Source: an uncultured Granulosicoccaceae bacterium
GTDB lineage: Bacteria > Pseudomonadota > Gammaproteobacteria > Granulosicoccales > Granulosicoccaceae
Direction: 5' to 3'
Length of the DNA stretch: 64,000 nt
NCBI GenBank assembly: GCA_938007995.1
Contig: CALLLW010000040.1
Location: 1 to 64,000, forward strand
The notes beneath the pieces are model-generated. The model ran no database searches and was not told the origin of the DNA. It worked only from the letters and a program-made list of their open reading frames with translations. Both the position numbers and the translations under genes were made by a program. Shown here piece by piece: positions 1 through 64,000 of the stretch. Positions within the stretch are counted from its first letter, which is position 1; the number at the start of each line of letters is the position of its first letter.

Positions 1-3000
1 TGATTTCATAACTCAGAGCTGCACCTTCAGGGTCACTGCCGTTTAACACCACACTAAGCGCGGTATTAGCCGTGGTTGTTAACACCAGATCATTGGCAAC
101 CGGTGGACGATTTACTGAGCTGTCGCCGGCGGCATAGGTAAAGTACCTCACTGCGGCACTGGCATTGGTCACGTTATCCGGATAAAAATCATCCGTAGGC
201 CCGCCTACTGCCGCGTTCTGCCCAAGGAAAAACAGCTGTAGATCACCCGGGTTACCCAGTATCGATGCAGCAATAGAAAGTTCTGCGCTGTTGCCTGCAA
301 ACGCAACCTCGGCACTACCCACACTTGCCCACGACCAGTTGTTTCCGGTACCGGTGTACTTTTGCACATCCGATCCTTCAATCAGATAATCCACACCGAT
401 CGGATACTCGTTTAGAAAGCCTCGAAAACCGGTGGCAATACTTGCATCGGTATCGAGGTAGATGCCGTAACCCCAGGATAACGACGTTGCCGTTTCGTTG
501 GTATAGGCCACATAGAAGTTCTGTGCATCGTGCGCCACCCAGCCTTCTACCCAGTCTATGGAATCATTCAGGCTGTTGGCATCCAGTGGATCAGTTCCGA
601 ATGAATCGATGTTGCTCCATTCTGTAAGACTACCGTCAACCGTAATGGTGGCATTATTATTCGGTGTACCACCGGTCACGTTAATAGTAATAGAGGCTGC
701 GGCACTGGTCGCACTGCCATCGTTAACTGTAAACGTGAAAAAGTCCGTACCAACAAAATCTGCTGCTGGCGTGTAAGTCACCGTCGGTGGGGTTCCGGTT
801 AAACTTCCATTTGAGGGCTGATCAGTAATTTCATACGTGAGCGCATCACCTTCGATATCAGCACCGTTTAGCGTCAGTTGCAGCGCAGCATTACTTGACA
901 CCACTACCTGCTGTGCCAGTGCCACCGGCGGCGTATTACCGTTGCTGGCCACGGTACTGTAAGTCAGGTAACGATCCTGATCAGCCGCAAGCCCGTCTGT
1001 CACCGCATTCGGGTAGTGATCTACCCCGCTGCCGCCAATCGCACTACTGTCGCCATGCATATAAAAGCGCAGTACCGTTGCATCCTGCAGCATTGACTTG
1101 GGTATTACCACCTCTGCAGTTGTGCCGGTTCTTTGTATGTTAATAAATTGTACAAAGTCCCACGCCCAGTCACTGCCGTTGCCGGTGTATTTCTGCAAAG
1201 TGCCAGCCTCAAGCAGATAATCTGCTCCGATTGGCAGCTCACTGCTAAAACCTTGAAAGCCGGTAGCAGTATTGCCATCAACATCAATATAGATTCCGTA
1301 GCCCCAGCTGTCAGTCAGGGTTTCGGTATTGCGATAACCGATATAGAAATTAGACAAGTCATGCGCTACCCAGACTTCCTGCCAGTCAATCGTATTCGGC
1401 CCTGTGGTGTCCGCCGCCTCTGCGCCGAAACTGGTCACTGAAGCCCAATCGTTAAGCTCGCCATCGATGGTCAGGCTGTTTTCTGCCAGCGGATTACTTA
1501 ATGCCGCATTGCTTGGCGGTTCGACTACCGGAGGTTCAATAGGCGGCACTGCAGTACTGCTGTTATCTACCTGTGCCAGATATTCACTGACATCTGCCAG
1601 CTCACCGGCAGTCAGGGTCAGGCTCAGGTGTGCAGAAACAGCATCTTCCAGAGTCACTGCTGAGCCGTCGTGCAGGTATGGTGCAGTACGCCAAACGCCC
1701 AGTAAGGTAGGTGTATCGATTCCGGTTAGTGGACCAGAAAGTCGATTGCCACTTTCAGGCATCAGGGTGCCAACATCATGCAGCGTTGCATCATTAGAGT
1801 CGGTAAAGATTTCCCCTTCGTGGCAGCTGCCACAGCCCTGGCTTGCAAACACAGACTCTCCGGCCAGCGCTGCTGCCGTCATGGTGCCATCAATGTTGCG
1901 CCACGGACTATCATCAACCCGATCAAGGCTTGTCATATAGGCAGCCAATGCATCGAGATCGCTGCTTAAACCGGCTTTGGTGTTGCCTAACGGATCAGCG
2001 GTGTTTGCAAAATCGGCATCGTTCATTAAACCGGTACCTCCGGCAAACTCACGGATCTGACCCTCAAAATCCTGCACTTCATCAAAGTTGCCGCTCCAGT
2101 GCAGAATGCCATGGCCCATGCCAGCTCTGCCCTTGAGAGTTATAGTATTGCGAAGTCCCTCACCCAGACTGGTAAAGTCCCACACGCGGCCATCGTGCTC
2201 GCCATCTACATGGCAACTTGCGCAGCTCATGTAGTCGAGGCCTGCCAGGCGATCATCACGCGCGTCGTAAAACAGTTGTTTACCACGCAGTACCGTAGCG
2301 TCCAGTGTTTCAGTTGAGACAACATTAACCGTTGCGATTTCCGCAGCAACCGTAGCGCCGTTGGAAACAACCTCGGCAATGTCGTAAACCCCGACAGTAC
2401 GATCCATAAAATTATGCACGTACAAACGGGTGCCATCTGCAGAAACTGCCAGGCCGTGCGGCGCACGACCTGTATCGATACGACCAATCTCAATGGCTGT
2501 GGTGGCATCAATTAGTGAGACTTGTCGGTTACCCTCCAGTGCGGTAAACAGCGTTACTCCGTAAGGATCAAATACTGATGCGGCTGCAACACTGGCGTTA
2601 TCGTGATCGACCCGATCATTCAATTGCTCAGTGTTAGTACCCAGATCAATTTTGGATGTAATGGCACGTACGGTCTGATCGAAAGTCATACCTGCACCAC
2701 CGCGAAGATCCCCGGCCAGAATGTTATCCTGCTTTGACGGCAGCCAGCCAGTATCACCGGATGGTGAAATTACCATCGCGCCTAGATAGTTCGGCACACC
2801 CGGGCCTTCGTGTTCTGACACTACCCGGTCTATGTGCTGCATAATGATGGTATCGGTGACAGACAAATCCGCCACGCGCATGACCACAACCTCACCACCA
2901 TACTTGCGTGTGCCATCATCCACGACCGGAGTAGCGGTATCTTCCCCCGGCAATGGTGGAGTGATAAAACGCGCTACGTACAAGGTTTGTTGCGCACCAT

Positions 3001-6000
3001 CAAGCGTTAAATGACGCGGGCTGGAACCAACATCAGTTTCGGTTTCTATAGCGCCTGCCAAAGACACACGCACCACTTTGCCAACCGCCTCCAGTGAAAC
3101 AAATGCCTTGCTATCACTAAACACCAGGCCGTACGGCTGCGAAGCTTTTTGCAGTGCCACAGTACCAGTCGCTGCCAACGATGAAGCACTTACCACCGTA
3201 ATACTCGCATCACCCCGGTTAACCACCCATACATCTCCATTGGGTGCTTCTGCAAGACTGACCGGTTCACGGCCAACCTGTATTTCAGCTAGCACTGCCA
3301 GGGTTCCGGTAGCTACTACAGTGACAGAATTGTTATCCGGGTTTACGTTCCATAGCTGCGAAGCATTGCTGTGCTCCAATATGCTGGTAGAGACCTTAGC
3401 CTGCCCGGCGGCAATATCATTGTGAATGACCTGCGTATAAGTCTGCCGCACTTCATCACCCTGCGAATCCCGCACAGTCAGACTAACCACATATCGACCC
3501 GGCAACGCATAGGTATGACTAACTGCCGGGTTGGTGGTATAAGCAGTTTCTGCGCTGCCATCACCAAAGTTCCACTTGTACTGCAACGCACCTGTCCCTT
3601 GAGCATTTGCAGTTAATGCCAGAGTACTACCAGTGGCAACCGGTGTTTGCGCTATGGGCTGCACGCTTAACGGCACGCGTAGCTCTGCTGCCATTACCTG
3701 TACTTCCGCAAGGCTTAGAAACTCACCAGCACTGGCAAGCTGCACACGAACATAACGACCGGTTCTGCCAACCGGAACTTCCAGCTTTGCTCCTGCCGCG
3801 CCACTGTGGAATTTGCTAAACACACCAGACTGCGCACGAGTCGTATTCAAATCTTTACTGGTGAACGGAACATCTGACGTAAACACATAAAAGTCAGACA
3901 AACGATTGCTACAACAGTCGGTCCGGTTCCACAGTACAACAGAATCTATTTCAACAGAACGCCCGACATCAAGCTCCCACCAGGAGTTATTGTCTGCCAG
4001 TGTATGGGTGATGTTAGGCGGCTGGCTGGTGTAAGTGGTTACCCCGTCAATCGCGCGCGATGCCGGATACGCCGGACTCCAGATACTAGACTGTTCAGCC
4101 GTACCTTCCAGAGCAACGTTGGCAACATCGGTCCGCCGCGAACCGAAGATCTGTACCTCTGCCAGTTGTAAAGCGTTGGTACCACGCAGTTGTACTCGAA
4201 CGTATCGCCCCAGAGTATTAACGGGAAGGTCTGTCTGCCTGCCCGCTGCACCATCAAACGCAATATCCGTCACACCGGATTGAGCCCTGGTGGCTTCAAG
4301 ATCCTGAGAAGCAAACGGTACTGATGAAACAAAGACATGAAAGTCAGATAGACGGTCGGCACAACAGTCGGTTCGGTTCCACAATCGGATGGTGTCTATC
4401 TCAACCGAGCGGCCAAGATCCACTTCCCACCAGGGCTGATTTTCGTTTTGTGTGTGAGTCAGTGAACCGGCTCTGTCCCAGCCGGTTAAATCACCGTCAA
4501 TGGCATTACCAGCTTCAAATTCAAATGCAGATGGATACGTCGATGACTGCGTGGCAGTTCCGTTAAGCGCCAGGTTATCAAGCCGTGTATCAAGTGCAGT
4601 AACTTTGATCACCTGCGCTTCTGAAGGCACACCGTTGCTGTCCACTGCAAACAACATCCAGTAACCGGGCGTTGCAATGTTAGGGTTTTCATGAATGGTG
4701 ACTTTATATTTATTTGCGCCATCAGCTGAAAAATCAGGCTTATAAAAACGCGCATCAGTATTCATCGCATGCGTTGTGGCAGACATTCGAATAAAACTGA
4801 AGTAAGCAACGTTGCCGGTGGTGGTAACATCGATTTGAGCCCCGGTATCGGCAATCCCCTGATCAGACACTACTGTCGGGCGAGTGGCCAGTGAGTTCCC
4901 GCTGAACAGATACGGCGGCGAGTAAACCTGACCATCCTGATGATCGCCCCCCCCGTAACCGCCGCCGGCAGTCAGTACGCGGCCATCCGTTAGTAACAGC
5001 GCTGTCGAGTGATAGTCACGTGGCACAGCCATGTTGGCCATACCGCGCCAGGTACCCGTTTGCGGGTTCCAGATTTCAGGCTCCATCACACTGCCGCTGT
5101 CACGAAATTTTGCACCGGTGGTGTTACCACCAACCACCAGCACTTCACCCGTTGGCAGTGGAATCATCTGATGGAACTTACGTTTGTGCGCCATGTTAGA
5201 GGTACCGCGAATCACCGGCCGCGCACCATTCAGATCAACCGTAAACGCATTACTTTCGGGTGCTGTGGCATTACCACCCCAGCTGCCATCATTACGACCA
5301 CTGATTAACAACTTACCGGCGTCGTACATCACCTGAATACCACCGGCATGGTTAACACCATCGGTATCGGGATCGGCCAACCGGCTGCTGCCGTTGCCGC
5401 TGGCGTTGACCATTTGATTTTCAACGGTATCCCAGTAGTGATAGATGTTGCCGTTGGGTGCAACACTTAATAACGGGAAAGCATTCTCACGCCCGAGGTC
5501 GTTATTGCGTTGCCGCATGTTAAGAAAATCGATACCGTTTAGTACACGCCAGCCATCACCCGGCTCATAGAGATCCGGGTTACGTGTATTGGTCGAGGTG
5601 CCGAGCGCGGTAAGTACCTTGCCGTCGCCGGTGGCAATACTGGTTGGATACCAGCGACCACCGCTGGCCATATTCTCTACCGTTTGCCATTCACCATTGG
5701 TGTAATCAAAAAGCGTGGTCCACGGACTATTGCCCTGATTGCGCCCACCGTTAACCAGCACCTTGCCATCAGCCGTCATCGACATGGCAGCACAGAACAT
5801 GTTGTGCCCCTGGTGCAGATTCTCCTGAAACACCCCGGTGTCGGGATTCCACAAGGCACTGTAGGTTTGTTCCGTGGTCGGCCAGGTGCGACGCTCGGAT
5901 CCTGAATACGTGAGCACCTCGCCGCTTGGCAACAACGCCATCGAAACCGCAACGTGCGGCCAGTCGAGTACCGGCCCCCAGCTACCGATTTCCGCGGGAC

Positions 6001-6148
6001 TGCCCAACGCCGCACCCAGCACAGGCTCAGTGCCCGGAGCGTTTGCAGGCTCCAGTTCTTCGGTAACATTCACCGGCAGCGGATTACTGCTGTCACAGGC
6101 AGTAAGCAGGCTTAGCAGCAACACTTGAGCGATTAATCCAAAACGCAT
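1..6148 (-). CDS. Giant multidomain lipoprotein: copper radical oxidase-like propeller fused to dihaem cytochrome c module (3' end outside window)
   Basis: The gene starts at the ATG at 6148 and stays open to the left edge (about 2049 residues seen). A lipobox (LTAC, Cys18) predicts a lipoprotein. Approximate domain order: galactose/glyoxal-oxidase kelch propeller 40-400 and its C-terminal all-beta domain to 515; two F5/8-type discoidin domains 520-670 and 671-820; PKD 822-906; YncE-like propeller 910-1250; cytochrome c/MauG-like region with haem sites CASCH (1309-1313) and CGSCH (1439-1443); CBM9/DOMON-like 1556-1670; cadherin-like 1735-1820; a second CBM9-like 1834-1985; then another cadherin-like domain. 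The residues expected of a copper radical oxidase are present: Cys119 (FCAA), Tyr167 (RWYP), Tyr379-His380 (DYHS) and His460 (THAMN). The likely role is surface oxidation of an alcohol, aldehyde or sugar with electrons passed to haem. The domain calls are firm; the substrate is unknown. Confidence 0.85.
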   Translation of the reverse strand, partial: MRFGLIAQVLLLSLLTACDSSNPLPVNVTEELEPANAPGTEPVLGAALGSPAEIGSWGPVLDWPHVAVSMALLPSGEVLTYSGSERRTWPTTEQTYSALWNPDTGVFQENLHQGHNMFCAAMSMTADGKVLVNGGRNQGNSPWTTLFDYTNGEWQTVENMASGGRWYPTSIATGDGKVLTALGTSTNTRNPDLYEPGDGWRVLNGIDFLNMRQRNNDLGRENAFPLLSVAPNGNIYHYWDTVENQMVNASGNGSSRLADPDTDGVNHAGGIQVMYDAGKLLISGRNDGSWGGNATAPESNAFTVDLNGARPVIRGTSNMAHKRKFHQMIPLPTGEVLVVGGNTTGAKFRDSGSVMEPEIWNPQTGTWRGMANMAVPRDYHSTALLLTDGRVLTAGGGYGGGDHQDGQVYSPPYLFSGNSLATRPTVVSDQGIADTGAQIDVTTTGNVAYFSFIRMSATTHAMNTDARFYKPDFSADGANKYKVTIHENPNIATPGYWMLFAVDSNGVPSEAQVIKVTALDTRLDNLALNGTATQSSTYPSAFEFEAGNAIDGDLTGWDRAGSLTHTQNENQPWWEVDLGRSVEIDTIRLWNRTDCCADRLSDFHVFVSSVPFASQDLEATRAQSGVTDIAFDGAAGRQTDLPVNTLGRYVRVQLRGTNALQLAEVQIFGSRRTDVANVALEGTAEQSSIWSPAYPASRAIDGVTTYTSQPPNITHTLADNNSWWELDVGRSVEIDSVVLWNRTDCCSNRLSDFYVFTSDVPFTSKDLNTTRAQSGVFSKFHSGAAGAKLEVPVGRTGRYVRVQLASAGEFLSLAEVQVMAAELRVPLSVQPIAQTPVATGSTLALTANAQGTGALQYKWNFGDGSAETAYTTNPAVSHTYALPGRYVVSLTVRDSQGDEVRQTYTQVIHNDIAAGQAKVSTSILEHSNASQLWNVNPDNNSVTVVATGTLAVLAEIQVGREPVSLAEAPNGDVWVVNRGDASITVVSASSLAATGTVALQKASQPYGLVFSDSKAFVSLEAVGKVVRVSLAGAIETETDVGSSPRHLTLDGAQQTLYVARFITPPLPGEDTATPVVDDGTRKYGGEVVVMRVADLSVTDTIIMQHIDRVVSEHEGPGVPNYLGAMVISPSGDTGWLPSKQDNILAGDLRGGAGMTFDQTVRAITSKIDLGTNTEQLNDRVDHDNASVAAASVFDPYGVTLFTALEGNRQVSLIDATTAIEIGRIDTGRAPHGLAVSADGTRLYVHNFMDRTVGVYDIAEVVSNGATVAAEIATVNVVSTETLDATVLRGKQLFYDARDDRLAGLDYMSCASCHVDGEHDGRVWDFTSLGEGLRNTITLKGRAGMGHGILHWSGNFDEVQDFEGQIREFAGGTGLMNDADFANTADPLGNTKAGLSSDLDALAAYMTSLDRVDDSPWRNIDGTMTAAALAGESVFASQGCGSCHEGEIFTDSNDATLHDVGTLMPESGNRLSGPLTGIDTPTLLGVWRTAPYLHDGSAVTLEDAVSAHLSLTLTAGELADVSEYLAQVDNSSTAVPPIEPPVVEPPSNAALSNPLAENSLTIDGELNDWASVTSFGAEAADTTGPNTIDWQEVWVAHDLSNFYIGYRNTETLTDSWGYGIYIDVDGNTATGFQGFSSELPIGADYLLEAGTLQKYTGNGSDWAWDFVQFINIQRTGTTAEVVIPKSMLQDATVLRFYMHGDSSAIGGSGVDHYPNAVTDGLAADQDRYLTYSTVASNGNTPPVALAQQVVVSSNAALQLTLNGADIEGDALTYEITDQPSNGSLTGTPPTVTYTPAADFVGTDFFTFTVNDGSATSAAASITINVTGGTPNNNATITVDGSLTEWSNIDSFGTDPLDANSLNDSIDWVEGWVAHDAQNFYVAYTNETATSLSWGYGIYLDTDASIATGFRGFLNEYPIGVDYLIEGSDVQKYTGTGNNWSWASVGSAEVAFAGNSAELSIAASILGNPGDLQLFFLGQNAAVGGPTDDFYPDNVTNASAAVRYFTYAAGDSSVNRPPVANDLVLTTTANTALSVVLNGSDPEGAALSYEI

Positions 6149-6420
6149 CGTAAGTATCCGTATTCAAAGGTCTATCTCATTCGTAACGGTTACTGAGAAA
6201 TTGACTTGAACTAGCCACAGAAATCGGTTGCAGATCACAGAAAGACTGTGGTCCACGCCGCAAAGCACGCCCTGCTAACGTATGTTCAACGTCGCCGGAT
6301 CTGATGATCCGCAGCCAGCATCCCACAACCTGCATACCACCAGAGCAGCCCCAGCTGCGATCGCCGATACGGCCTAAAAGAGATGGCCGAAAATTAGTAG
6401 AACGAATACGACAGTTAAGC

Positions 6421-6449
6421 TTGACAGAGCAAACCAGCCGGACGATAAT
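6421..6449 (+). promoter_or_regulatory. sigma70 promoter of the tRNA cluster
   Basis: TTGACA (6421-6426) and GATAAT (6444-6449) are separated by exactly 17 bp, about 12 bp before tRNA-Gly. A GC-rich stretch (cgcgtttcgcgcg) follows the -10 box. This is the kind of discriminator found at stringently controlled stable-RNA promoters. The rest of the 6149-6460 gap shows nothing definite; the promoter of the giant lipoprotein must lie there on the other strand. Confidence 0.85.
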
Positions 6450-6460
6450 TCGCGTTTCGC

Positions 6461-6536
<76 letters not shown>

Positions 6537-6547
6537 AAGAATTTAAG

Positions 6548-6571
6548 AACCCCGTCACCCGGGGTTTTTTT
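6548..6571 (+). terminator. Intrinsic terminator after tRNA-Gly
   Basis: Stem AACCCCG (6548-6554) pairs with CGGGGTT (6560-6566) around a 5-nt loop and runs into a T-tract. It lies between tRNA-Gly and tRNA-Cys, so it would split or attenuate the cluster rather than end it. Confidence 0.75.
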
Positions 6572-6724
6572 ATGCGCCGAACTTTATGGATGCACACCAG
6601 CGACTGGCCAGCAATCTGCCGGCATCTGGTCTGATCCATGCGGGCAGACATTACCGCCCGAACAGTGAAGCCACACAAGCACCAGCAATTCGAAAAGTTA
6701 GTGGTAGAATTGCGTGACACTCAA

Positions 6725-6798
6725 GGCTCGATGGCAGAGTGGTGATGCAGCGGCCTGCAAAGCCGTGTACAGCGGTTCGATTCCGCTTCGAGCCTCCA
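6725..6798 (+). tRNA. cysT: tRNA-Cys (GCA)
   Basis: A 74-nt cloverleaf with acceptor GGCTCGA/TCGAGCC, anticodon GCA in CCTGCAAAG, T-loop GTTCGATTC and encoded CCA. It is second in the trio, 10 nt before tRNA-Leu. Confidence 0.97.
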
Positions 6799-6808
6799 AT
6801 CCTATATT

Positions 6809-6895
6809 GCCCGGGTGGCGAAATTGGTAGACGCAAGGGACTTAAAATCCCTCGGTAGAAATACCGTGCCGGTTCGATTCCGGCCCCGGGCACCA
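6809..6895 (+). tRNA. leuZ: tRNA-Leu (UAA), host of the integration site
   Basis: An 87-nt class II tRNA with a long variable arm, acceptor GCCCGGG/CCCGGGC, anticodon TAA in CTTAAAA and encoded CCA. Its 3' end is the left attachment site of the integrative element that follows; the tRNA stays intact. Confidence 0.97.
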
Positions 6896-6900
6896 TTAAG
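6882..6900 (+). repeat. attL candidate (3' end of tRNA-Leu)
   Basis: GGCCCCGGGCACCATTAAG covers the end of the T-arm, the acceptor stem, CCA and 5 nt beyond. It matches GGCCCCGGCACCATTTAG at 17003 apart from a one-base indel and one substitution. The location just upstream of the integrase is typical for tRNA-borne attachment sites. Confidence 0.65.
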
Positions 6901-7005
6901 TAATCTCACCTAGTCTCAACACATCCCAAATACCGCATAAACGCTTCATTTTAGGGCTTTTTTTGTCTTAAACTGTCCCACGTTGTGTCGGTGCATCTCA
7001 ATACA

Positions 7006-7059
7006 TTGACGGTATATCTGGCGGTACCAAGCTGTCACCGGCACTCTCGGTACCGTCAA
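7006..7059. promoter_or_regulatory. Candidate integrase arm-binding sites, left end
   Basis: TTGACGGTA at 7006-7014 and its inverse TACCGTCAA at 7051-7059 lie between attL and the integrase start. The fuller form TTGACGGTACC (7049-7059, minus) recurs exactly at 16932-16942 near the right end. The integrase promoter must also lie here, so autoregulation is possible. Confidence 0.5.
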
Positions 7060-7072
7060 GGGGCGTAACTAA

Positions 7073-8326
7073 GTGAAACTCAAAGACACGAAAGTAAAGA
7101 ACGCAAAGGCCAAAGATAAGCCGTACAAGCTCACCGACGGCGATGGCATGTACTTGTTGATCAAGCCCAAGGCGAACAACGGCACCTCAAAGCTCTGGAG
7201 GTTCGACTACCGCATAAACGGCAAACGTAAAACGATGGCATTCGGCACTTATCCCGAAGTCAGTCTTGAAAGAGCAAGAGCAAAGCGAAAGGACGCGAGA
7301 GAAAAGATTGCCGATGGAATCGACCCCGCATCACAACAAAAGGTTGAGGCTCTGCGCTCCACAGCATTCGAGTCAGTCGCACTTGATTGGCATTCAAAAA
7401 AAAGCGCAGATTGGGTGCCATCACATCAGAAGAAAATAAAGCGCCGGCTTGAAAAGGACTTGTTCCCGTATATCGGTGATCGACCGATTGCAGAAATAGA
7501 AGCACCAGAACTGCTCGAGGTGTTGCGGCGAATAGAATCACGCGGTGCTCTGGAAATGGCTCACCGAGCGCGTGTAACAGCCGGCCAGGTATTCAGGTAT
7601 GCAATAGCGACCGGTGCAGCGACCCGTGATATCAGTCAGGACCTACGGGGAGCGCTCGCCAGTCGAAAGGTGAAACATCACGCATCTATCACTGATCCTG
7701 CAGAGATCGGCAAACTACTCCAAGTTATCGACGGCTACACAGGTGACGCGGTAACACGTGCAGCCCTGAAACTGTCACCGCATGTATTCGTAAGACCGGG
7801 TGAGTTAAGGCACGCTGAATGGTGCGAGTTCGATCTTACTGGTACCGCAAGCGACATAGGCGGCACCGGCCCTGTCTGGACGATACCGGCAGAGAAGATG
7901 AAAATGAGGTCACCACATATTGTGCCTTTGAGTCCTCAAGCAGTAGCAATTCTGGAAGACGTACAAAAGCTAACTGGTGGTGGCAAGTATGTATTTCCCG
8001 GTGCACGTTCTGCACAAAGACCAATGTCAGAAAACACGGTTAATGCTGCACTGAGAAGATGTGGATACACGAAAGAAGAAATGACTGCGCACGGTTTTCG
8101 CAGCATGGCATCCACTCGACTCTACGAATCCGATATGTGGCCGGGTGATGTTATTGAAATCCAATTGGCACACACCGAGCGAAACAGTGTTAAAGCAGCT
8201 TACAACTATGCTCAGCATCTACAGCAACGGCAAAAGATGATGCAGTGGTGGTCAAAATACCTGGCTCAGTTGGTGACTGGCTGTTCGGTTTCCAGTATTC
8301 ACCAGCCTGTAGAAGTTTCCGCGTAA
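7073..8326 (+). CDS. int: Tyrosine recombinase / integrase (P4-type, DUF4102 N-terminus)
   Basis: 417 residues, GTG start with AAGGGG 9 nt upstream. The N-terminal ~85 residues are the DUF4102 arm-binding domain common in P4-like integrases (LTDGDGMYLLIKP). A core-binding domain follows, then the catalytic domain with box I Arg (RPGELR), HGFR, LAHTERN and the nucleophile Tyr in AYNYAQ. It catalyses integration and excision at the adjacent tRNA-Leu. The stop overlaps the next start (TAATG), so an HTH protein is co-translated with it. Confidence 0.95.
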   Translation: MKLKDTKVKNAKAKDKPYKLTDGDGMYLLIKPKANNGTSKLWRFDYRINGKRKTMAFGTYPEVSLERARAKRKDAREKIADGIDPASQQKVEALRSTAFESVALDWHSKKSADWVPSHQKKIKRRLEKDLFPYIGDRPIAEIEAPELLEVLRRIESRGALEMAHRARVTAGQVFRYAIATGAATRDISQDLRGALASRKVKHHASITDPAEIGKLLQVIDGYTGDAVTRAALKLSPHVFVRPGELRHAEWCEFDLTGTASDIGGTGPVWTIPAEKMKMRSPHIVPLSPQAVAILEDVQKLTGGGKYVFPGARSAQRPMSENTVNAALRRCGYTKEEMTAHGFRSMASTRLYESDMWPGDVIEIQLAHTERNSVKAAYNYAQHLQQRQKMMQWWSKYLAQLVTGCSVSSIHQPVEVSA

Positions 8327-8763
8327 TGGAAGCGACAACACCAGAGGAGCTTGCAGCATACCTACATGAGCGGTCGCAATGGTGGGAGAACACGATCAGA
8401 GCGGCAAATCCTGCAGACCATGATACGCGCGTATCCGAAATAGCAAACAGACTACGGAGTATCGCGACTCAAATCACTACCGACAATTTTAAGCTGATCC
8501 AGCAAACATGCGAAGTATTAGAAGAGCTAGCGGAAACTCACCTACAAGCAGAACTTAAAGGAGATTATTCAGGCTGTGAGTGGCTAACTGAGACAGATCT
8601 AACTGAAAGATGGTCAGGCAAGGTAAGCATAGAGACACTACGAAGCTGGCGAAAAAATAAACGACGTGGCCCGACTTATCATAAATTTGAATACAAGGTG
8701 CTGTACAGACTGTCTGATATTGAGGCGTATGAGCGCGCTGGACGGCGCGTAATCACCAAGTGA
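8326..8763 (+). CDS. Helix-turn-helix protein, excisionase-like C-terminus
   Basis: 145 residues. The ATG at 8326 overlaps the integrase stop and is preferred over an in-frame start inside the integrase gene. The N-terminal ~90 residues are helical and of unknown family (EELAAYLHERSQWWENTI). The C-terminal part (LTETDLTERW, ETLRSWRKNKRRGP, LSDIEAYE) has the layout of HTH_17/MerR-like excisionase domains. Probable role: DNA-binding partner of the integrase or regulator of the element; this is inferred from position and fold only. Confidence 0.75.
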   Translation: MEATTPEELAAYLHERSQWWENTIRAANPADHDTRVSEIANRLRSIATQITTDNFKLIQQTCEVLEELAETHLQAELKGDYSGCEWLTETDLTERWSGKVSIETLRSWRKNKRRGPTYHKFEYKVLYRLSDIEAYERAGRRVITK

Positions 8764-8810
8764 ATAAAAAACCCCGCGCGCTGTAACTTTTGTGCCAAAA
8801 CATACCATCA

Positions 8811-8890
8811 GGCTCCAACAGACCCCAACAGACCCCAACAGACCCCAACAGACCCCAACAGACCCCAACAGACCCCAACAGACCCCAAAG
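8811..8890. repeat. 10-bp tandem repeat array, candidate iterons
   Basis: Eight consecutive 10-bp units in perfect phase: one degenerate (ggctccaaca), six identical (gaccccaaca) and one end variant (gaccccaaag). The period equals about one helical turn, so bound proteins would sit on one DNA face. It occupies the 205-bp gap between the HTH gene and the AlpA-like gene and is not coding. Confidence 0.9.
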
Positions 8891-8968
8891 TAACCACACA
8901 ATAACTTGAAGTTTTTGTGTACCAAATGCCGTTTATGGTATCGCCTCATCCCACATTGAGGCATCGCT

Positions 8969-9166
8969 GTGAGCAAAACCTATATTCGGCTTCAAGAAGT
9001 TCTAATAGAAATTCCTGTATCTCGTTCGACCATCTACAGATGGATTGCAGCGGGAGAATTCCCCCAACCCGTAAAGCTCGGTGCTAAGACCAGCGCATTT
9101 GTATTAGAAGAATTTCACGAATGGCAGAAAAAGCGTAATGAACAACGCAGCGAGGCTGCCGCTTAA
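8969..9166 (+). CDS. alpA: AlpA-family regulator / excisionase
   Basis: 65 residues, GTG start. The whole protein is the AlpA winged-HTH: IPVSRSTIYRWIAAGEFPQP followed by the VKLGAKTSAFVLEE wing and a basic tail. The family includes the P4 Vis protein and E. coli AlpA, which control excision and integrase expression. The stop overlaps the next start (TAATG). The 10-bp repeats directly upstream could be its target or part of an origin. Confidence 0.88.
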   Translation: MSKTYIRLQEVLIEIPVSRSTIYRWIAAGEFPQPVKLGAKTSAFVLEEFHEWQKKRNEQRSEAAA

Positions 9167-9771
9167 TGCAGACGAAAAAAAAGCCGGCGGTGACGCACAT
9201 CACCGGACCGGCTACGAGTGACTACTATAGGAAACTTTCAAATAGCGCTGAAATGGTAGCACCGTACTGGAATGGCTACAAACCTGCTTCAGACAATAAA
9301 TTCGCTGCACCGTATGGCTTAATTATACCCGGTGCACGTGAGACCGAATCCGGCGATGCAGTGTTGCCGCTATACCATGCCCATATAAAATACCGCCCGA
9401 TTAATTTAGCGGTAGTCCGTGATGACTTACACCATCGTTACCTCGGTGAACTGCTGCCAGGTATGCACACGCACTGCGATGATTGCACAGTCGATCCAGA
9501 GTGGATTATTGCGGGCGAATCATACCTGTCATCATTAGCACTAGCAGAGCGCTGGAAGGAACACCCGACCGTTCATGTTGTAGCGTGCTATGAGCCAAAA
9601 AATATATGGCCTACGTTGGATAGCATTTACCGCCAGTGGCCGTCCATTGGTTACGTTGCCGCACCAGACACACGCGATAGGTCACTCTGCCACGGCACCA
9701 TATACCCGCCGGGCGATTTAACCTGGCTCGACCTTCACATGTGGGAGGCGCAGAACCAATGGGTGGCATAA
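9166..9771 (+). CDS. Toprim-like protein, probable primase part of the replication module
   Basis: 201 residues, ATG overlapping the alpA stop. The C-terminal half resembles a toprim fold: IIAGESYLSSLALAERW carries a candidate catalytic Glu (E118), and VAAPDTRD a candidate Asp (D168). A CDDC motif sits at 104-107. No zinc-ribbon primase domain is seen. The next gene is an ATPase whose start lies inside this one, which suggests a split primase-helicase analogous to P4 alpha. The toprim assignment rests on motif spacing and is tentative. Confidence 0.65.
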   Translation: MQTKKKPAVTHITGPATSDYYRKLSNSAEMVAPYWNGYKPASDNKFAAPYGLIIPGARETESGDAVLPLYHAHIKYRPINLAVVRDDLHHRYLGELLPGMHTHCDDCTVDPEWIIAGESYLSSLALAERWKEHPTVHVVACYEPKNIWPTLDSIYRQWPSIGYVAAPDTRDRSLCHGTIYPPGDLTWLDLHMWEAQNQWVA

Positions 9772-11267
9772 AAGCAGACAATATTTCGCACATACACGTT
9801 GACGACGAGACGAACTCGAACGAGTCAGAAGCGCACAACCAAGATACAAACGATACTGAAAAAGCTGGTGTCGTAGAGCAAACCGTCAAGATGGTCCAAA
9901 GTCTCGGTGAGCTGTTCACTGATAAAAGCGGCGTCCCTTACATCACCATAGATCGCGCTACCTACCCGCTTAATAGTTCACTGTTTCGGGAGTTCATATC
10001 ACACCGGTTTTACATAGAGAAAGATAGAGCTCTGAAGTCTCAGCAGCTGAACGATGCGCTGACAACCTTATCCGGGTGTGCGAGGTATGGCGGTACGCGC
10101 CATGATGTACACATCCGAGTCGCAAAGTCAGGTGATGGCTATCAACTCGATATAGGTGATGACGAATGGCGTGTTATCCATATTGACCGTACTGGCTGGC
10201 GAATCGTCGAAGAAACCAACATAAGGTTCGTTAGGCCAAAAGGATCATTGCCTTTATTCAAACCAGACAGTCGGGGCACAGAAGACGACCTGCTCGCCCT
10301 GGTAAATATTGACAAGAAAGACCTGGTGCTTTTAGTCGCTTGCTTATGCGAATCTGTAAGGCCAGATACAGCTTACCCGATACTTGAACTCAGTGGTGAA
10401 CATGGCTCTGGCAAATCGGCAAGTCAAATCAACTATAGAGCTCTGATCGATCCGAAAGACGTCAGCTTACGTGCGGGCCCCAAGAGCGTTGAGGACATAT
10501 TTGTGGCTGCTAGAAACAATCACATTGTGAGTTACAACAATCTCTCGCATTTGACCGCAGATCAACAGGACGCCCTTTGTTCACTTTCTACCGGTGGCGG
10601 CACTGCATCACGCAAGCTCTACACGGATGGCGACGAGGAAACCCATAACGCACAAAGACCAGCAATCATGAATGGCATTGTGACCTTAGCCACCCAAGCT
10701 GATCTTGTCTCCCGCGTCGTGCACTTCAGGTGCCCTCAAATTAAAAACAGACTATCTGATGCTGCGCTTGCCAAACGCACGGAGGAAAAAGGACCGCTTG
10801 CACTTGGTTTCATTCTCAATACGTTTGCGCAAGCATTAAAGCTTTTACCTTCAATTGAGATAAGAAACGCGCCTCGTATGATGGACTTCGCAGAGCTCGG
10901 TGAGGCAGTTTCCCGCGTGATGGGCAATCAACCAGGCGAGTTTATTGAGTCGTACAACGCTTCAATCAAAGAAGCAGCACACCAGTCTATTGAAGGCACA
11001 CCGGTAATTGAAGTGTTAGTGAAGCACATACAAGAACGCGGCTCGCGAACCATGACTGTTGGAGACCTATACAACTCACTAACCGACAGTCTTATTCACA
11101 GACCACACGCATGGCCCAAAACGCCGAGAGGTCTGAGAGACGCAATTGATCGACACACGGGCGTACTTCGACAGATGGGAATCATTGTTAAGGATGAGGG
11201 GAAATCGAATCGAGGGCGGCAGATCAGCTTCACCTTGTCACCGTCACAACAGTCACAGGATGATTAA
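9759..11267 (+). CDS. Replicative ATPase/helicase-like protein of the element
   Basis: 502 residues from the ATG at 9759, which has GGGAGG about 10 nt upstream; a GTG at 9741 would add 6 residues. Walker A is GEHGSGKS at residues 213-220. The following NNHIVSYNNLSHL and RPAIMNGI segments match the layout of D5/SF3-like ATPases found behind primases in satellites and phages. The C-terminal ~80 residues look like a winged helix (TPRGLRDAIDRHTGVLRQMG). It probably unwinds the element's origin; the GTCAC cluster at its 3' end is the obvious candidate site. Confidence 0.8.
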   Translation: MGGIKADNISHIHVDDETNSNESEAHNQDTNDTEKAGVVEQTVKMVQSLGELFTDKSGVPYITIDRATYPLNSSLFREFISHRFYIEKDRALKSQQLNDALTTLSGCARYGGTRHDVHIRVAKSGDGYQLDIGDDEWRVIHIDRTGWRIVEETNIRFVRPKGSLPLFKPDSRGTEDDLLALVNIDKKDLVLLVACLCESVRPDTAYPILELSGEHGSGKSASQINYRALIDPKDVSLRAGPKSVEDIFVAARNNHIVSYNNLSHLTADQQDALCSLSTGGGTASRKLYTDGDEETHNAQRPAIMNGIVTLATQADLVSRVVHFRCPQIKNRLSDAALAKRTEEKGPLALGFILNTFAQALKLLPSIEIRNAPRMMDFAELGEAVSRVMGNQPGEFIESYNASIKEAAHQSIEGTPVIEVLVKHIQERGSRTMTVGDLYNSLTDSLIHRPHAWPKTPRGLRDAIDRHTGVLRQMGIIVKDEGKSNRGRQISFTLSPSQQSQDD

Positions 11268-11353
11268 CAAATGAATATTGCAATAGCAGAAAGACTGTCA
11301 CAACAGTCACACCGTCACCGCTTGCATTCACGTGACGGTGTGACGGTCGTGAC
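11238..11353. repeat. GTCAC iteron cluster with large palindrome, candidate origin
   Basis: Nine GTCAC/GTGAC pentamers lie in 116 bp: starts at 11238, 11243, 11252, 11297, 11306 and 11314, and inverted at 11332, 11340 and 11349. The last six form a hyphenated palindrome with 22-bp arms (11297-11318 and 11332-11353; inner 13 bp perfect) around a 13-bp spacer. The spacing is mirror-symmetric (9, 8 and 8, 9). It begins in the last codons of the ATPase gene. It could be a replication origin or an operator for the structural-type genes downstream. Confidence 0.85.
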
Positions 11354-11549
11354 GGGTATTTGCCGAAAGATATTTACTCTATTCGCTGTATGTGGGTGCG
11401 GTGCATTTGGGTGGAAAGTCTCAAGTTACATGTGTTTGGCGCTTTATCTGCCAAGGGGCTTCCTCACCTCGCTCTTTCTCTCCGAGAGCCCCAAAAAAAA
11501 CACACCACCAGCCGCATCACAATCAACAAACCCCGCATGAGGTCTCACC

Positions 11550-12032
11550 ATGAACGTAATTAAAGTGGGTGACAGCACTGAAGCCATTATTGTGGATAGC
11601 GGTTTTCTCAGTCGCTGCTTTGGTGTCACGCGCCGTCATGTACGGCAACTGGCTAAAGACGAGATCGCAGTGCGCGTTGCCAGTGGTCGATACGATTTGA
11701 TTCAATCGCTACGCAATTACCACGGCGAAAAACATCGCACGTTTGATGAAGCCAGGCTCGAAAGTCTTGAACTCGACGTTGAAGAAAAAAAGCTCAATCT
11801 GGCCAAAGAATACAAACAAGTCGCATGGGCTGAAGACTATGTAATCAGTCTCGATCAAACCATGTCCGGCATTCGAAAATTGTTAGAAGGCTTTAAAGAT
11901 TCTGTCGCCAGAGACTGTCCGACGGCATCAGAGGATGTACTTGATTGTGCGGAAAAGACCTCGCACCAAATTCAAGAAAAAATCACACGCCTTATACGCA
12001 ACGCAGGAAAAATTGATGTCGAGCAAGACTAA
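11550..12032 (+). CDS. Terminase small subunit-like protein (Nu1 type)
   Basis: 160 residues, ATG with GAGG 7 nt upstream. An N-terminal HTH (FLSRCFGVTRRHVRQLAKD) and a YDLIQSLRNY turn are followed by a long helix (LDVEEKKLNLAKEYKQV) and a helical C-terminus. This is the order seen in lambda gpNu1, which binds cos and recruits the large terminase. No large terminase follows, so this subunit would redirect a helper phage's packaging motor. It overlaps the next gene by 17 nt. The family call is by layout, not by search. Confidence 0.7.
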   Translation: MNVIKVGDSTEAIIVDSGFLSRCFGVTRRHVRQLAKDEIAVRVASGRYDLIQSLRNYHGEKHRTFDEARLESLELDVEEKKLNLAKEYKQVAWAEDYVISLDQTMSGIRKLLEGFKDSVARDCPTASEDVLDCAEKTSHQIQEKITRLIRNAGKIDVEQD

Positions 12033-12714
12033 AAAGCCAATGACCAAAGCCACAGAACTCCTTTCCACCTACCGCGCCGGTGTATCGAAAGCACAAGCAA
12101 AATTCTCTTTAATCGAAGAGCTCGAGCAGCAACGCGCTGCGCTTGAAGACGACAAGACCACCGACCCTGACAAGCTGGCTGTAAAGATGGCTGATCTTGA
12201 TCGAGAGATTGAGATAGCCAGGCATGCAAGGCGGCTGATTATCGAACGCACTTATGACGCTGTACTGCCCGACCTGGGCGAAGCAATCGCCACAGAGCGG
12301 CTGCAGCTACAGACGGAGCGTAAGAAAATTGAAGAACAAAACGCCAACAACATCAGGGCCCACGTTGCCAGTGACCACATACAGACTGCCGCCCGTGACA
12401 TCTATGCACTTTTCAGGCTGTTCAGTCGTCAGCTTGGCCTACATGATCGACCGACCATGGATCAATTCTTTAAAGCGATTGGCGGAAACTCAATCGACAT
12501 AAGCGACGCGGTAACACCCGAAATTCAGGAGTATCCAGAAGAAAAGCTACTGCAGCAGCTGAAGAGCGTAGCAAGGCAAACAGAGTCAGAAATGACAGAA
12601 CGCGGGCTTGCCGTTCCGCACTATGGTGAAGAAATGCCAAGTCTTGAAAAGAATGCGTTCAACGATTTGAAACCGCAATCTGAGCATGTAGACGAAAGGC
12701 CAGCGCTGTCATGA
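12016..12714 (+). CDS. Coiled-coil protein of unknown function
   Basis: 232 residues. The ATG at 12016 is preceded by AGGAAAAATTG; an earlier in-frame ATG at 11935 lies deep in the terminase-like gene. Mostly helical with charged heptad stretches (LIEELEQQRAALEDD, AVKMADLDREIEIARHARR, ERLQLQTERKKIEEQ). It is positioned between a small terminase and a protease, where phages carry portal or head-associated genes, but no portal signature is visible. Its stop overlaps the next start (ATGA). Confidence 0.7.
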   Translation: MSSKTKKPMTKATELLSTYRAGVSKAQAKFSLIEELEQQRAALEDDKTTDPDKLAVKMADLDREIEIARHARRLIIERTYDAVLPDLGEAIATERLQLQTERKKIEEQNANNIRAHVASDHIQTAARDIYALFRLFSRQLGLHDRPTMDQFFKAIGGNSIDISDAVTPEIQEYPEEKLLQQLKSVARQTESEMTERGLAVPHYGEEMPSLEKNAFNDLKPQSEHVDERPALS

Positions 12715-13877
12715 ACGTGTTGAAAGCACTTAGCGGCCACCAGTGGCTATGCGATCCGGCACAGCTTGAATCATGCCTGGCATCATTCAGAGCAGGTGCA
12801 ACCGCTGCAGCTGGCTCGACGGTTAACGCATACGCAGAGCATGATAATTTTACTTTGTTACGCGTCGACGGTTTGATGGTGCCACAGGCATCACCACTGG
12901 CTGACATGTATCAGTTCGCCATTGCAGAACGACTGCAGGAAAATATCTTAAAAGCAGATGCCAGGGGCCTGCCGGCCGTGTTCCGGTTTACCTCACCGGG
13001 CGGCATGGTTGATCAGGTGTCCGAAACTGCAGACCTGATTTACTGCATGTCGGTGCCAACCATTGGCTATGCAGCCAGCCGTGCACAGAGCGCTGCATTC
13101 TGGTTGTACTCACAGTGCGATTACCGCTATGCACAGGAAGCGGCATTGCTTGGTTCTGTCGGTGTTGTCGGTGCTCGATACGATGCAAACACTGATCACA
13201 TCATCGTTAGCCAACACGCACAAAATAAACTCGGTTCGCGTGAGCAATCCCGAAGCCATGCAAACCAGATTGAATCCTTCTTTCACAACGCTATCAGTCG
13301 CGGCACTGGCTTGTCAGTTGAAGAGGTAATCGAAGCAACAGACGGCGGTGCTTCATTCTTTGCCACAGAGGCACAACAACGACGCCTGATCACAGGTGTT
13401 TCAAACTATCAGGAACTGGTAACCAAAATGAATTTTGCACGACTACAGAAATCATCACCTTCAACGCCACCACCACAGGTACGAGCGGCATCATCAACAA
13501 ACACTATCGCAAACGCCAAAGCGGCCGGTAAGACATCGATACATGAGCGGTACGATGCAATTCTCGGCTCACCCTATTCAGCGCATCAAAAGGACTTTGC
13601 AATTCAGCTTGCAGCATCCGACCTATCGACCGCGCAGTGCATTGAAAAGCTGAAAGCCAAACAACCGGACGCTATCGGTAAAGTCTCAGCACAGGCGGCA
13701 GCCGATAGATACACCGCTAAAAGGTTTGCCGGTGCTAACGCGCAAGCCAGTGCACGAGCTGCAGAACAGAAGTTAAAGCCTGCCACTATTCAACAAGTCC
13801 AGCCAGCAGCCACTGCGACGCAAGCATCAGCACAAGCTGCAGCGCAGCGCTATGCACAGCGCAAGGGGCTCGCATGA
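12711..13877 (+). CDS. S49-family serine protease with scaffold-like C-terminal tail
   Basis: 388 residues. The SppA/phage-head-protease fold is recognisable: SPGG (95-98), AASRAQSAAF with candidate nucleophile Ser127, LLGSVGVVG, and VSQHAQNK with candidate general base Lys173. Phage homologues process capsid scaffolds. Residues 245-388 are low-complexity and Ala/Gln-rich (AQASAQAAAQRYAQR), like the scaffold moieties fused to some head proteases. No capsid gene lies nearby, so it may act on a helper phage's head to alter its assembly. That role is inferred. Confidence 0.85.
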   Translation: MNVLKALSGHQWLCDPAQLESCLASFRAGATAAAGSTVNAYAEHDNFTLLRVDGLMVPQASPLADMYQFAIAERLQENILKADARGLPAVFRFTSPGGMVDQVSETADLIYCMSVPTIGYAASRAQSAAFWLYSQCDYRYAQEAALLGSVGVVGARYDANTDHIIVSQHAQNKLGSREQSRSHANQIESFFHNAISRGTGLSVEEVIEATDGGASFFATEAQQRRLITGVSNYQELVTKMNFARLQKSSPSTPPPQVRAASSTNTIANAKAAGKTSIHERYDAILGSPYSAHQKDFAIQLAASDLSTAQCIEKLKAKQPDAIGKVSAQAAADRYTAKRFAGANAQASARAAEQKLKPATIQQVQPAATATQASAQAAAQRYAQRKGLA

Positions 13878-14077
13878 GTGCCGCCGAGGGCTACAAGGTT
13901 CAATCGATGTTGAATACCCGGTGCTTCACACCGCGAAAAGCTAATGGAAAGCATCAGTCAACTGATCAACAGAAAGCTACCGGCAAGGATGAAAAACACC
14001 TGACGTTCGCTGGGAGAATATCAAAGCGCAAGGATGCTATCGAAGAACGCCGGCTGCTCGAGGAACTGAATGGCTGA
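13874..14077 (+). CDS. Small basic protein of unknown function
   Basis: 67 residues. The ATG overlaps the protease stop (ATGA), which supports translational coupling. Highly charged and basic (FTPRKANGKHQ, RISKRKDAIEERRLLEELNG), with no signal peptide or membrane segment. It is the last gene of the terminase-protease block; a 186-bp leader follows. Confidence 0.6.
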   Translation: MSAAEGYKVQSMLNTRCFTPRKANGKHQSTDQQKATGKDEKHLTFAGRISKRKDAIEERRLLEELNG

Positions 14078-14183
14078 CCATCAGCGCAATTCTATGTGCT
14101 AAAAGCACGACACTGATTAGCACAGGAAATGCTATTCGTTGTCCGCAATTGACCGGCAGTTATTTTGGTGTCATGGTGTAAAA

Positions 14184-14201
14184 GCGCCTATCAATAGGCG
14201 C
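14184..14201. promoter_or_regulatory. Perfect 18-bp palindrome upstream of duplicated leader 1
   Basis: GCGCCTAT-CA-ATAGGCGC. It could be a dimer-binding operator or a short hairpin in the leader RNA of the next gene. No T-run follows, so it is not a standard terminator. Confidence 0.6.
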
Positions 14202-14235
14202 ACCGGGCGACGGCGTTGGAACCGAAACCCGGCAC

Positions 14236-14269
14236 TTCACATCATCAAACTGAGGAATGATGACATGCA
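14236..14269 (+). repeat. Duplicated translation-initiation leader, copy 1
   Basis: A 34-bp segment carrying the Shine-Dalgarno GAGGA and the start ATG (14264). It is identical at 32 of 34 positions to 15401-15434. TCATCA and TGATGA flank the SD, so it could form a hairpin with the SD in the loop. Confidence 0.85.
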
Positions 14270-14633
14270 CCAGAATGATAGCCCGAATTACAAAACCCGG
14301 ATCAATCCGCTAGCCGATGCGCTAATGATGAACATGGTGGTCCGCAGCGAAATACAGGCAGCCGCCGATTCAGACCTGAAAACCGAATTCGGGGAAAACC
14401 TGCAGTTTGCACTCAGCCACTACAAAGAATCCACGCTCTCAGGTGAGCAGCAGCATATCGCCACGGTGCTCGAAGGCGTTGCCAAAAGATTGATTGAGCT
14501 GGACGTGCACGACCAGAAATTAACTGACCAAATCAATGAGATTTTCAGCGAGTTTTGCGATACAAAACTGCTGCAGGAAGTCACCCCGGATGTTCACATT
14601 TTCGAGCTACCGAAGGTTGCCACCAATGTCTAA
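14264..14633 (+). CDS. Protein of unknown function under duplicated leader 1
   Basis: 122 residues. The ATG at 14264 is chosen over an in-frame ATG at 14139 because it lies 8 nt after GAGGA in the duplicated leader. It is a soluble acidic helical protein (EIQAAADSDLKTEFGENLQF, DQKLTDQINEIFSEF) without membrane segments or known motifs. The stop overlaps the next gene's start by 8 nt. Confidence 0.65.
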
Positions 14634-14946
14634 CGCAAAGCTGGTATTCAATGACGCCTGCGAATCAGTAACGCCCTGCAGACCGTCTTTTCTGAATCTG
14701 TACATGGAACACGGCCAGCCGACCATCCTTGGTACTTACACAAACCGAATCGGTGATGATTGGTCAGCGGAGTCGTACGAATGGACTGTTATGCACGGCG
14801 TTGATTGTCAGCCGGATGATCTGGCACTGGTACGCAATGGCGACCGACTCGCAATTAGAAAAGCTGCGGATTGTATTGAAACCATTGGTCGCGTGAAGGG
14901 CATTGGCTGGTTTGCAGCAGCACACATTTCGGACGACGCTGCATAG
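14626..14946 (+). CDS. Small protein of unknown function
   Basis: 106 residues from the ATG at 14626, overlapping the previous gene. It is soluble and rich in aromatic residues and Cys/Asp (YTNRIGDDWSAESYEWT, GIGWFAAAHI), without a recognised family. Close coupling to the upstream gene suggests a shared role. An imperfect hairpin at 14964-14988 (CACCGGCC/GGCCGGTG) follows and may end or process the transcript. Confidence 0.6.
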   Translation: MSNAKLVFNDACESVTPCRPSFLNLYMEHGQPTILGTYTNRIGDDWSAESYEWTVMHGVDCQPDDLALVRNGDRLAIRKAADCIETIGRVKGIGWFAAAHISDDAA

Positions 14947-15042
14947 TCTGTTACAGCACCCTGCACCGGCCGCGATTTGTGGCCGGTGCTCAAACCTGTG
15001 ACGCACAGCACAGCAGCAGAAACCCACCCCATGCGACGTTAA

Positions 15043-15064
15043 TACCTCACGAAGTAGAGAGGTA
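15043..15064 (+). promoter_or_regulatory. RBS-sequestering hairpin before the cold-shock gene
   Basis: TACCTC (15043-15048) pairs perfectly with GAGGTA (15059-15064), which holds the Shine-Dalgarno for the GTG at 15070. The loop is 10 nt. Melting or protein binding would be needed for translation; CspA-family mRNAs are known to be controlled by such structures. Confidence 0.5.
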
Positions 15065-15069
15065 ACGCA

Positions 15070-15300
15070 GTGAGCACACCCACCAAAAAGACCGGCACGG
15101 TTAAGTGGTTCGACAACGCCAAGGGGTATGGATTCGTCATCAATGATTCAGGCGATGACTGTATGGTCCATTACCGCGCAATACAGGCGGAAGGCTATAA
15201 AACCCTTAAAGAAGGCCAGACGGTCGAATTCATCCAGGTAAAAAGCGATAAAGGCTGGCAGGCACAGGAAGTGGTGCCGCTTGCTGAAGCAATAGCCTGA
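15070..15300 (+). CDS. Cold-shock domain protein (CspA family)
   Basis: 76 residues, GTG start with GAGG 7 nt upstream. A single cold-shock domain: GTVKWFDNAKGYGFV (RNP1-like) and MVHYRAI (RNP2-like, with Met where Phe is usual). It binds single-stranded nucleic acid. Carriage on a mobile element suggests a role in element gene expression or DNA handling rather than host cold response. It lies alone between two structured leaders. Confidence 0.9.
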   Translation: MSTPTKKTGTVKWFDNAKGYGFVINDSGDDCMVHYRAIQAEGYKTLKEGQTVEFIQVKSDKGWQAQEVVPLAEAIA

Positions 15301-15400
15301 AAATTGCCTACACTTGAAAGTGAGGCTGTCGATTGCCGATAGCCTTACTGACTCACTGAGAGTCGCCCCCCGGAGGTGCTACCAACACCGACCGGAGGAC

Positions 15401-15434
15401 TTCACATCATCAATCAGAGGAATGATGACATGCA
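15401..15434 (+). repeat. Duplicated translation-initiation leader, copy 2
   Basis: 32 of 34 bases identical to 14236-14269, including GAGGA and the start ATG (15430). An imperfect hairpin (AGGCT...AGCCT, around 15322-15346) lies about 60 bp upstream, as a palindrome lies upstream of copy 1. Confidence 0.85.
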
Positions 15435-15711
15435 ACGCGATAATACCGCGCACCGCCATGGTGCGCCCATACAAAACACCCACCCTTCCCCACCACCCAC
15501 GGCAACCGCCGACAAACCGGCAAAGTTCGATTTCCCTATAAGGGAATTGGCAATCAAGCACCGGAAAACGGCAATCGTGATCGCCGCGGCAATCGTGCTG
15601 ATTGCTCTTTTCTGGTTTGCTCCCACACTGGCAACCGGTCTGGTATTCGCCGGTGCTCTGTTCGGTATCAATACCCTGATCGACAGCCGTATGGCTGGGG
15701 GTGAGAAATGA
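15430..15711 (+). CDS. Small membrane protein
   Basis: 93 residues. The ATG at 15430 sits in the duplicated leader 8 nt after GAGGA; an in-frame ATG at 15376 lacks this context. The N-terminal ~45 residues are polar and Pro-rich. Then come two hydrophobic segments (TAIVIAAAIVLIALFWF and LATGLVFAGALFGI), predicting a hairpin in the inner membrane. The stop overlaps the next start (ATGA), pairing it with a larger membrane protein. Confidence 0.7.
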   Translation: MQRDNTAHRHGAPIQNTHPSPPPTATADKPAKFDFPIRELAIKHRKTAIVIAAAIVLIALFWFAPTLATGLVFAGALFGINTLIDSRMAGGEK

Positions 15712-16502
15712 GCGTCATCACTTCACGATTACCTGTAGCAATGACCGGGCTCGCATACATGGCTGCAGGGCTTGCACTGTCTGTCAGTTGGGCACAGTTG
15801 CGCCAGGTACTCGAAATGCAGGGTGGCCTGCCATCTGGTGATTACATCTCGATAGCCTTACCACTGGCGATCCTGTTCGGATCCTGTGTGCTGTGGCGAA
15901 TGCTCGGTCACTTGTTCAACCGGGCTGCAAAAGCCAAGACGTTCGGGGCTGCGATGGTGTTTGTTTTGGTCGGTGCTGTGGCGAATGAGGGGGTGAGCAT
16001 TTTCACAAGCGCAATGTCGTTATCGATGGGAGTGAACCACCGGGTTCAGCAGGACATCCAATCCAGCCAGCAATACCAGACAGCCGGGGTGATGGGAGCG
16101 GCAACCACAGCGGCAGCCGAACGACTCGCAAGCAATCTGCAGAACATGCCGGATCGGTATTTCACCAAAGGCAACGAGACAGCCGCACAGCTACAACAGT
16201 TGATACAGGCACAGACTCAACTCAACGTGTCAGCCAGTGACAGAGGCAACTCGATTACACAGCAAACGCTGTCATCGTTCGGAGCGTCGATAGGGTGGAC
16301 GGCAGATCAGTTGCAGACCCGTTGGGCGTGGTTACTTGCTGGCTGTCTATCGTTGATCGTCCTGGCTGTACAAATCGGGCTTGGTTCATTGAGTGACGGT
16401 GCGCTGGCTGAGAGGCGGGAGCGTGACAGCTGGATCGGTGAAGAACCGGCAGAGGCCCCTGAAGCAAAAAAGCACCGAGGGCTGAAACTGGTGGACCTGT
16501 AG
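15708..16502 (+). CDS. Polytopic membrane protein with coiled-coil loop
   Basis: 264 residues, ATG in an ATGA overlap with the previous gene. Four hydrophobic segments are visible near residues 9-27, 46-66, 78-99 and 204-228. Between the third and fourth is a ~100-residue soluble, Gln/Ala-rich helical stretch (SSQQYQTAGVMGAATTAAAE). No holin or transporter signature is recognised. The pair could act in superinfection exclusion, lysis or conjugation-like envelope functions; the sequence does not decide. Confidence 0.7.
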   Translation: MSVITSRLPVAMTGLAYMAAGLALSVSWAQLRQVLEMQGGLPSGDYISIALPLAILFGSCVLWRMLGHLFNRAAKAKTFGAAMVFVLVGAVANEGVSIFTSAMSLSMGVNHRVQQDIQSSQQYQTAGVMGAATTAAAERLASNLQNMPDRYFTKGNETAAQLQQLIQAQTQLNVSASDRGNSITQQTLSSFGASIGWTADQLQTRWAWLLAGCLSLIVLAVQIGLGSLSDGALAERRERDSWIGEEPAEAPEAKKHRGLKLVDL

Positions 16503-16516
16503 AACCGGTTCAGCCC

Positions 16517-16879
16517 ATGCAGACGAAAGCAGCAAGTGTCGAGCGTGAAAACTTCGGGCAACTGATGCAGGAGTTGAAACAGCCAAGACCAGAGCAACCG
16601 AGGCCGGTGCTTTTAACGGATTCTACGGATATTGCGGGAGCACCTGCAAAGCCCGATCGCGTACCTGGTGGCAAGCGATCCGCACAGTTTCAACGTAAGT
16701 ATGCCCAGGCTGTTAAAGCCGTCACCAATGGCGTGATAAGGCCAGAGGTTAAACCGATAGCTGATCATGTGGCCTGCAGCACTCGCACCGCATCATCTAT
16801 TCTGTCAAAGGCAGTGCAAGACGACTGCAGGTTTAGTCGTGATACACGCGGCAGAGTGACGTTTGCAGTCGTGACATAG
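16517..16879 (+). CDS. Protein of unknown function, possible winged-helix C-terminus
   Basis: 120 residues. No good Shine-Dalgarno is seen before the ATG, so the start is uncertain. The N-terminal half is Pro/Gln-rich. Residues 55-120 (FQRKYAQAVKAVTNGVI, IADHVACSTRTASSILS, RGRVTFAVVT) look like a small HTH with a wing. It is the last gene of the element before the right end. Confidence 0.55.
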   Translation: MQTKAASVERENFGQLMQELKQPRPEQPRPVLLTDSTDIAGAPAKPDRVPGGKRSAQFQRKYAQAVKAVTNGVIRPEVKPIADHVACSTRTASSILSKAVQDDCRFSRDTRGRVTFAVVT

Positions 16880-16920
16880 GATCGCCCGGGGCTAATTTTC
16901 TTCACAGTAAGGCTGAAAAA

Positions 16921-16942
16921 TGACGGTACTTTTGACGGTACC
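16921..16942. promoter_or_regulatory. Candidate integrase arm-binding sites, right end
   Basis: TGACGGTAC at 16921-16929 and TTGACGGTACC at 16932-16942 are direct repeats 12 bp apart. They match the inverted pair at 7006-7059 by the integrase. Matching arm sites at both ends are what a tyrosine integrase needs for its synaptic complex. Confidence 0.55.
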
Positions 16943-17002
16943 ATTTTCCTGTGGAGTGTATTTTGCTCCACTTTTCAGACAGATACAGCGTGATGTGAGA
17001 GA

Positions 17003-17020
17003 GGCCCCGGCACCATTTAG
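17003..17020 (+). repeat. attR candidate
   Basis: GGCCCCGGCACCATTTAG resembles the tRNA-Leu 3' end at 6882-6900 with one base missing and one changed. It marks the right boundary of the element. The mismatch means an old insertion, or that the true core is only CACCATT. Confidence 0.55.
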
Positions 17021-17140
17021 CAGTAACCAATCAGCCCCATCTCTTCTAACTGACAACAGATCTGCTTAATCCACTACGTGCGTATTCCGGCGAACGTGAC
17101 CGGTTTATTCAAGGCAATTCACTGGAGGTAGAAAGCTAAC

Positions 17141-17266
17141 GTGAGCGGTCACGATCAGTCAAGGGTTAAGGTGTTTGGTGGGTGTGGCCGAACCCGGTTT
17201 GAATGCGCCGGCGGAGACATGATCACCGGAACAGTTCACGACTTTATTTACGGCGATGGAAAGTAG
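17141..17266 (+). CDS. Possible 41-residue ORF or gene remnant
   Basis: GTG start with GGAGGT 11 nt upstream, TAG at 17264. It lies just outside attR in the 16880-17581 gap, which otherwise holds att, arm sites and repeats. The peptide (VKVFGGCGRTRFECAGG) has no recognised family. It may be what remains of a gene cut by past rearrangement. Confidence 0.25.
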   Translation: MSGHDQSRVKVFGGCGRTRFECAGGDMITGTVHDFIYGDGK

Positions 17267-17273
17267 GCATTAA

Positions 17274-17370
17274 GACACCCATTGTAATTTACTTGCTATA
17301 TAGACACCCATCAATATTCCTCGATCAGAAATCACATAGACAAACCACGTATAAATCACTTAGACACCCA
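17274..17370 (-). repeat. REP-like TGGGTGTC repeats, left of the transposase (inverted)
   Basis: GACACCCA occurs at 17274, 17303 and 17363, each in AT-rich context and followed by AT at the first two. This is the reverse complement of the array on the right side of the transposase gene, so the gene sits between inverted arrays. Confidence 0.8.
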
Positions 17371-17581
17371 ACGTTGCTATACAAACGGCTACACAGCATC
17401 GCTGGTTTTATCGTTCGCACGAGCCAGAACTTCGAATACAAAACGAATTTTTAAAGGGCTATTGGGGTCCTAACAGCTTGTTCTCATGCAGCATTGGACC
17501 GGATAAATTTGAGACAGGCACAGCAAAGCAATCGAACATGGTTGTTCCGATCGAGATGCCAACCAGGATGTATGTGACGCT

Positions 17582-18604
17582 CTAGCTGAACAGCAAGATA
17601 CTCTTACCAATGTTCGGTGTTCGCTGTCGGCCAAAATGCTCGCGAGCCGCTTTGAGTGAATGCAGTGATCCAACCAACCCCTTGAATTGACTTTCAAAGT
17701 GGGTAGACAAGTAAACCCAGTGCTCCGGTGAAATCCCCAGACGCTTTAATATCGGCTCTGCACTACTATCTACCGCTCCAACTTTGTCGTCGCGAATTTG
17801 CCGCGCTGTCCAATCAACTAAATGTAGATAATCCACTAGGCTAAATATTATACCTTTTGGCATACCTTCACACTGGTTACCTGCAAATGGATGAAGATTA
17901 GCTGGTTGAATCTTATGGTCTTCGGCGCGATGATTTTTTTGCCAACTTGACGGTTCACTATCTGCTTTTAAGTGCGATACCCGTCGCTTAATACTCGTGT
18001 GATCTGATTCTTCCGGGGTAGCCGCCATTGCCGATCGAACAGGATTCAGATCCACATACGCCATACAGCTCAGCAATGCTTTCTCGTCCAATAACGCCTG
18101 GCACTTGAATCGCCCCTCCCAGAATCGGCCTGTGACGTCGTCTTCGATGTTAGCCATTCGAGCAACTTTCTCATTCAAGACCCGCATGTACCAGCTGATA
18201 CTTGCTAACTGTTCTCGCCACTTATCCACATATGTATTAAGCTGGTCTGTCTCATGGGGTTCTAAATGGTCTCCTTGTAAATATTTTACCGATATCGCAT
18301 TGCCTTTGTGCAGCTGATGCCATCTGGTCACGATATCTTTAGGGCTAGCATTCTTCTGCGATTCTGCGTCAATGAATAGCACCACATGGTAGTGATTTTC
18401 CATTACAGCATATGCCACCACATCCAGATAAAAAACCTGCCCCAGCCTGAGCAGTTCAGATTCGATAAAAACTCGGCGGTGGTCATAGGACCTTCCAGTG
18501 TAGCGATCTTCACCACAAAGGAATGCACGACGAACACAACGGCTGACGCAATGATAGTATGGTGTGGCTTCTACAGCGATTTGAGACTTACGAGGTCTGG
18601 GCAT
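17582..18604 (-). CDS. REP-associated tyrosine transposase-like protein (Y1/HUH, IS200/IS605 superfamily)
   Basis: 340 residues. The N-terminus (PRPRKSQIAVEATPYYHCVS) is typical of Y1 transposase-like RAYT proteins. MENHYHVV carries the HUH metal-binding His pair, and SWYMRVLNEKVAR the likely nucleophilic Tyr, before the GRFWEGRFKCQALLDE block. The C-terminal ~110 residues are an extension seen in longer family members. RAYTs cut and move REP palindromes as single-stranded DNA. The flanking TGGGTGTC arrays are its likely substrate. The frame is intact, suggesting function. Confidence 0.9.
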   Translation of the reverse strand: MPRPRKSQIAVEATPYYHCVSRCVRRAFLCGEDRYTGRSYDHRRVFIESELLRLGQVFYLDVVAYAVMENHYHVVLFIDAESQKNASPKDIVTRWHQLHKGNAISVKYLQGDHLEPHETDQLNTYVDKWREQLASISWYMRVLNEKVARMANIEDDVTGRFWEGRFKCQALLDEKALLSCMAYVDLNPVRSAMAATPEESDHTSIKRRVSHLKADSEPSSWQKNHRAEDHKIQPANLHPFAGNQCEGMPKGIIFSLVDYLHLVDWTARQIRDDKVGAVDSSAEPILKRLGISPEHWVYLSTHFESQFKGLVGSLHSLKAAREHFGRQRTPNIGKSILLFS

Positions 18605-18702
18605 AAATACATCCTTACTTCTACAACAATAATTCTCTGACGATACCTTCGTACTTTTCTTTTCATTACACCGAGAACCTCTTCACAAAGTCTCTTGTAC
18701 TG

Positions 18703-18858
18703 TGGGTGTCATGGTAATACCAGTGGATATCTCGGTAACACAATACCAGTGGGCGTCATATTAAAATATACAATGGGTGTCTTGGTAATACTGCCTCCTG
18801 CTAATACTAATGGGTGTCATAGTAATCCTATGGGTGTCTTGATAATACTATGGGTGTC
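18703..18858 (+). repeat. REP-like TGGGTGTC repeats, right of the transposase
   Basis: TGGGTGTC starts at 18703, 18773, 18811, 18831 and 18851, with variants at 18724 (TGGATATC) and 18750 (TGGGCGTC). The consensus context is ACTATGGGTGTCTTGGTAATAC; the last three are exactly 20 bp apart. Together with the left copies there are about ten. The rest of the 18605-18909 gap shows nothing else. Confidence 0.85.
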
Positions 18859-18909
18859 TTGGTGAGAAAGGCTACAGCTATGGAGATTTAATCATGCGAT
18901 GCACGGGGA

Positions 18910-20022
18910 TTATTGGGCAACGTCGAACTCTGACATATCCACTGCACGCCGCTCTTGCATTGACCGTTGTGCTGCCATTGCCATCAACACTGCTATTTTT
19001 CCATCTATCGCTGTCACCTCAGGTAGGCTTGACTCGCCCTTCACTACCGAGAGAAACTTTTCATGTTGATAAAATGTTGAGCCATTGTGATCACCGGCAT
19101 CGAGCAGCATTTTGTCTACAGGCATCTCGGTTATAACCGGCCCGCGTGGAGCGCGCGGGCTGGTGACGATTCTTGGTACCGGTTGCGGACCGAGCTCTTC
19201 CGGCCAAAAACGTGCGGGGCCAGGCACGTGGGCTTCTATCTTGCCAAGCTTACCCACCGCATGAATCTCTTCCTGATAGCGGGAACCATCCGCGAACATG
19301 CATAGCTCAAGCATGGCTCGTGTGCCGTTTTCAAATTCGACTATCACGTAGCCGTTATCAAGTATATCGGGCACCTTACCATGATAGCTTTCATTAAGAT
19401 GGTTGACGTTTTGTGCACCAGAGGCCATCACCCTGACTGGGTCTGACTTTAGTATCAGGCGCATTAAGTCGAAAAAGTGGCAGCACTTTTCAACAAAAGT
19501 ACCACCGGTTTTATGATTAAAACGATTCCAGTCACCCACCTTTTCAAGAAACGGGAATCGATGTTCACGAATCGTTAGCATGTTGATGCCACCGGTTACT
19601 TTATCGGCTTCATTTAAAAAAGCCGCAATTGGTGGCATATAGCGATACTCCATCGCAACCCAAACCGGTGCCGGGTAGCTTGCAATAAACTTATTGATTC
19701 TTGAAATGTGCTCTGGATCAGTGAAGAGCGGTTTTTCAACTAACAAGGGCTTCGGGTTTTCCGCCAGAGCCTCCATTTGCTCCATGTGCAGAAAGTTCGG
19801 ACTGACAATAACGTAACAGTCGAGTGCTTCTATCTTCAGCAGTGATTCAAGACTGTCAGTAAATTGTGCATTCGGTGCGAACTGTCCAGCTTGTTGAGCC
19901 ATGCCGCTATCAGGCTCATAGATCGCTGCAACGTTTGTATCCTGTAACAAGGCTATGTTACGCAGATGCTCCTGCCCCATCATGCCGCAGCCAATCAGGC
20001 CGTAATGTGTGGTCTTGGTCAT
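18910..20022 (-). CDS. Gfo/Idh/MocA family NAD(P)-dependent oxidoreductase
   Basis: 370 residues. N-terminal Rossmann fold with GLIGCGMMGQEH, then LVEKPLF (the family's EKP motif) and the C-terminal substrate domain (GGTFVEKCCHFFDLMRL). Enzymes of this family oxidise sugars, inositols or related polyols in the cytoplasm; the substrate cannot be read here. It lies 44 bp downstream of a GntR regulator on the same strand, which probably controls it in response to the same substrate. Confidence 0.9.
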   Translation of the reverse strand: MTKTTHYGLIGCGMMGQEHLRNIALLQDTNVAAIYEPDSGMAQQAGQFAPNAQFTDSLESLLKIEALDCYVIVSPNFLHMEQMEALAENPKPLLVEKPLFTDPEHISRINKFIASYPAPVWVAMEYRYMPPIAAFLNEADKVTGGINMLTIREHRFPFLEKVGDWNRFNHKTGGTFVEKCCHFFDLMRLILKSDPVRVMASGAQNVNHLNESYHGKVPDILDNGYVIVEFENGTRAMLELCMFADGSRYQEEIHAVGKLGKIEAHVPGPARFWPEELGPQPVPRIVTSPRAPRGPVITEMPVDKMLLDAGDHNGSTFYQHEKFLSVVKGESSLPEVTAIDGKIAVLMAMAAQRSMQERRAVDMSEFDVAQ

Positions 20023-20066
20023 TCTATTTTTCTGTAGATATCGTTGATGTTTTTTCTAACCACACT

Positions 20067-20780
20067 TCAAGCCAGCCTTTGCACATAACGGGCCTTGATC
20101 GGGTCAAACCAGGTTTTAGAAAATTCAACCGGATAGTTTTGCTGAGCCCAGCTGAGTCGCTCGATATAGCCAAATACCCGGTGATTATTGTCATTAAAAT
20201 TGTCCGGTGCCCAGTCGGGTAACTCTGCCACTGATACCTGATCTTCTGCACGCTGAATCCAAAACTTTAACTTCACTTGATAGTATCGATACAATGAGTC
20301 TCCCAGAGACTTTGGATCAATCTCACCGCTATCACGATCGAGCCAAATTTCTTCAACCGCTACCGGTTTTTTATCTAAACTGCGCAGCCTTCTTATACGA
20401 GTACCACGATTTGATGTACCAAACTGCGGTAGTCCCACTGGCTTGTTAACTTCCCGGCTGCTGAGCAGTTGCGCGGTAGGTAAGCCTCCACCTTGTGGCA
20501 ACTCCAGTCTGAACATTGAATAGATGTTTTTGGTATTCGTAGACGAACGAATGTAGTTGCCCGAACCATGCACACGTTCGAGCATGCCATTCTTTTCCAG
20601 CTCGTTAAGCGCTTTGCGTAGAGTACGCACTGTGGTGTCAAACTGCGTTGCGAGCTCGCGCTCCGGTGGTAATCGATCACCGGAAACCAGGCGACCTGAT
20701 GCGATATCGCGTATTAGTGTCTCGCTGATCTGCTGATAAAGAGGGATCAGTGTCGCAGATGCCCGACCCGCTTTAGTCAC
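20067..20780 (-). CDS. GntR-family transcriptional regulator (HutC/UTRA type)
   Basis: 237 residues. N-terminal winged HTH (IPLYQQISETLIRDIASGRL, LPPERELATQF, VRTLRKALNELEKNGML), then a UTRA-like ligand domain (RIRRLRSLDKKPVAVEEIWL). Proteins of this subfamily sense sugars, sugar acids or amino-acid intermediates. It is transcribed just before the Gfo/Idh dehydrogenase, so the two likely form an autoregulated operon. Confidence 0.9.
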   Translation of the reverse strand: MTKAGRASATLIPLYQQISETLIRDIASGRLVSGDRLPPERELATQFDTTVRTLRKALNELEKNGMLERVHGSGNYIRSSTNTKNIYSMFRLELPQGGGLPTAQLLSSREVNKPVGLPQFGTSNRGTRIRRLRSLDKKPVAVEEIWLDRDSGEIDPKSLGDSLYRYYQVKLKFWIQRAEDQVSVAELPDWAPDNFNDNNHRVFGYIERLSWAQQNYPVEFSKTWFDPIKARYVQRLA

Positions 20781-21193
20781 GAATATTGACTCTGACGTGT
20801 GATAACCACTGTGCAGAATTTAAGCGGACTGCAGCCGCTGAGAATATCTTTGGCAGCTTGCGCGAACAGGCAATTAACACTCGGCTTCCCATAAATTGAT
20901 ACACTATTGATTCTCTGTCGCGCCTATCATAACCCAACTGCGGTGAGTTTAGATAGCGTTGTATCAATGAACTAAAATAGTTAGTGTAGTTTACCTAAGA
21001 AAAGCAGAGACAAAGCCCAATAACAATCGCCCTGTGCGTATGACAACTCAGTGGCAGTAGCGGACCAAATACCGGGCTTTTACACCAGTGACGGATAAAT
21101 ACGTTCGTTGAGCAAACACTATCTGTCAATTAACCGAAGACACCGAAAGGCACAGCAAACCTATACAGTCCACCAGCAGGCTACAGGGCAAGC
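20781..21193. other. Intergenic region, no gene recognised
   Basis: 413 bp between the GntR gene and the 3' end of the glx operon, both on the minus strand. It must hold the GntR promoter. Apart from AT-rich segments near 20960-21000 no clear hairpin, repeat or coding frame was found. Confidence 0.5.
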
Positions 21194-22504
21194 CTAACAG
21201 TCCAGCGTGTTCTGCCGTTCCCAGTCACTCAAGTGTGCTGTGTAAGCATGCCAGTCCTGCATGCGGAGTTTGACGTACGCATCGATCAGATCATCACCCA
21301 GAGAATCGCGCAAGGCTTTACTCTTATCAAGCAGGCGAAGCGCATCAAGCAGGTTAAGCGGTAGCTGTTTTGCACCTTTGGCTTTCTCTGGCTCTGCATA
21401 CATATTATTAAAATGCGGCTTACCCGGCTTGCGTTTGTTATTGATGCCATCAAGACCGGCTGCAATGATACCCGCCTGCATTAAATACGGATTAGCGGCT
21501 CCGTCCATTAAACGCAGTTCGAAACGGCCATCATCCGGTACGCGAATCATGTGTGTGCGATTGTTGCCGGAATAAGTTACCGTATTGGGAGACCAGGTAG
21601 CTCCCGAACGGGTAACCACACCATTAATACGTTTGTAGCTATTAACCGTAGGATTGAATATGGCGGTCAGTGCTTCTGCGTTATGCACAATGCCACCAAG
21701 AAATTCATACGCCACTGAAGACAAGCCAAGCTCCTGCTTGTCTTTTTTATCCAGAAACAGATTCTTGCTACCGGTCTTGTTCCACATAGATACATGCGCA
21801 TGGCAGCCATTACCAGTGAGATCGGCAAACGGCTTTGGCATAAAGGTGGCGCGAATTTCATGCTGCTCTGCCAGTGTTTTTACCATGTACTTAAAAAACA
21901 CGTGGCGGTCTGCAGTTTTTAAGGCATCGTCGTAGTCCCAGTTCATTTCAAACTGACCATTGGCGTCTTCATGGTCGTTTTGATACGGCCCCCATTCAAG
22001 CTCCAGCATGGAATCACAAATGGCTTTAATTACCGGGTACCGGCGCATCAGCGCCTGCTGGTCATAACACGGTTTGGCCTGGGTATCTTTTAAATCAGAT
22101 AACTCTGTGCCATCCGGGTTGGTTAAAAAATACTCGCACTCAACACCGGTTTTAATCCGGTAGCCTTTGCTGTCAGCAGCTTTTAACTGATTCTTTAACG
22201 CGACCCGCGGCGAGGCTGCCACCTCTTGTCCATCCATCCACAGGTCTGCAGCAAGCCAGCCGATTTCAGGTTGCCACGGTATCTGAATCAAACTGTCAGG
22301 GTCAGGTACACCAAACATATCAGGGTGTGCTGGTGTCATGTCCAGCCACGCAGCAAAGCCTGCAAACCCTGCCCCTTCAGACTGCATTTCTTTTATTGCC
22401 CGCGCCGGGACCAACTTGGCTCTAAGCACACCAAACAGATCGACAAAACTGATCAGGAAATATTCAATACCTTTGGCTTTAGCGACTTTTGAAAGATCGG
22501 GCAT
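21194..22504 (-). CDS. glnT: Glutamine synthetase-like enzyme (GlnT / gamma-glutamylmethylamide synthetase type)
   Basis: 436 residues, ATG with GAGGAT 8 nt upstream. GS-family catalytic motifs are present: VECEYFL and GQFEMNW (metal-binding Glu), GNGCHAHVSMW (ATP/glutamate loop), NRTHMIRVP and GRFELRLMDGAANPYL. It ligates an amine or ammonia to glutamate using ATP. It is the last gene of glxB-glxC-glxD-glnT. In methylotrophs the same four-gene set encodes N-methylglutamate synthase plus gamma-glutamylmethylamide synthetase (GmaS); in rhizobia it is called glnT-glxBCD. Which substrate applies cannot be decided by eye. Confidence 0.85.
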   Translation of the reverse strand: MPDLSKVAKAKGIEYFLISFVDLFGVLRAKLVPARAIKEMQSEGAGFAGFAAWLDMTPAHPDMFGVPDPDSLIQIPWQPEIGWLAADLWMDGQEVAASPRVALKNQLKAADSKGYRIKTGVECEYFLTNPDGTELSDLKDTQAKPCYDQQALMRRYPVIKAICDSMLELEWGPYQNDHEDANGQFEMNWDYDDALKTADRHVFFKYMVKTLAEQHEIRATFMPKPFADLTGNGCHAHVSMWNKTGSKNLFLDKKDKQELGLSSVAYEFLGGIVHNAEALTAIFNPTVNSYKRINGVVTRSGATWSPNTVTYSGNNRTHMIRVPDDGRFELRLMDGAANPYLMQAGIIAAGLDGINNKRKPGKPHFNNMYAEPEKAKGAKQLPLNLLDALRLLDKSKALRDSLGDDLIDAYVKLRMQDWHAYTAHLSDWERQNTLDC

Positions 22505-22546
22505 GGGCTTATCCTCAGATTGTTATGCAGTGTAAGTGGTGAATGA

Positions 22547-23860
22547 CTACAACTTGCCGGGTATCCACTGGGTACCGGCAAGTGGTACGCCGGCCATGGC
22601 TGCAGCTTCAATGGTGAGTGCCGCCAGATCTTCAGGCTCAAGGTTATGCACGTGAGACTTGCCGCAGGCGCGAGCCAGAGTTTGTGTTTCAAGCGTTAAT
22701 ACATTGAGGTAGTTAGCCAGTCGCCTGCCTGCAGCGACCGGATCAAGCCGTTGGCTGAGCTCGGGATCCTGTGTGCAAATACCTGCAGGGTCCTGACCAT
22801 CCTGATAATCATCGTAGTAACCGGCACTGGTACCGAGTTTGTTGTATTCCGCTTCATAGATGTCGTTGTTATCACCCAGTGCCACCAGTGCTGCTGTGCC
22901 AATCGACACCGCATCTGCACCCATGGCAAGCGCTTTGGCCACATCAGCACCTGAGCGGATACCACCGGAGACTATCAGCTGTACCTTGCGGTGCATATCG
23001 AGTTCCTGCAACGCCTCAACCGCAGCACGTACTGCAGGCAAAGTGGGAATACCCACGTGTTCTATGAATACATCCTGTGTTGCTGCAGTACCACCCTGCA
23101 TACCATCAACCACTACAACATCTGCTCCCGCTTTTATGGCCAGTGTTACATCATAAAAAGTTCTTGCTGCACCCACTTTGACATAGATGGGTTTTTCCCA
23201 GTCAGTGATTTCACGCAGTTCGGCGATCTTGATTTCAAGATCGTCAGGGCCGGTCCAGTCCGGATGCCTGCAGGCAGAGCGCTGATCAATACCCTTCGGC
23301 AGATTGCGCATGCCTGCCACACGATCTGAAATTTTCTGCCCCAGCAACATACCGCCGCCACCGGGTTTAGCACCCTGCCCGACGACCACCTCAATGGCAT
23401 CTGCCTTGCGAAGATCTTCGGGGTTCATGCCATAACGCGATGGCAAATACTGATAGACCAGATACTTTGACTGGCCGCGTTCTTCGGGTGTCATACCACC
23501 ATCTCCGGTGGTTGTACTGGTGCCCATCTTTGATGCACCTCGACCCAAAGCTTCTTTAGCCTGAGCTGACAAAGCACCAAAGCTCATACCAGCAATGGTG
23601 ATAGGTATATCGATAGTGATTGGTTTTTTCGCAAACCGGTCACCCAGTACGACCGAGGTATCGCAGGTTTCGCGATACCCTTCGAGTGGATAGCGCGACA
23701 TACTTGCACCAAGAAAAACCAGATCATCAAAGTGCGGTATATGACGCTTGGCACCGAAGCCGCGAATATCATAGATACCGGTTTCAGCAGCGCGCTGTAT
23801 TTCACGGATTACCGGTCGTGAAAAAGTGGCAGACTCTTTTAACCAGGATTTATCGACCAT
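22547..23860 (-). CDS. glxD: FMN-dependent glutamate synthase-like subunit (GlxD / MgsC)
   Basis: 437 residues, ATG after GGGG. It corresponds to the FMN and iron-sulfur synthase domain of GltB: ITIAGMSFGALSAQAKEAL, GEGG-like TTTGDGGM, GQGAKPGGGGML, VDGMQGGTAATQD, GGIRSGADVAKALAMGAD. The protein would form the catalytic subunit of a split glutamate-synthase-like complex with GlxB (amidotransferase) and GlxC. The product is glutamate or, with methylamine, N-methylglutamate. It is 14 bp from glxC and 42 bp from glnT. Confidence 0.92.
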   Translation of the reverse strand: MVDKSWLKESATFSRPVIREIQRAAETGIYDIRGFGAKRHIPHFDDLVFLGASMSRYPLEGYRETCDTSVVLGDRFAKKPITIDIPITIAGMSFGALSAQAKEALGRGASKMGTSTTTGDGGMTPEERGQSKYLVYQYLPSRYGMNPEDLRKADAIEVVVGQGAKPGGGGMLLGQKISDRVAGMRNLPKGIDQRSACRHPDWTGPDDLEIKIAELREITDWEKPIYVKVGAARTFYDVTLAIKAGADVVVVDGMQGGTAATQDVFIEHVGIPTLPAVRAAVEALQELDMHRKVQLIVSGGIRSGADVAKALAMGADAVSIGTAALVALGDNNDIYEAEYNKLGTSAGYYDDYQDGQDPAGICTQDPELSQRLDPVAAGRRLANYLNVLTLETQTLARACGKSHVHNLEPEDLAALTIEAAAMAGVPLAGTQWIPGKL

Positions 23861-23874
23861 GGTATTTACCCCGA

Positions 23875-24549
23875 TTAATAAGACGATGCATTATCGATAT
23901 TAAAGTGATACAGCTTGCGGGCTGAACCATAACGTTTGAATTCATCAACGCTGACTCCAGTCACACCCGCAGCGTCAAGCAGATCCTGCAACGCCTGCTT
24001 GTGTTCAGCACGCATGGCTTTTTCTTCACAGTCAGCACCCAGGCTTTCTACTGTACCGCGTACATAAAGTTGCGCTTCGTAGATTGAGTCACCCAGTGCG
24101 TCACCGGCATCACCGCAAACCACCAGCCGTCCGGTTTGTGCCATGAATGCACTCATATGACCGACGCTGCCCTTAACAACAATGTCTACCCCTTTCATTG
24201 AAATACCACAGCGCGAGGATGCATCGCCATCTATCACCACAAGACCACCATGCGCGGTAGCTGCACAATACTGTGAGGCACTGCCAGTGACATGAACACG
24301 ACCGGACATCATGTTTTCAGCAAGCCCGGGACCGGCGTGACCGTTGACAACAACAGATGCCTCAGCATTCATACCGGCGCAGTAGTAACCGACGTTACCG
24401 TTTATCTCTACCTGATGTGCATCAGTGGCACCCACCGCAACCGAGTGTTTGCCACCTGGATTATCCACCGTGACTTTATCCGTTACGGCACCGTGCAAGT
24501 GCTTGTTCAATTCACGAACGGTATTATCTGCAAGATCAAACGATGCCAT
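23875..24549 (-). CDS. glxC: GXGXG beta-helix subunit of glutamate-synthase-like complex (GlxC / MgsB)
   Basis: 224 residues. It matches the GltB C-terminal beta-helix, with repeated G-x-x-G-x-x turns (GNVGYYCAGMNAEASVVVNG, GRVHVTGSASQYCAATAHGG). This domain holds the other domains together in GltB. The start overlaps the glxB stop (TGATG), so the subunits are translationally coupled and probably equimolar. Confidence 0.9.
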   Translation of the reverse strand: MASFDLADNTVRELNKHLHGAVTDKVTVDNPGGKHSVAVGATDAHQVEINGNVGYYCAGMNAEASVVVNGHAGPGLAENMMSGRVHVTGSASQYCAATAHGGLVVIDGDASSRCGISMKGVDIVVKGSVGHMSAFMAQTGRLVVCGDAGDALGDSIYEAQLYVRGTVESLGADCEEKAMRAEHKQALQDLLDAAGVTGVSVDEFKRYGSARKLYHFNIDNASSY

Positions 24550-25457
24550 CAGGCTGCCACCTCACCGGCTGTGTTGCCTTCCCAGGTGTAGATCTTTGCA
24601 GGTGCAGGCTCCCAGACACGTGCGTTCTCTGCACCGGGTAGCTGAGCTATAGCGCGATACTCTGAACTCATCGCAACCCAGTCATCTGTTTCTGCAAGTA
24701 CTGCAGGCTTACACGCCACCGGGTCTCTGAGTACAGCGAAGCCGTCACGTGTGCCGATAGCGAAGGTATAGAATCCATCCAGATCACGGATCGCTGCGGC
24801 GAGTGCCTGACGTAGACTGTCACCTTTAGATAAACGCCAGGTCAGATAGCCTGCTGCAACTTCACTGTCGTTATCGGTTTCAAAACGGACACCGGCATTG
24901 GCAAGTTTCATTCGCAGGCGATTATGGTTTGATAGTGATCCGTTGTGCACCAGACACAAATCAAGGCCGGTTGAAAATGGATGTGAGTGACTGGTGGTGA
25001 TGGCGCTTTCAGTCGCCATACGGGTGTGCGCCAATGCATGGCTGCCAGTAATCTGATCGAGTGTGTAGTTGCTTACAAAGTCTGCCGGGTGGCCTTTTTC
25101 CTTGTAGATCTCAATCCGCTCACCGGCGCTCATGACTCTGACAGCCGGGTGGGATGTTCTAACCCAGGCTTCCATGGCTTGTGGCGTATTGTCAGAGTGA
25201 ATCACCAGGTGACTGGCTCGATGATTCACTTTGGCTCCGGGATGTTCCTGCTTTACTGATTTTTCTACTGCTTCAATGACTGCAGGGTCGTCGTGTTGCA
25301 CGGTGACTTTTGAAGCGGCAGAGGATGGTGAGTAAAAAGCAGCACCGGCACTGTCCGGACCACGCTCACTCATTTGCATAAGCATGGCACCAACATGCTT
25401 GCCGAGTGACTTCCTGATCCGGTCGCTCCTGGCATAGAGCCCAACGATGCCACACAT
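24549..25457 (-). CDS. glxB: Class II glutamine amidotransferase subunit (GlxB / MgsA)
   Basis: 302 residues. MCGIVGLYARS places the Ntn nucleophile Cys2 directly after Met, and HNGSLSNHNRLR and TDNDSEVAAGYL are the glutamine-binding loops. It releases ammonia, or binds gamma-glutamylmethylamide, and feeds the GlxC-GlxD synthase. It is the first gene of the operon. The usual long GATase loops are shortened as in split glutamate synthases. The 726-bp upstream gap carries two palindromes that may be operators. Confidence 0.92.
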   Translation of the reverse strand: MCGIVGLYARSDRIRKSLGKHVGAMLMQMSERGPDSAGAAFYSPSSAASKVTVQHDDPAVIEAVEKSVKQEHPGAKVNHRASHLVIHSDNTPQAMEAWVRTSHPAVRVMSAGERIEIYKEKGHPADFVSNYTLDQITGSHALAHTRMATESAITTSHSHPFSTGLDLCLVHNGSLSNHNRLRMKLANAGVRFETDNDSEVAAGYLTWRLSKGDSLRQALAAAIRDLDGFYTFAIGTRDGFAVLRDPVACKPAVLAETDDWVAMSSEYRAIAQLPGAENARVWEPAPAKIYTWEGNTAGEVAA

Positions 25458-25644
25458 ATTTTGGTTCCCCGTAATGACTGCTCCAGCGGTTGAATCAACT
25501 GGCTTTCAAACGATGAAGCTTTGGCTCAGTCTACGAATCGCGAAGAGCAGAAGCAAGCAACACATCAGGCTACTACTTGACGCCGGGTCGCGCATGGAAC
25601 AACGCACGACCACTACAAAGCGCAGGCAGTATTAGCGGGCTAGT

Positions 25645-25738
25645 GTTTAATTAAACGTTGGAGAGTGCTGAGGGGATCAGAAAAAACAGAGAACTGCTAA
25701 AAAAGATTGGTGGTGATGCGGTCAATACATCACCACCA
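25645..25738. promoter_or_regulatory. Palindromes upstream of the glx operon
   Basis: GTTTAATTAAAC (25645-25656) is a perfect 12-bp palindrome. TGGTGGTGAT (25708-25717) and ATCACCACCA (25729-25738) form a perfect 10-bp inverted repeat around 11 nt. Both lie 190-280 bp upstream of glxB and no T-run follows, so operators are more likely than terminators. The rest of the 25458-26183 gap holds only the small ORF at 25861-25965. Confidence 0.45.
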
Positions 25739-25860
25739 TGACACTAAAAAATACCCGTGGGTGAAAACATAGACACAGTGGCTGGAGAATAGTTCAGAGG
25801 CGTCTGTGCATCGTCAAGCCTGTAGCAGGAAAAGCCACACCACACACAGTCACGCCGTTA

Positions 25861-25965
25861 TCAGCTGTGCCCAACCCGGCTCAGGCGTAGCAAAGCACGC
25901 AGCGCCACAAAAGCTGCCGCCAGCGCGAAGCAGTTACCCAATAACAATATGAAAAGTACACCCAT
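25861..25965 (-). CDS. Small single-span membrane protein candidate
   Basis: 34 residues. ATG at 25965 with GAGG 9 nt upstream, stop TGA at 25861. The sequence is almost entirely hydrophobic (GVLFILLLGNCFALAAAFVA) with a basic end (LRALLRLSR), as for single-span inner-membrane microproteins. It lies alone, 400 bp before glxB and divergent from the CoA-transferase gene. The good ribosome site and clean topology support it; no homology is claimed. Confidence 0.45.
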   Translation of the reverse strand: MGVLFILLLGNCFALAAAFVALRALLRLSRVGHS

Positions 25966-26183
25966 AATTTTCTGCCTCATCAAAAATGTATGGGTAGTAT
26001 TAAAGCAGTCAATCCTGACATTACCAGGGTGGAAATCTGATCAAAAATGGCAATCCGGAGAAGGCCTGGCAGATGTTGCGAAAAGACGGTGTTACAAACC
26101 ATGTAAGCCCATGAAATATTTAGTAATCCACTCGCCGTTGCGAATACCAACCGACCCGCAGGCAAACCTGAATAGAAATACAT

Positions 26184-27587
26184 ATGAACGTACCTGACCC
26201 GCACGCAGAATTGTCAAAGCTGTTTGATGCCGTTGATCTTGATCCGGCAGTATTAAAGTTGACTGAACTGACCGGACAGGATCCGGTTTTTCCATCGGCA
26301 TTCGCCGTGGGCACTGCCGCACAGGTGTCCATGGCTGCCGCCGCTGCCATGGCAGCTCATCTCGGCCAGCTGCGTGGTCTGCCCGAGCAATCAGTTCGCA
26401 TTAATATGCGCGATGCTGCGATCGAATGCACCGGTTACTTCACGCTTGACGGCAAAGAGTCACCGAAGTTCGCCGAGCTATCAGGGCTTTATCCCTGTAA
26501 AGACGGATGGCTGCGACTACACGCAAACTTTGACCATCATCGAGATGCGGCGCTGCAAACTCTGGGCATTACCAGCGCAGAAGGGATAACGAGATCGACA
26601 GTTGAATCAAAAACAATCAACTGGCTAAAACAAACACTTGAAGACAGTATTCTGAATAACGCTGGTGCCTGCGCTGCTGTCAGAACCTTTGACGAATGGG
26701 ATGCAATGCCACAGGCAACAGCCATTGCCGAACTGCCGCTGGTGAGTATTACCAAAATAGCAGACGCGCCTTGTCGGGTTCCATCACCACTGCAAGCGTC
26801 GGCGCAGATGCTAAGTGGCATCAGAATTCTGGATTTAACCCGCATCCTTGCAGGTCCGGTGTGTGGTCGCACACTTGCTGCTTATGGTGCTGATGTCATG
26901 CTGATCAATTCTCCTGCGCTACCGAATATTGACAGCATTGTGGAGACGAGTCGCGGCAAGCTTTCGGCGCATATCGATCTCCACCAGTCAGCAGACAAAA
27001 GCGCTTTACTCAACCTGGTTAAAGAATCCGATGTGTATATGCAGGGTTATCGCCCCGGTGCGTTAGCAGCTCACGGACTGACAGCAGAGTCTCTGGCAGA
27101 GATTAACCCCGGAATTATCTGCACCAGCTTAAGCGCCTATAGCCATTGCGGACCCTGGCGAGATCGACGAGGATATGACTCACTGGTGCAAAGCGCTTGC
27201 GGTTTCAATCTGGCAGAAGCTGACGCCAGTGGTGCTGCGTTGCCGCAGGCATTACCAATGCAGATTCTCGACTACGCCAGCGGCTTCCTGATGGCATTTG
27301 GCACGCAGGCCGCCCTGCACAAACAATGGACAGAAGGCGGCAGCTGGCATGTGCAGGTATCACTGGCGCGCACCGGGCTCTGGCTCAGATCAATGGGGCA
27401 AAACAAAGACTGGCTGCATTGCCGCACGCCAGATTCAAGCGAAGCGCTGCAGAGTTATGACTGTGGCTACGGTAAGTTACAGGCATTGCCACACGCACCG
27501 CTGTTTTCACACTCAAAGACCGGATGGAACAGGCCATCGGTTGCGCCTGGCACACATCGTCCGCAGTGGCCCGATGCGATAAATTGA
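26184..27587 (+). CDS. CaiB/BaiF family (type III) CoA-transferase
   Basis: 467 residues. The C-terminal half is the canonical domain: GIRILDLTRILAGPVCGRTLAAYGADVMLI, then YMQGYRPGALAAHGLT, CTSLSAYSHCGPW and RGYDSLVQSACG. The N-terminal half resembles a second, partial copy (AAAAAMAAHLGQLRGLPEQ, LSGLYPCKDGWLRLHANF), as in fused two-domain members. The catalytic Asp of this family should lie near RGYDSLVQ. It transfers CoA between carboxylic acids in the cytoplasm; the acids are unknown. It converges on the TlpA-like gene. Confidence 0.88.
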   Translation: MNVPDPHAELSKLFDAVDLDPAVLKLTELTGQDPVFPSAFAVGTAAQVSMAAAAAMAAHLGQLRGLPEQSVRINMRDAAIECTGYFTLDGKESPKFAELSGLYPCKDGWLRLHANFDHHRDAALQTLGITSAEGITRSTVESKTINWLKQTLEDSILNNAGACAAVRTFDEWDAMPQATAIAELPLVSITKIADAPCRVPSPLQASAQMLSGIRILDLTRILAGPVCGRTLAAYGADVMLINSPALPNIDSIVETSRGKLSAHIDLHQSADKSALLNLVKESDVYMQGYRPGALAAHGLTAESLAEINPGIICTSLSAYSHCGPWRDRRGYDSLVQSACGFNLAEADASGAALPQALPMQILDYASGFLMAFGTQAALHKQWTEGGSWHVQVSLARTGLWLRSMGQNKDWLHCRTPDSSEALQSYDCGYGKLQALPHAPLFSHSKTGWNRPSVAPGTHRPQWPDAIN

Positions 27588-27603
27588 CAATACTAAATTC
27601 GAC

Positions 27604-28275
27604 TCAACCCACCTGTTCGTACATAAACTCGATCAGCTTGGAGGTATCCACACGAAAATCATTAAACGCGACCACACCATCAGGGTCGATCAAAATTAAC
27701 CACGGTGTACCGCCGGTTCGATACTTAAGCATGGTGTCTGAAATATTAAAACCATCAGGATCTCCCGGATCATGACCCATCACCACCGGTAGCTCGTATT
27801 CCAGCTGCAACTCGCGAACTGCCTCTTGCGTGTTGGTGCTAAAGCCTTCAAATACTGTCTGGATACCAGCAATGGCCACTTTCGGGTTGCCGTGAAATTC
27901 CTTTGCAAAAGCCTGCAGCGATGGAAAACCACTGGCGTGACAACCAGGACACCAGTTTTGGAAGCACTTGAGAAAAATCCATTTCCCTTTGGCTTCAGCA
28001 ATAGAAAATTTGGTTGCTTCACCGTCTGCGTCGATCCAGTAGTCGATAGCCAGCTCCGGCGCTTCATAACCCAGAATGCCGTATTTATTTTCCTGTGCGA
28101 TGGACCCGCCCGACCAGGCTGCTCCGGACAGCGCCGCCAAACCCGCCAGCCCGGCGGTTCTTTTCAGTACATTTCTGCGACCTGGTTTATGACCAGTGCC
28201 ATGATGCCGACTGGCGCTGAAATGGTCTGGCTGTCCGCTGCCGGACCGGCCTTTTGTGTTTGGAGGATTATTCAT
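27604..28275 (-). CDS. Exported TlpA-like thioredoxin / thiol oxidoreductase with Tat signal
   Basis: 223 residues from the ATG at 28275; an in-frame ATG at 28371 would add 32 residues before the signal peptide. A twin-arginine signal is seen (GRRNVLKRTAGLAGLAALSG). The redoxin domain has WCPGCHASGF (CxxC active site), and TGGTPWLILIDPDG holds the cis-Pro loop. It works in the periplasm, probably reducing disulfides for cytochrome or metalloprotein maturation. Tat export is unusual for this family, which mostly uses Sec. Confidence 0.85.
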   Translation of the reverse strand: MNNPPNTKGRSGSGQPDHFSASRHHGTGHKPGRRNVLKRTAGLAGLAALSGAAWSGGSIAQENKYGILGYEAPELAIDYWIDADGEATKFSIAEAKGKWIFLKCFQNWCPGCHASGFPSLQAFAKEFHGNPKVAIAGIQTVFEGFSTNTQEAVRELQLEYELPVVMGHDPGDPDGFNISDTMLKYRTGGTPWLILIDPDGVVAFNDFRVDTSKLIEFMYEQVG

Positions 28276-28438
28276 AAAGGTAACGTCGGTCAGTGTTCGA
28301 TGGCGGCCTTGCTTTGGAGCGCTGCAATAGCCCATAGTTCCGTCACTACAGACACTACCCGACACACGCAAAGCAAACTCTGGGTCAGGTTCAATTAACG
28401 ACCAATAGATTGTTTGTTACGCTGTGAAGGGCGCAGAT

Positions 28439-28494
28439 CAAAGCGGCCATAGCAAAGCGACCAGGGCAAAGCGGTCAGGGCAAAGCGGCGAGCT
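28439..28494. repeat. 14-bp tandem minisatellite (4 units)
   Basis: Four 14-bp units based on caaagcggtcaggg: 28439, 28453, 28467 and 28481, with 2-6 differences. It lies in the 340-bp divergent gap between the TlpA-like and aminotransferase genes, which must also hold both promoters. Confidence 0.85.
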
Positions 28495-28615
28495 CGCATT
28501 GGCCACAGGCGACCAGCCAGATGCAATCGCGAGATCACGCCAAGTGAGCCACTTGAGAAACAGGGTGACAACAGTTGCATTCTGCTCCTGTGCTACCATC
28601 AACGCAGCAAAATTA

Positions 28616-29806
28616 ATGAGCTTGCAAGGCATGAGACAAACCGGTCGCCATTTTCTGCAGATCCCCGGCCCCAGTGCAGTACCAGATCGTATTCTGCGCG
28701 CGATAGACATGCCGGTGGTGGATCATCGCGGGCCAGGCTTTGCCGATCTGGGCCATCGGGTTTTGAATGGCATGAAAGGCATTTTCAAAACAACCCAACC
28801 GGTGATTATTTATCCGGCGTCCGGTACCGGTGCGTGGGAAGCAGCGTTGGTCAACGTACTGAATCCGGGTGATGAAGTGCTGATGATAGAAACCGGACAC
28901 TTCGCAAGCCTGTGGAAGTCACTGGCCGAAAAAGTGCAGCTCAAACACCGACTGATAGAAACCGACTGGCGTCGCGCCGCCGACCCTGATTTGATTGAAT
29001 CAGCGTTAAAGAAAGATAGCAAACACAGTATCAAAGCGGTTTGTGTTGTTCACAACGAAACCTCTACCGGCTGCACCACACAAATAAATAACATACGGCA
29101 GGCAATCGATAACGCGAATCACCCTGCACTGTTGCTGGTAGATACTATATCGGGGCTTGCCTCTGCGGATTTCAGATTTGACGAATGGGGTGTGGATGTT
29201 GCGATTTCGGGATCGCAAAAAGGCCTGATGCTGCCACCGGGCTTGTCATTTAATGCGGTTAGCAACAAAGCATTAGAAGCCAGCAAAAAATCTTCGATAC
29301 CAAAATCCTATTGGGCCTGGGATGAAATGCTAACCGCCAACGAACGCGGCTACTTCCCGTATACCCCGGCAACCAACCTGTTATTCGGCCTGGCAGAAGC
29401 GATTGATATGCTCAATGAAGAAGGCCTGGAGAACGTGTTTATCAGACATCAACGGCATGCGATTGCAACGCGAGCTGCGGTCGCGGCATGGGGTCTTGAA
29501 ACTCAATGCACTGTTAACGAAGAACACTCACCAGTGTTAACGGCGGTACGGACACCGGACGGTCACGATGCTGATAAACTTCGCAGCGCAATACTCAAAA
29601 ACTACAACATGTCACTCGGTAATGGCCTGTCCAAAGTACAGTCCAGAGTGTTTCGTATTGGCCATCTCGGTGACTTTAACGACTTGATGCTGATGGGCAC
29701 ACTGGCCGGCATAGAAATGGGTTTGCAGCTTGCCGATATACCGCATCAGACCGGTGGTACGCAGGCAGCATTAGACCTTCTTAAAAGTACCCCTGTACAA
29801 GTCTGA
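28616..29806 (+). CDS. Serine/alanine-glyoxylate aminotransferase
   Basis: 396 residues from the ATG at 28616; the ATG at 28631 gives the usual family N-terminus (GRHFLQIPGPSAVPDRILRA) and is an equal choice. Upstream in-frame codons run through the 14-bp repeats and are rejected. Fold-type I PLP enzyme: YPASGTGAWEAAL (phosphate site), VHNETSTG, and SGSQKGLMLPPG with the PLP Lys. It converts glyoxylate plus serine or alanine to glycine. The next gene, an FMN hydroxyacid oxidase 27 bp away, could supply glyoxylate from glycolate. Confidence 0.9.
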   Translation: MSLQGMRQTGRHFLQIPGPSAVPDRILRAIDMPVVDHRGPGFADLGHRVLNGMKGIFKTTQPVIIYPASGTGAWEAALVNVLNPGDEVLMIETGHFASLWKSLAEKVQLKHRLIETDWRRAADPDLIESALKKDSKHSIKAVCVVHNETSTGCTTQINNIRQAIDNANHPALLLVDTISGLASADFRFDEWGVDVAISGSQKGLMLPPGLSFNAVSNKALEASKKSSIPKSYWAWDEMLTANERGYFPYTPATNLLFGLAEAIDMLNEEGLENVFIRHQRHAIATRAAVAAWGLETQCTVNEEHSPVLTAVRTPDGHDADKLRSAILKNYNMSLGNGLSKVQSRVFRIGHLGDFNDLMLMGTLAGIEMGLQLADIPHQTGGTQAALDLLKSTPVQV

Positions 29807-29832
29807 CCACACCCCGGAATAACTTTACCTGC

Positions 29833-30951
29833 ATGCCAGCTAAAATATTTACCGTTGAAGACGCGCGGCTGCGTGCCAGGCGCAGACTACCCCGTATGAT
29901 GTTTGACTACATCGATGGTGCCGCAGGTTATGAGCGTCTTGTGCAAGAAAACATTGACGCTTACCGGCAAATAAAACTGCTACCGAGAGCATTGGTAAAT
30001 GTTGAAAATCGCAGCCTGACAAAACATTTTCTGGATACCGACTGGGGCTTACCGTTTGGCATCGCACCCATGGGCATGTGCAACCTTGCATGGCCCGGTG
30101 CAGACGAAATGCTGGCTAAAGCCGCAACCCGTTATAACCTGCCGCTGGCATTGTCTACGATGGCATCGAGCACAATCGAACAGACATACGAAAGGGCAGG
30201 CAGCAATGCCTGGTTTCAGTTCTACGTAAGTGGCGATAAAGACAACGCCATGAAACTGGTTGATCGTGCAGCAGCGGCCGGTTACACGAAACTGATATTC
30301 ACGGTTGACGTGCCGCACGTTGCTCCGCGAGTCAGAGATCTGCGCAACGGTTTTAAAGCACCATTGAAGATCGGCTTACGACAGTTCATCGACTTTGCGC
30401 TGCATCCCGGCTGGTCGATTGGCAGCCTGATTAACGGTGCTCCCTCTCTGGCAAATGTGGAAACTGCAAAAGACGGACAATTCAAGCGCGAAAGCGGCCG
30501 CGGCGCCATTGACTGGGAGTTTTTAGATTACCTGCGCCAATACTGGCCACACACGTTGATTATTAAAGGCGTTTTATCTGTAGATGATGCAGTGCGTTTA
30601 CAACAAGCCGGGGCAGACGCTATTTATGTATCCAACCATGGTGGCAGACAACTCGATAGCGCACCAACATCACTTGAGGTTTTGCCACATATGCGCAAAG
30701 CACTGGGTACAGACTATCCGCTGATCATTGACAGCGGAATCAGAGATGGTGAAAGTATTATAAAAGCACTGGCGCTGGGTGCTGACTTCGTCATGATGGG
30801 CAGGCCGTTCTCTTACGCTATAGGTGCTGACGGTCAAAACGGTCTCAATACCGTTATCGATCTAATCAGTGAACAGATCAGCGCTGCAATGGCACAGATT
30901 GGCCTGAAAGACATTAACGCTATTGATCATAGCGTGCTCTATAGAAGCTGA
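29833..30951 (+). CDS. FMN-dependent alpha-hydroxyacid oxidase/dehydrogenase (LldD/glycolate oxidase family)
   Basis: 372 residues. FMN alpha/beta-barrel family: FDYIDGAAGYE, FGIAPMGMCNLAWPGAD, LSTMASSTIEQ, FQFYVSGDK, IFTVDVPHVAPRVRD, IIKGVLSVDDA and the signature SNHGGRQLD with catalytic His and Arg. It oxidises L-2-hydroxy acids such as lactate or glycolate. Directly downstream of the glyoxylate aminotransferase, so glycolate to glyoxylate to glycine is the simplest joint pathway; lactate is the alternative. Confidence 0.9.
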   Translation: MPAKIFTVEDARLRARRRLPRMMFDYIDGAAGYERLVQENIDAYRQIKLLPRALVNVENRSLTKHFLDTDWGLPFGIAPMGMCNLAWPGADEMLAKAATRYNLPLALSTMASSTIEQTYERAGSNAWFQFYVSGDKDNAMKLVDRAAAAGYTKLIFTVDVPHVAPRVRDLRNGFKAPLKIGLRQFIDFALHPGWSIGSLINGAPSLANVETAKDGQFKRESGRGAIDWEFLDYLRQYWPHTLIIKGVLSVDDAVRLQQAGADAIYVSNHGGRQLDSAPTSLEVLPHMRKALGTDYPLIIDSGIRDGESIIKALALGADFVMMGRPFSYAIGADGQNGLNTVIDLISEQISAAMAQIGLKDINAIDHSVLYRS

Positions 30952-30978
30952 GCGTCTACCGGCGAGTAGCAAATGTTT

Positions 30979-31009
30979 ATCAGCCTGACAAAAATCAGGT
31001 CAGGCTGAT
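30979..31009. terminator. Hairpin between convergent genes
   Basis: TCAGCCTGAC (30980-30989) and GTCAGGCTGA (30999-31008) form a perfect stem, plus one outer A-T pair, around 9 nt. It is placed just after the hydroxyacid oxidase and before the convergent rhodanese gene. A T-run is missing, so its strength as an intrinsic terminator is doubtful. Confidence 0.5.
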
Positions 31010-31079
31010 CATTACACTGCAACCCAAAGATCTAGAGAGCCATACTCAAAAATCCGACTTTGGTTTGCTGCTGTAGCTA

Positions 31080-31451
31080 CTACTTTTCAACCGGCCCGCC
31101 AGCGCCCTTCCAGTCTGCAAAGCCACCAATGTTGGTAACCGATTTGTAGCCCATTTCTTTCAGGGTTTTACCAGCCAGCGCCGCCTGCCCACCCGCGCCA
31201 CAAACCAGGTAGATATCAGCATCTTTCTTTAAAGATTTATTATGAAAAGGCATGGATTCATCCGCAGCAAACTCAATAAACCCTCTGGGTATTCTGACCG
31301 CCCCGGCGATGGTGCCAGTGGTTGAAATATCCGCAGAATCGCGAACATCAATAAAGACCCCCCCGCCACCATGCAGCGCAATTGCCTCTTCGGGTGATAG
31401 TTTGTCTACCAGTTCATTTGCTTCATCCAGATAACTTTGTGCAGATTTCAT
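31080..31451 (-). CDS. Single-domain rhodanese (sulfurtransferase)
   Basis: 123 residues, ATG with AGGAG 7 nt upstream. Single rhodanese domain: GGGVFIDVRDSADIS, GTIAGAVRIPRG, and the active-site loop CGAGGQA with the persulfide Cys in YLVCGAG. No signal peptide, so cytoplasmic. It moves sulfane sulfur to a thiol acceptor. An inverted repeat 47 bp upstream of the start may be its operator. Confidence 0.9.
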   Translation of the reverse strand: MKSAQSYLDEANELVDKLSPEEAIALHGGGGVFIDVRDSADISTTGTIAGAVRIPRGFIEFAADESMPFHNKSLKKDADIYLVCGAGGQAALAGKTLKEMGYKSVTNIGGFADWKGAGGPVEK

Positions 31452-31497
31452 CGTTAGCTCCTAATTAAACGGCCACAGAATAAACCATTCGTTCGTT

Positions 31498-31525
31498 TCG
31501 CTACAAGTATCTTTAGTTGTAGCGA
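31498..31525. promoter_or_regulatory. Inverted repeat upstream of the rhodanese gene
   Basis: TCGCTACAA (31498-31506) and TTGTAGCGA (31517-31525) form a perfect 9-bp repeat around 10 nt. The position fits an operator for a dimeric regulator. Nothing else was recognised in the 31452-31815 gap. Confidence 0.4.
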
Positions 31526-31815
31526 CTGCTGCAGCGATTAAGTACCGCAGATCTCCGGTACCGTCTCACTATAAAATCTGGCAGAGAAATAACAACCTCA
31601 TTGCCTGCGCGGCCAACAATAAATCGGCGAGTCACCAGTGGCACTACCATTAGCTGTAGCTGGTGCAGAGTGTACTATTTACAATAGCCTGCACAGTGAC
31701 AGCCATCAACGCAAAGCAGACCCAGATAAGCATGGTAAAACATGCGTCAAACCATTATTAAATGTGACAAAACATATCAGTGTTTGATCAGCCCGCCCCA
31801 CACCACTGAATGAGG

Positions 31816-32877
31816 TTACTCAGTACAATTTGCATGAGACTGATATACGTTAATAAACGCATCAGCAATGTGACTTTCGCCATCGGGATTTGGATGAATA
31901 AGGTCATTAAGCATCATTGACGCAGTATACCCACTTCGCACGTCAACCAGCTTTAGAAACGGATCATGACGTTCATTGACTATCCGTTGAATACCGTCGC
32001 CGAGCCTTTCGATATCTTCACCGATGCCAGGATAAGGATTTTCGCTGAACCACGGAATAATATTCGCAAGCAGCACCAGCGTTTCAGGTTTTGTCTCGTA
32101 GATTGCATCCAGTACGTCGTTAATATCCGCCAGTGCATTACTGACACTCTGCCCGTTGAAAAGATCAACCGAGCCCAGATGCATTAAAACAACATCAGGT
32201 GTGAAAGTCTGCATAGCCACGCGAATACCTTCATTGTTACCGGCATTGGAAAGGTGGCCGGTCAGAAAGTGATCTGCGCGATGTGCGGAATAACCCTCAT
32301 GGGCCCCTTGATAGACGCCATCGTTAGTCTGCTCACTGACAAGGCATGACTGTACCCCATCCCATCCCCAACCATCTCCAAGCGGTACGGTATCGACACA
32401 ATCCGGATCGCCACCCGCGTTATGGGATGTTTGCTGCGAGCCGACCATCGTAAAACCGCAGGACGCAGCCTGCATTAACGAGGAAAATTCCCGCCGGTAA
32501 CTCGAAACCCCGGCCACGCCGTGGGTTATTGAATCACCAACCGCCATCAGTTTTACTGGTCCGAGTGATGCACGATCCGCCAGAAACGCGGCAGCGACTG
32601 TACCGCCGGAGGCATCATTGTCTGTTCCGCTAGCATCAACGGTGACGCTGTCTAAAGCAATACTCGAAGCTGATCCGATTGTCACAGCAGAGGCTTCTGG
32701 CCCACCACCAGTTGTGTTTTCAGTTTGCTCAGCCGCCGCTTGATTATTTACTGATTGGTTACTGAAAGGTGCAGAAATCTGCAACGAATTACCACTGTCA
32801 CAAGCAGAGAGCGCGCATCCAAGCAGTGTGGTAATAGCGAGATACCTGACGTTGAATCGTTGTACTGCAGAGTTCAT
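31816..32877 (-). CDS. SGNH/GDSL hydrolase lipoprotein
   Basis: 353 residues from the ATG at 32877 (AAGG just upstream); an upstream in-frame ATG would bury the signal peptide. Lipobox LSAC near residue 25. SGNH blocks: MAVGDSITHG (nucleophile Ser), HLGSVDLF, and DLIHPNPDGE with the Asp-His pair. It is likely a surface carbohydrate esterase. An inserted segment LGDGWGWDGVQSC resembles the repeat of the SASA protein at 34571-36229, linking the two enzymes. Confidence 0.85.
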   Translation of the reverse strand: MNSAVQRFNVRYLAITTLLGCALSACDSGNSLQISAPFSNQSVNNQAAAEQTENTTGGGPEASAVTIGSASSIALDSVTVDASGTDNDASGGTVAAAFLADRASLGPVKLMAVGDSITHGVAGVSSYRREFSSLMQAASCGFTMVGSQQTSHNAGGDPDCVDTVPLGDGWGWDGVQSCLVSEQTNDGVYQGAHEGYSAHRADHFLTGHLSNAGNNEGIRVAMQTFTPDVVLMHLGSVDLFNGQSVSNALADINDVLDAIYETKPETLVLLANIIPWFSENPYPGIGEDIERLGDGIQRIVNERHDPFLKLVDVRSGYTASMMLNDLIHPNPDGESHIADAFINVYQSHANCTE

Positions 32878-33086
32878 AGTGCCTTGTCCATAAAAAAGTT
32901 GTCGGTTCGGCCAAAGACATCGACCAAACACATAAATAAGAGGCACTGAAGCAACGAACAACAACGACTACATTTTTCTCAGGCTTAAATGACTCTCTCC
33001 AGCAGTACTTTCTTTAGTAGAGAATTCCTGATTTGTCACGATAATGACGTCAAATATTTATCTGCAAAGGTGGCGATTACCACAGT

Positions 33087-34250
33087 TCAAATGACCAGCC
33101 GTCTGATCAACTCGTCATATTTTGGTATCAGCGCAGACAGGCTGAACTCATGAACTTTCGCCTGACACACCTGAGAACTTTCGATCACGGAAACCAGCAT
33201 TTCATAACAACTGTCGGTCTCTGTCTGTTCTGGATTTGCCGTTTCCAGATCAATGTGCTCTACAACCCCGGTTGTATAAAGCAGGTTGTTGTCAATGTAC
33301 TCAGGGTAGGCCATCCTGTCCGGCGCTACTGGTGTACAGCCGGCTGCAATCGCCTCAAGCATGCCAAGCCCCTGAAAATCATGTAGTGCGGTGGAAACTA
33401 CAATGTCTGCCTGGCCGAGTATCTGGTGATAGCGTTCGATCGGTTGGTACCCCCAGGTGGCAACAATATCACCGTGTACTTTTTTAAATTCTTCAAAGCA
33501 TGCCGGTATCTGTCTGAAAGACTGCCCCATGACATGCAGTTTTATCTGATAGCCGGCAGAGATTAATTTTTCAATCACAGAAAAAAATACCTGCGGCTGT
33601 TTGTCATATTCCCATCGATGATTCCAGACAATTTCAACGGCAGACTTATCTGCAATCCGGTCTTTGAGCGGTTCTGCTGTATCACGCAACGCAAATAGCG
33701 CATCATGAATTGGTACAGGTATGACTACAGATTTACGTTGCAGGTCAGACAACAGATCACCCGGTATACCGTCTGGCATCTTTTTTAAAAGTGCAGTCGC
33801 ACCGTGACAAAATGAGTCCCGATTGTAAGACGAGTTAAACACCAGCTGATCAGCAACCAGTGCGCTATAGATGCTGGTTAGCTGCGCATTAATGAGATTG
33901 CTCTTTGCGTTGCCATTGCCTTGCAGGGTGGCTGCTCGTTCGGGATAAGCAAATTGATTCTCGTGAAAGTAAAGTATCGATGGAATAGCAGCGAGTCCAG
34001 GTAGTAATCCCCGCAGGTTACAAAGATCCACCATTGAAGTCGCAAGCAGCAACTGATAATTCGATTTTAATTTCGGTTGTTGAAAGGCAAAGGTCAGCGC
34101 GTTACTTCGTATCCGCCAGTAAAAATGACGATCCGGAAGAGTGGCTTGAGTCCAGTTGTAATGCGCCAGCTCCGTTGTAAGTTGATTTGTCCAATACTTG
34201 TGGCTCGCAGCGTGGTAGCCGGAAAGCAGTAGTACATCGGGTTTTGTCAT
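33087..34250 (-). CDS. tRNA-queuosine alpha-mannosyltransferase-like glycosyltransferase (DUF3524)
   Basis: 387 residues. The N-terminus has the DUF3524 signature (LLLSGYHAASHKYW, LPDRHFYWRIRSNAL, LYFHENQFAYP), and the C-terminus is a GT-B domain (VSTALHDFQGLGMLEAIAAGC, with the Glu of GT4 enzymes). The eukaryotic member QTMAN adds mannose to queuosine-34 of tRNA-Asp. The bacterial role is less certain. No queuosine genes are in the window. Confidence 0.82.
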   Translation of the reverse strand: MTKPDVLLLSGYHAASHKYWTNQLTTELAHYNWTQATLPDRHFYWRIRSNALTFAFQQPKLKSNYQLLLATSMVDLCNLRGLLPGLAAIPSILYFHENQFAYPERAATLQGNGNAKSNLINAQLTSIYSALVADQLVFNSSYNRDSFCHGATALLKKMPDGIPGDLLSDLQRKSVVIPVPIHDALFALRDTAEPLKDRIADKSAVEIVWNHRWEYDKQPQVFFSVIEKLISAGYQIKLHVMGQSFRQIPACFEEFKKVHGDIVATWGYQPIERYHQILGQADIVVSTALHDFQGLGMLEAIAAGCTPVAPDRMAYPEYIDNNLLYTTGVVEHIDLETANPEQTETDSCYEMLVSVIESSQVCQAKVHEFSLSALIPKYDELIRRLVI

Positions 34251-34384
34251 TCTCTTGGTGTCTTTTCAGTTCAACTGATTTTTTGTAGTGGCAGTAGCGC
34301 GAACTGCATTAAATAAACGCAGGTTATAGTTAGTAACGCCGGTTGCTAATTTGAACACCAATCGTATTCACCTGGTTCGACAAA

Positions 34385-34409
34385 GGTTATAGCCAACTTG
34401 GCTATAACC
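34385..34409. promoter_or_regulatory. Inverted repeat in divergent promoter region
   Basis: GGTTATAGCC and GGCTATAACC, perfect 10-bp arms with a 5-nt loop, lie in the 320-bp gap between the divergent glycosyltransferase and SASA genes. A partial copy (AGGTTATAGTT) sits about 65 bp to the left. No T-run follows, so an operator is more likely than a terminator. Confidence 0.45.
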
Positions 34410-34570
34410 CGGCAAAGAGCGCCAAAGGCCACAACTGTTTTGATTTTTTTGAAGTGTGTATTTACAGGCTGGCAACCATAGTGCTATGCCTTTGTAGCGC
34501 AGGCGTTTTGACTCTGTAATCAAACCCATATTGTCATGACGTATTTAATTGGATACTCTGCGCCATTGGC

Positions 34571-36229
34571 ATGCTAGCTACCAGTAAACCACGGATCAGA
34601 TTTATGTCAGTTTGTTTTTTTCGCAAGCATTACAGCTGCGCAGCAATTGTTATTCTGTGCACATCACTAGGGACCTGGAGCTTACCAGCTACAGCTCAAT
34701 CAGGTTTACCTGTGTGCCAGGCCGCAAACAGTGATCCGGATGGTGATGGGTGGGGTTGGGAAAACAACAGCAGTTGTATCGTTGCAGGCAGCGCAGTAGC
34801 ACCAGCCGCAGAACAGCAAACCAATTTTTGTCTTTATCTGTCGAGTGATGATGATGGAGACGGCTGGGGCTGGGAAAATAATGCCAGTTGCAGAGTTGGC
34901 GCAGACACCAGTAACGCAACCCCGGTACAGCGACAAGCCGCGTTCATACCGGTGCTTGACACAAGCGGCAGAGCGATCTGTCAGCTTGAAAATGCCGATC
35001 CTGACGGCGACGGCTATGGCTGGGAAAATAATGCCAGCTGCATAGTCGAAGGAACAGCAGCCGCTGCCGAACAAGACAATGCGACAGCCGCGTGCAGCTC
35101 ACCCAATGCTGACCCGGATGGCGATGGCTGGGGCTGGGAAAACAATGCCTCATGTATCGTGGTGGCAGGCAGCCCGGTACTTACCCCGGAACCTGACAGC
35201 GACATCGATGACAGCAACTCAGTCGATGATGCATCGGTTATTGAAACGCCACAAGAAGCCAATACCGAGCCTGAAGAAACCTCGCCAAACCGATCACTGG
35301 AACCCGATACCGACTTTGCTGAAGATGCAGTCGTGAGCGTTACCGAGTCGCCCGCAAACGAAAACGAAACGGTAGAAGAAAGCAACGCCGAAAACGATAA
35401 CCAAAACGAAAACAAGAACGATGCTGAAGTGGAAAACCAGCAGCCTGCTAACGATAACCCGACTTCACCAGCACCACTAGCAACAGACATTACCGATCTT
35501 ATACTGATTACCGGACAATCCAACACACTCGGTTCCAATACCAGTGTAGACGAAACACTCGATGCACCGCACCCGAGAGTATTCGCCTATACCGATGAGG
35601 GATGGCAGGTCGCAGAGCTCTACCAGACTTGGGATCGTGGCGCACATCCGGGAACCGGCGATCGCGCTGACGTGGATAAAACACACAACAACTTCGCACT
35701 GCACTTTGGCAAGCGACTGACGGAACTCGACGATGATGCCGTGGTGGGCTTTGTCCTTGTGTCTGAGCCGGGTGAAGGTATCAGCCATTGGGACTCGGGT
35801 GCTGCCGGCATGCTACGAGTACAAGGCAAAGTACTGGAGGCAATCAATTCATTACCACACAAATCTGCAATTGATGGTGTTCTGTGGCACCAGGGAGAGA
35901 CCGACTGGCAGCTGGAAGGCACCTCGGATCCGGATGCCAGGCAACCTGCACCGATTGATTACTATCCAGTGCGATTAACCACATTAATACAAAATCTGCG
36001 GCTTGAAAACTGGTATTCCGCTGATGCTCCATTCATTTGTGGTGAAACCATTCAGGCAGTCGGGGTCAACACACACCTTTACGGGTTAAACACAGACGAT
36101 GATCCGCAAACCGCTTGTGTAGAAGGCGCGGGCCTGCCTGCTGTGAGAGATGGCGGCAACCACCTTAACGCAGAAGCACTCCGAACGCTTGGCCAGCGCT
36201 ATGCAGAGAGCTATATACAGTTGCGTTAA
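34571..36229 (+). CDS. Secreted SASA-family carbohydrate esterase with four CBM10-like repeats
   Basis: 552 residues; the ATG at 34604 is an alternative start giving a more typical signal peptide (cleavage near ATAQS). Four repeats of the form C...DPDGDGWGWENNASC lie at residues 49-71, 87-109, 137-159 and 175-197, each framed by two Cys. The GWGWEN..SC core resembles CBM10 modules. A Glu/Asn/Asp-rich acidic linker (about 205-305) follows. The SASA domain (308-550) has ITGQSNTLG (nucleophile Ser) and WHQGETDW. Probable role: extracellular deacetylation of polysaccharide. Confidence 0.85.
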   Translation: MLATSKPRIRFMSVCFFRKHYSCAAIVILCTSLGTWSLPATAQSGLPVCQAANSDPDGDGWGWENNSSCIVAGSAVAPAAEQQTNFCLYLSSDDDGDGWGWENNASCRVGADTSNATPVQRQAAFIPVLDTSGRAICQLENADPDGDGYGWENNASCIVEGTAAAAEQDNATAACSSPNADPDGDGWGWENNASCIVVAGSPVLTPEPDSDIDDSNSVDDASVIETPQEANTEPEETSPNRSLEPDTDFAEDAVVSVTESPANENETVEESNAENDNQNENKNDAEVENQQPANDNPTSPAPLATDITDLILITGQSNTLGSNTSVDETLDAPHPRVFAYTDEGWQVAELYQTWDRGAHPGTGDRADVDKTHNNFALHFGKRLTELDDDAVVGFVLVSEPGEGISHWDSGAAGMLRVQGKVLEAINSLPHKSAIDGVLWHQGETDWQLEGTSDPDARQPAPIDYYPVRLTTLIQNLRLENWYSADAPFICGETIQAVGVNTHLYGLNTDDDPQTACVEGAGLPAVRDGGNHLNAEALRTLGQRYAESYIQLR

Positions 36230-36252
36230 ATGACACTGGCTTAAAAAAAGCT

Positions 36253-36300
36253 ATGCGCGGTAGACTAATCGGGATAAGAATAGAATATCCCATAGCGCAT
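36253..36300 (-). terminator. Bidirectional terminator between SASA and selenoprotein genes
   Basis: Outer pairing ATGCGC (36253-36258) with GCGCAT (36295-36300), inner perfect hairpin GGGATA/TATCCC (36271-36291). On the minus strand the structure runs into seven Ts (36243-36249); on the plus strand into TTTT. It suits the end of the convergent SASA and selenoprotein transcripts. Confidence 0.65.
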
Positions 36301-36337
36301 TTTAAGAAGTGGCTGGTCAGCCATGCAGACCGCTGAC

Positions 36338-36550
36338 TTAAGACATCAATTCAACCAGCTCCTCATCAGTCGGGAAACGATTTGTTGCGTGCTTGGAGTA
36401 TACCAGTGTACCGTCACGGGTTATCTCAAATGCACCACCACGGCCTTCAATCAACTCAATTTCAGTAGCGCCGGTAAGCAAACGATCTCTCGCACGGAGA
36501 GCAGTTGGCTTGTAATTTCACTGTACGCAATATTCAATCGTAAATTTCAT
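36338..36550 (-). CDS. SelW/Rdx-family selenoprotein (in-frame UGA = selenocysteine)
   Basis: 70 residues when the UGA at 36518-36520 is read as Sec (residue 11). ATG at 36550 with GGAG 7 nt upstream, stop TAA at 36338. The protein starts MKFTIEYCVQ-U-NYKPTALRAR, giving the CxxU redox motif exactly where SelW/SelT/SelH (Rdx) proteins have CxxU or CxxC. The later part (EIELIEGRGGAFEITRDG, FPTDEELVELM) also fits the Rdx fold. A stem-loop (CTCTC-CGTGC-GAGAG, 36487-36501) begins 16 nt after the UGA, in range for a bacterial SECIS. Thioredoxin-like cytoplasmic redox protein, 46 bp downstream of the ABC transporter on the same strand. Confidence 0.85.
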
Positions 36551-36596
36551 ATTCAGACTCCATAGAATCGTAAAGTTATATGTATAGGTGTATTTG

Positions 36597-38387
36597 CTAC
36601 CGACCAGCCTGGGAAAACCATTGTCTGCTGTACATGCCTGATTTCGCCAGTAACTCATCGTGCGAACCCTGCTCTGCGACACGCCCGTCACTAAGCACAA
36701 CAATGTTGGCGGCATCTGCAATAGTTGAAAGCCGGTGGGCAATAACCAGTACCGTGCGATTGCGTCCAACTTCTTTTAAAGCATGTTGAATAGCTGCTTC
36801 GGTTTCGTTGTCTACCGCGCTTGTTGCCTCATCTAATATAAGCACACGCGGGTCTTTTACAATAGCACGGGCCAGTGACAATCTCTGGCGCTGCCCACCG
36901 GACAGCTTGACGCCACGCTCTCCAACCACTGTCTGCATACCATCAGGCAACCGGTTAATAAACTCCAATGCCTGGGCAACTTCTGCAGCATGAGTCAGCT
37001 GCGCATCGGTACAATCCGGCTTTCCGTAGCGAATATTGTCTGCGATCGTGCCGTCAAACATATAAACCTCCTGACCAACAAAGCCTATCTGCGATCTGAG
37101 TTCCTGCAACTTAATGTCTGCTATCTCTACGCCGTCAATTGTGATTGACCCACTGTCGGTTGGATAAAAGCGCAGCAACAACCTTGCAACCGTTGACTTA
37201 CCGGCACCGGTAGCACCGACAAGTGCGGTAGTCTTGCCAGCCGGAACCTCAAGGTTAAAATCAGTTAAGCCTGCACCGGAGCCCGCAAAGCGGAATTGTA
37301 CCTCGCTAAACACAATAGTGCCGACAACGGGTTTACTCAGCCTTTGCCGACCTGAATCAACCACCTGCAGGGGTGCTTCAAGTACGCTGAATATTCTGCG
37401 CGTACTTGCCATTGCACGTTCAAACAAATCAATGGTTTTAGCCAGATCCGTTAAAGGCCATAGCAACCGCTGTGTCAGAAAAACCAGAACACCATATGCA
37501 CCAACATTCAGGTTGCCATTCAGCGCCTGCATACCACCATAGACAAACGTAAATAGAAAGCCAACCAAAATGGCCATTCTGATCACCGGGATGAAGGCGG
37601 AACTCACCGCAATCGCCCGACTATTGGCTGCAACATACGCTTCACTGGCTGCCGCCAGTGCTTTTGCCTCCCGCGCCTCCGCAGTAAATGATTTGATTGT
37701 CGCCATACCACCAATATTGTTGGACAACCGGCTGGCAATTCTGCCGACCTGCTCTCTGACATCTGCATATAGCGGTGTGGCACGTCTTAAAAAATAAAAA
37801 GCACCCCAGACAATAACCGGTATTGGCGTGAAAGCCAGTAACGCAATCACCGGTGACAAATAGAAAAACACACCACCGACCAATACCACCGTAACCAGGG
37901 TTTGAATAATGTCATTCGCCCCGCCATCAAGAAATCTCTCAAGCTGGTTGACGTCGTCATTTAAAATTGAAACCAGCTCACCGGAACTATGGTTTTCGAA
38001 ATAACTCATGCCCTGACTTTGCATGTGTTCATAAGTATCCTGCCGCAACCCGGCCTGCAACCTCTGCGACAGGTTACGCCACAAAATCAAATAGAAATAT
38101 TCGAATAGTGATTCACCGGCCCAGATAAAAAACGTCAGCACAGCGAGTACAGCTATCTGTGAGTGTGGAGACTCAAAGCCTAACCCTGCAACAAAGCTGC
38201 TTTCGCGATTGACGACCACATCTATCGCAATGCCGATAAGTATCTCCGGCATCACATCAAACACTTTATTAATCACCGAGCAGCTGGTGGCCAACAGGAT
38301 TTTGCGTCTGTAACCGCGCGCGTAGCGCAGCAGTTTTAACAATGCCGCAAAACTTGAAAGCGAGTCAGTGCTTTTGGCTGAAGTCAC
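36597..38387 (-). CDS. ABC transporter, fused permease and ATPase (MsbA/exporter type)
   Basis: 596 residues, GTG start without a clear ribosome site. An N-terminal six-helix exporter domain (residues ~30-330) is followed by the ATPase: Walker A GATGAGKST, Q-loop IGFVGQEVYMFD, signature LSGGQRQRLSLARA, Walker B RVLILDEATSAVD and the H-loop IAHRLSTI. Homodimeric inner-membrane exporter of lipids, drugs or peptides; the substrate is not evident. The selenoprotein gene follows 46 bp downstream. Confidence 0.92.
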   Translation of the reverse strand: MTSAKSTDSLSSFAALLKLLRYARGYRRKILLATSCSVINKVFDVMPEILIGIAIDVVVNRESSFVAGLGFESPHSQIAVLAVLTFFIWAGESLFEYFYLILWRNLSQRLQAGLRQDTYEHMQSQGMSYFENHSSGELVSILNDDVNQLERFLDGGANDIIQTLVTVVLVGGVFFYLSPVIALLAFTPIPVIVWGAFYFLRRATPLYADVREQVGRIASRLSNNIGGMATIKSFTAEAREAKALAAASEAYVAANSRAIAVSSAFIPVIRMAILVGFLFTFVYGGMQALNGNLNVGAYGVLVFLTQRLLWPLTDLAKTIDLFERAMASTRRIFSVLEAPLQVVDSGRQRLSKPVVGTIVFSEVQFRFAGSGAGLTDFNLEVPAGKTTALVGATGAGKSTVARLLLRFYPTDSGSITIDGVEIADIKLQELRSQIGFVGQEVYMFDGTIADNIRYGKPDCTDAQLTHAAEVAQALEFINRLPDGMQTVVGERGVKLSGGQRQRLSLARAIVKDPRVLILDEATSAVDNETEAAIQHALKEVGRNRTVLVIAHRLSTIADAANIVVLSDGRVAEQGSHDELLAKSGMYSRQWFSQAGR

Positions 38388-38469
38388 CTGGTCAATTGCT
38401 CACTTTTTCATTTTTATTGGCTATTAATTCAGCAACGCCGGTACAGACCAACCAGGCAGACACAATTCG

Positions 38470-39837
38470 CTACACATTAAGCAACAGATGTTCGCGCTCC
38501 CACGGGCTAATCACCTGTAGAAACTCCTGATACTCTTCGCGCTTGATAGATAAGTACACCTGACTGAAAGTTTCACCAAGGATGCCTGACATCTTTGCAT
38601 CTCCCTCAAACAGATCGAGCGCCTCGATCACCCCGGTGGGCAGAGACCTCGGTAACTCGTACGCCTCATGATCTATCGCATCACGTGGTTTGATCTTTTC
38701 AGTCATGCCAACGTAGCCGCAGGCAAGACAGGCGGCAATCGCAAGGTAAGGGTTGGCATCCATACCGACCACTCTATTTTCAACCCGCCGCGCCTTTGGT
38801 GCAGATACAGGTACACGAATACCGGTTGATCTGTTGTCTACCCCCCACTCAAGGTTGATCGGTGCAGACGCATCTGGTACGAGACGGCGATAACTGTTGA
38901 CATAAGGCGCCAGCATACAAACCACAGAATTTATAGAAGTCTGCTGACCACCTATAAACCAGTAGAAAAGATCACTGGGTTGGTCGTCTTTATCATTAAA
39001 AAGATTCTCGCCAGTCTTTGCATCAACCACGCTTTGATGCAGATGCATGGCGCTGCCCGGCTGATCTTCCATCGGCTTTGCCATGAATGTGGCATAACAA
39101 TCATGACGCAGAGCAGCCTCACGTATAGTGCGTTTAAACATGAACACCTGATCGGCAAGCTCAATCGGATCACCATGATTGAGATTGATTTCGAGCTGCC
39201 CGGCACCGCCTTCCTGCATTAGCGTGTCAATCTCAAGCCCTTGCGCTTCGGCAAAATCGTAGATGTCATCAACAACTTTTTCATACTCATCAACACCGCT
39301 GATGCTGTATGCCTGGCGACTGACCCCACGCCTACCACTGCGGCCCACCGGGGGTACCACCGGATCATCCGGATTGATATTGGGCTTGGTTAGATAGAAT
39401 TCGAGCTCCGGTGCCACCACTGGCTGCCAACCGCGCGCTTTGTACAGATCAACCACTCGCTTTAACACGCTGCGAGGTGCAAAACCTACCGGGTCACCAT
39501 CCTGCGTTTCGAGGTCATGAATGACCTGCATGGTGATATCTGAAGTCCACGGTACGGCGCGCGCTGTGGCGTAATCAGGCACCAGTATCAGGTCTGATTC
39601 AGTCCATGCGTTGCGAATATCAACTTCGGCATAGTTGCCGGTAATTGTCTGGTAAAAAATCGACGACGGCAGAAACATTCTCTCGGCACGAAAAAATTTT
39701 CGCGCAGGCATGGTTTTACCACGACCAATACCAACGATATCCGAAACAACGCACTCCACCTCTTCTATGCGTCTTTCGTTTAACCAGTCTTTTAATGCCG
39801 ACGGCAGAGTCAGCTTGTCTTCATTCGGAGATTGCAC
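38470..39837 (-). CDS. Glutamine synthetase-family enzyme (gamma-glutamylputrescine synthetase-like)
   Basis: 455 residues, GTG start with AGGA upstream. GS motifs: PELEFYL, AGQLEINLNHGD, GSAMHLHQSV, WGVDNRSTGIRVP and RRVENRVVGMDANPYLAIAA. The sequence layout is that of PuuA/GlnA3-type gamma-glutamylpolyamine synthetases rather than ammonia-assimilating GlnA, which lacks the N-terminal VVSDIVGIGRGKTMPA form. It would activate a polyamine or other amine for catabolism. It differs clearly from the GS-like enzyme at 21194-22504. Confidence 0.85.
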   Translation of the reverse strand: MQSPNEDKLTLPSALKDWLNERRIEEVECVVSDIVGIGRGKTMPARKFFRAERMFLPSSIFYQTITGNYAEVDIRNAWTESDLILVPDYATARAVPWTSDITMQVIHDLETQDGDPVGFAPRSVLKRVVDLYKARGWQPVVAPELEFYLTKPNINPDDPVVPPVGRSGRRGVSRQAYSISGVDEYEKVVDDIYDFAEAQGLEIDTLMQEGGAGQLEINLNHGDPIELADQVFMFKRTIREAALRHDCYATFMAKPMEDQPGSAMHLHQSVVDAKTGENLFNDKDDQPSDLFYWFIGGQQTSINSVVCMLAPYVNSYRRLVPDASAPINLEWGVDNRSTGIRVPVSAPKARRVENRVVGMDANPYLAIAACLACGYVGMTEKIKPRDAIDHEAYELPRSLPTGVIEALDLFEGDAKMSGILGETFSQVYLSIKREEYQEFLQVISPWEREHLLLNV

Positions 39838-39946
39838 AAATATCCTGTGGCAGAAATTTCAACAATAAGCCTACCTTTACACAGGTTTGCCAGACATTTC
39901 AGCAAACCTGTGCAAATTCAATCGGCACTGTTGTTATCCACTCTTA

Positions 39947-41962
39947 CTATTCGTCAACAGAGGTTCTTTCAAACACCCCGGCACTTTCAACCTCAACACC
40001 CTTATCGGTGAAGTCAATCTTGTATGAGAGCTTGCCAGCCGGGTAGGAATCCATAAAGCCCGAAATGGTATCGAGTTCGTTATTGCCACCTTGAGGCAAT
40101 TGATCGATCACCTGGTCCGCTTTATCGAGCAGTTTACGGGTATTGATAGTGGTGAAGAAAAACCCTTCATTGTCATCGCTGCTGAGTCGGTTGGCAAAAT
40201 CTGCAGCCTGCTCACCACTGTAAATAACAATGCTTTTATCTTTTACCGCTGCAAAAAATTCAGCATCGTCAGGTAGTGGCACAGGGATTACATCGTTAAG
40301 AGAGATCGGCGTACCATCCAGCGGTATATCACCCAGCATCGCCATCTGCGGCAGTATCCGCAAGGTCTGCAAAAGTGAGGCAGGATTTTCCGCAGCAATC
40401 GCTATGGCACTGTCAATGCCCTTAACAGGAATAGAGGCGCTGGTATCGACCTCGCCATCATATAGGTTAAATGATATACCGGTTATGCCGCGAGCCATGC
40501 CACTGACCATTGCCGCACCCATGGACATGGTGCTGATGTCTGTGCCAGCCAGCCTGTTTAAGGGGGTCAATACCTCACATTGATAGTCTATACCTTGCAG
40601 CAGGTCAGTTAACGACGCCGCCAGCTGAGGTGTTGTATCTACATCAATGCCCAATCCCATTGAAAACATCGCTTCACTACTGGATTGTGAAACCGGCACA
40701 GCACCTCGCATTAAGCGTAAGGTGTCAAGCACTGCGTCGTTTTTTAGAACCATCGCCATGTGCGCATCAAAATCGATATCAGTATCACTGGTGTTCCATT
40801 TGCGGTAACCACCGACAATCATCGGCATGGATCGCGCGAACTGGCGCACTTCAGCCCGGCAAGGGTCTGTTGAAAATTCGCCGATCTCATCTTCAGCCGA
40901 TGACAGTGATTGAATCTGACGTGCAGCGAGACTCCCGCCGCCGGTCACAGCATCTGCCAGCAGGTTGATATCAAGATACATCATCATTTCATCGCCATAG
41001 CCCCAGTCACTTCGTATCTCTTTGACTTTGCCTGACTGTTGTAACGATTCCTCCGGTTTGCTCAGCCCAAGCAATTGATCCAGCACTGCAGGATCATAAG
41101 CATCCGATGCGATTGCGAAAACCAGCTCATTATCGACTGCCGCGGTGATTAATCCAGGACCGGTTTTATCACCCGACTGCATCTTCAGTTTTTGTTCTTT
41201 CTGGTTGGTCAGCCTGGCCAGCTGTTTTTCAAGCTCGGACTGGCGAGTGGAGCTTGAGGAGACCACGGCTGCCGCCTCGGCGATCTCTGTGGCGGCCAGT
41301 GCGATGCCGTTGGCATCGTTCTGAGTCTTAGCCGAGTCGAGTTTTGCATTGGCAGCCTCGAGCAATGCCGCCGCGGTTTGATTATCCTGTTCAACACCAC
41401 TTAGCAATGTGTTGAGATGTTGAATTTCACTTTCGATATCGGCAAGCGACGAGCCCCGGGTGGCGTCTGATTCATTGTCAGAATCGTCACCCAATGGAGT
41501 AATTCTTACCTCAATACCACGATGAGTCATTGTGTCGAATGTTATGTCACTTTCAGACGTCGCTTGCTGAAACGTTTCTTCAAATTTTGCAGTGTCAGCA
41601 GAGACCCGCAACACCGGCATCACACCAACGGTATAGCCGCTGAATTCAAGCTCCTCACCCAATCCCCACTTACCGGCAACAGCCTTCGGATCGCGCAGAA
41701 ACTCGACCACTGAGTTGAGCATGTCCGCATCAACCGGGCCCGCTTCTGCTAACAGCCCCTCCAAAGTCTTACCATCGAGGCCAGGCAACAGTGCAAAGAG
41801 GTCTTCCACTGCAATCGGCTTACCGGTTCCAAAATAGAACAGCGTGTCGTCCGGAACCAGCTCCAGCTGTTTATTCGCCAACACTGGCTGGCTGAAACTC
41901 AAAGCGCAAAGTACCGCCGTAGCTGCCGATAAGCGGGTGAGTCCGGGACGCAAAAACTCCAT
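39947..41962 (-). CDS. Large secreted protein with coiled coil, unknown function
   Basis: 671 residues, ATG with AGGAGA 6 nt upstream. Sec signal peptide ending near QPVLANK. Residues ~165-260 are a coiled coil (SSLADIESEIQHLNTLLSG, SELEKQLARLTNQKEQKLK) inserted between two similar alpha/beta parts. The early LVPDDTLFYFGTG and late EFFAAVKDKSIVIYSG resemble DUF3352-type periplasmic proteins, but this is a weak impression. Probably periplasmic; no catalytic motif seen. Confidence 0.8.
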   Translation of the reverse strand: MEFLRPGLTRLSAATAVLCALSFSQPVLANKQLELVPDDTLFYFGTGKPIAVEDLFALLPGLDGKTLEGLLAEAGPVDADMLNSVVEFLRDPKAVAGKWGLGEELEFSGYTVGVMPVLRVSADTAKFEETFQQATSESDITFDTMTHRGIEVRITPLGDDSDNESDATRGSSLADIESEIQHLNTLLSGVEQDNQTAAALLEAANAKLDSAKTQNDANGIALAATEIAEAAAVVSSSSTRQSELEKQLARLTNQKEQKLKMQSGDKTGPGLITAAVDNELVFAIASDAYDPAVLDQLLGLSKPEESLQQSGKVKEIRSDWGYGDEMMMYLDINLLADAVTGGGSLAARQIQSLSSAEDEIGEFSTDPCRAEVRQFARSMPMIVGGYRKWNTSDTDIDFDAHMAMVLKNDAVLDTLRLMRGAVPVSQSSSEAMFSMGLGIDVDTTPQLAASLTDLLQGIDYQCEVLTPLNRLAGTDISTMSMGAAMVSGMARGITGISFNLYDGEVDTSASIPVKGIDSAIAIAAENPASLLQTLRILPQMAMLGDIPLDGTPISLNDVIPVPLPDDAEFFAAVKDKSIVIYSGEQAADFANRLSSDDNEGFFFTTINTRKLLDKADQVIDQLPQGGNNELDTISGFMDSYPAGKLSYKIDFTDKGVEVESAGVFERTSVDE

Positions 41963-42162
41963 TCAATTCTCCTAGGATGCCTGCTTCAGGCACTATCCGG
42001 TTACATAAAAATTAATCTCAGTGCCACGCTTTTTACGCATTGCAGGTTCCAGCCAAAGCCGTTTTAAGATTATCAGGTGACGGCTCTCATGGTATTGAAG
42101 ATCAGTAAGAAAAACCACCGGCGCCATACCGGCCTGTAATACTCCCCAGAGCCTGACCCCAT

Positions 42163-42240
42163 AGCTACAACTCAGAGCGACAACCCAGAGCTACAACCCA
42201 AAGCTACAACCCAAAGCTACAACCGAGCGCTAAAACCCGG
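42163..42240. repeat. 13-bp tandem minisatellite (6 units)
   Basis: Six units based on agctacaacccaa (starts 42163, 42176, 42189, 42202, 42215, 42228); the third and fourth are identical. It lies in the 361-bp divergent gap 41963-42323 between the secreted protein and the SRPBCC gene; nothing else was recognised there. Confidence 0.85.
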
Positions 42241-42323
42241 AACTGCACACCTGGGCTGCAACAATTGTCAAAACCCGCAATTTGTCGCAGACTGCCGATC
42301 ACTACTGATCAAGCGGAAGTTTC

Positions 42324-43235
42324 ATGCCCGTATTCCAGATTGAAAAGTCTATTGAAATCAATGCACCTGCTGAGCAAACCCGGCAGGCCATCCAGAATTA
42401 CAACGTGTGGCATATCTGGTCACCGTGGTTTTGTATGGAGCCATCAGCGTCGCTCACCGTTGAGGGCAATGCCGCTGAGCCCGGTCATGCCTACTCGTGG
42501 CAGGGGGATATGATCGGTGCCGGTAGCATGGAGCTCGCCAGCACCAACGGCGACACCGACCATATGAACCTGACCTTCCTGAAGCCTTTCAAGTCGAAAG
42601 CGAGCGTCAGATTTCAGACCACAGCAATCGACAACACAACTTCCCGGGTTACCTGGCAGATGGACAGCAGCCTGCCGTTTTTTATGTTTTTCATGGTCGG
42701 CACCATGAAAGCCATGATTGGTATGGACTACGAGCGCGGACTAAAACTGTTGAAGGAGTATGTAGAGACCGGCGCTGTGACGTCGAGCACCACCATCGAC
42801 GGTATCGTTGACGTTCGTGCCCTGCACTACCACGGACTGGAAACTGAAACCGGCATGGCAGACATTGCCGAGTCAATGCATCGTGCATTTGGCGAAGTCA
42901 TGAAAACCGCGCAGGGCAAAACAACAGAACACTATTGCGGTGCGATCTACAACGACATGAACATAAAAACGCAGCATTGCAGGTACACCGCATTTGCTCC
43001 AGTGGCGCGGGAACACGCGAGCGGTACCATAGGCGGCTGCCGGGCGCTAAAAGTGGTACATACGGGGAGCTATCACCATCTTGGTAACCCATGGGCAACA
43101 GCGTATACCTGCCAGAGACATGAAAAGCTAAGGCCTCATAAAAAGATCAAACCTTTTGAGTTATATTTGAATGACCCCGATAAAGTTGCAGCGAAAGATC
43201 TGATTACTGAAGTTTATATTCCGGTTGCGGGCTAA
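42324..43235 (+). CDS. SRPBCC plus GyrI-like effector-binding domain protein
   Basis: 303 residues, ATG with GGAAG upstream. Residues 1-150 are a polyketide-cyclase/START-like (SRPBCC) domain (IEKSIEINAPAEQTRQAIQN, YERGLKLLKEYVE). Residues 160-303 are a GyrI/AraC-effector-like domain (VVHTGSYHHLGNPWATAYTC, FELYLNDPDKVAAKDLITEVYIPV). Both bind small hydrophobic ligands. No DNA-binding domain, so a ligand-binding or sequestering role is likely. Confidence 0.85.
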   Translation: MPVFQIEKSIEINAPAEQTRQAIQNYNVWHIWSPWFCMEPSASLTVEGNAAEPGHAYSWQGDMIGAGSMELASTNGDTDHMNLTFLKPFKSKASVRFQTTAIDNTTSRVTWQMDSSLPFFMFFMVGTMKAMIGMDYERGLKLLKEYVETGAVTSSTTIDGIVDVRALHYHGLETETGMADIAESMHRAFGEVMKTAQGKTTEHYCGAIYNDMNIKTQHCRYTAFAPVAREHASGTIGGCRALKVVHTGSYHHLGNPWATAYTCQRHEKLRPHKKIKPFELYLNDPDKVAAKDLITEVYIPVAG

Positions 43236-43365
43236 CGCACTTACGCTCACCATCGTAATTCAATACTCTATACAGACAAATGTTGTTTGTATTTAAGCGA
43301 TTGTTTAGCCGGCTACAGACACCACTACTTATAGAAAAATGACTTTAATCACGAGCTAATGCAAC

Positions 43366-43830
43366 ATGGACTATCGGATTCGAAATGCAACCGCGGCAGA
43401 CGAGCAAACACTGGTTGAGCTAATGCCACGATTAGCAGACTTTGCAGTGCCGCAAAACAGAAATCCTCAAGACCTCTGGCAAGGTGACGCCAGGCTACTC
43501 AAGAAAGCGCTAACCGGCGAAGCACCTGACACACATACGCTGGTTGCTGAAAATGAATCCGGCGTCGCAATTGCGATCGCCATGTATACTTTGAAAGCCG
43601 AGCTGATAAGCAATGCCGCCAGTGCCCATCTGGAAGCGCTGGCCGTGCACCCGGATCATGCCAGACAGGGCATAGGCAAGCAGCTGATCACTGCGTGCAG
43701 CGATGCTGCTCGCCAGCAAGGGGCTGTCGCGTTAAGCCTGCATGTATTCGCCAACAACAGTAAGGCAAGAGCGCTTTACAACAACTGCGGCTTTGATGAA
43801 GAAATAATCCGCTGTTACAAAAGCCTTTAA
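43366..43830 (+). CDS. GNAT-family N-acetyltransferase
   Basis: 154 residues. AHLEALAVHPDHARQGIGKQL is the acetyl-CoA pyrophosphate loop, followed by LSLHVFANNSKARALYNNCGF, both typical of RimI/GNAT enzymes. Cytoplasmic; the acceptor is unknown. The 247-bp gap to the ParA gene shows nothing definite. Confidence 0.9.
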   Translation: MDYRIRNATAADEQTLVELMPRLADFAVPQNRNPQDLWQGDARLLKKALTGEAPDTHTLVAENESGVAIAIAMYTLKAELISNAASAHLEALAVHPDHARQGIGKQLITACSDAARQQGAVALSLHVFANNSKARALYNNCGFDEEIIRCYKSL

Positions 43831-44077
43831 TCAAAGAATCATCTGGATGAAGCATTTTCCGTATCGATTCAGCAGCTTGCAAACTGCGTTAGGTTTATCT
43901 GTGATCAAGATCTCGAGCTACTGATACCGTCCATGTTGCCATATGATGTGACAGGCGCCCCGTATCACCATGTACGATTCCCACAACCAAACATCGCCAT
44001 TGCCACCGATCATTCGCTATTGATTCCCCCATGGAAATCTGGTCTCCTAACTGATCACAGGTTACGCAATTCAACTT

Positions 44078-44749
44078 ATGTCAGACCCCAGAATCCTTAG
44101 CATTTGCAACTCCAAAGGTGGCGTTGGTAAATCTGTCGTCACACTCATGGTGGCGACCGCACTAGCAGAACAAAAAAATAAAAAGGTGCTGGTACTGGAC
44201 TGCGACTCGCAGGCATCTGTGCTGTCAATGTATGACCAGGAAAAAGAATACTATCCTGATGACACGCCACTGATTGAGGTCGAGGCAATCAGCCCCAGGC
44301 GTGTCAATACGTTTTTGAAAAGGTTCGGCGCCGACTACGACGTTATTTTTATTGATATACCCAGAATGACCGATAAAAAAGCAGACAACCCGACAGTTAT
44401 GCTGCTCTACAACTGCGATGGCATTCTTGTGCCGGTCATCGGCTCCGAGATTGACTCACTGGCGACCCACGAATTTCTTGAAATTATCAATGAATGTTTT
44501 GAATATAAAGCAGAGATGGAAGAAACACTTACCGCCTTTGGTTTTATCAACCGCAGGAACCAGCGCAAAAGCAATGAGGAAACGGAAACCGAGCTCAAAA
44601 AAGCCGGATTGAAAATGTTTCGCAACTCGCTGCCCGATCTGCGCATCTTTACCAAACCGTCTGTCTTTGCTTCACCCCTTGCCACCGCTGAGGGCGAACG
44701 TCGTTTCAGTCCGTTTTTCAAAGAGTTTTGCCGAAAGTATTCACTTTGA
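44078..44749 (+). CDS. ParA/MinD-family ATPase (orphan)
   Basis: 223 residues. Deviant Walker A SKGGVGKS near the N-terminus, VLDCDSQASVLSMY (Walker A') and YDVIFIDIPR (Walker B). The family partitions DNA or positions protein complexes. There is no adjacent ParB or parS-like repeat, so it is an orphan and the cargo is unknown. It converges with the fructosamine kinase gene, 5 bp apart. Confidence 0.9.
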   Translation: MSDPRILSICNSKGGVGKSVVTLMVATALAEQKNKKVLVLDCDSQASVLSMYDQEKEYYPDDTPLIEVEAISPRRVNTFLKRFGADYDVIFIDIPRMTDKKADNPTVMLLYNCDGILVPVIGSEIDSLATHEFLEIINECFEYKAEMEETLTAFGFINRRNQRKSNEETETELKKAGLKMFRNSLPDLRIFTKPSVFASPLATAEGERRFSPFFKEFCRKYSL

Positions 44750-44754
44750 TCTGG

Positions 44755-45624
44755 CTAGACGCCCAAACAGGCTCTTGATTTTTCAATCGCGTCCTTAACT
44801 GCACTGACGTACCCGGATCCAAATTTTATTGCATGCACAACCAACGGTGCCAACTGATGTAACGCCACCCGCCCGGCAAATCCGGCAGTGAGCGGATAAG
44901 TGTCGTTATAGGCTGCAAAACACTGCGCCGAATAACCACCAAAGAGCTGCATCATGGCCAGATCAAATTCCCGATGACCACCGTGAGCAGCAGGATCTAT
45001 CAACCAGCTACAACCTTTGCTGTCGGTGATACGGTTTCCAGCCCACAAATCGCCGTGCAGCAAACTCGGCTTGTCGTTTGCAATCAACAGTGCAGAAAGT
45101 TGATCTGCTATCTGTTCAATCGCTCGACAATCTTTGCCACTGAGAGCCTTTTTACCCCGGGCTGTCTCTGCCAGTGGATACAGCCTGCGTTGCGCGTAAA
45201 ACTCATGCCACGTATCACAAGGCATGTTTGGCACTGCAAGGCTACCGGTCGTGCGCGAGTCCGGCCGGCCAAACTGTGGCCATTGCTGCCGGTGCAATTC
45301 TGCCAGCGCTCTGCCCAAATCGGCGTCATCGTTGCTGTTACCCGGTTCAATCCATTGCATTGCCAGAAACGGTGGTTCATCGCTGACCGCCAGTACCTTC
45401 GGGATTCTGACGGTGCCTGTGTTGTGCAGCCACTGAAGCCCGCTGGCCTCGGTGCTAAAAAAATGCTCCGGGGGATCGGCGTGCGTTTTGACAAAGATCG
45501 TGCGACCGTCACTCAGGTCCGCTCTAAACGCGGTTGCAAAATCACCCCCGGTGAGAGCCTCCTTAAAGACAAGCTCTGCATCGAGCATTTGCTCGAGTGT
45601 TTGCTGCCAGTGAAAGGTTTTCAC
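44755..45624 (-). CDS. Fructosamine/ketosamine-3-kinase family protein
   Basis: 289 residues, GTG start. Aminoglycoside-phosphotransferase-like fold: TIFVKTHAD (ATP Lys), LLHGDLWAGN (catalytic Asp and Asn) and LIDPAAHGGHREFDLAMMQLF, all typical of FN3K. It phosphorylates ketosamines from glycated proteins or amines, leading to deglycation. It acts in the cytoplasm. Confidence 0.9.
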   Translation of the reverse strand: MKTFHWQQTLEQMLDAELVFKEALTGGDFATAFRADLSDGRTIFVKTHADPPEHFFSTEASGLQWLHNTGTVRIPKVLAVSDEPPFLAMQWIEPGNSNDDADLGRALAELHRQQWPQFGRPDSRTTGSLAVPNMPCDTWHEFYAQRRLYPLAETARGKKALSGKDCRAIEQIADQLSALLIANDKPSLLHGDLWAGNRITDSKGCSWLIDPAAHGGHREFDLAMMQLFGGYSAQCFAAYNDTYPLTAGFAGRVALHQLAPLVVHAIKFGSGYVSAVKDAIEKSRACLGV

Positions 45625-45957
45625 GGTAGAGTATTTGCCTGTGTGAACGCAACCTTACGGCGCGCTGAATTTTGATTGGTGCAGGTTGTCTTACCCAATG
45701 GAAGCGCTCCATCACAACCTACGTAATAACCAGTTCATATGCATGAACTCAAACATGAGCGCAACAATAAGCCCAATAAAATAAGCCAAATAAAATAAGT
45801 AAGTGCTACAGATAAATAAAGGTCAATTGAAACCCCGAACCACTGGTTCACTATACTGGTTCACTGTAATTGTGCGTACGGGCCGGACAGAATGGTTGCT
45901 ATGCAACCTGCAAGCTGTAATTCTCTACTTCAACCAACCTCAGTCGTAACACGTTGC
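45625..45957. other. Intergenic region, no gene recognised
   Basis: 333 bp between divergent fructosamine kinase and peroxidase genes, so it holds two promoters. Repeated AT-rich aaataagcca-type words at 45770-45800 are the only visible structure. Confidence 0.5.
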
Positions 45958-47226
45958 ATGACATTGAACTTATCACGGCCACACACTGGCGCAACCCGCG
46001 TAATTGCACTGCTGTCTCTGTTGATTTTTTGCAGCGCCTGCCAGCGTGGCGAATTCAGTGACAATGAAACAGCCATTCTAAAGTCTCTTTCATTCAGCAA
46101 GCTCGGCGACCCGACCGCACTATCAAACCGCTATGCGTTCAATCCACAAGCACAACAACTGGGTGAGCAATTTTTTCACGAAACCGGGCTCAGTGGCAGC
46201 AATCAATTCTCCTGCGCAAGCTGCCATCTACCAGACAAGTTTTTCACCGACGGTCTGCCCACCGGTATCGCGGCAGGGGTTACTAACAGAAATACGCCAC
46301 CGCTACACGGGGTCGCATGGCAGACATGGCAATATTGGGACGGACGGCGTGATTCGCTATGGTCACAAGCGTTAACACCGATAGAAGCACCACTGGAAAT
46401 GGCCAGTGACCGGGTGACTGTTACCCGGTTTATAGCTAGCTCGGCAGATTACAGACAACAATACGAATCACTGTTTGGCACGCTACCGTTTACAGGAACC
46501 GAACCTGTGTTATCGATTGCCGCCACCCCTACCGGTACTGAAACAATGCGGCAAAACTGGAGAGGTCTGCCATCCGACACGCAAGACAAAATCAATACCG
46601 TGTTTGCCAATATCGGCAAGACCCTTGGTGCTTACCAGTATACGCTTAAACCGGTAAAAACGCGCTTTGACGCTTTTATTGAAGAAGTCCTCGACGGTAA
46701 ATCACCGGGGCAAATTAAATCCCTTGATAAAACAGAGTTGAAAGGGGCTAAGTTATTTCTCGATGAAACCAAAACCCAGTGTCTTGAGTGTCACAACGGC
46801 CCGTTACTTTCCAATGGTGCGTTTCACAATATCGCCACCGGCAACTTTACCGGCCCTGTTTTTGACTTCGGGCGAGAGTTCGGCTCGCAGGCGGTGCTGC
46901 TTAATGAATTCAACTGCCAGGGTAGATACAGCGATGCAAAATCAGAAGACTGCCTGCACCTGATTTACATGAGTCGTGATGTCACACACATGCGGGGTGC
47001 ATTTAAAACACCCACCTTACGCAATATCACCAACACAGGTCCGTACTTTCATGATGGACGATTCAGCTCGCTTGAACAGGTTGTTCGTTTTTATGCCAAT
47101 CCTCCTGCATGGACGCGACCTGATGAACACGAACTCAGGCCGGGCTTTGAACTGGAAGAGAAGGAAATTATCGCTTTATCCCGGTTTCTGCAAAGCTTCG
47201 AGCCACTGGCAGAAGCGCAACAGTAA
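45958..47226 (+). CDS. Dihaem cytochrome c peroxidase / MauG-like lipoprotein
   Basis: 422 residues from the ATG at 45958; an ATG 66 bp upstream adds residues that spoil the signal. Lipobox IFCSAC. Two haem c sites: CASCH (about residue 83) and CLECH (about residue 276), with GAFKTPTLRNITNTGPYFHDG (axial-ligand loop) nearer the C-terminus. It reduces H2O2 or oxidises a protein partner in the periplasm. MauG is a relative, but no methylamine dehydrogenase genes are here. Confidence 0.9.
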   Translation: MTLNLSRPHTGATRVIALLSLLIFCSACQRGEFSDNETAILKSLSFSKLGDPTALSNRYAFNPQAQQLGEQFFHETGLSGSNQFSCASCHLPDKFFTDGLPTGIAAGVTNRNTPPLHGVAWQTWQYWDGRRDSLWSQALTPIEAPLEMASDRVTVTRFIASSADYRQQYESLFGTLPFTGTEPVLSIAATPTGTETMRQNWRGLPSDTQDKINTVFANIGKTLGAYQYTLKPVKTRFDAFIEEVLDGKSPGQIKSLDKTELKGAKLFLDETKTQCLECHNGPLLSNGAFHNIATGNFTGPVFDFGREFGSQAVLLNEFNCQGRYSDAKSEDCLHLIYMSRDVTHMRGAFKTPTLRNITNTGPYFHDGRFSSLEQVVRFYANPPAWTRPDEHELRPGFELEEKEIIALSRFLQSFEPLAEAQQ

Positions 47227-47311
47227 CCCGGATACAAAAAAAACACAGGCAACTGTATTTTAAGCACATTCTAATCGAGGGCTATTTGCGAACAGCTACT
47301 CACAAAAGCCG

Positions 47312-48619
47312 CTAACGAAGCATTTTTGCAATAGCATCTGATTCACCACGCCTTAACGCGTAGTCTAATGCTGTTCTGCCGAAACCGTCGACAACCGTTT
47401 TGTCTGCAGATTGATCCAACAACAAACGAACAATATCCGGGTGATTTTTAAATGAGGCGAGTATCAATGGTGTCACACCCTCACCATCGATCCAGTTTAC
47501 CTCTGCACCGCTTTGTATTAACTGCCTGACCACATTGGTGAGTCCATCACGAGCAGCGAATATCAATGCCGTGTTTCTATTGCGATCAAATGCATCAGGC
47601 GCAGCACCCGCATTCAGTAACTGACCCACAACCTCTGCATCCCGTGCTTTCGCTGCTGTAACCAGGAATTCAGTTCGCTCAGAGACCGGCAACACATGCA
47701 GACCCTTGCCCCAGCTTCCCGCCATTAAAGCACTGCCAGTGTTTTTAACATGCAACACAGGCAGCCCCTGCGAGTACTGACTTACGCTGCCGTCCGCAAC
47801 CGAATATTCCCACAATCCATCCTTCCAGCTACCAATGTAAAGCCGGTTGGCCGCAATCGAGATAGAAGACAACCTGATACCGGCAAAGCGCTCAACTCGA
47901 TTCCATTGACGGTTGGCCGCCGGTCTGATGATCAGCCCGTTTTCACCAACGGCAGCAATGAGTCCGGAATGCGCTGCTGCTTCGTATATTCCCTCTTCGC
48001 TACTGATTCTTTGCCAGGTATCTCCGCTATCTGTGGATTGGAACAGGCCAAGTGATGGGGAAGCCGCAAGCAGCAACGAATCTGCATTCGAGCTTAGCGA
48101 CCAGAAATAACCGGACGCGAGGCCCGAGGCACTCCAGCTGGCTCCGCTATCATCACTTTTCCAGATACCGCCGGCACCGGTTGCCGCGAGCACTCTTCCT
48201 GATTGAAGCACCAGAATACTGCGTATATCTTTTGCCGGAATGTCAGTGACCCGGTCAAAACTCTGACCGGCATTTTGCGATCGGTAGAGCCCGTGCTTCC
48301 ATGTGCCGGCCAGCAGGATAGACGGACTCACCACCGCAACCGCCTGAACATCTGTGGCATTGGCCGAGAGGGGTTTTCCGCCGTTGAGAAACTGCCAGCT
48401 GACTCCTGCATTGCTACTTGCAAACAGTTTTGCATCACCAGCCGCCGGGCCTTTATTGCCAACCACAATTAAAGATTGATCGTGTGGTGCTATAGCGATG
48501 GAGCGGATAACTCTGCTCTTGAGTTTGCTGAAGCTACCGCCCCACAGTTCATTGGCAGCCAGTTCAGAACCCACAGTAAACGCAAAAGCCACAGCGGTAA
48601 GTAGGTGCGATAGTTTCAT
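47312..48619 (-). CDS. Secreted beta-propeller (BNR-like) protein with C-terminal ankyrin repeats
   Basis: 435 residues from the ATG at 48619 (or 48622). Signal peptide MKLSHLLTAVAFAFTV. Residues ~30-300 have Asp-box/BNR-type repeats (SSNAGVSWQFL, SQNAGQSFDRV, SDDSGASWSAS, STDSGDTWQRI), as in Ycf48/sortilin-like propellers. The last ~120 residues are ankyrin repeats (NRNTALIFAARDGLTNVVRQL, GVTPLILASFKNHPDIVRLL). Both are protein-binding modules. The combination is uncommon; the partner is unknown. It converges with the dihaem peroxidase. Confidence 0.85.
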   Translation of the reverse strand: MKLSHLLTAVAFAFTVGSELAANELWGGSFSKLKSRVIRSIAIAPHDQSLIVVGNKGPAAGDAKLFASSNAGVSWQFLNGGKPLSANATDVQAVAVVSPSILLAGTWKHGLYRSQNAGQSFDRVTDIPAKDIRSILVLQSGRVLAATGAGGIWKSDDSGASWSASGLASGYFWSLSSNADSLLLAASPSLGLFQSTDSGDTWQRISSEEGIYEAAAHSGLIAAVGENGLIIRPAANRQWNRVERFAGIRLSSISIAANRLYIGSWKDGLWEYSVADGSVSQYSQGLPVLHVKNTGSALMAGSWGKGLHVLPVSERTEFLVTAAKARDAEVVGQLLNAGAAPDAFDRNRNTALIFAARDGLTNVVRQLIQSGAEVNWIDGEGVTPLILASFKNHPDIVRLLLDQSADKTVVDGFGRTALDYALRRGESDAIAKMLR

Positions 48620-48751
48620 CATTGTCGATTGATCCGGCAGTGTCACTGGGTGGTGAGTTGAATGCGATTTTCGACTGGAGATTACATCAATGGTTCCGGA
48701 CGTATCATTTGCGCTATGCACCAACGACCGGACTTGTCAGGTGGATACCGG

Positions 48752-48803
48752 CCACGGCTAACGGCCACAGCTAACGGTCACGGCTAACGGTCACGGCTAA
48801 CGA
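48752..48803. repeat. 13-bp tandem minisatellite (4 units)
   Basis: Four units based on tcacggctaacgg at 48752, 48765, 48778 and 48791. Located between the propeller-ankyrin gene and the diguanylate cyclase gene, upstream of the former. Confidence 0.85.
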
Positions 48804-48910
48804 CTTGGGCTACCGAACAAAACTGCAAAATTGAACATTGCTGAATACTTCAAAATTCAGACAACAATACCAAATGCATAAGCTCCACAGAGCTAAGGAT
48901 TGAATGATTC

Positions 48911-49834
48911 TCAGGCAGCTTTGTTGAGCAAATAGCCGTTACTGATCTGTATCAGATTCATCCCTGCCTGTTTTGCCTTAAACATTGCGTTATCTGCAGA
49001 AGTAATCAGTGCCCGCATAGATGAACCGTCGGTATCTGAAAATCCTATCCCTATACTGGCACCTAGCTCCACAGCATTGCCACACACGGTCAATGGCTTA
49101 CCAACCTGGTCAATAATATTGCGAGCGAGTTGAATACAGGTATCAGTATCTGTGTTACTCCGGCAGAGCACCATAAACTCATCACCACCGATTCTCGCAA
49201 CCAGTTCATCCTTCGGTACCACCTGCTGCAGCCGTTTTGCGACTTTTACAAGCGTTTCATCACCCACATCGTGGCCAAAACTATCGTTTACTGCTTTGAA
49301 GCGATCAAGATCAATGTATAAAAGCGCCACCGAACGATAAAGTATTTCAAGCTGATCGGTGATCGTTTCGAACATTAGATTGCGATTAGGCAGACCGGTC
49401 AAACTGTCGTAATACGCAAGTTCCCGGATTCGTTCTTCGGAATGCAACAACGCTTCTTCAATTCTTTTGCGCTCAGAAATATCCGCTACAAATCCATCAA
49501 GATATTCAACCTTGTTGTTGGCATCATAAATACCAACACCCTGCTCGGAGACCCAGATATAGTTGCCATCACGCCGCTTCAGTCGATACTCCAGATTCCA
49601 TGAAGCGTGAGACTCGACCGCGTCAAGTACTTCACGTTCGACATAGTCAACGTCATCAGGGTGAATCAAGCTGGCGAACGAGAAGACCTTGTTGCCGACA
49701 ATATGATTGACGCCATAGCCAGTGAGCGCTTCAACCCCTTCACTCATATGACGCATGGTCCAATGCTCATCACAGGCACAACGAAAGAACACCCCCGGGA
49801 TGTTATTCATCAGTTCTTTATAGCGTATCGGCAT
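48911..49834 (-). CDS. PAS-GGDEF diguanylate cyclase
   Basis: 307 residues. PAS/PAC domain (residues ~5-125, HPDDVDYVEREVLDAVESH, VADISERKRIEEAL), then GGDEF domain (~140-300) with DSLTGLPNR and intact active site IGGDEF. An RxxD inhibitory site is not evident. It makes cyclic di-GMP in the cytoplasm in response to a PAS ligand. No membrane segment or EAL domain. Confidence 0.93.
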   Translation of the reverse strand: MPIRYKELMNNIPGVFFRCACDEHWTMRHMSEGVEALTGYGVNHIVGNKVFSFASLIHPDDVDYVEREVLDAVESHASWNLEYRLKRRDGNYIWVSEQGVGIYDANNKVEYLDGFVADISERKRIEEALLHSEERIRELAYYDSLTGLPNRNLMFETITDQLEILYRSVALLYIDLDRFKAVNDSFGHDVGDETLVKVAKRLQQVVPKDELVARIGGDEFMVLCRSNTDTDTCIQLARNIIDQVGKPLTVCGNAVELGASIGIGFSDTDGSSMRALITSADNAMFKAKQAGMNLIQISNGYLLNKAA

Positions 49835-49959
49835 AGCTAATAGTCCACCTATAACCGAAGTAATTGTTTAATAAGTCGAAACGGCTGACCAGCGCACTCT
49901 TGTTCCTTAGCCGAATATACTGATAAATCTTTAGCCTTGCTGGCGGCAAGTGCGGCGCC

Positions 49960-52470
49960 TTACCGTTTTCGGCTACGGGTATGAGCAGTAGGCTCGGCTT
50001 TAAGCGGATCATCCGGCCACGGGTGCTTCGGGTACCTGCCTGCGAGTTCTTTTTTTATAGCCGGGTAACTGTTGTGCCAGAAATTCCCCAAATCCTCCGT
50101 CACCTGTACCGGTCTGCGCGCTGGCGACAACAATTCAATCTTTAGTGCAATACGTCCGTTAGCAATTGCTGGATTTTCCCTGCAGCCAAACATCTCCTGA
50201 AGCTTGACCGACAACACCGGATTGCCCTTTTCCATATAACGAATTTTGTGAAGTGCACCGCTGGGCACTTTGTACTTTTCCGGCATCAGCTGCTCCAGCC
50301 GTTGTTGCTGCGGATACTGCAGCAACGCAGTCAGGATTGACCCAAAGTCCAGCCTCCTCAAGTCTTTCAAGCTACGAGTATTTTGCAGATACGGCGTGAG
50401 CCATTGCTCAAGCTGCGCCAACAAGGATTGATTATCAACCGCCGGTAAGTCACTGTCATTACCTTCAAGCTGACGCAATCTGTCTACTCTGGCCTGCCAT
50501 TCGCAAATACTCTCAGGCAGATTAAGACATCCAATGCCACTTTTCCTGATGCCATCAATCAGAGCAGAGGCACGTTGCTCGTTACTGATTTCAGAAATCA
50601 TCTGACGCTGTACGATCACAGCACCAACCCGCAACTGCTTTTCCGCAATAACCCGTTCTTTTTTTATATCCCACTGAACGACCTCGGTGGTATCAAAGTG
50701 ATTTACACTGTGTTGCTGCAGTAGCTCAATATTCAGTGGCAACGCCGCGAAAATTCGAGCCTCGCGGCCCTGCCCGCCAAGGTTTGCGATAACCAGATAT
50801 TCATGTTGTGTCAGTGGATCATCTTCCCTGATCACCGCACCGACACCATTGCTAAGCAAGTATCTGATATCTCGATCGTCAGTCGAAGTGGTACGCCGAC
50901 ACGCTATACGATCCGGGTACGCCTGCGCCAGCAGCAACGCAAAATCGTTCTCGGGCTCATCGCTGCTATTATCAACAAGGCTTCCAGCTCGCTCAACCAA
51001 CTGGCGTTGTCTGCGGCTGGTTGTTTTTAAACGCTGCCTTACTAATGGTGACAAATGAGTCTGCGTTTGTTGTGCTGTTTCCTCCAGCACGGTTGCAATT
51101 GCAGCCGCCACACTAAGCCCGCCGTGCTGCGCTGCCCATACGAGCATATGACCTACACGAGGGCTGACAGGCAGCTTTGCAACAATCCGACCGTGCGCTG
51201 TAAGACCATCAGTTGACCAGATCCCTAGTTGGGTCAATAAGGCTTTAGCCTGCGCTATCGCACCCGACGGTGGTGTATCGATCCACGGTAAAGTCGCGAT
51301 ATCTACAGCACCCCAAACAGCAGATTCAAGCAATAACGACGACAACTCTGCGCGTTTTATTTCAGGCTGCCAACTGGCTGCACGCGAAGCATGTGATTCT
51401 TCAGACCATAAGCGGTAACAGACACCCTGCCGGGTACGCCCTGCTCTGCCTGTCCTTTGAACAGCACTGGCTTTATTCGCCATAACAGATTCAAGTTTTT
51501 CAATGCCGGAGGATATATCGAGCCGGGTACGACGCTCTATGCCGGAGTCAATAACAATACCGACGCCCTCTATCGTGATAGAGGTTTCAGCGATACTGGT
51601 ACTGAGAATGACGCGTCTGTGGCTGGCAGTCTGCCTGTTAGCCCGTGTCGCTGCTTCCTGTGCTTTGCTGCTCACACCGCGATGCAGCCGATGCACGGTG
51701 ACTTCTGTGCCAACACCGTGCTGCAACAATCGCGCAACAGACTCAATTTCTGACTTACCGGGAAGAAAAACCAACACATCACCAGGGTGCTGGTGCAGCG
51801 CTTCAACAACAGACTTTGCAACGGCCTGCAAAATCGTTGTGTGCTTTGTTGCACGCCAGAAAACCTCCACCGGATACTGTCGCACTTGACAGGTAATCGG
51901 ATCCTGCACACCGAGGTGTTGGCATATAACATCACTATCCAGTGTTGCAGACATAACTAATAAACGAAGATCAGGGCGGACCTCGCGCTGTACATCAAGG
52001 CATAAAGCCAGCCCGATATCTGCATGTAGACTCCTCTCGTGAAACTCGTCAAAGATCACCAGAGAAACGCCGTCAAGCAAAGGATCAGTTTGCAGTATTC
52101 TTGTTAGCACCCCTTCTGTGACGACTTCCAGTCGCACTCGCCGTGACACAACCGACCGGCCACGCATACGAAGTCCAATGCGACCACCAAGGGGTTCATT
52201 GAGTTGTGATGCCAAACGCTCTGCAACATTTTGTGCTGCAATGCGCCGAGGTTCAAGCATCAGGATCTTTCCAGTAAAACCTGACTCAAGAATACGCAGC
52301 GGAAGAAGCGTGCTTTTACCGGCACCGGGTTCAGCCTGCAGAACAGCATTGCCGGATCGAATTGACTGGCAAACCGCTCCGGCGACATTATCGATCGGCA
52401 ACCGGTCGTTTTGATTCATTGGCTGGCTTGAAGATAGTGAGGAATTTTTTACGGGAGTAGTTTGCCACAC
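49960..52470 (-). CDS. hrpB: ATP-dependent helicase HrpB
   Basis: 836 residues from a GTG; the ATG at 52419 is a likely start. DExH motifs: EPGAGKSTLLP, DEFHERSLHADIGLAL, VMSATLD, STSIAETSITIEGV and QRTGRAGR, followed by the HrpB-specific C-terminal part. A DEAH-type helicase typical of proteobacteria, non-essential, probably acting on RNA. Confidence 0.93.
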   Translation of the reverse strand: MWQTTPVKNSSLSSSQPMNQNDRLPIDNVAGAVCQSIRSGNAVLQAEPGAGKSTLLPLRILESGFTGKILMLEPRRIAAQNVAERLASQLNEPLGGRIGLRMRGRSVVSRRVRLEVVTEGVLTRILQTDPLLDGVSLVIFDEFHERSLHADIGLALCLDVQREVRPDLRLLVMSATLDSDVICQHLGVQDPITCQVRQYPVEVFWRATKHTTILQAVAKSVVEALHQHPGDVLVFLPGKSEIESVARLLQHGVGTEVTVHRLHRGVSSKAQEAATRANRQTASHRRVILSTSIAETSITIEGVGIVIDSGIERRTRLDISSGIEKLESVMANKASAVQRTGRAGRTRQGVCYRLWSEESHASRAASWQPEIKRAELSSLLLESAVWGAVDIATLPWIDTPPSGAIAQAKALLTQLGIWSTDGLTAHGRIVAKLPVSPRVGHMLVWAAQHGGLSVAAAIATVLEETAQQTQTHLSPLVRQRLKTTSRRQRQLVERAGSLVDNSSDEPENDFALLLAQAYPDRIACRRTTSTDDRDIRYLLSNGVGAVIREDDPLTQHEYLVIANLGGQGREARIFAALPLNIELLQQHSVNHFDTTEVVQWDIKKERVIAEKQLRVGAVIVQRQMISEISNEQRASALIDGIRKSGIGCLNLPESICEWQARVDRLRQLEGNDSDLPAVDNQSLLAQLEQWLTPYLQNTRSLKDLRRLDFGSILTALLQYPQQQRLEQLMPEKYKVPSGALHKIRYMEKGNPVLSVKLQEMFGCRENPAIANGRIALKIELLSPARRPVQVTEDLGNFWHNSYPAIKKELAGRYPKHPWPDDPLKAEPTAHTRSRKR

Positions 52471-52721
52471 AAACTAATACCGTACAGACATACTGGCGGT
52501 GTATTCGATCATACCCTGCCACCTTGTTGAGGCACTGTGCCTCAGATAAACGTAATGGAATTATCCATTGACCGGCACGGGCCACAATACTCATGCACAG
52601 TTCATTGACTGCATCGTTACTGTCTTGTGTGCCCGTTTAAAACTTGGTTCGGCTCTAGCTTATAGCCTATTGACAACACTTATTGGTTGAGATTCGTAGT
52701 CGCCAGCAGTTGCGGTTTGTT

Positions 52722-54038
52722 TTACCACTGCATTTGAAAAGCACCGGGAAGTGCTGCAGCAGGACGTTGCCTGCCGAAGAAGTCGAGCAATGCATCGTTA
52801 TGCAATTGACCTGGTCGGATAAGCTCTCGAACATTCTCATGTAGTCGCAGGTCACCTGCAACTGGATTTATAAACCATGCTGCATGTGCACCGGTCTCAT
52901 TACGTTGAGCAAACTGCTGTGTGTAGTCTCTGCATTTACCAGTGAATTTACAAAATTCCCGCTTCAGGCGGTCCCCACTATGCACGATGGGAGCGTCTGC
53001 CAGATTGTTACTAAACTCAACTTCTGTGTTATTCCAACGCGACTCAATAGCAAATGGTGTGTTGCCATTAGTGAGTATTGTGTTGTGCAACACTTTGGTT
53101 CCGGGTGAGTCCCAAACAAGTATGGCGGCATCTGCACGCCATCTGCGCCAGGTAGAGAAGAGTCCAGGAGACATAATGATCAAATTGTTTCTGATTATGC
53201 CGCCAAAGTGATCGCTGTTGTTGTCTGCAAGACCATAGGCAATGGCACGATCAACATTGATGAACAAGTTGTTTTCAGTGAGTGTGTTTCTTGAACCTCT
53301 CCATACAAGAATCGCTGCGTTCCATAGATGATCTGCATCATCCGGCGCATGAAAGTTGATAAAGCGATTATTGCGTATGCGCCAACCGCGCCCGCCATGC
53401 ACATCAACGCCGTTGGTATATCCCGTACCGGAACCATCGTGATCAGTTTTTGGCGGTCCGTCAGGGTATTCCATTACACTGTATTCGACTATTCCGTTAT
53501 CAACGCCTGCTCCACCCTGCCTCGGGTTGGATTTAACAAACTGCTGTCCTGCGTTAACCATTCTGACGTTGTAGATTCTTGGTGAATCAGATGCACCGTT
53601 GATTTGTATTGGATGGTTGTAGATCTCCGCCACAGTCATGTTTGCAATGGTAGTGTTTTTTGCTCTTATCCAGAAGCCGGAAGTAACGCCGGAGTGATTT
53701 TTATTCTCCATACCTTTGCCGAGCAAAACGACTTTGTCGCATACAGTCTCAAGGCCGCGTATCGTGAGGTTATCGGTGGTGACACTCACTGGCGCCGTCA
53801 GCCTGTACACACCGGGTTTGAGAATAATTGTGGTGTTTTCTTCAGCTCGCCTGACAGCCTGGTACAAACCTGATACCGAGCCAACGGTCAGCAAGCGGTC
53901 ACTGGGTGTTTTCAACTCCGGAGCAGAAATACAATTTTGTGAGGACTCCTGCGAGTACGCACTGCCGGCGTACAACCCGATAGAGAGTATGGAACCGATC
54001 CATACTATTTTTGCAGAAAGAATTAGTCTATCAATCAC
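52722..54038 (-). CDS. Secreted right-handed parallel beta-helix protein
   Basis: 438 residues, GTG start, signal peptide ending near GSAYSQE. Repeated beta-helix rungs (NLTIRGLETVCDKVVLLGKG, NTTIANMTVAEIYNHPIQING, WRIRNNRFINFHAP, RNTLTENNLFINVDRAI, GGIIRNNLIIMSPG) as in pectate-lyase-like and carbohydrate sulfatase/lyase folds. Several Asp and Arg suggest polysaccharide binding. It has no clear catalytic signature; extracellular or periplasmic. Confidence 0.85.
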   Translation of the reverse strand: MIDRLILSAKIVWIGSILSIGLYAGSAYSQESSQNCISAPELKTPSDRLLTVGSVSGLYQAVRRAEENTTIILKPGVYRLTAPVSVTTDNLTIRGLETVCDKVVLLGKGMENKNHSGVTSGFWIRAKNTTIANMTVAEIYNHPIQINGASDSPRIYNVRMVNAGQQFVKSNPRQGGAGVDNGIVEYSVMEYPDGPPKTDHDGSGTGYTNGVDVHGGRGWRIRNNRFINFHAPDDADHLWNAAILVWRGSRNTLTENNLFINVDRAIAYGLADNNSDHFGGIIRNNLIIMSPGLFSTWRRWRADAAILVWDSPGTKVLHNTILTNGNTPFAIESRWNNTEVEFSNNLADAPIVHSGDRLKREFCKFTGKCRDYTQQFAQRNETGAHAAWFINPVAGDLRLHENVRELIRPGQLHNDALLDFFGRQRPAAALPGAFQMQW

Positions 54039-54274
54039 TGAGTTTCAACCTGGCACTCTTAATTTTTATATAACTTCAACAAAAACTTCGGATGGATTAT
54101 TGGGTAAACAGGGTAACAGTTTTTCTCATCAGAGACGCACTGGTAAACTTTACGATAATACTCATTCCCATGTAATTCTCTGATTGCTTCACCGGTATAA
54201 TTATAAGAATTGTTACTTCGCTCAGCAGGTACTTTGGGCGAAGCTGGTCTGGCATAACGCGTTGCTATTAACTC

Positions 54275-54313
54275 TATTTATTACCTGTAATTATTACCTG
54301 TAATTATTACCTG
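54275..54313. repeat. 13-bp tandem repeat reaching the 3' end of the MarR gene
   Basis: Three units of taattattacctg (54275 degenerate, 54288, 54301). The last overlaps the final codons of the MarR gene (stop at 54307), and the same attacctg word recurs within its last residues. Confidence 0.8.
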
Positions 54314-54738
54314 TTGCGGCCATTACCTGTTACCGCGTCCAGTGCCAAAGTCAGCGCTTTCAAATCTGTGGAAGGTAAAGATAACGTTGAAATCTCATCG
54401 CTGATAACAGCATCCGCATCGCTAACGAGTTCTTCACCAGCGCGGGTTAAACTCGCCACTGTCTGCCTTGCATCACGCTGATTTTTCCGGGAGATGACAA
54501 AACCGGTTTTTTCCAACGGCTTTAATGCCCGAGTCACGGCAGAAGGTGTCAGATTAACTGCAAAAGCGAGATCCACCCGCGAGGCAGAGCTGTCGGGCTG
54601 CTCCTGTAATCGCTTTAAAAGAAAATACTCTGTAAAACTTACACCGCGCACCGCAGAAAGTACTCTGTCAAAACGCCTTTCGATCCTGCCGGAAGTCGCC
54701 AACAGTGAGAATACAAATTCGCTTTTTTTCTTGCTCAT
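54307..54738 (-). CDS. MarR-family transcriptional regulator
   Basis: 143 residues. The winged HTH is complete: VSFTEYFLLKRLQEQP, VDLAFAVNLTPSAVTRALKPLEKTG (recognition helix), then the wing RKNQRDARQTVASLTRAGEEL. A regulator of stress or catabolic genes; the target is unknown. Its C-terminus is encoded partly by a 13-bp repeat. Confidence 0.92.
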   Translation of the reverse strand: MSKKKSEFVFSLLATSGRIERRFDRVLSAVRGVSFTEYFLLKRLQEQPDSSASRVDLAFAVNLTPSAVTRALKPLEKTGFVISRKNQRDARQTVASLTRAGEELVSDADAVISDEISTLSLPSTDLKALTLALDAVTGNGRNR

Positions 54739-54832
54739 ACTTGCATAATACGTGAATACTCACGCATTATGCAATTATTTGAGTGGGCAACGACAACGTT
54801 GCTGTGAAGCATTATCTTGCCCGTGAAAATTG

Positions 54833-56479
54833 TTACTGCCGATCCCACCAGCTATTCCAGGCATTCAGATCGTATGCAAACCGCTGACCGGTTATTGCGG
54901 TAAGTGCACCGATGACATCCGCTTTCACCCACAACGGATCGGACATATTGTTCAAACGGGTAATGAGCTCACCCAGCGTGGCTTTATCATTTTGCGCAAG
55001 CCAGCCAGTTGCAACAATTGAGGCAACCGATGGGTCGAAAACTTTTCCGCTGTCAGGCACCTGCAGTTGGTGATCAGGGTTTATCCAGGATGGTTCGATT
55101 CGACCATTGCCGTTGATTGCCAGAGTGGTTACAAGGAACCAGCGAATCAGATCCTGCCGGCTGATTGTCTGACCGGTGAACATCGTGGTTGGCTCACCAC
55201 TGATAGGCTGTGATAACAACTGCGTTACAGCCACACCGAACTCCGGCTTTTTAAGATGCGGGTGTCTGCCCAGACTGCGACGTAAAACACGGGCATAGTT
55301 CGCGGTGTTATCTGGATCGCTGATGATTGATTTTAGATCCTGCGTGATGGACTCAACCAATGCACTATCCAGATCTTCCGCTGTGCTTATGTTTTGCAAC
55401 GATTGAACGCTTCGAGTTTTTGCTTGCTGGGCTTGCGCTTGACCATAAAGAAGTAGTGCACCGCCGCTGTTGCTGTATGTGCCAATCGCCACAACTCCAT
55501 TAAGACTGGTAAGCGATATTGGCACATCACTAAATTGTTGGATCAGCCTGAGACTGTTATTTTCTGCGTACTGCCACAAAGCACCCGGTGTTTGCTTGTT
55601 GTTTGCGTTGTGGGTAGCCAGCCAAAGTGTGTCACCGTCAGAGTGCATCGCTCTGGGACGATGCCCCTCTGGCAGCTCGACTTTGATACTCTGGTTACCA
55701 TCAAAACGCATTAACTGGCGCGAATTGCCGGAATCGACAAAGGCAAAAATGGCGTTGTTGTGTCGGGTCAGGTTATCCACCCGCTCGCTTGCAGGCCAGC
55801 CGCTAACCGGATCCGGCTTATCACCATTAAGTGAAAATAACTTGGCTTCGTTTTTCCCTCTGGCAGAAGCGCCAACGATACAATCATCACCAAGCTGATC
55901 GACACTGACAATTCGGCTAAATCTATTGGTGGCAGCCGGGTAGTCGTATTGAACCTGCCATTTGCCATTTTGCTGCATACGGTGCAACTGCCCTGTCCAT
56001 GATCCGGTTGCTGCAACCAGATCGCCGTCGCAAACATTCATCGCATGCACATGCATGACACTACCCGATTCCATCGCGCGCCATTCCCAGTTGGTGCCAT
56101 CTGTGACTGCATACTCACCAGAGCCTGCACTGCGGCGCGGGTCTTCATACGGCCAGTGCAACAAGCCTTCGAAGATCACCGGCGCTCCGGTATCCTGTGA
56201 AAAGAGACTTCGTTCGTAGCGGATCGAGTTGTCGGCCACGGAATAACTGTAGATATCAGCGCTGTTATTGTCTCTGTAAGGCTGGCTGTTGACTAACCAG
56301 ATTCGGTCTTTGTATGCAATAAGGTGTGAAACACCGGGCCACTGCTCAAAGGTTGCAACGCGTGAAACCTGCGACCAGGTCGCACCCGACCAGGCGATAC
56401 ACAGAAAGACGCCTGTAGCGAACAGAGCACGCCGGGCACTCGACTTGTGCGCTTGGATTTGCTTTGGTTGACCGGCCAT
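54833..56479 (-). CDS. Secreted propeller-like protein of unknown function
   Basis: 548 residues from the ATG at 56479 (AGGTG upstream); an ATG at 56500 adds seven residues. Basic N-terminus and signal peptide (ARRALFATGVFLCIAWSG). Repeated Trp/Asp-rich blades over residues ~30-350 (DRIWLVNSQPYRDN, CDGDLVAATGSWTGQLHRM, SDGDTLWLATHNANNKQTPG) suggest a beta-propeller. The remainder is helical. No enzyme motif seen. Confidence 0.8.
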   Translation of the reverse strand: MAGQPKQIQAHKSSARRALFATGVFLCIAWSGATWSQVSRVATFEQWPGVSHLIAYKDRIWLVNSQPYRDNNSADIYSYSVADNSIRYERSLFSQDTGAPVIFEGLLHWPYEDPRRSAGSGEYAVTDGTNWEWRAMESGSVMHVHAMNVCDGDLVAATGSWTGQLHRMQQNGKWQVQYDYPAATNRFSRIVSVDQLGDDCIVGASARGKNEAKLFSLNGDKPDPVSGWPASERVDNLTRHNNAIFAFVDSGNSRQLMRFDGNQSIKVELPEGHRPRAMHSDGDTLWLATHNANNKQTPGALWQYAENNSLRLIQQFSDVPISLTSLNGVVAIGTYSNSGGALLLYGQAQAQQAKTRSVQSLQNISTAEDLDSALVESITQDLKSIISDPDNTANYARVLRRSLGRHPHLKKPEFGVAVTQLLSQPISGEPTTMFTGQTISRQDLIRWFLVTTLAINGNGRIEPSWINPDHQLQVPDSGKVFDPSVASIVATGWLAQNDKATLGELITRLNNMSDPLWVKADVIGALTAITGQRFAYDLNAWNSWWDRQ

Positions 56480-56606
56480 TGGGACACCTGATTGGGGCAT
56501 CCGTTTATGACTCTAACTACATCAGCCAGTTCCCGCGCTGCGAGAAGGATGTAGCGCTCAAGAGGTTGCCTGTCGTCAGTACAGAGGGCTCTTCCAGCTA
56601 ATCCAG

Positions 56607-57008
56607 CCTACGATGTAGATCGAAGTAGCATTTTGACAGTATGCCTGCGTAGGGGCGATAAGCGACAGCGCGTCTACCATGTAATCAGCGCCGGATGCGC
56701 TTCCAGCTTATCCAGCCTACGGTGTAAATCTAAGTAGTGTTTTGACAGTCTGCCTGCGTAGGGGCGATAAGCGACAGCGCATCTACCATGTAATCATTGC
56801 CGGATGCGCTTCCAGCTTATCCAGCCTACGGTGTAAATCGATGTAGTGTTTTGACAGTCTGCCTGCGTAGGGACGATAAGCGACAGCGCATCTACCATGT
56901 GTAATCACCGCCGGATGCGCTTGCAGCTTATCCGGCCTACGGTGTAAATCGAAGTAGTGTTTTGACAGTCTGCCTGCGTAGGGGCGATAAGCGACAGCGC
57001 ATCTACCA
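56607..57008. repeat. REP/BIME-like tandem array, ~110-bp unit
   Basis: Units start at 56607, 56716, 56825 and 56936 (lengths 109, 109, 111 and a partial ~73). Each holds two opposed REP-like palindromes: GTAGGGGCGATAAGCGACAG and GCCGGATGCGCTTCCAGCTT, with TTATCC(A/G)GCCTAC. These strongly resemble the Y and Z REPs of E. coli BIMEs and carry the GTAG tetranucleotide that RAYT enzymes recognise. They fill most of the 56480-57040 gap. Confidence 0.85.
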
Positions 57009-57040
57009 GCTGTCTATAGCCGAACGATATGTTGAAACAA

Positions 57041-57484
57041 CTAACCGCCCGCAACGCGAAGACGTATACCTTCAACCGAAACTATTCGGGCACTTTCACC
57101 GGCTTCAATTTCGGCGTACTGGCCCTCTGCCAGCTCCGCCTGCCAGTCACTTCCCGACCACACCACCACACCCGGTGATTCTCTGGTTACCTTGCTTGTT
57201 ACGGTAACTCTCTGGCCAACTGCGTTGTTACCTGAAATTCCTGAAGGCTGCTTTTGCCATCTTCTAAGTGGTGCATACAGCACAGCGGTAACGATGGCAG
57301 ATGCCACCAGAAAAACCAGGGTTGTGATCAGGAAACTGGCATCACCCATCAACCATGCAAACGCCGCTGCTATCAGCGCTCCGATGCCAATAAAAAACAA
57401 CCAGAATGTAGTGAACTGAAATACAAGCATCTCAACTGCAAGTAGTGAAACTCCCGCAAACAAGAATATCCAGAACGGGTTCAT
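57041..57484 (-). CDS. NfeD-like membrane protein
   Basis: 147 residues. Two or three hydrophobic segments (IFLFAGVSLLAVEMLVFQF, FLIGIG-like region, LVFLVASAIVTAVLY) are followed by a C-terminal OB-fold (VGQRVTVTSKVTRESPGVVV). The start overlaps the stop of the SPFH gene (TGATG). The short NfeD form is the usual partner of stomatin/paraslipin proteins and works in the inner membrane. Confidence 0.9.
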   Translation of the reverse strand: MNPFWIFLFAGVSLLAVEMLVFQFTTFWLFFIGIGALIAAAFAWLMGDASFLITTLVFLVASAIVTAVLYAPLRRWQKQPSGISGNNAVGQRVTVTSKVTRESPGVVVWSGSDWQAELAEGQYAEIEAGESARIVSVEGIRLRVAGG

Positions 57485-58431
57485 CAGCTCACTCCGGGGA
57501 CAGAGCTGGTTTTGTTGTCGACTTTATCTTTAAGCAAGTCAAACGCGGTGTAGGCTTTGGCGACCATGCTGGCAACATCACTGCCATCTCCCGGTAACAG
57601 TGCAACCGTACCTTCTCTTGCAAGCTTCTCAAACGCTGCCACATATTGCTCGGCAAGCTGCTGGGCAACCGCGGCAGAACCGCCTTCGGTGTTTATCGCT
57701 GCAGATATAGTTCGAATAGCTTCAGCTCTGGCGGTTGCTTCAACCGTAAGTGCCTCAGCGTTACCCTGTGCGCGTAGTATTTGCGCCTGCCGGTCACCCT
57801 CGGCCTGGTTGATCTGTGATTGGCGGTAACCTTCGGAGGTTGTCACCTGTACCCGTCGCTCCCGCTCTGCGCCCATCTGCTTTTCCATCTCTTCGAGGAT
57901 TGTTGCAGGCGGTGTGATGTCCTTAACCTCATAGCGTAATACTTTTGTACCCCAGACTTCAGAGGCTTCATCTATCGCGCGTGTTACATGTGCGTTGATG
58001 TTCTCACGGGATTCAAAGGTATCGTCGAGGGACAATTTGCCAATCTCCGCACGCATGCTTGTCTGTGCCAGCTGTGTAATTGCAAACTGCAGATTTTCAA
58101 CGCCGTACGATGCCGCTTTGGGATCCATGATTTTCAGATACAACACGCCGTCAATGCCAAGCGCGACGTTGTCGCGGGTAATCGCCTGTTGCGATGCAAC
58201 GTCGACGGCGTACTCTTTTAACGAGTGTCGATAGGCTACCCGTTCCAGCACGGGTATGGTGACGTGTAATCCGGCAAGCAGCGTGCGGTTGTATTTACCC
58301 AGTCGTTCTACAACATACGCTTCGTTTTGCGGCACGATGCGAATAAACGATTTTAAAAACAGCAGCAACAACACCACTGCACCGATCAAAAAAGCAAGCC
58401 CCATGGATTCAAACCCTATCGATTCAAACAT
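57484..58431 (-). CDS. qmcA: SPFH/stomatin-like protein (QmcA/paraslipin family)
   Basis: 315 residues from the ATG at 58431, which has GGGG 7 nt upstream; an ATG 45 bp upstream has no such site. An N-terminal membrane anchor (LAFLIGAVVLLLLFLKSF) precedes the SPFH domain (IVPQNEAYVVERLGKYNRTL, SLKEYAVDVASQ). A long coiled coil (EEMEKQMGAERERRVQV, QINQAEGDRQAQILRAQGNA) follows. It oligomerises in the inner membrane and is translationally coupled to NfeD. Confidence 0.93.
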   Translation of the reverse strand: MFESIGFESMGLAFLIGAVVLLLLFLKSFIRIVPQNEAYVVERLGKYNRTLLAGLHVTIPVLERVAYRHSLKEYAVDVASQQAITRDNVALGIDGVLYLKIMDPKAASYGVENLQFAITQLAQTSMRAEIGKLSLDDTFESRENINAHVTRAIDEASEVWGTKVLRYEVKDITPPATILEEMEKQMGAERERRVQVTTSEGYRQSQINQAEGDRQAQILRAQGNAEALTVEATARAEAIRTISAAINTEGGSAAVAQQLAEQYVAAFEKLAREGTVALLPGDGSDVASMVAKAYTAFDLLKDKVDNKTSSVPGVS

Positions 58432-58634
58432 ATCATCCCCTGTAAAAATGTGGTCATCGTACCCTGACGCCGACACTTACTTAACCCACGCTAGAGAACC
58501 TAACGTGGGGGTCGTCAAGCTGTTTTACAAATCAAATGCGGTTTGAAAACAGCGAAAGCGGTCGATCTGCCTCGCTGAAAATCGTGGTGATCTGCATAGC
58601 AAACAAGCGGGATAGCAAGTCACCGGGTCGGGCT

Positions 58635-59768
58635 TTACCTGTCAACAGGCAGCAATGCATACATTCTACCCGATTGCTTCATCTCCCCGGCAAGACGCTC
58701 GGCATCGGCACCTGCGCCAAAAAATACATCAGCTCGTACATGGCCCTTAATCGCACCACCAGTGTCCTGGGCAACCATTAGACGCTGGAACTGAGCGCCA
58801 TCTGGCAGTGTTGTGTCTATCCAGACCGGGGTACCGAGTGGGATGACTGACTGGTCCACCGCGAGGCTACGTGCTTCAGTCAACGGCACGTTTAGAGAAC
58901 CTCTTGCGTTTTCGCTGCTGTCTTCACGCAGCGTAAAGAAAACGTAACTTGGATTGGTGTTAAGAACCTGATCCGCTTCAGACGGGTTGTTTTTCAGCCA
59001 TTCCCGAATTGTGAAGAGGCTGACTTCTTCAAGTGGTATCTGTTCCTGCTGCACCAGGGTTTTACCCACTGCAACATATGGATGCCCGTTTTGATCGGCA
59101 TAATTCAAGCCCATCATTGTGCCGTCTTCAAGACGCACCCTGCCCGACCCCTGTATTTGCAAAAAAAATGAACCGTATGGGTCATCTATCCACAGAAGCT
59201 CGTTGCCCGACAAAGGTTGCTGTTCGCCATCTATCACTGATCGCGAATGATACGGGACGACTTTATTACCTTCCAAACGACCACGCAGGCGCATACCCTT
59301 CAAATCTGGATAGACCTCCGCTAAATCAATGGTGAGCATCTCATCCGGGGGTGAGTAGATCGGGTAAGCAAACTGCTCTGTGCGCTGCAGGCTGCCATTT
59401 AGTAGCGGCTCGTAATAACCGGTGATCAAACCTTCAGTCTTACCGCGCTTTGCATGAATACGGTGTGGTTTGAAATAGGTTTGAAGGAATTCCCTGACCG
59501 CTTCACTATCCGGGTTTTGCATCTCATCAACAGCTCGGCAGATCGGCACCCAGACTGTGTCGCGTCGATTCATGCGCGGACACTGCTGCGCGATGGCCAG
59601 CCACGCCTCAGACAGGTTGTCATTTTGCCAGTTGGGCAGTGACGACCACGCGACCGGCTTGCCAATGCCAGGCTGCGGGCTGAAAAAGCCGGTGCAGCCG
59701 GTTAGCAACAATGCAGTCAGCACAGCGATTGCGCAGATTTGATGAGCTTTCAACGTACGTGAACACAA
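58635..59768 (-). CDS. mltA: Membrane-bound lytic murein transglycosylase A
   Basis: 377 residues; the start is a TTG at 59768. Lipobox LLTGC near residue 25. MltA domain (GLITGYYEPLLNGS, IQGSGRVRLEDG) and 3D domain (VAQDTGGAIKGHVRADVFFGAG) with the catalytic Asp. It cleaves peptidoglycan between MurNAc and GlcNAc at the outer membrane, forming 1,6-anhydro ends. Transcribed toward the SPFH gene. Confidence 0.92.
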   Translation of the reverse strand: MCSRTLKAHQICAIAVLTALLLTGCTGFFSPQPGIGKPVAWSSLPNWQNDNLSEAWLAIAQQCPRMNRRDTVWVPICRAVDEMQNPDSEAVREFLQTYFKPHRIHAKRGKTEGLITGYYEPLLNGSLQRTEQFAYPIYSPPDEMLTIDLAEVYPDLKGMRLRGRLEGNKVVPYHSRSVIDGEQQPLSGNELLWIDDPYGSFFLQIQGSGRVRLEDGTMMGLNYADQNGHPYVAVGKTLVQQEQIPLEEVSLFTIREWLKNNPSEADQVLNTNPSYVFFTLREDSSENARGSLNVPLTEARSLAVDQSVIPLGTPVWIDTTLPDGAQFQRLMVAQDTGGAIKGHVRADVFFGAGADAERLAGEMKQSGRMYALLPVDR

Positions 59769-60663
59769 GTCCCAGAAAAACCCAGTGTAGCGCTAAGGCC
59801 ACGGTGTTTTGCTCAGACAGTCATGATTGTAATGAGCAACGGGCGTACTCATCTATACCGATTGGCTCTGCTATGACACAGCATCGTGCGAGGGTTTAGT
59901 TTTGGCCTGAGTTTAAGTCGTTAAATCAACAAAATGACTGGTCTTAATGCCTGATTTGAAAATTGCAAAGAGTCATTAAAACCAAAGAAGGAAACAACAA
60001 AAAGGAGCAGAAATGTAACAACTATGGATCAGTTCGACGAGAAATCGCTGTCAGGCAAAGGAAAGCGATGGCAGCACATATCAACAGAGACATTGTTAAA
60101 ACTCCTGAAATAACTGGCTTTTATTCGAATTATAGTCACCAACCCCCAAAGCATAAAACATCGCCGTCAAATTGTCACCAATCTGCATCACAATCCTGAC
60201 TGCACTAATGACATTACAGTGGCACTATTTTGTCGCTGGCCGTAGTTTCAGCCATAGATTGCAGAGACAGCATGGACAGGCAAGACAGCATGGACAGGCA
60301 AGTAGTTGGGTAACGAGGACAGGAAGTAACAAGGCATATTACGGCTGGCCCTGAGAGTTGGCGAGACAGTCACCAATACCACCAACCAAGACAACGCCGA
60401 TACCCCACCATCTATCTGCCAGCACATGTACGAATTCCCGACGCCGGACGCAGACTTGATGCGAGCCAAAATCGGGGAATTTATTCCTGCCACCTCACAT
60501 AAGTCCCGAGAACCCACCCCAAACGTGCACTGTACGTACAGAATTTGTAACACCTTGCACAGATTTTATTGCACCACAGGTTCACTATTGATCGATCGCC
60601 CCAGAGGGATTCGAGTATTTACGGATTGGCAAGCGGGCTTTAACAAAATATCGAGGAGGAGTC
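59769..60663. other. Intergenic region with an 18-bp direct repeat, no gene recognised
   Basis: 895 bp, AT-rich in its middle. gacagcatggacaggcaa is present twice in tandem without change (60266-60283 and 60284-60301). A strong GAGGAGG ribosome site lies at its right end, serving the small ORF at 60664. Promoters for mltA and for the leu operon or small ORF must lie here. Confidence 0.6.
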
Positions 60664-60828
60664 ATGGAGGCTTCAACACCACTAGACACACGAAGATCTG
60701 CAGCACGAGGACTAAACATCCTGGCAGCAGCCGGTATTGTTCTGGTTCTGGCAGCAGCAGGAACCGCTATCGCATTGACTGAAAGGCAATCTGCGTCAGC
60801 AGAATCGGTAGTTGCTCCAACCGAATAA
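60664..60828 (+). CDS. Small single-span membrane protein
   Basis: 54 residues, ATG after GAGGAGG (spacing about 5-8 nt), stop TAA at 60826-60828. A polar N-terminus with Arg (DTRRSAARG) precedes one hydrophobic helix (ILAAAGIVLVLAAAGTAIAL), then a short acidic tail. The near-perfect ribosome site and codon structure support expression. It precedes leuC by 125 bp on the same strand. Function unknown. Confidence 0.65.
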   Translation: MEASTPLDTRRSAARGLNILAAAGIVLVLAAAGTAIALTERQSASAESVVAPTE

Positions 60829-60915
60829 ACCGTCTGTGGCGCAATAATCAGACACTCTGCGACTGTCCGTCCGTGCGACGGGCGTTGCAGCGTTCCTCAC
60901 AGCACTCTACCATTG

Positions 60916-60948
60916 GCCTCTTAAGTGAAACTCGCTAATAGAAGAGGC
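60916..60948 (+). promoter_or_regulatory. Hairpin sequestering the leuC ribosome site
   Basis: GCCTCTT (60916-60922) pairs perfectly with AAGAGGC (60942-60948), which contains the leuC Shine-Dalgarno GAGG. The loop is 19 nt. With the TTG start 6 nt further on, this would lower leuC translation unless the stem is opened. Confidence 0.5.
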
Positions 60949-60953
60949 ATCAA

Positions 60954-62363
60954 TTGTCAGCCCGAACACTCTACGACAAGATCTGGGACGCGCACGTTGT
61001 AAGTACCGAACCCGATGGCACCTGCCTGATTTATATCGACCGCCATCTGGTACACGAAGTAACCAGCGCACAGGCGTTTTCCGGCCTCAGGCACAACAAT
61101 AGGCAAATCAGACGGCCCGAATTAACACTCGCAGTCGTGGATCACAACATCCCAACCTCGGATCGCTCTCAAGGCATTGATGACCCCGAAAGCAAACTCC
61201 AGATTGATACGCTGCGTAGCAATACCGCTGAATTCGGTGTTGAGTATTTTGATGCCACCGATGTTCGACAGGGCATCGTGCACATCATTGGACCCGAACA
61301 GGGCTTCACACTTCCCGGCACCACTGTGGTGTGCGGTGATTCCCACACAGCGACCCACGGCGCTTTTGGCGCTTTAGCCCACGGCATCGGCACTTCTGAA
61401 GTTGAACACGTGCTGGCTTCTCAGACACTGCTACAAACCAAATCGAAAAACATGCAGGTGCTGATCAAAGGGAAACTGCAAAAGGGCGTCACAGCAAAAG
61501 ACCTGACGCTTGCCATCATTGCGAAAACCGGTACCGCCGGCGGCACCGGGCACGTTATCGAATACTGCGGTGAGGCAATCTCCGATCTCAGCATGGAAGG
61601 CCGCATGACTCTTTGCAATATGGCGATAGAAGGCGGTGCTCGCGCTGGTCTGGTGGCACCGGATGAAAAAACTTTTGCCTACCTGAAAGGCCGTCCCAAA
61701 GCGCCCAAAGGCGCAGACTGGGATGCCGCCGTTGAATACTGGAAAACACTAAAGTCAGATGAAGGCGCGCATTACGATCAAATCGTCATACTCGAAGCCA
61801 AAGACATCGCACCCGTAGTCACCTGGGGCACTTCACCGGAAGATGCACTGCCGATCACCGGCTCTGTTCCAGATCCGCAGTCGTTTGAAGATGAACATAA
61901 ACAAGCGGCTGCGAAACGATCACTTGAATATATGGGATTGACTGCAGGCACCTCACTCGACGAGATCGAAATTGACAAAGTCTTCATCGGCTCATGCACT
62001 AACGGCAGAATCGAAGATCTGCGCGCAGTCGCTAAAGTGGTTGAGGGTAAGAAAATTGCTGATCGAGTCAGCGCGATGGTCGTACCAGGTTCCGGCCTGG
62101 TAAAAAAGCAGGCTGAAGAAGAAGGCATTGCAGACATCCTTATAGCGGCAGGCTTTGACTGGCGCGAACCCGGGTGTTCAATGTGCCTGGGCATGAACCC
62201 GGATCGTTTAAAGCCACAGGAGCGTTGTGCTTCTACTTCCAACAGAAACTTTGAGGGCCGTCAGGGCCACGGGGGTCGCACACATCTAATGTCTCCCGCG
62301 ATGGCGGCTGCCGCTGCCGTCACAGGCAAGTTGACCGACGTTCGCACCATGGTGGATTCATGA
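60954..62363 (+). CDS. leuC: 3-isopropylmalate dehydratase large subunit
   Basis: 469 residues, TTG start after GAGG. Aconitase-family enzyme: [20 protein letters not shown], and [4Fe-4S] ligands Cys348 (IGSCTNGR), Cys408 and Cys411 (PGCSMCLG). With LeuD it isomerises 2- to 3-isopropylmalate in leucine synthesis. The stop overlaps the leuD start (ATGA). Confidence 0.97.
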
Positions 62364-62977
62364 AAGCACTGAAAGAGTTAACCGGCGTAGCAGCACCATT
62401 GCCGATGATGAATGTTGATACTGACATGATCATTCCAAAGCAATACCTTAAAACTATCAGCCGTGATGGACTCGGTAAAGGGTTGTTTCATGCCATGCGT
62501 TACCACGATGACGGTACTGACAATCCCGATTTCGTACTCAATAGAGAAGCCTACAAGAATGCCAGCTTTCTGATTGCCGGTGATAACTTTGGCTGTGGAT
62601 CATCACGCGAGCATGCGGCCTGGGCACTTGAAGATTTTGGTATACGTTGCGTTATCGCCAGTAGCTTTTCAGATATCTTTTACAATAACGCTTTCAAGAA
62701 CGGTATGTTGCTTATCAAGCTTCCTCAAGACGCCGTCGACACCTTGACTGCACAGGCAGAGTACGGTTCCAACGCCAAGTTCTCTGTTGATCTGGAATCT
62801 CAAATCCTTACTGCACCGGATGGTACAGAGCACAAGTTCGAGCTGGATGAATTTAAAAAACATTGCCTGTTAAACGGTCTCGACGAAATTGCACTGACAC
62901 TTGAAAAAGAAAATACCATAGCGAGCTTTGAAAAAAGCTCGACACAGAACCATAGCTGGCTCACTCCGGCCAATTAG
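62360..62977 (+). CDS. leuD: 3-isopropylmalate dehydratase small subunit
   Basis: 205 residues, ATG in a 4-nt overlap with leuC. Swivelling domain with [30 protein letters not shown] (substrate loop) and [15 protein letters not shown]. Normal length for the family. leuB follows after 30 bp. Confidence 0.97.
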
Positions 62978-63007
62978 CAAAGTTTCACTTAAAGGCATCT
63001 CACAAGA

Positions 63008-64000
63008 ATGAAGAATGTTTCAATTCTGCTGTTACCCGGCGACGGTATCGGTCCGGAAGCGATAGCAGAACTTAAGCGAGTTATCGACTGGTTCGGTGCA
63101 CACACAGATCTGTCTTTCGACATCACAGAAGACGATATCGGCGGTGCTGCGTATGAGCGATACGGCACCCCGCTGGCAGATTCAACCCTTGATACCGCTA
63201 AGAAAGTTGATGCCATTGTGATGGGTGCCGTCGGCGGACCACAATGGGACAACGTTGAACGTCATCTGCGACCCGAGGCAGGCTTGCTCACACTCAGAAA
63301 AGAACTCGATCTATTTGCCAATCTGCGTCCGGCAACCTGCCGAGCCGCACTGGCAAGTGCATCATCCCTAAAAGAAGATTTGGTATCGGGTTTGGATATC
63401 ATGATCCTTAGAGAGCTGACCGCCGGTGTTTATTTTGGTGAACCGCGTGGCATTGACACCGCTGCCGATGGCAGGCGTCGAGGACTCGATACGCAAGTCT
63501 ATTTTGAAGACGAGATAGAACGGTTGTTACGAGTCGGTTTTGAACTGGCAGCCAAACGCAATCGCAAAGTCCATTCAGTTGAAAAAGCCAACGTGATGGA
63601 GTCAGGTGTGTTCTGGCGCGAAATCGCGACGCGAGTCGGTAAGGACTATGCTGATGTAGAACTTGAACACATGTATGCGGATAACTGTGCGATGCAGCTG
63701 GTACGCGCACCGAAGCAGTTTGATGTCATCGCGACTGACAACCTGTTCGGAGATATATTGTCAGACTGCGCTGCCATGCTGACCGGGTCACTTGGTATGC
63801 TGCCGTCTGCATCTCTTGGTGTAGAGCAAAACGGCAAGCGCGCTGCACTCTATGAGCCGGTACATGGCTCGGCGCCGGACATTGCCGGTAAGGGACTGGC
63901 CAATCCACTCGCAACCATACTTTCATTTGCAATGTGTCTGCGCTACTCATTTGACAGGCAGTCCGACGCGGATCTGCTGGAAAAAGCAGTCGATCAGGTA
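63008..64000 (+). CDS. leuB: 3-isopropylmalate dehydrogenase (3' end outside window)
   Basis: 331 residues seen from the ATG at 63008; the frame is open to the right edge, about 25-30 residues short of usual length. [10 protein letters not shown], substrate-binding [26 protein letters not shown], and the metal/NAD site ([25 protein letters not shown]). NAD-dependent oxidative decarboxylation, the third step of leucine synthesis. Third gene of leuCDB. Confidence 0.97.

Follow-up and report, generated by a model that had tools for sequence, protein, structure and literature searches.

In surveys of marine bacteria, SelW-like proteins were one of the most abundant families of selenoproteins (PMC1088965, PMC2398784), and PMC2398784 places them at the top of its Global Ocean Sampling table with 427 sequences of the CxxU type. 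SELENOW-like proteins with the domain PF10262 and a CxxU motif are also listed among the prokaryotic families in PMC9312934 and PMC13188914, the second of which gives one selenocysteine (Sec) for the prokaryotic form. In eukaryotes, namely in amphioxus and Ostreococcus, a UxxU form of SELENOW has been recorded (PMC7539508). Here, we report a gene that agrees with the family description in PMC1088965, PMC2398784, and PMC13188914. It lies in a 64,000-nucleotide stretch of DNA (the window) from an uncultured Granulosicoccaceae bacterium and is almost certainly a SelW-like (Rdx family) selenoprotein gene in which UGA is read as Sec.

The selW-like gene occupies positions 36338..36550 on the minus strand and runs from an ATG to a TAA at 36338-36340, encoding a protein of 70 residues, the 11th of which is Sec. 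The frame is interrupted by a single in-frame UGA at 36518..36520 (minus strand). With this codon read as Sec, the product starts with MKFTIEYCVQU, which contains the CxxU motif as C8-V-Q-U11. A ribosome binding site, GGAG, was found at 36558..36561 on the same strand, 7 nt ahead of the ATG. A preliminary description of this DNA had claimed a minus-strand frame of 70 residues with one UGA in the Sec place of a CxxU motif, a correctly placed stop, and a good ribosome site, and the sequence bears out all of these. It had further stated that standard gene calling would miss or split the gene, and the mechanical listing of open reading frames (ORFs) does cut it at the UGA. The motif alone is weak evidence, as a crude scan for any TGA in a CxxU or UxxC context returned 27 places in the window including the selW site, the only one at which homology was examined. 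Simple scans of positions 36200-36700 detected neither a sigma-70-like promoter nor an intrinsic terminator, and a search of the window against Rfam at gathering thresholds returned three tRNAs and no match at the selW site.

With the UGA read as Cys, the protein matched the Pfam family Rdx (PF10262) with 64.7 bits against a cut-off of 22.6 (E 9e-18). Searching the entire genome in six frames also returned an Rdx match (E 1.5e-14) with one TGA inside the match. Both values speak against a chance frame. The match to TIGR02174 (SelT/SelW/SelH family) reached 55.8 bits (cut-off 34.2), so that two curated cut-offs are exceeded by the protein whose remainder had been described as Rdx-like. The top NCBIfam match was NF041051 (SelTWH_Campy) with 81.7 bits, which is under the model cut-off of 88, and the protein was not counted as a member of this equivalog. 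A sequence search of the PDB gave six matches, with 2fa8 as the best (E 4.9e-8). AlphaFold, run on 23 aligned proteins from the window and the loci, yielded a model with a mean pLDDT of 91.8, and Foldseek ranked SelW-related structures first (2fa8, E 1.0e-6). The predicted structure is a small thioredoxin-like alpha/beta fold, in which the CxxU motif is located at the end of the first strand (residues 2-8 of the model).

To place the UGA in an evolutionary context, we considered the Rdx matches of related genomes. Within the order, 14 of 48 genomes had an Rdx match, and exactly one in-frame TGA was present in every one of the 14, always as CxxU followed by N-Y. A separate scan of named genomes found UGA at the selW site in 20 out of 20 loci. 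Nine of these genes had already been counted in the order set; the nearest named relatives were labelled Granulosicoccaceae (seven) or Chromatiales (two), and the remaining loci carried labels of other groups, from Verrucomicrobia to Acidimicrobiia. At the level of the class, 51 of 369 sampled genomes had an Rdx match, which contained no stop in 49 of them and a single TGA in two. Of 30 class-level loci that were fetched, a motif search resolved 21, all with CxxC; its regular expression did not capture the remaining nine. The homologues carry Sec in the order (14/14) and Cys in the class-level loci that were resolved, and the outcome that the preliminary description had named as refuting, homologues with neither Cys nor Sec at this position, did not occur.

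A lone UGA in an otherwise good frame resembles a single nonsense change, and the gene could in principle be a Cys-type Rdx gene broken by such a mutation or by a sequencing error. However, the same codon is UGA in all Rdx-bearing genomes of the order as well as in loci labelled with other phyla, the protein past the UGA stays conserved, and the RNA downstream of the UGA contains a constrained hairpin. A pseudogene is therefore extremely improbable, and the evidence on the hairpin itself supports the selenoprotein reading.

This hairpin, the upper part of a bacterial SECIS element (CUCUC-CGUGC-GAGAG), was found at 36487..36501 on the minus strand, corresponding to +20 to +34 when the U of UGA is counted as 1. 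Bases 20-24 pair with 30-34 and enclose a loop of five bases. Across the 14 order sequences, the stem-loop reads CUCUC-CGUGY-GAGAG, with one G-U variant. The coding sequence is frozen over the same stretch: codons 17, 18, and 19 are GCT, CTC, and CGT in all 14 sequences, codon 20 is GCG (Ala) in seven and GTG (Val) in the other seven, and codon 21 is AGA in 13. Among 28 assessed columns with four- or sixfold degenerate codons, codons 17-21 are the only ones without synonymous variation in the commonest residue, with column 20 resting on seven Ala rows and column 21 on 13 Arg rows. By comparison, the other 23 columns, which lie outside the hairpin, averaged 2.84 effective codons.

The position of the hairpin was specific as well. 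When the hairpin shape was slid along the sequences, at least five of six pairs formed at offset 19 in 14/14 order sequences and 9/11 distant ones, compared to at most 4/14 and 7/11, respectively, at other offsets from 4 to 59. A set of 56 distinct sequences, in which other phyla were represented, had standard pairs in 89.0% of the cells of the six-pair stem. Double changes accounted for 76 cells, while shuffled alignments gave 15.0 +/- 5.0 (none of 500 as high) and slid controls gave 4 to 17; as the shuffles ignore relatedness, this excess of covariation is strong but does not translate into a probability. Of the 56 sequences, 31 do not form the outermost pair (19/35) and 51 form the complete five-pair core, and RNAalifold predicted exactly these five core pairs from 24 sequences. 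GU occupies loop positions 26-27 in 53 of the 56 sequences and is absent from three. Judging from these alignments, distant homologues keep the hairpin through compensatory changes. The whole SECIS possibly extends over 36475..36515 (minus strand; +6 to +46) with a weaker and variable lower stem that forms in many sequences though not in every one, and in which 70.1% of the cells pair (16 pairs, 24 sequences) and two of five measures, the pairs with a double change and the further pair types, were not above shuffles. The minimum-free-energy fold of the single sequence was no better than that of shuffled sequences (z -0.31, not significant). Single-sequence stability was therefore dropped as evidence, and the case for the SECIS rests on the comparison between species. 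A hairpin directly after the UGA with a small G-bearing apical loop is how PMC1088965 defines the bacterial SECIS, and the element found here has this form.

The preliminary description had implied that the organism possesses SelA, SelB, SelC, and SelD. Consistent with this, all four decoding genes are present above curated cut-offs in the genome from which the window was taken (4.69 Mb, 94 contigs, 91.47% complete): selA with 577.9 bits (cut-off 267.9), selB with 395.8 (242.25), selD with 244.2 (125), and tRNA-Sec (selC) with 71.2 (47). ARAGORN likewise reported a tRNA-SeC with the anticodon tca. The absence of sel genes, which the preliminary description had named as a refuting outcome, was therefore not observed. 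In the searches for tRNA-Sec, SelB, and SelD, weak signals occurred in all 14 control genomes, and only matches above cut-off were counted. Such matches were obtained in five controls for RF01852, in two each for SelB and SelD, and in one for SelA. Given five controls compared to two for SelB and one for SelA, the RF01852 cut-off is not specific by itself. Order-wide, SelB was above cut-off in 16 and SelA in 17 of the 48 genomes. SelB was found in 12 of the 14 selW-bearing genomes and in four of the 34 others (Fisher P 1.9e-6, a descriptive value only, as the genomes are related). Two draft assemblies with selW, G003 and G012, had neither SelA nor SelB above cut-off; G003 showed an incomplete SelB-like match where one of its contigs ends, and G012 showed none. 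The G012 assembly (L029/L053) is 94% complete, and its UGA-type selW is cut by a contig end.

Two further features of the genome concern Sec metabolism. SelD forms the C-terminal part of a 724-residue protein (L019:352-2526, contig C14), the N-terminal part of which is a pyridine nucleotide-disulphide oxidoreductase domain. Beside selA, a GrdB/PrdB-like gene with an in-frame UGA (L010:2908-4077, contig C23) is a candidate for a second selenoprotein. It matched PF07355 with 23.4 bits (cut-off 22), whereas TIGR04483 stayed under its cut-off (89.6 versus 300 bits) and none of five NCBIfam matches reached theirs. In a single-sequence fold, a hairpin with a CGUG loop follows its UGA. The agreement between this loop and that of the selW-like gene would be expected if one SelB reads both.

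The conservation downstream makes translation past the UGA very likely, which would also be compatible with insertion of another amino acid such as Trp, either through a changed genetic code or through leaky read-through. Among 31 long mechanical ORFs of the window (at least 250 codons, selected in order of decreasing length and overlapping slightly or not at all), the stops were TGA in 11, TAA in 11, and TAG in nine, and two of the 11 TGA-ending ORFs stay open for more than 28 codons past the TGA. Because 11 of the 31 end in TGA, this codon is also an ordinary stop here, and a changed code was rejected. Moreover, 2fa8 and the 21 resolved class-level loci have Cys as the residue aligned to the UGA, the genome contains tRNA-Sec and SelB, and a SECIS-like hairpin follows the codon. 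Taken together, decoding as an amino acid other than Sec has hardly any probability left.

On the basis of these results, we propose that SelB, carrying Sec-tRNA(Sec), recognizes the small apical loop of the hairpin that closely follows the UGA, and that selenocysteine is thereby brought to this codon. Translation would then complete 70 residues, as opposed to stopping after 10. The product is predicted to fold as a small thioredoxin-like protein in which the CxxU active site directly follows the first strand. Its most likely role would be that of a thiol/selenol oxidoreductase, or a part in redox regulation through thiols. In bacteria, Sec insertion is generally in competition with termination. 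The UGA might accordingly act in part as a regulated stop, with Sec incorporated only under an ample selenium supply and expression tuned by the hairpin. We regard this as unlikely, given the clear protein-level conservation downstream of the UGA; in any case, such regulation adds to the selenoprotein explanation and does not oppose it.

The genomic neighborhood was compared across the order as well. An ABC transporter gene (transmembrane and ATPase parts; 36597..38387, minus strand) is located upstream of the selW-like gene on the same strand, with a gap of 46 nt. This arrangement, with the transporter directly upstream on the same strand, recurs in nine of the 14 order loci. In two others (L025 and L049) the transporter is on the opposite strand, and in three (L027, L046, and L048) it was not found in the available flanking DNA. 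Because the arrangement varies in this way, we make no claim of a functional link to the transporter. On the other side, a plus-strand gene at 34571-36229, convergent with the selW gene, encodes a protein that combines three CBM_10 stretches with a domain of the SASA type (sialic acid-specific acetylesterase); it adjoins selW in some relatives. Neither a megablast search for plasmids with 12 kb around the selW gene nor a distant blastn search for phages with 301 bases returned a match.

Among the more distant homologues, the locus L033 (labelled Verrucomicrobia, AG-439-D21) has a SelW-like gene with two UGAs. A sample of its class (384 genomes) contained 71 Rdx matches, of which 28 had no stop, 41 had one TGA, and two had two. 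In its order (386 genomes), two TGAs were present in 15 matches from 14 genomes. We read 14 of these 15, omitting a second contig of one genome with an identical 48-base hairpin stretch. All 14 distinct sequences, from 14 genomes, showed U-x-x-U within the pattern YUxxUNY (L033, L105, L114, L115, L116, L117, L118, L119, L121, L122, L123, L125, L138, and L139), and each forms a hairpin of five or six pairs after the second UGA. In a protein tree, the UxxU rows require four changes and do not form a single group in any of 200 bootstrap trees, although the proteins are short, the columns few, and many forks unresolved; a single origin would be compatible with the well-supported branches and may still apply. 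A report of a bacterial UxxU SelW was not found in the portions of PMC2398784, PMC13188914, PMC7539508, and PMC9312934 that were available. With 14 homologues, two UGAs three codons apart, and the same covarying hairpin after the second, these genes very probably represent a bacterial UxxU form of SelW, with a predicted diselenide-type site and possibly one SECIS serving both codons. The CxxU and UxxU genes provide natural pairs in which the contribution of a second Sec and the decoding of two closely spaced UGAs could be studied.

In comparison with known systems, the selW-like gene described here shares with prokaryotic SelW-like (SELENOW-like) genes the match to PF10262 and TIGR02174, the CxxU motif, and the UGA followed by a bacterial SECIS. 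Because SelW-like proteins already rank among the most abundant marine selenoprotein families, the predicted product is a selenoprotein of a known type, common in marine bacteria, and not new in kind. It nevertheless places Sec decoding in this lineage and provides a clean case in which a SECIS shows up as frozen synonymous sites. It also confirms that inspection of a sequence without tools is able to recognize a selenoprotein whose frame is broken off at the UGA in a mechanical list of ORFs. A search of the available literature for Granulosicoccus together with selenocysteine returned no paper. The differences from known SelW-like proteins are confined to details, namely a 70-residue member in a lineage with nearest named relatives labelled Granulosicoccaceae or Chromatiales. 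The predicted fold superposes on the solved bacterial Rdx structures 2fa8, 2oka, 2ojl, and 2obk (best Foldseek E-value as given above), the chains of which are longer, with 103-108 residues, and in the alignment 2fa8 has CxxC where the protein here has CxxU. The SECIS of Escherichia coli fdhF is likewise a hairpin right after the UGA with a small loop bearing G and U; its loop GU lies nearer to the UGA, at about +23/+24, compared to +26/+27 in the selW-like gene.
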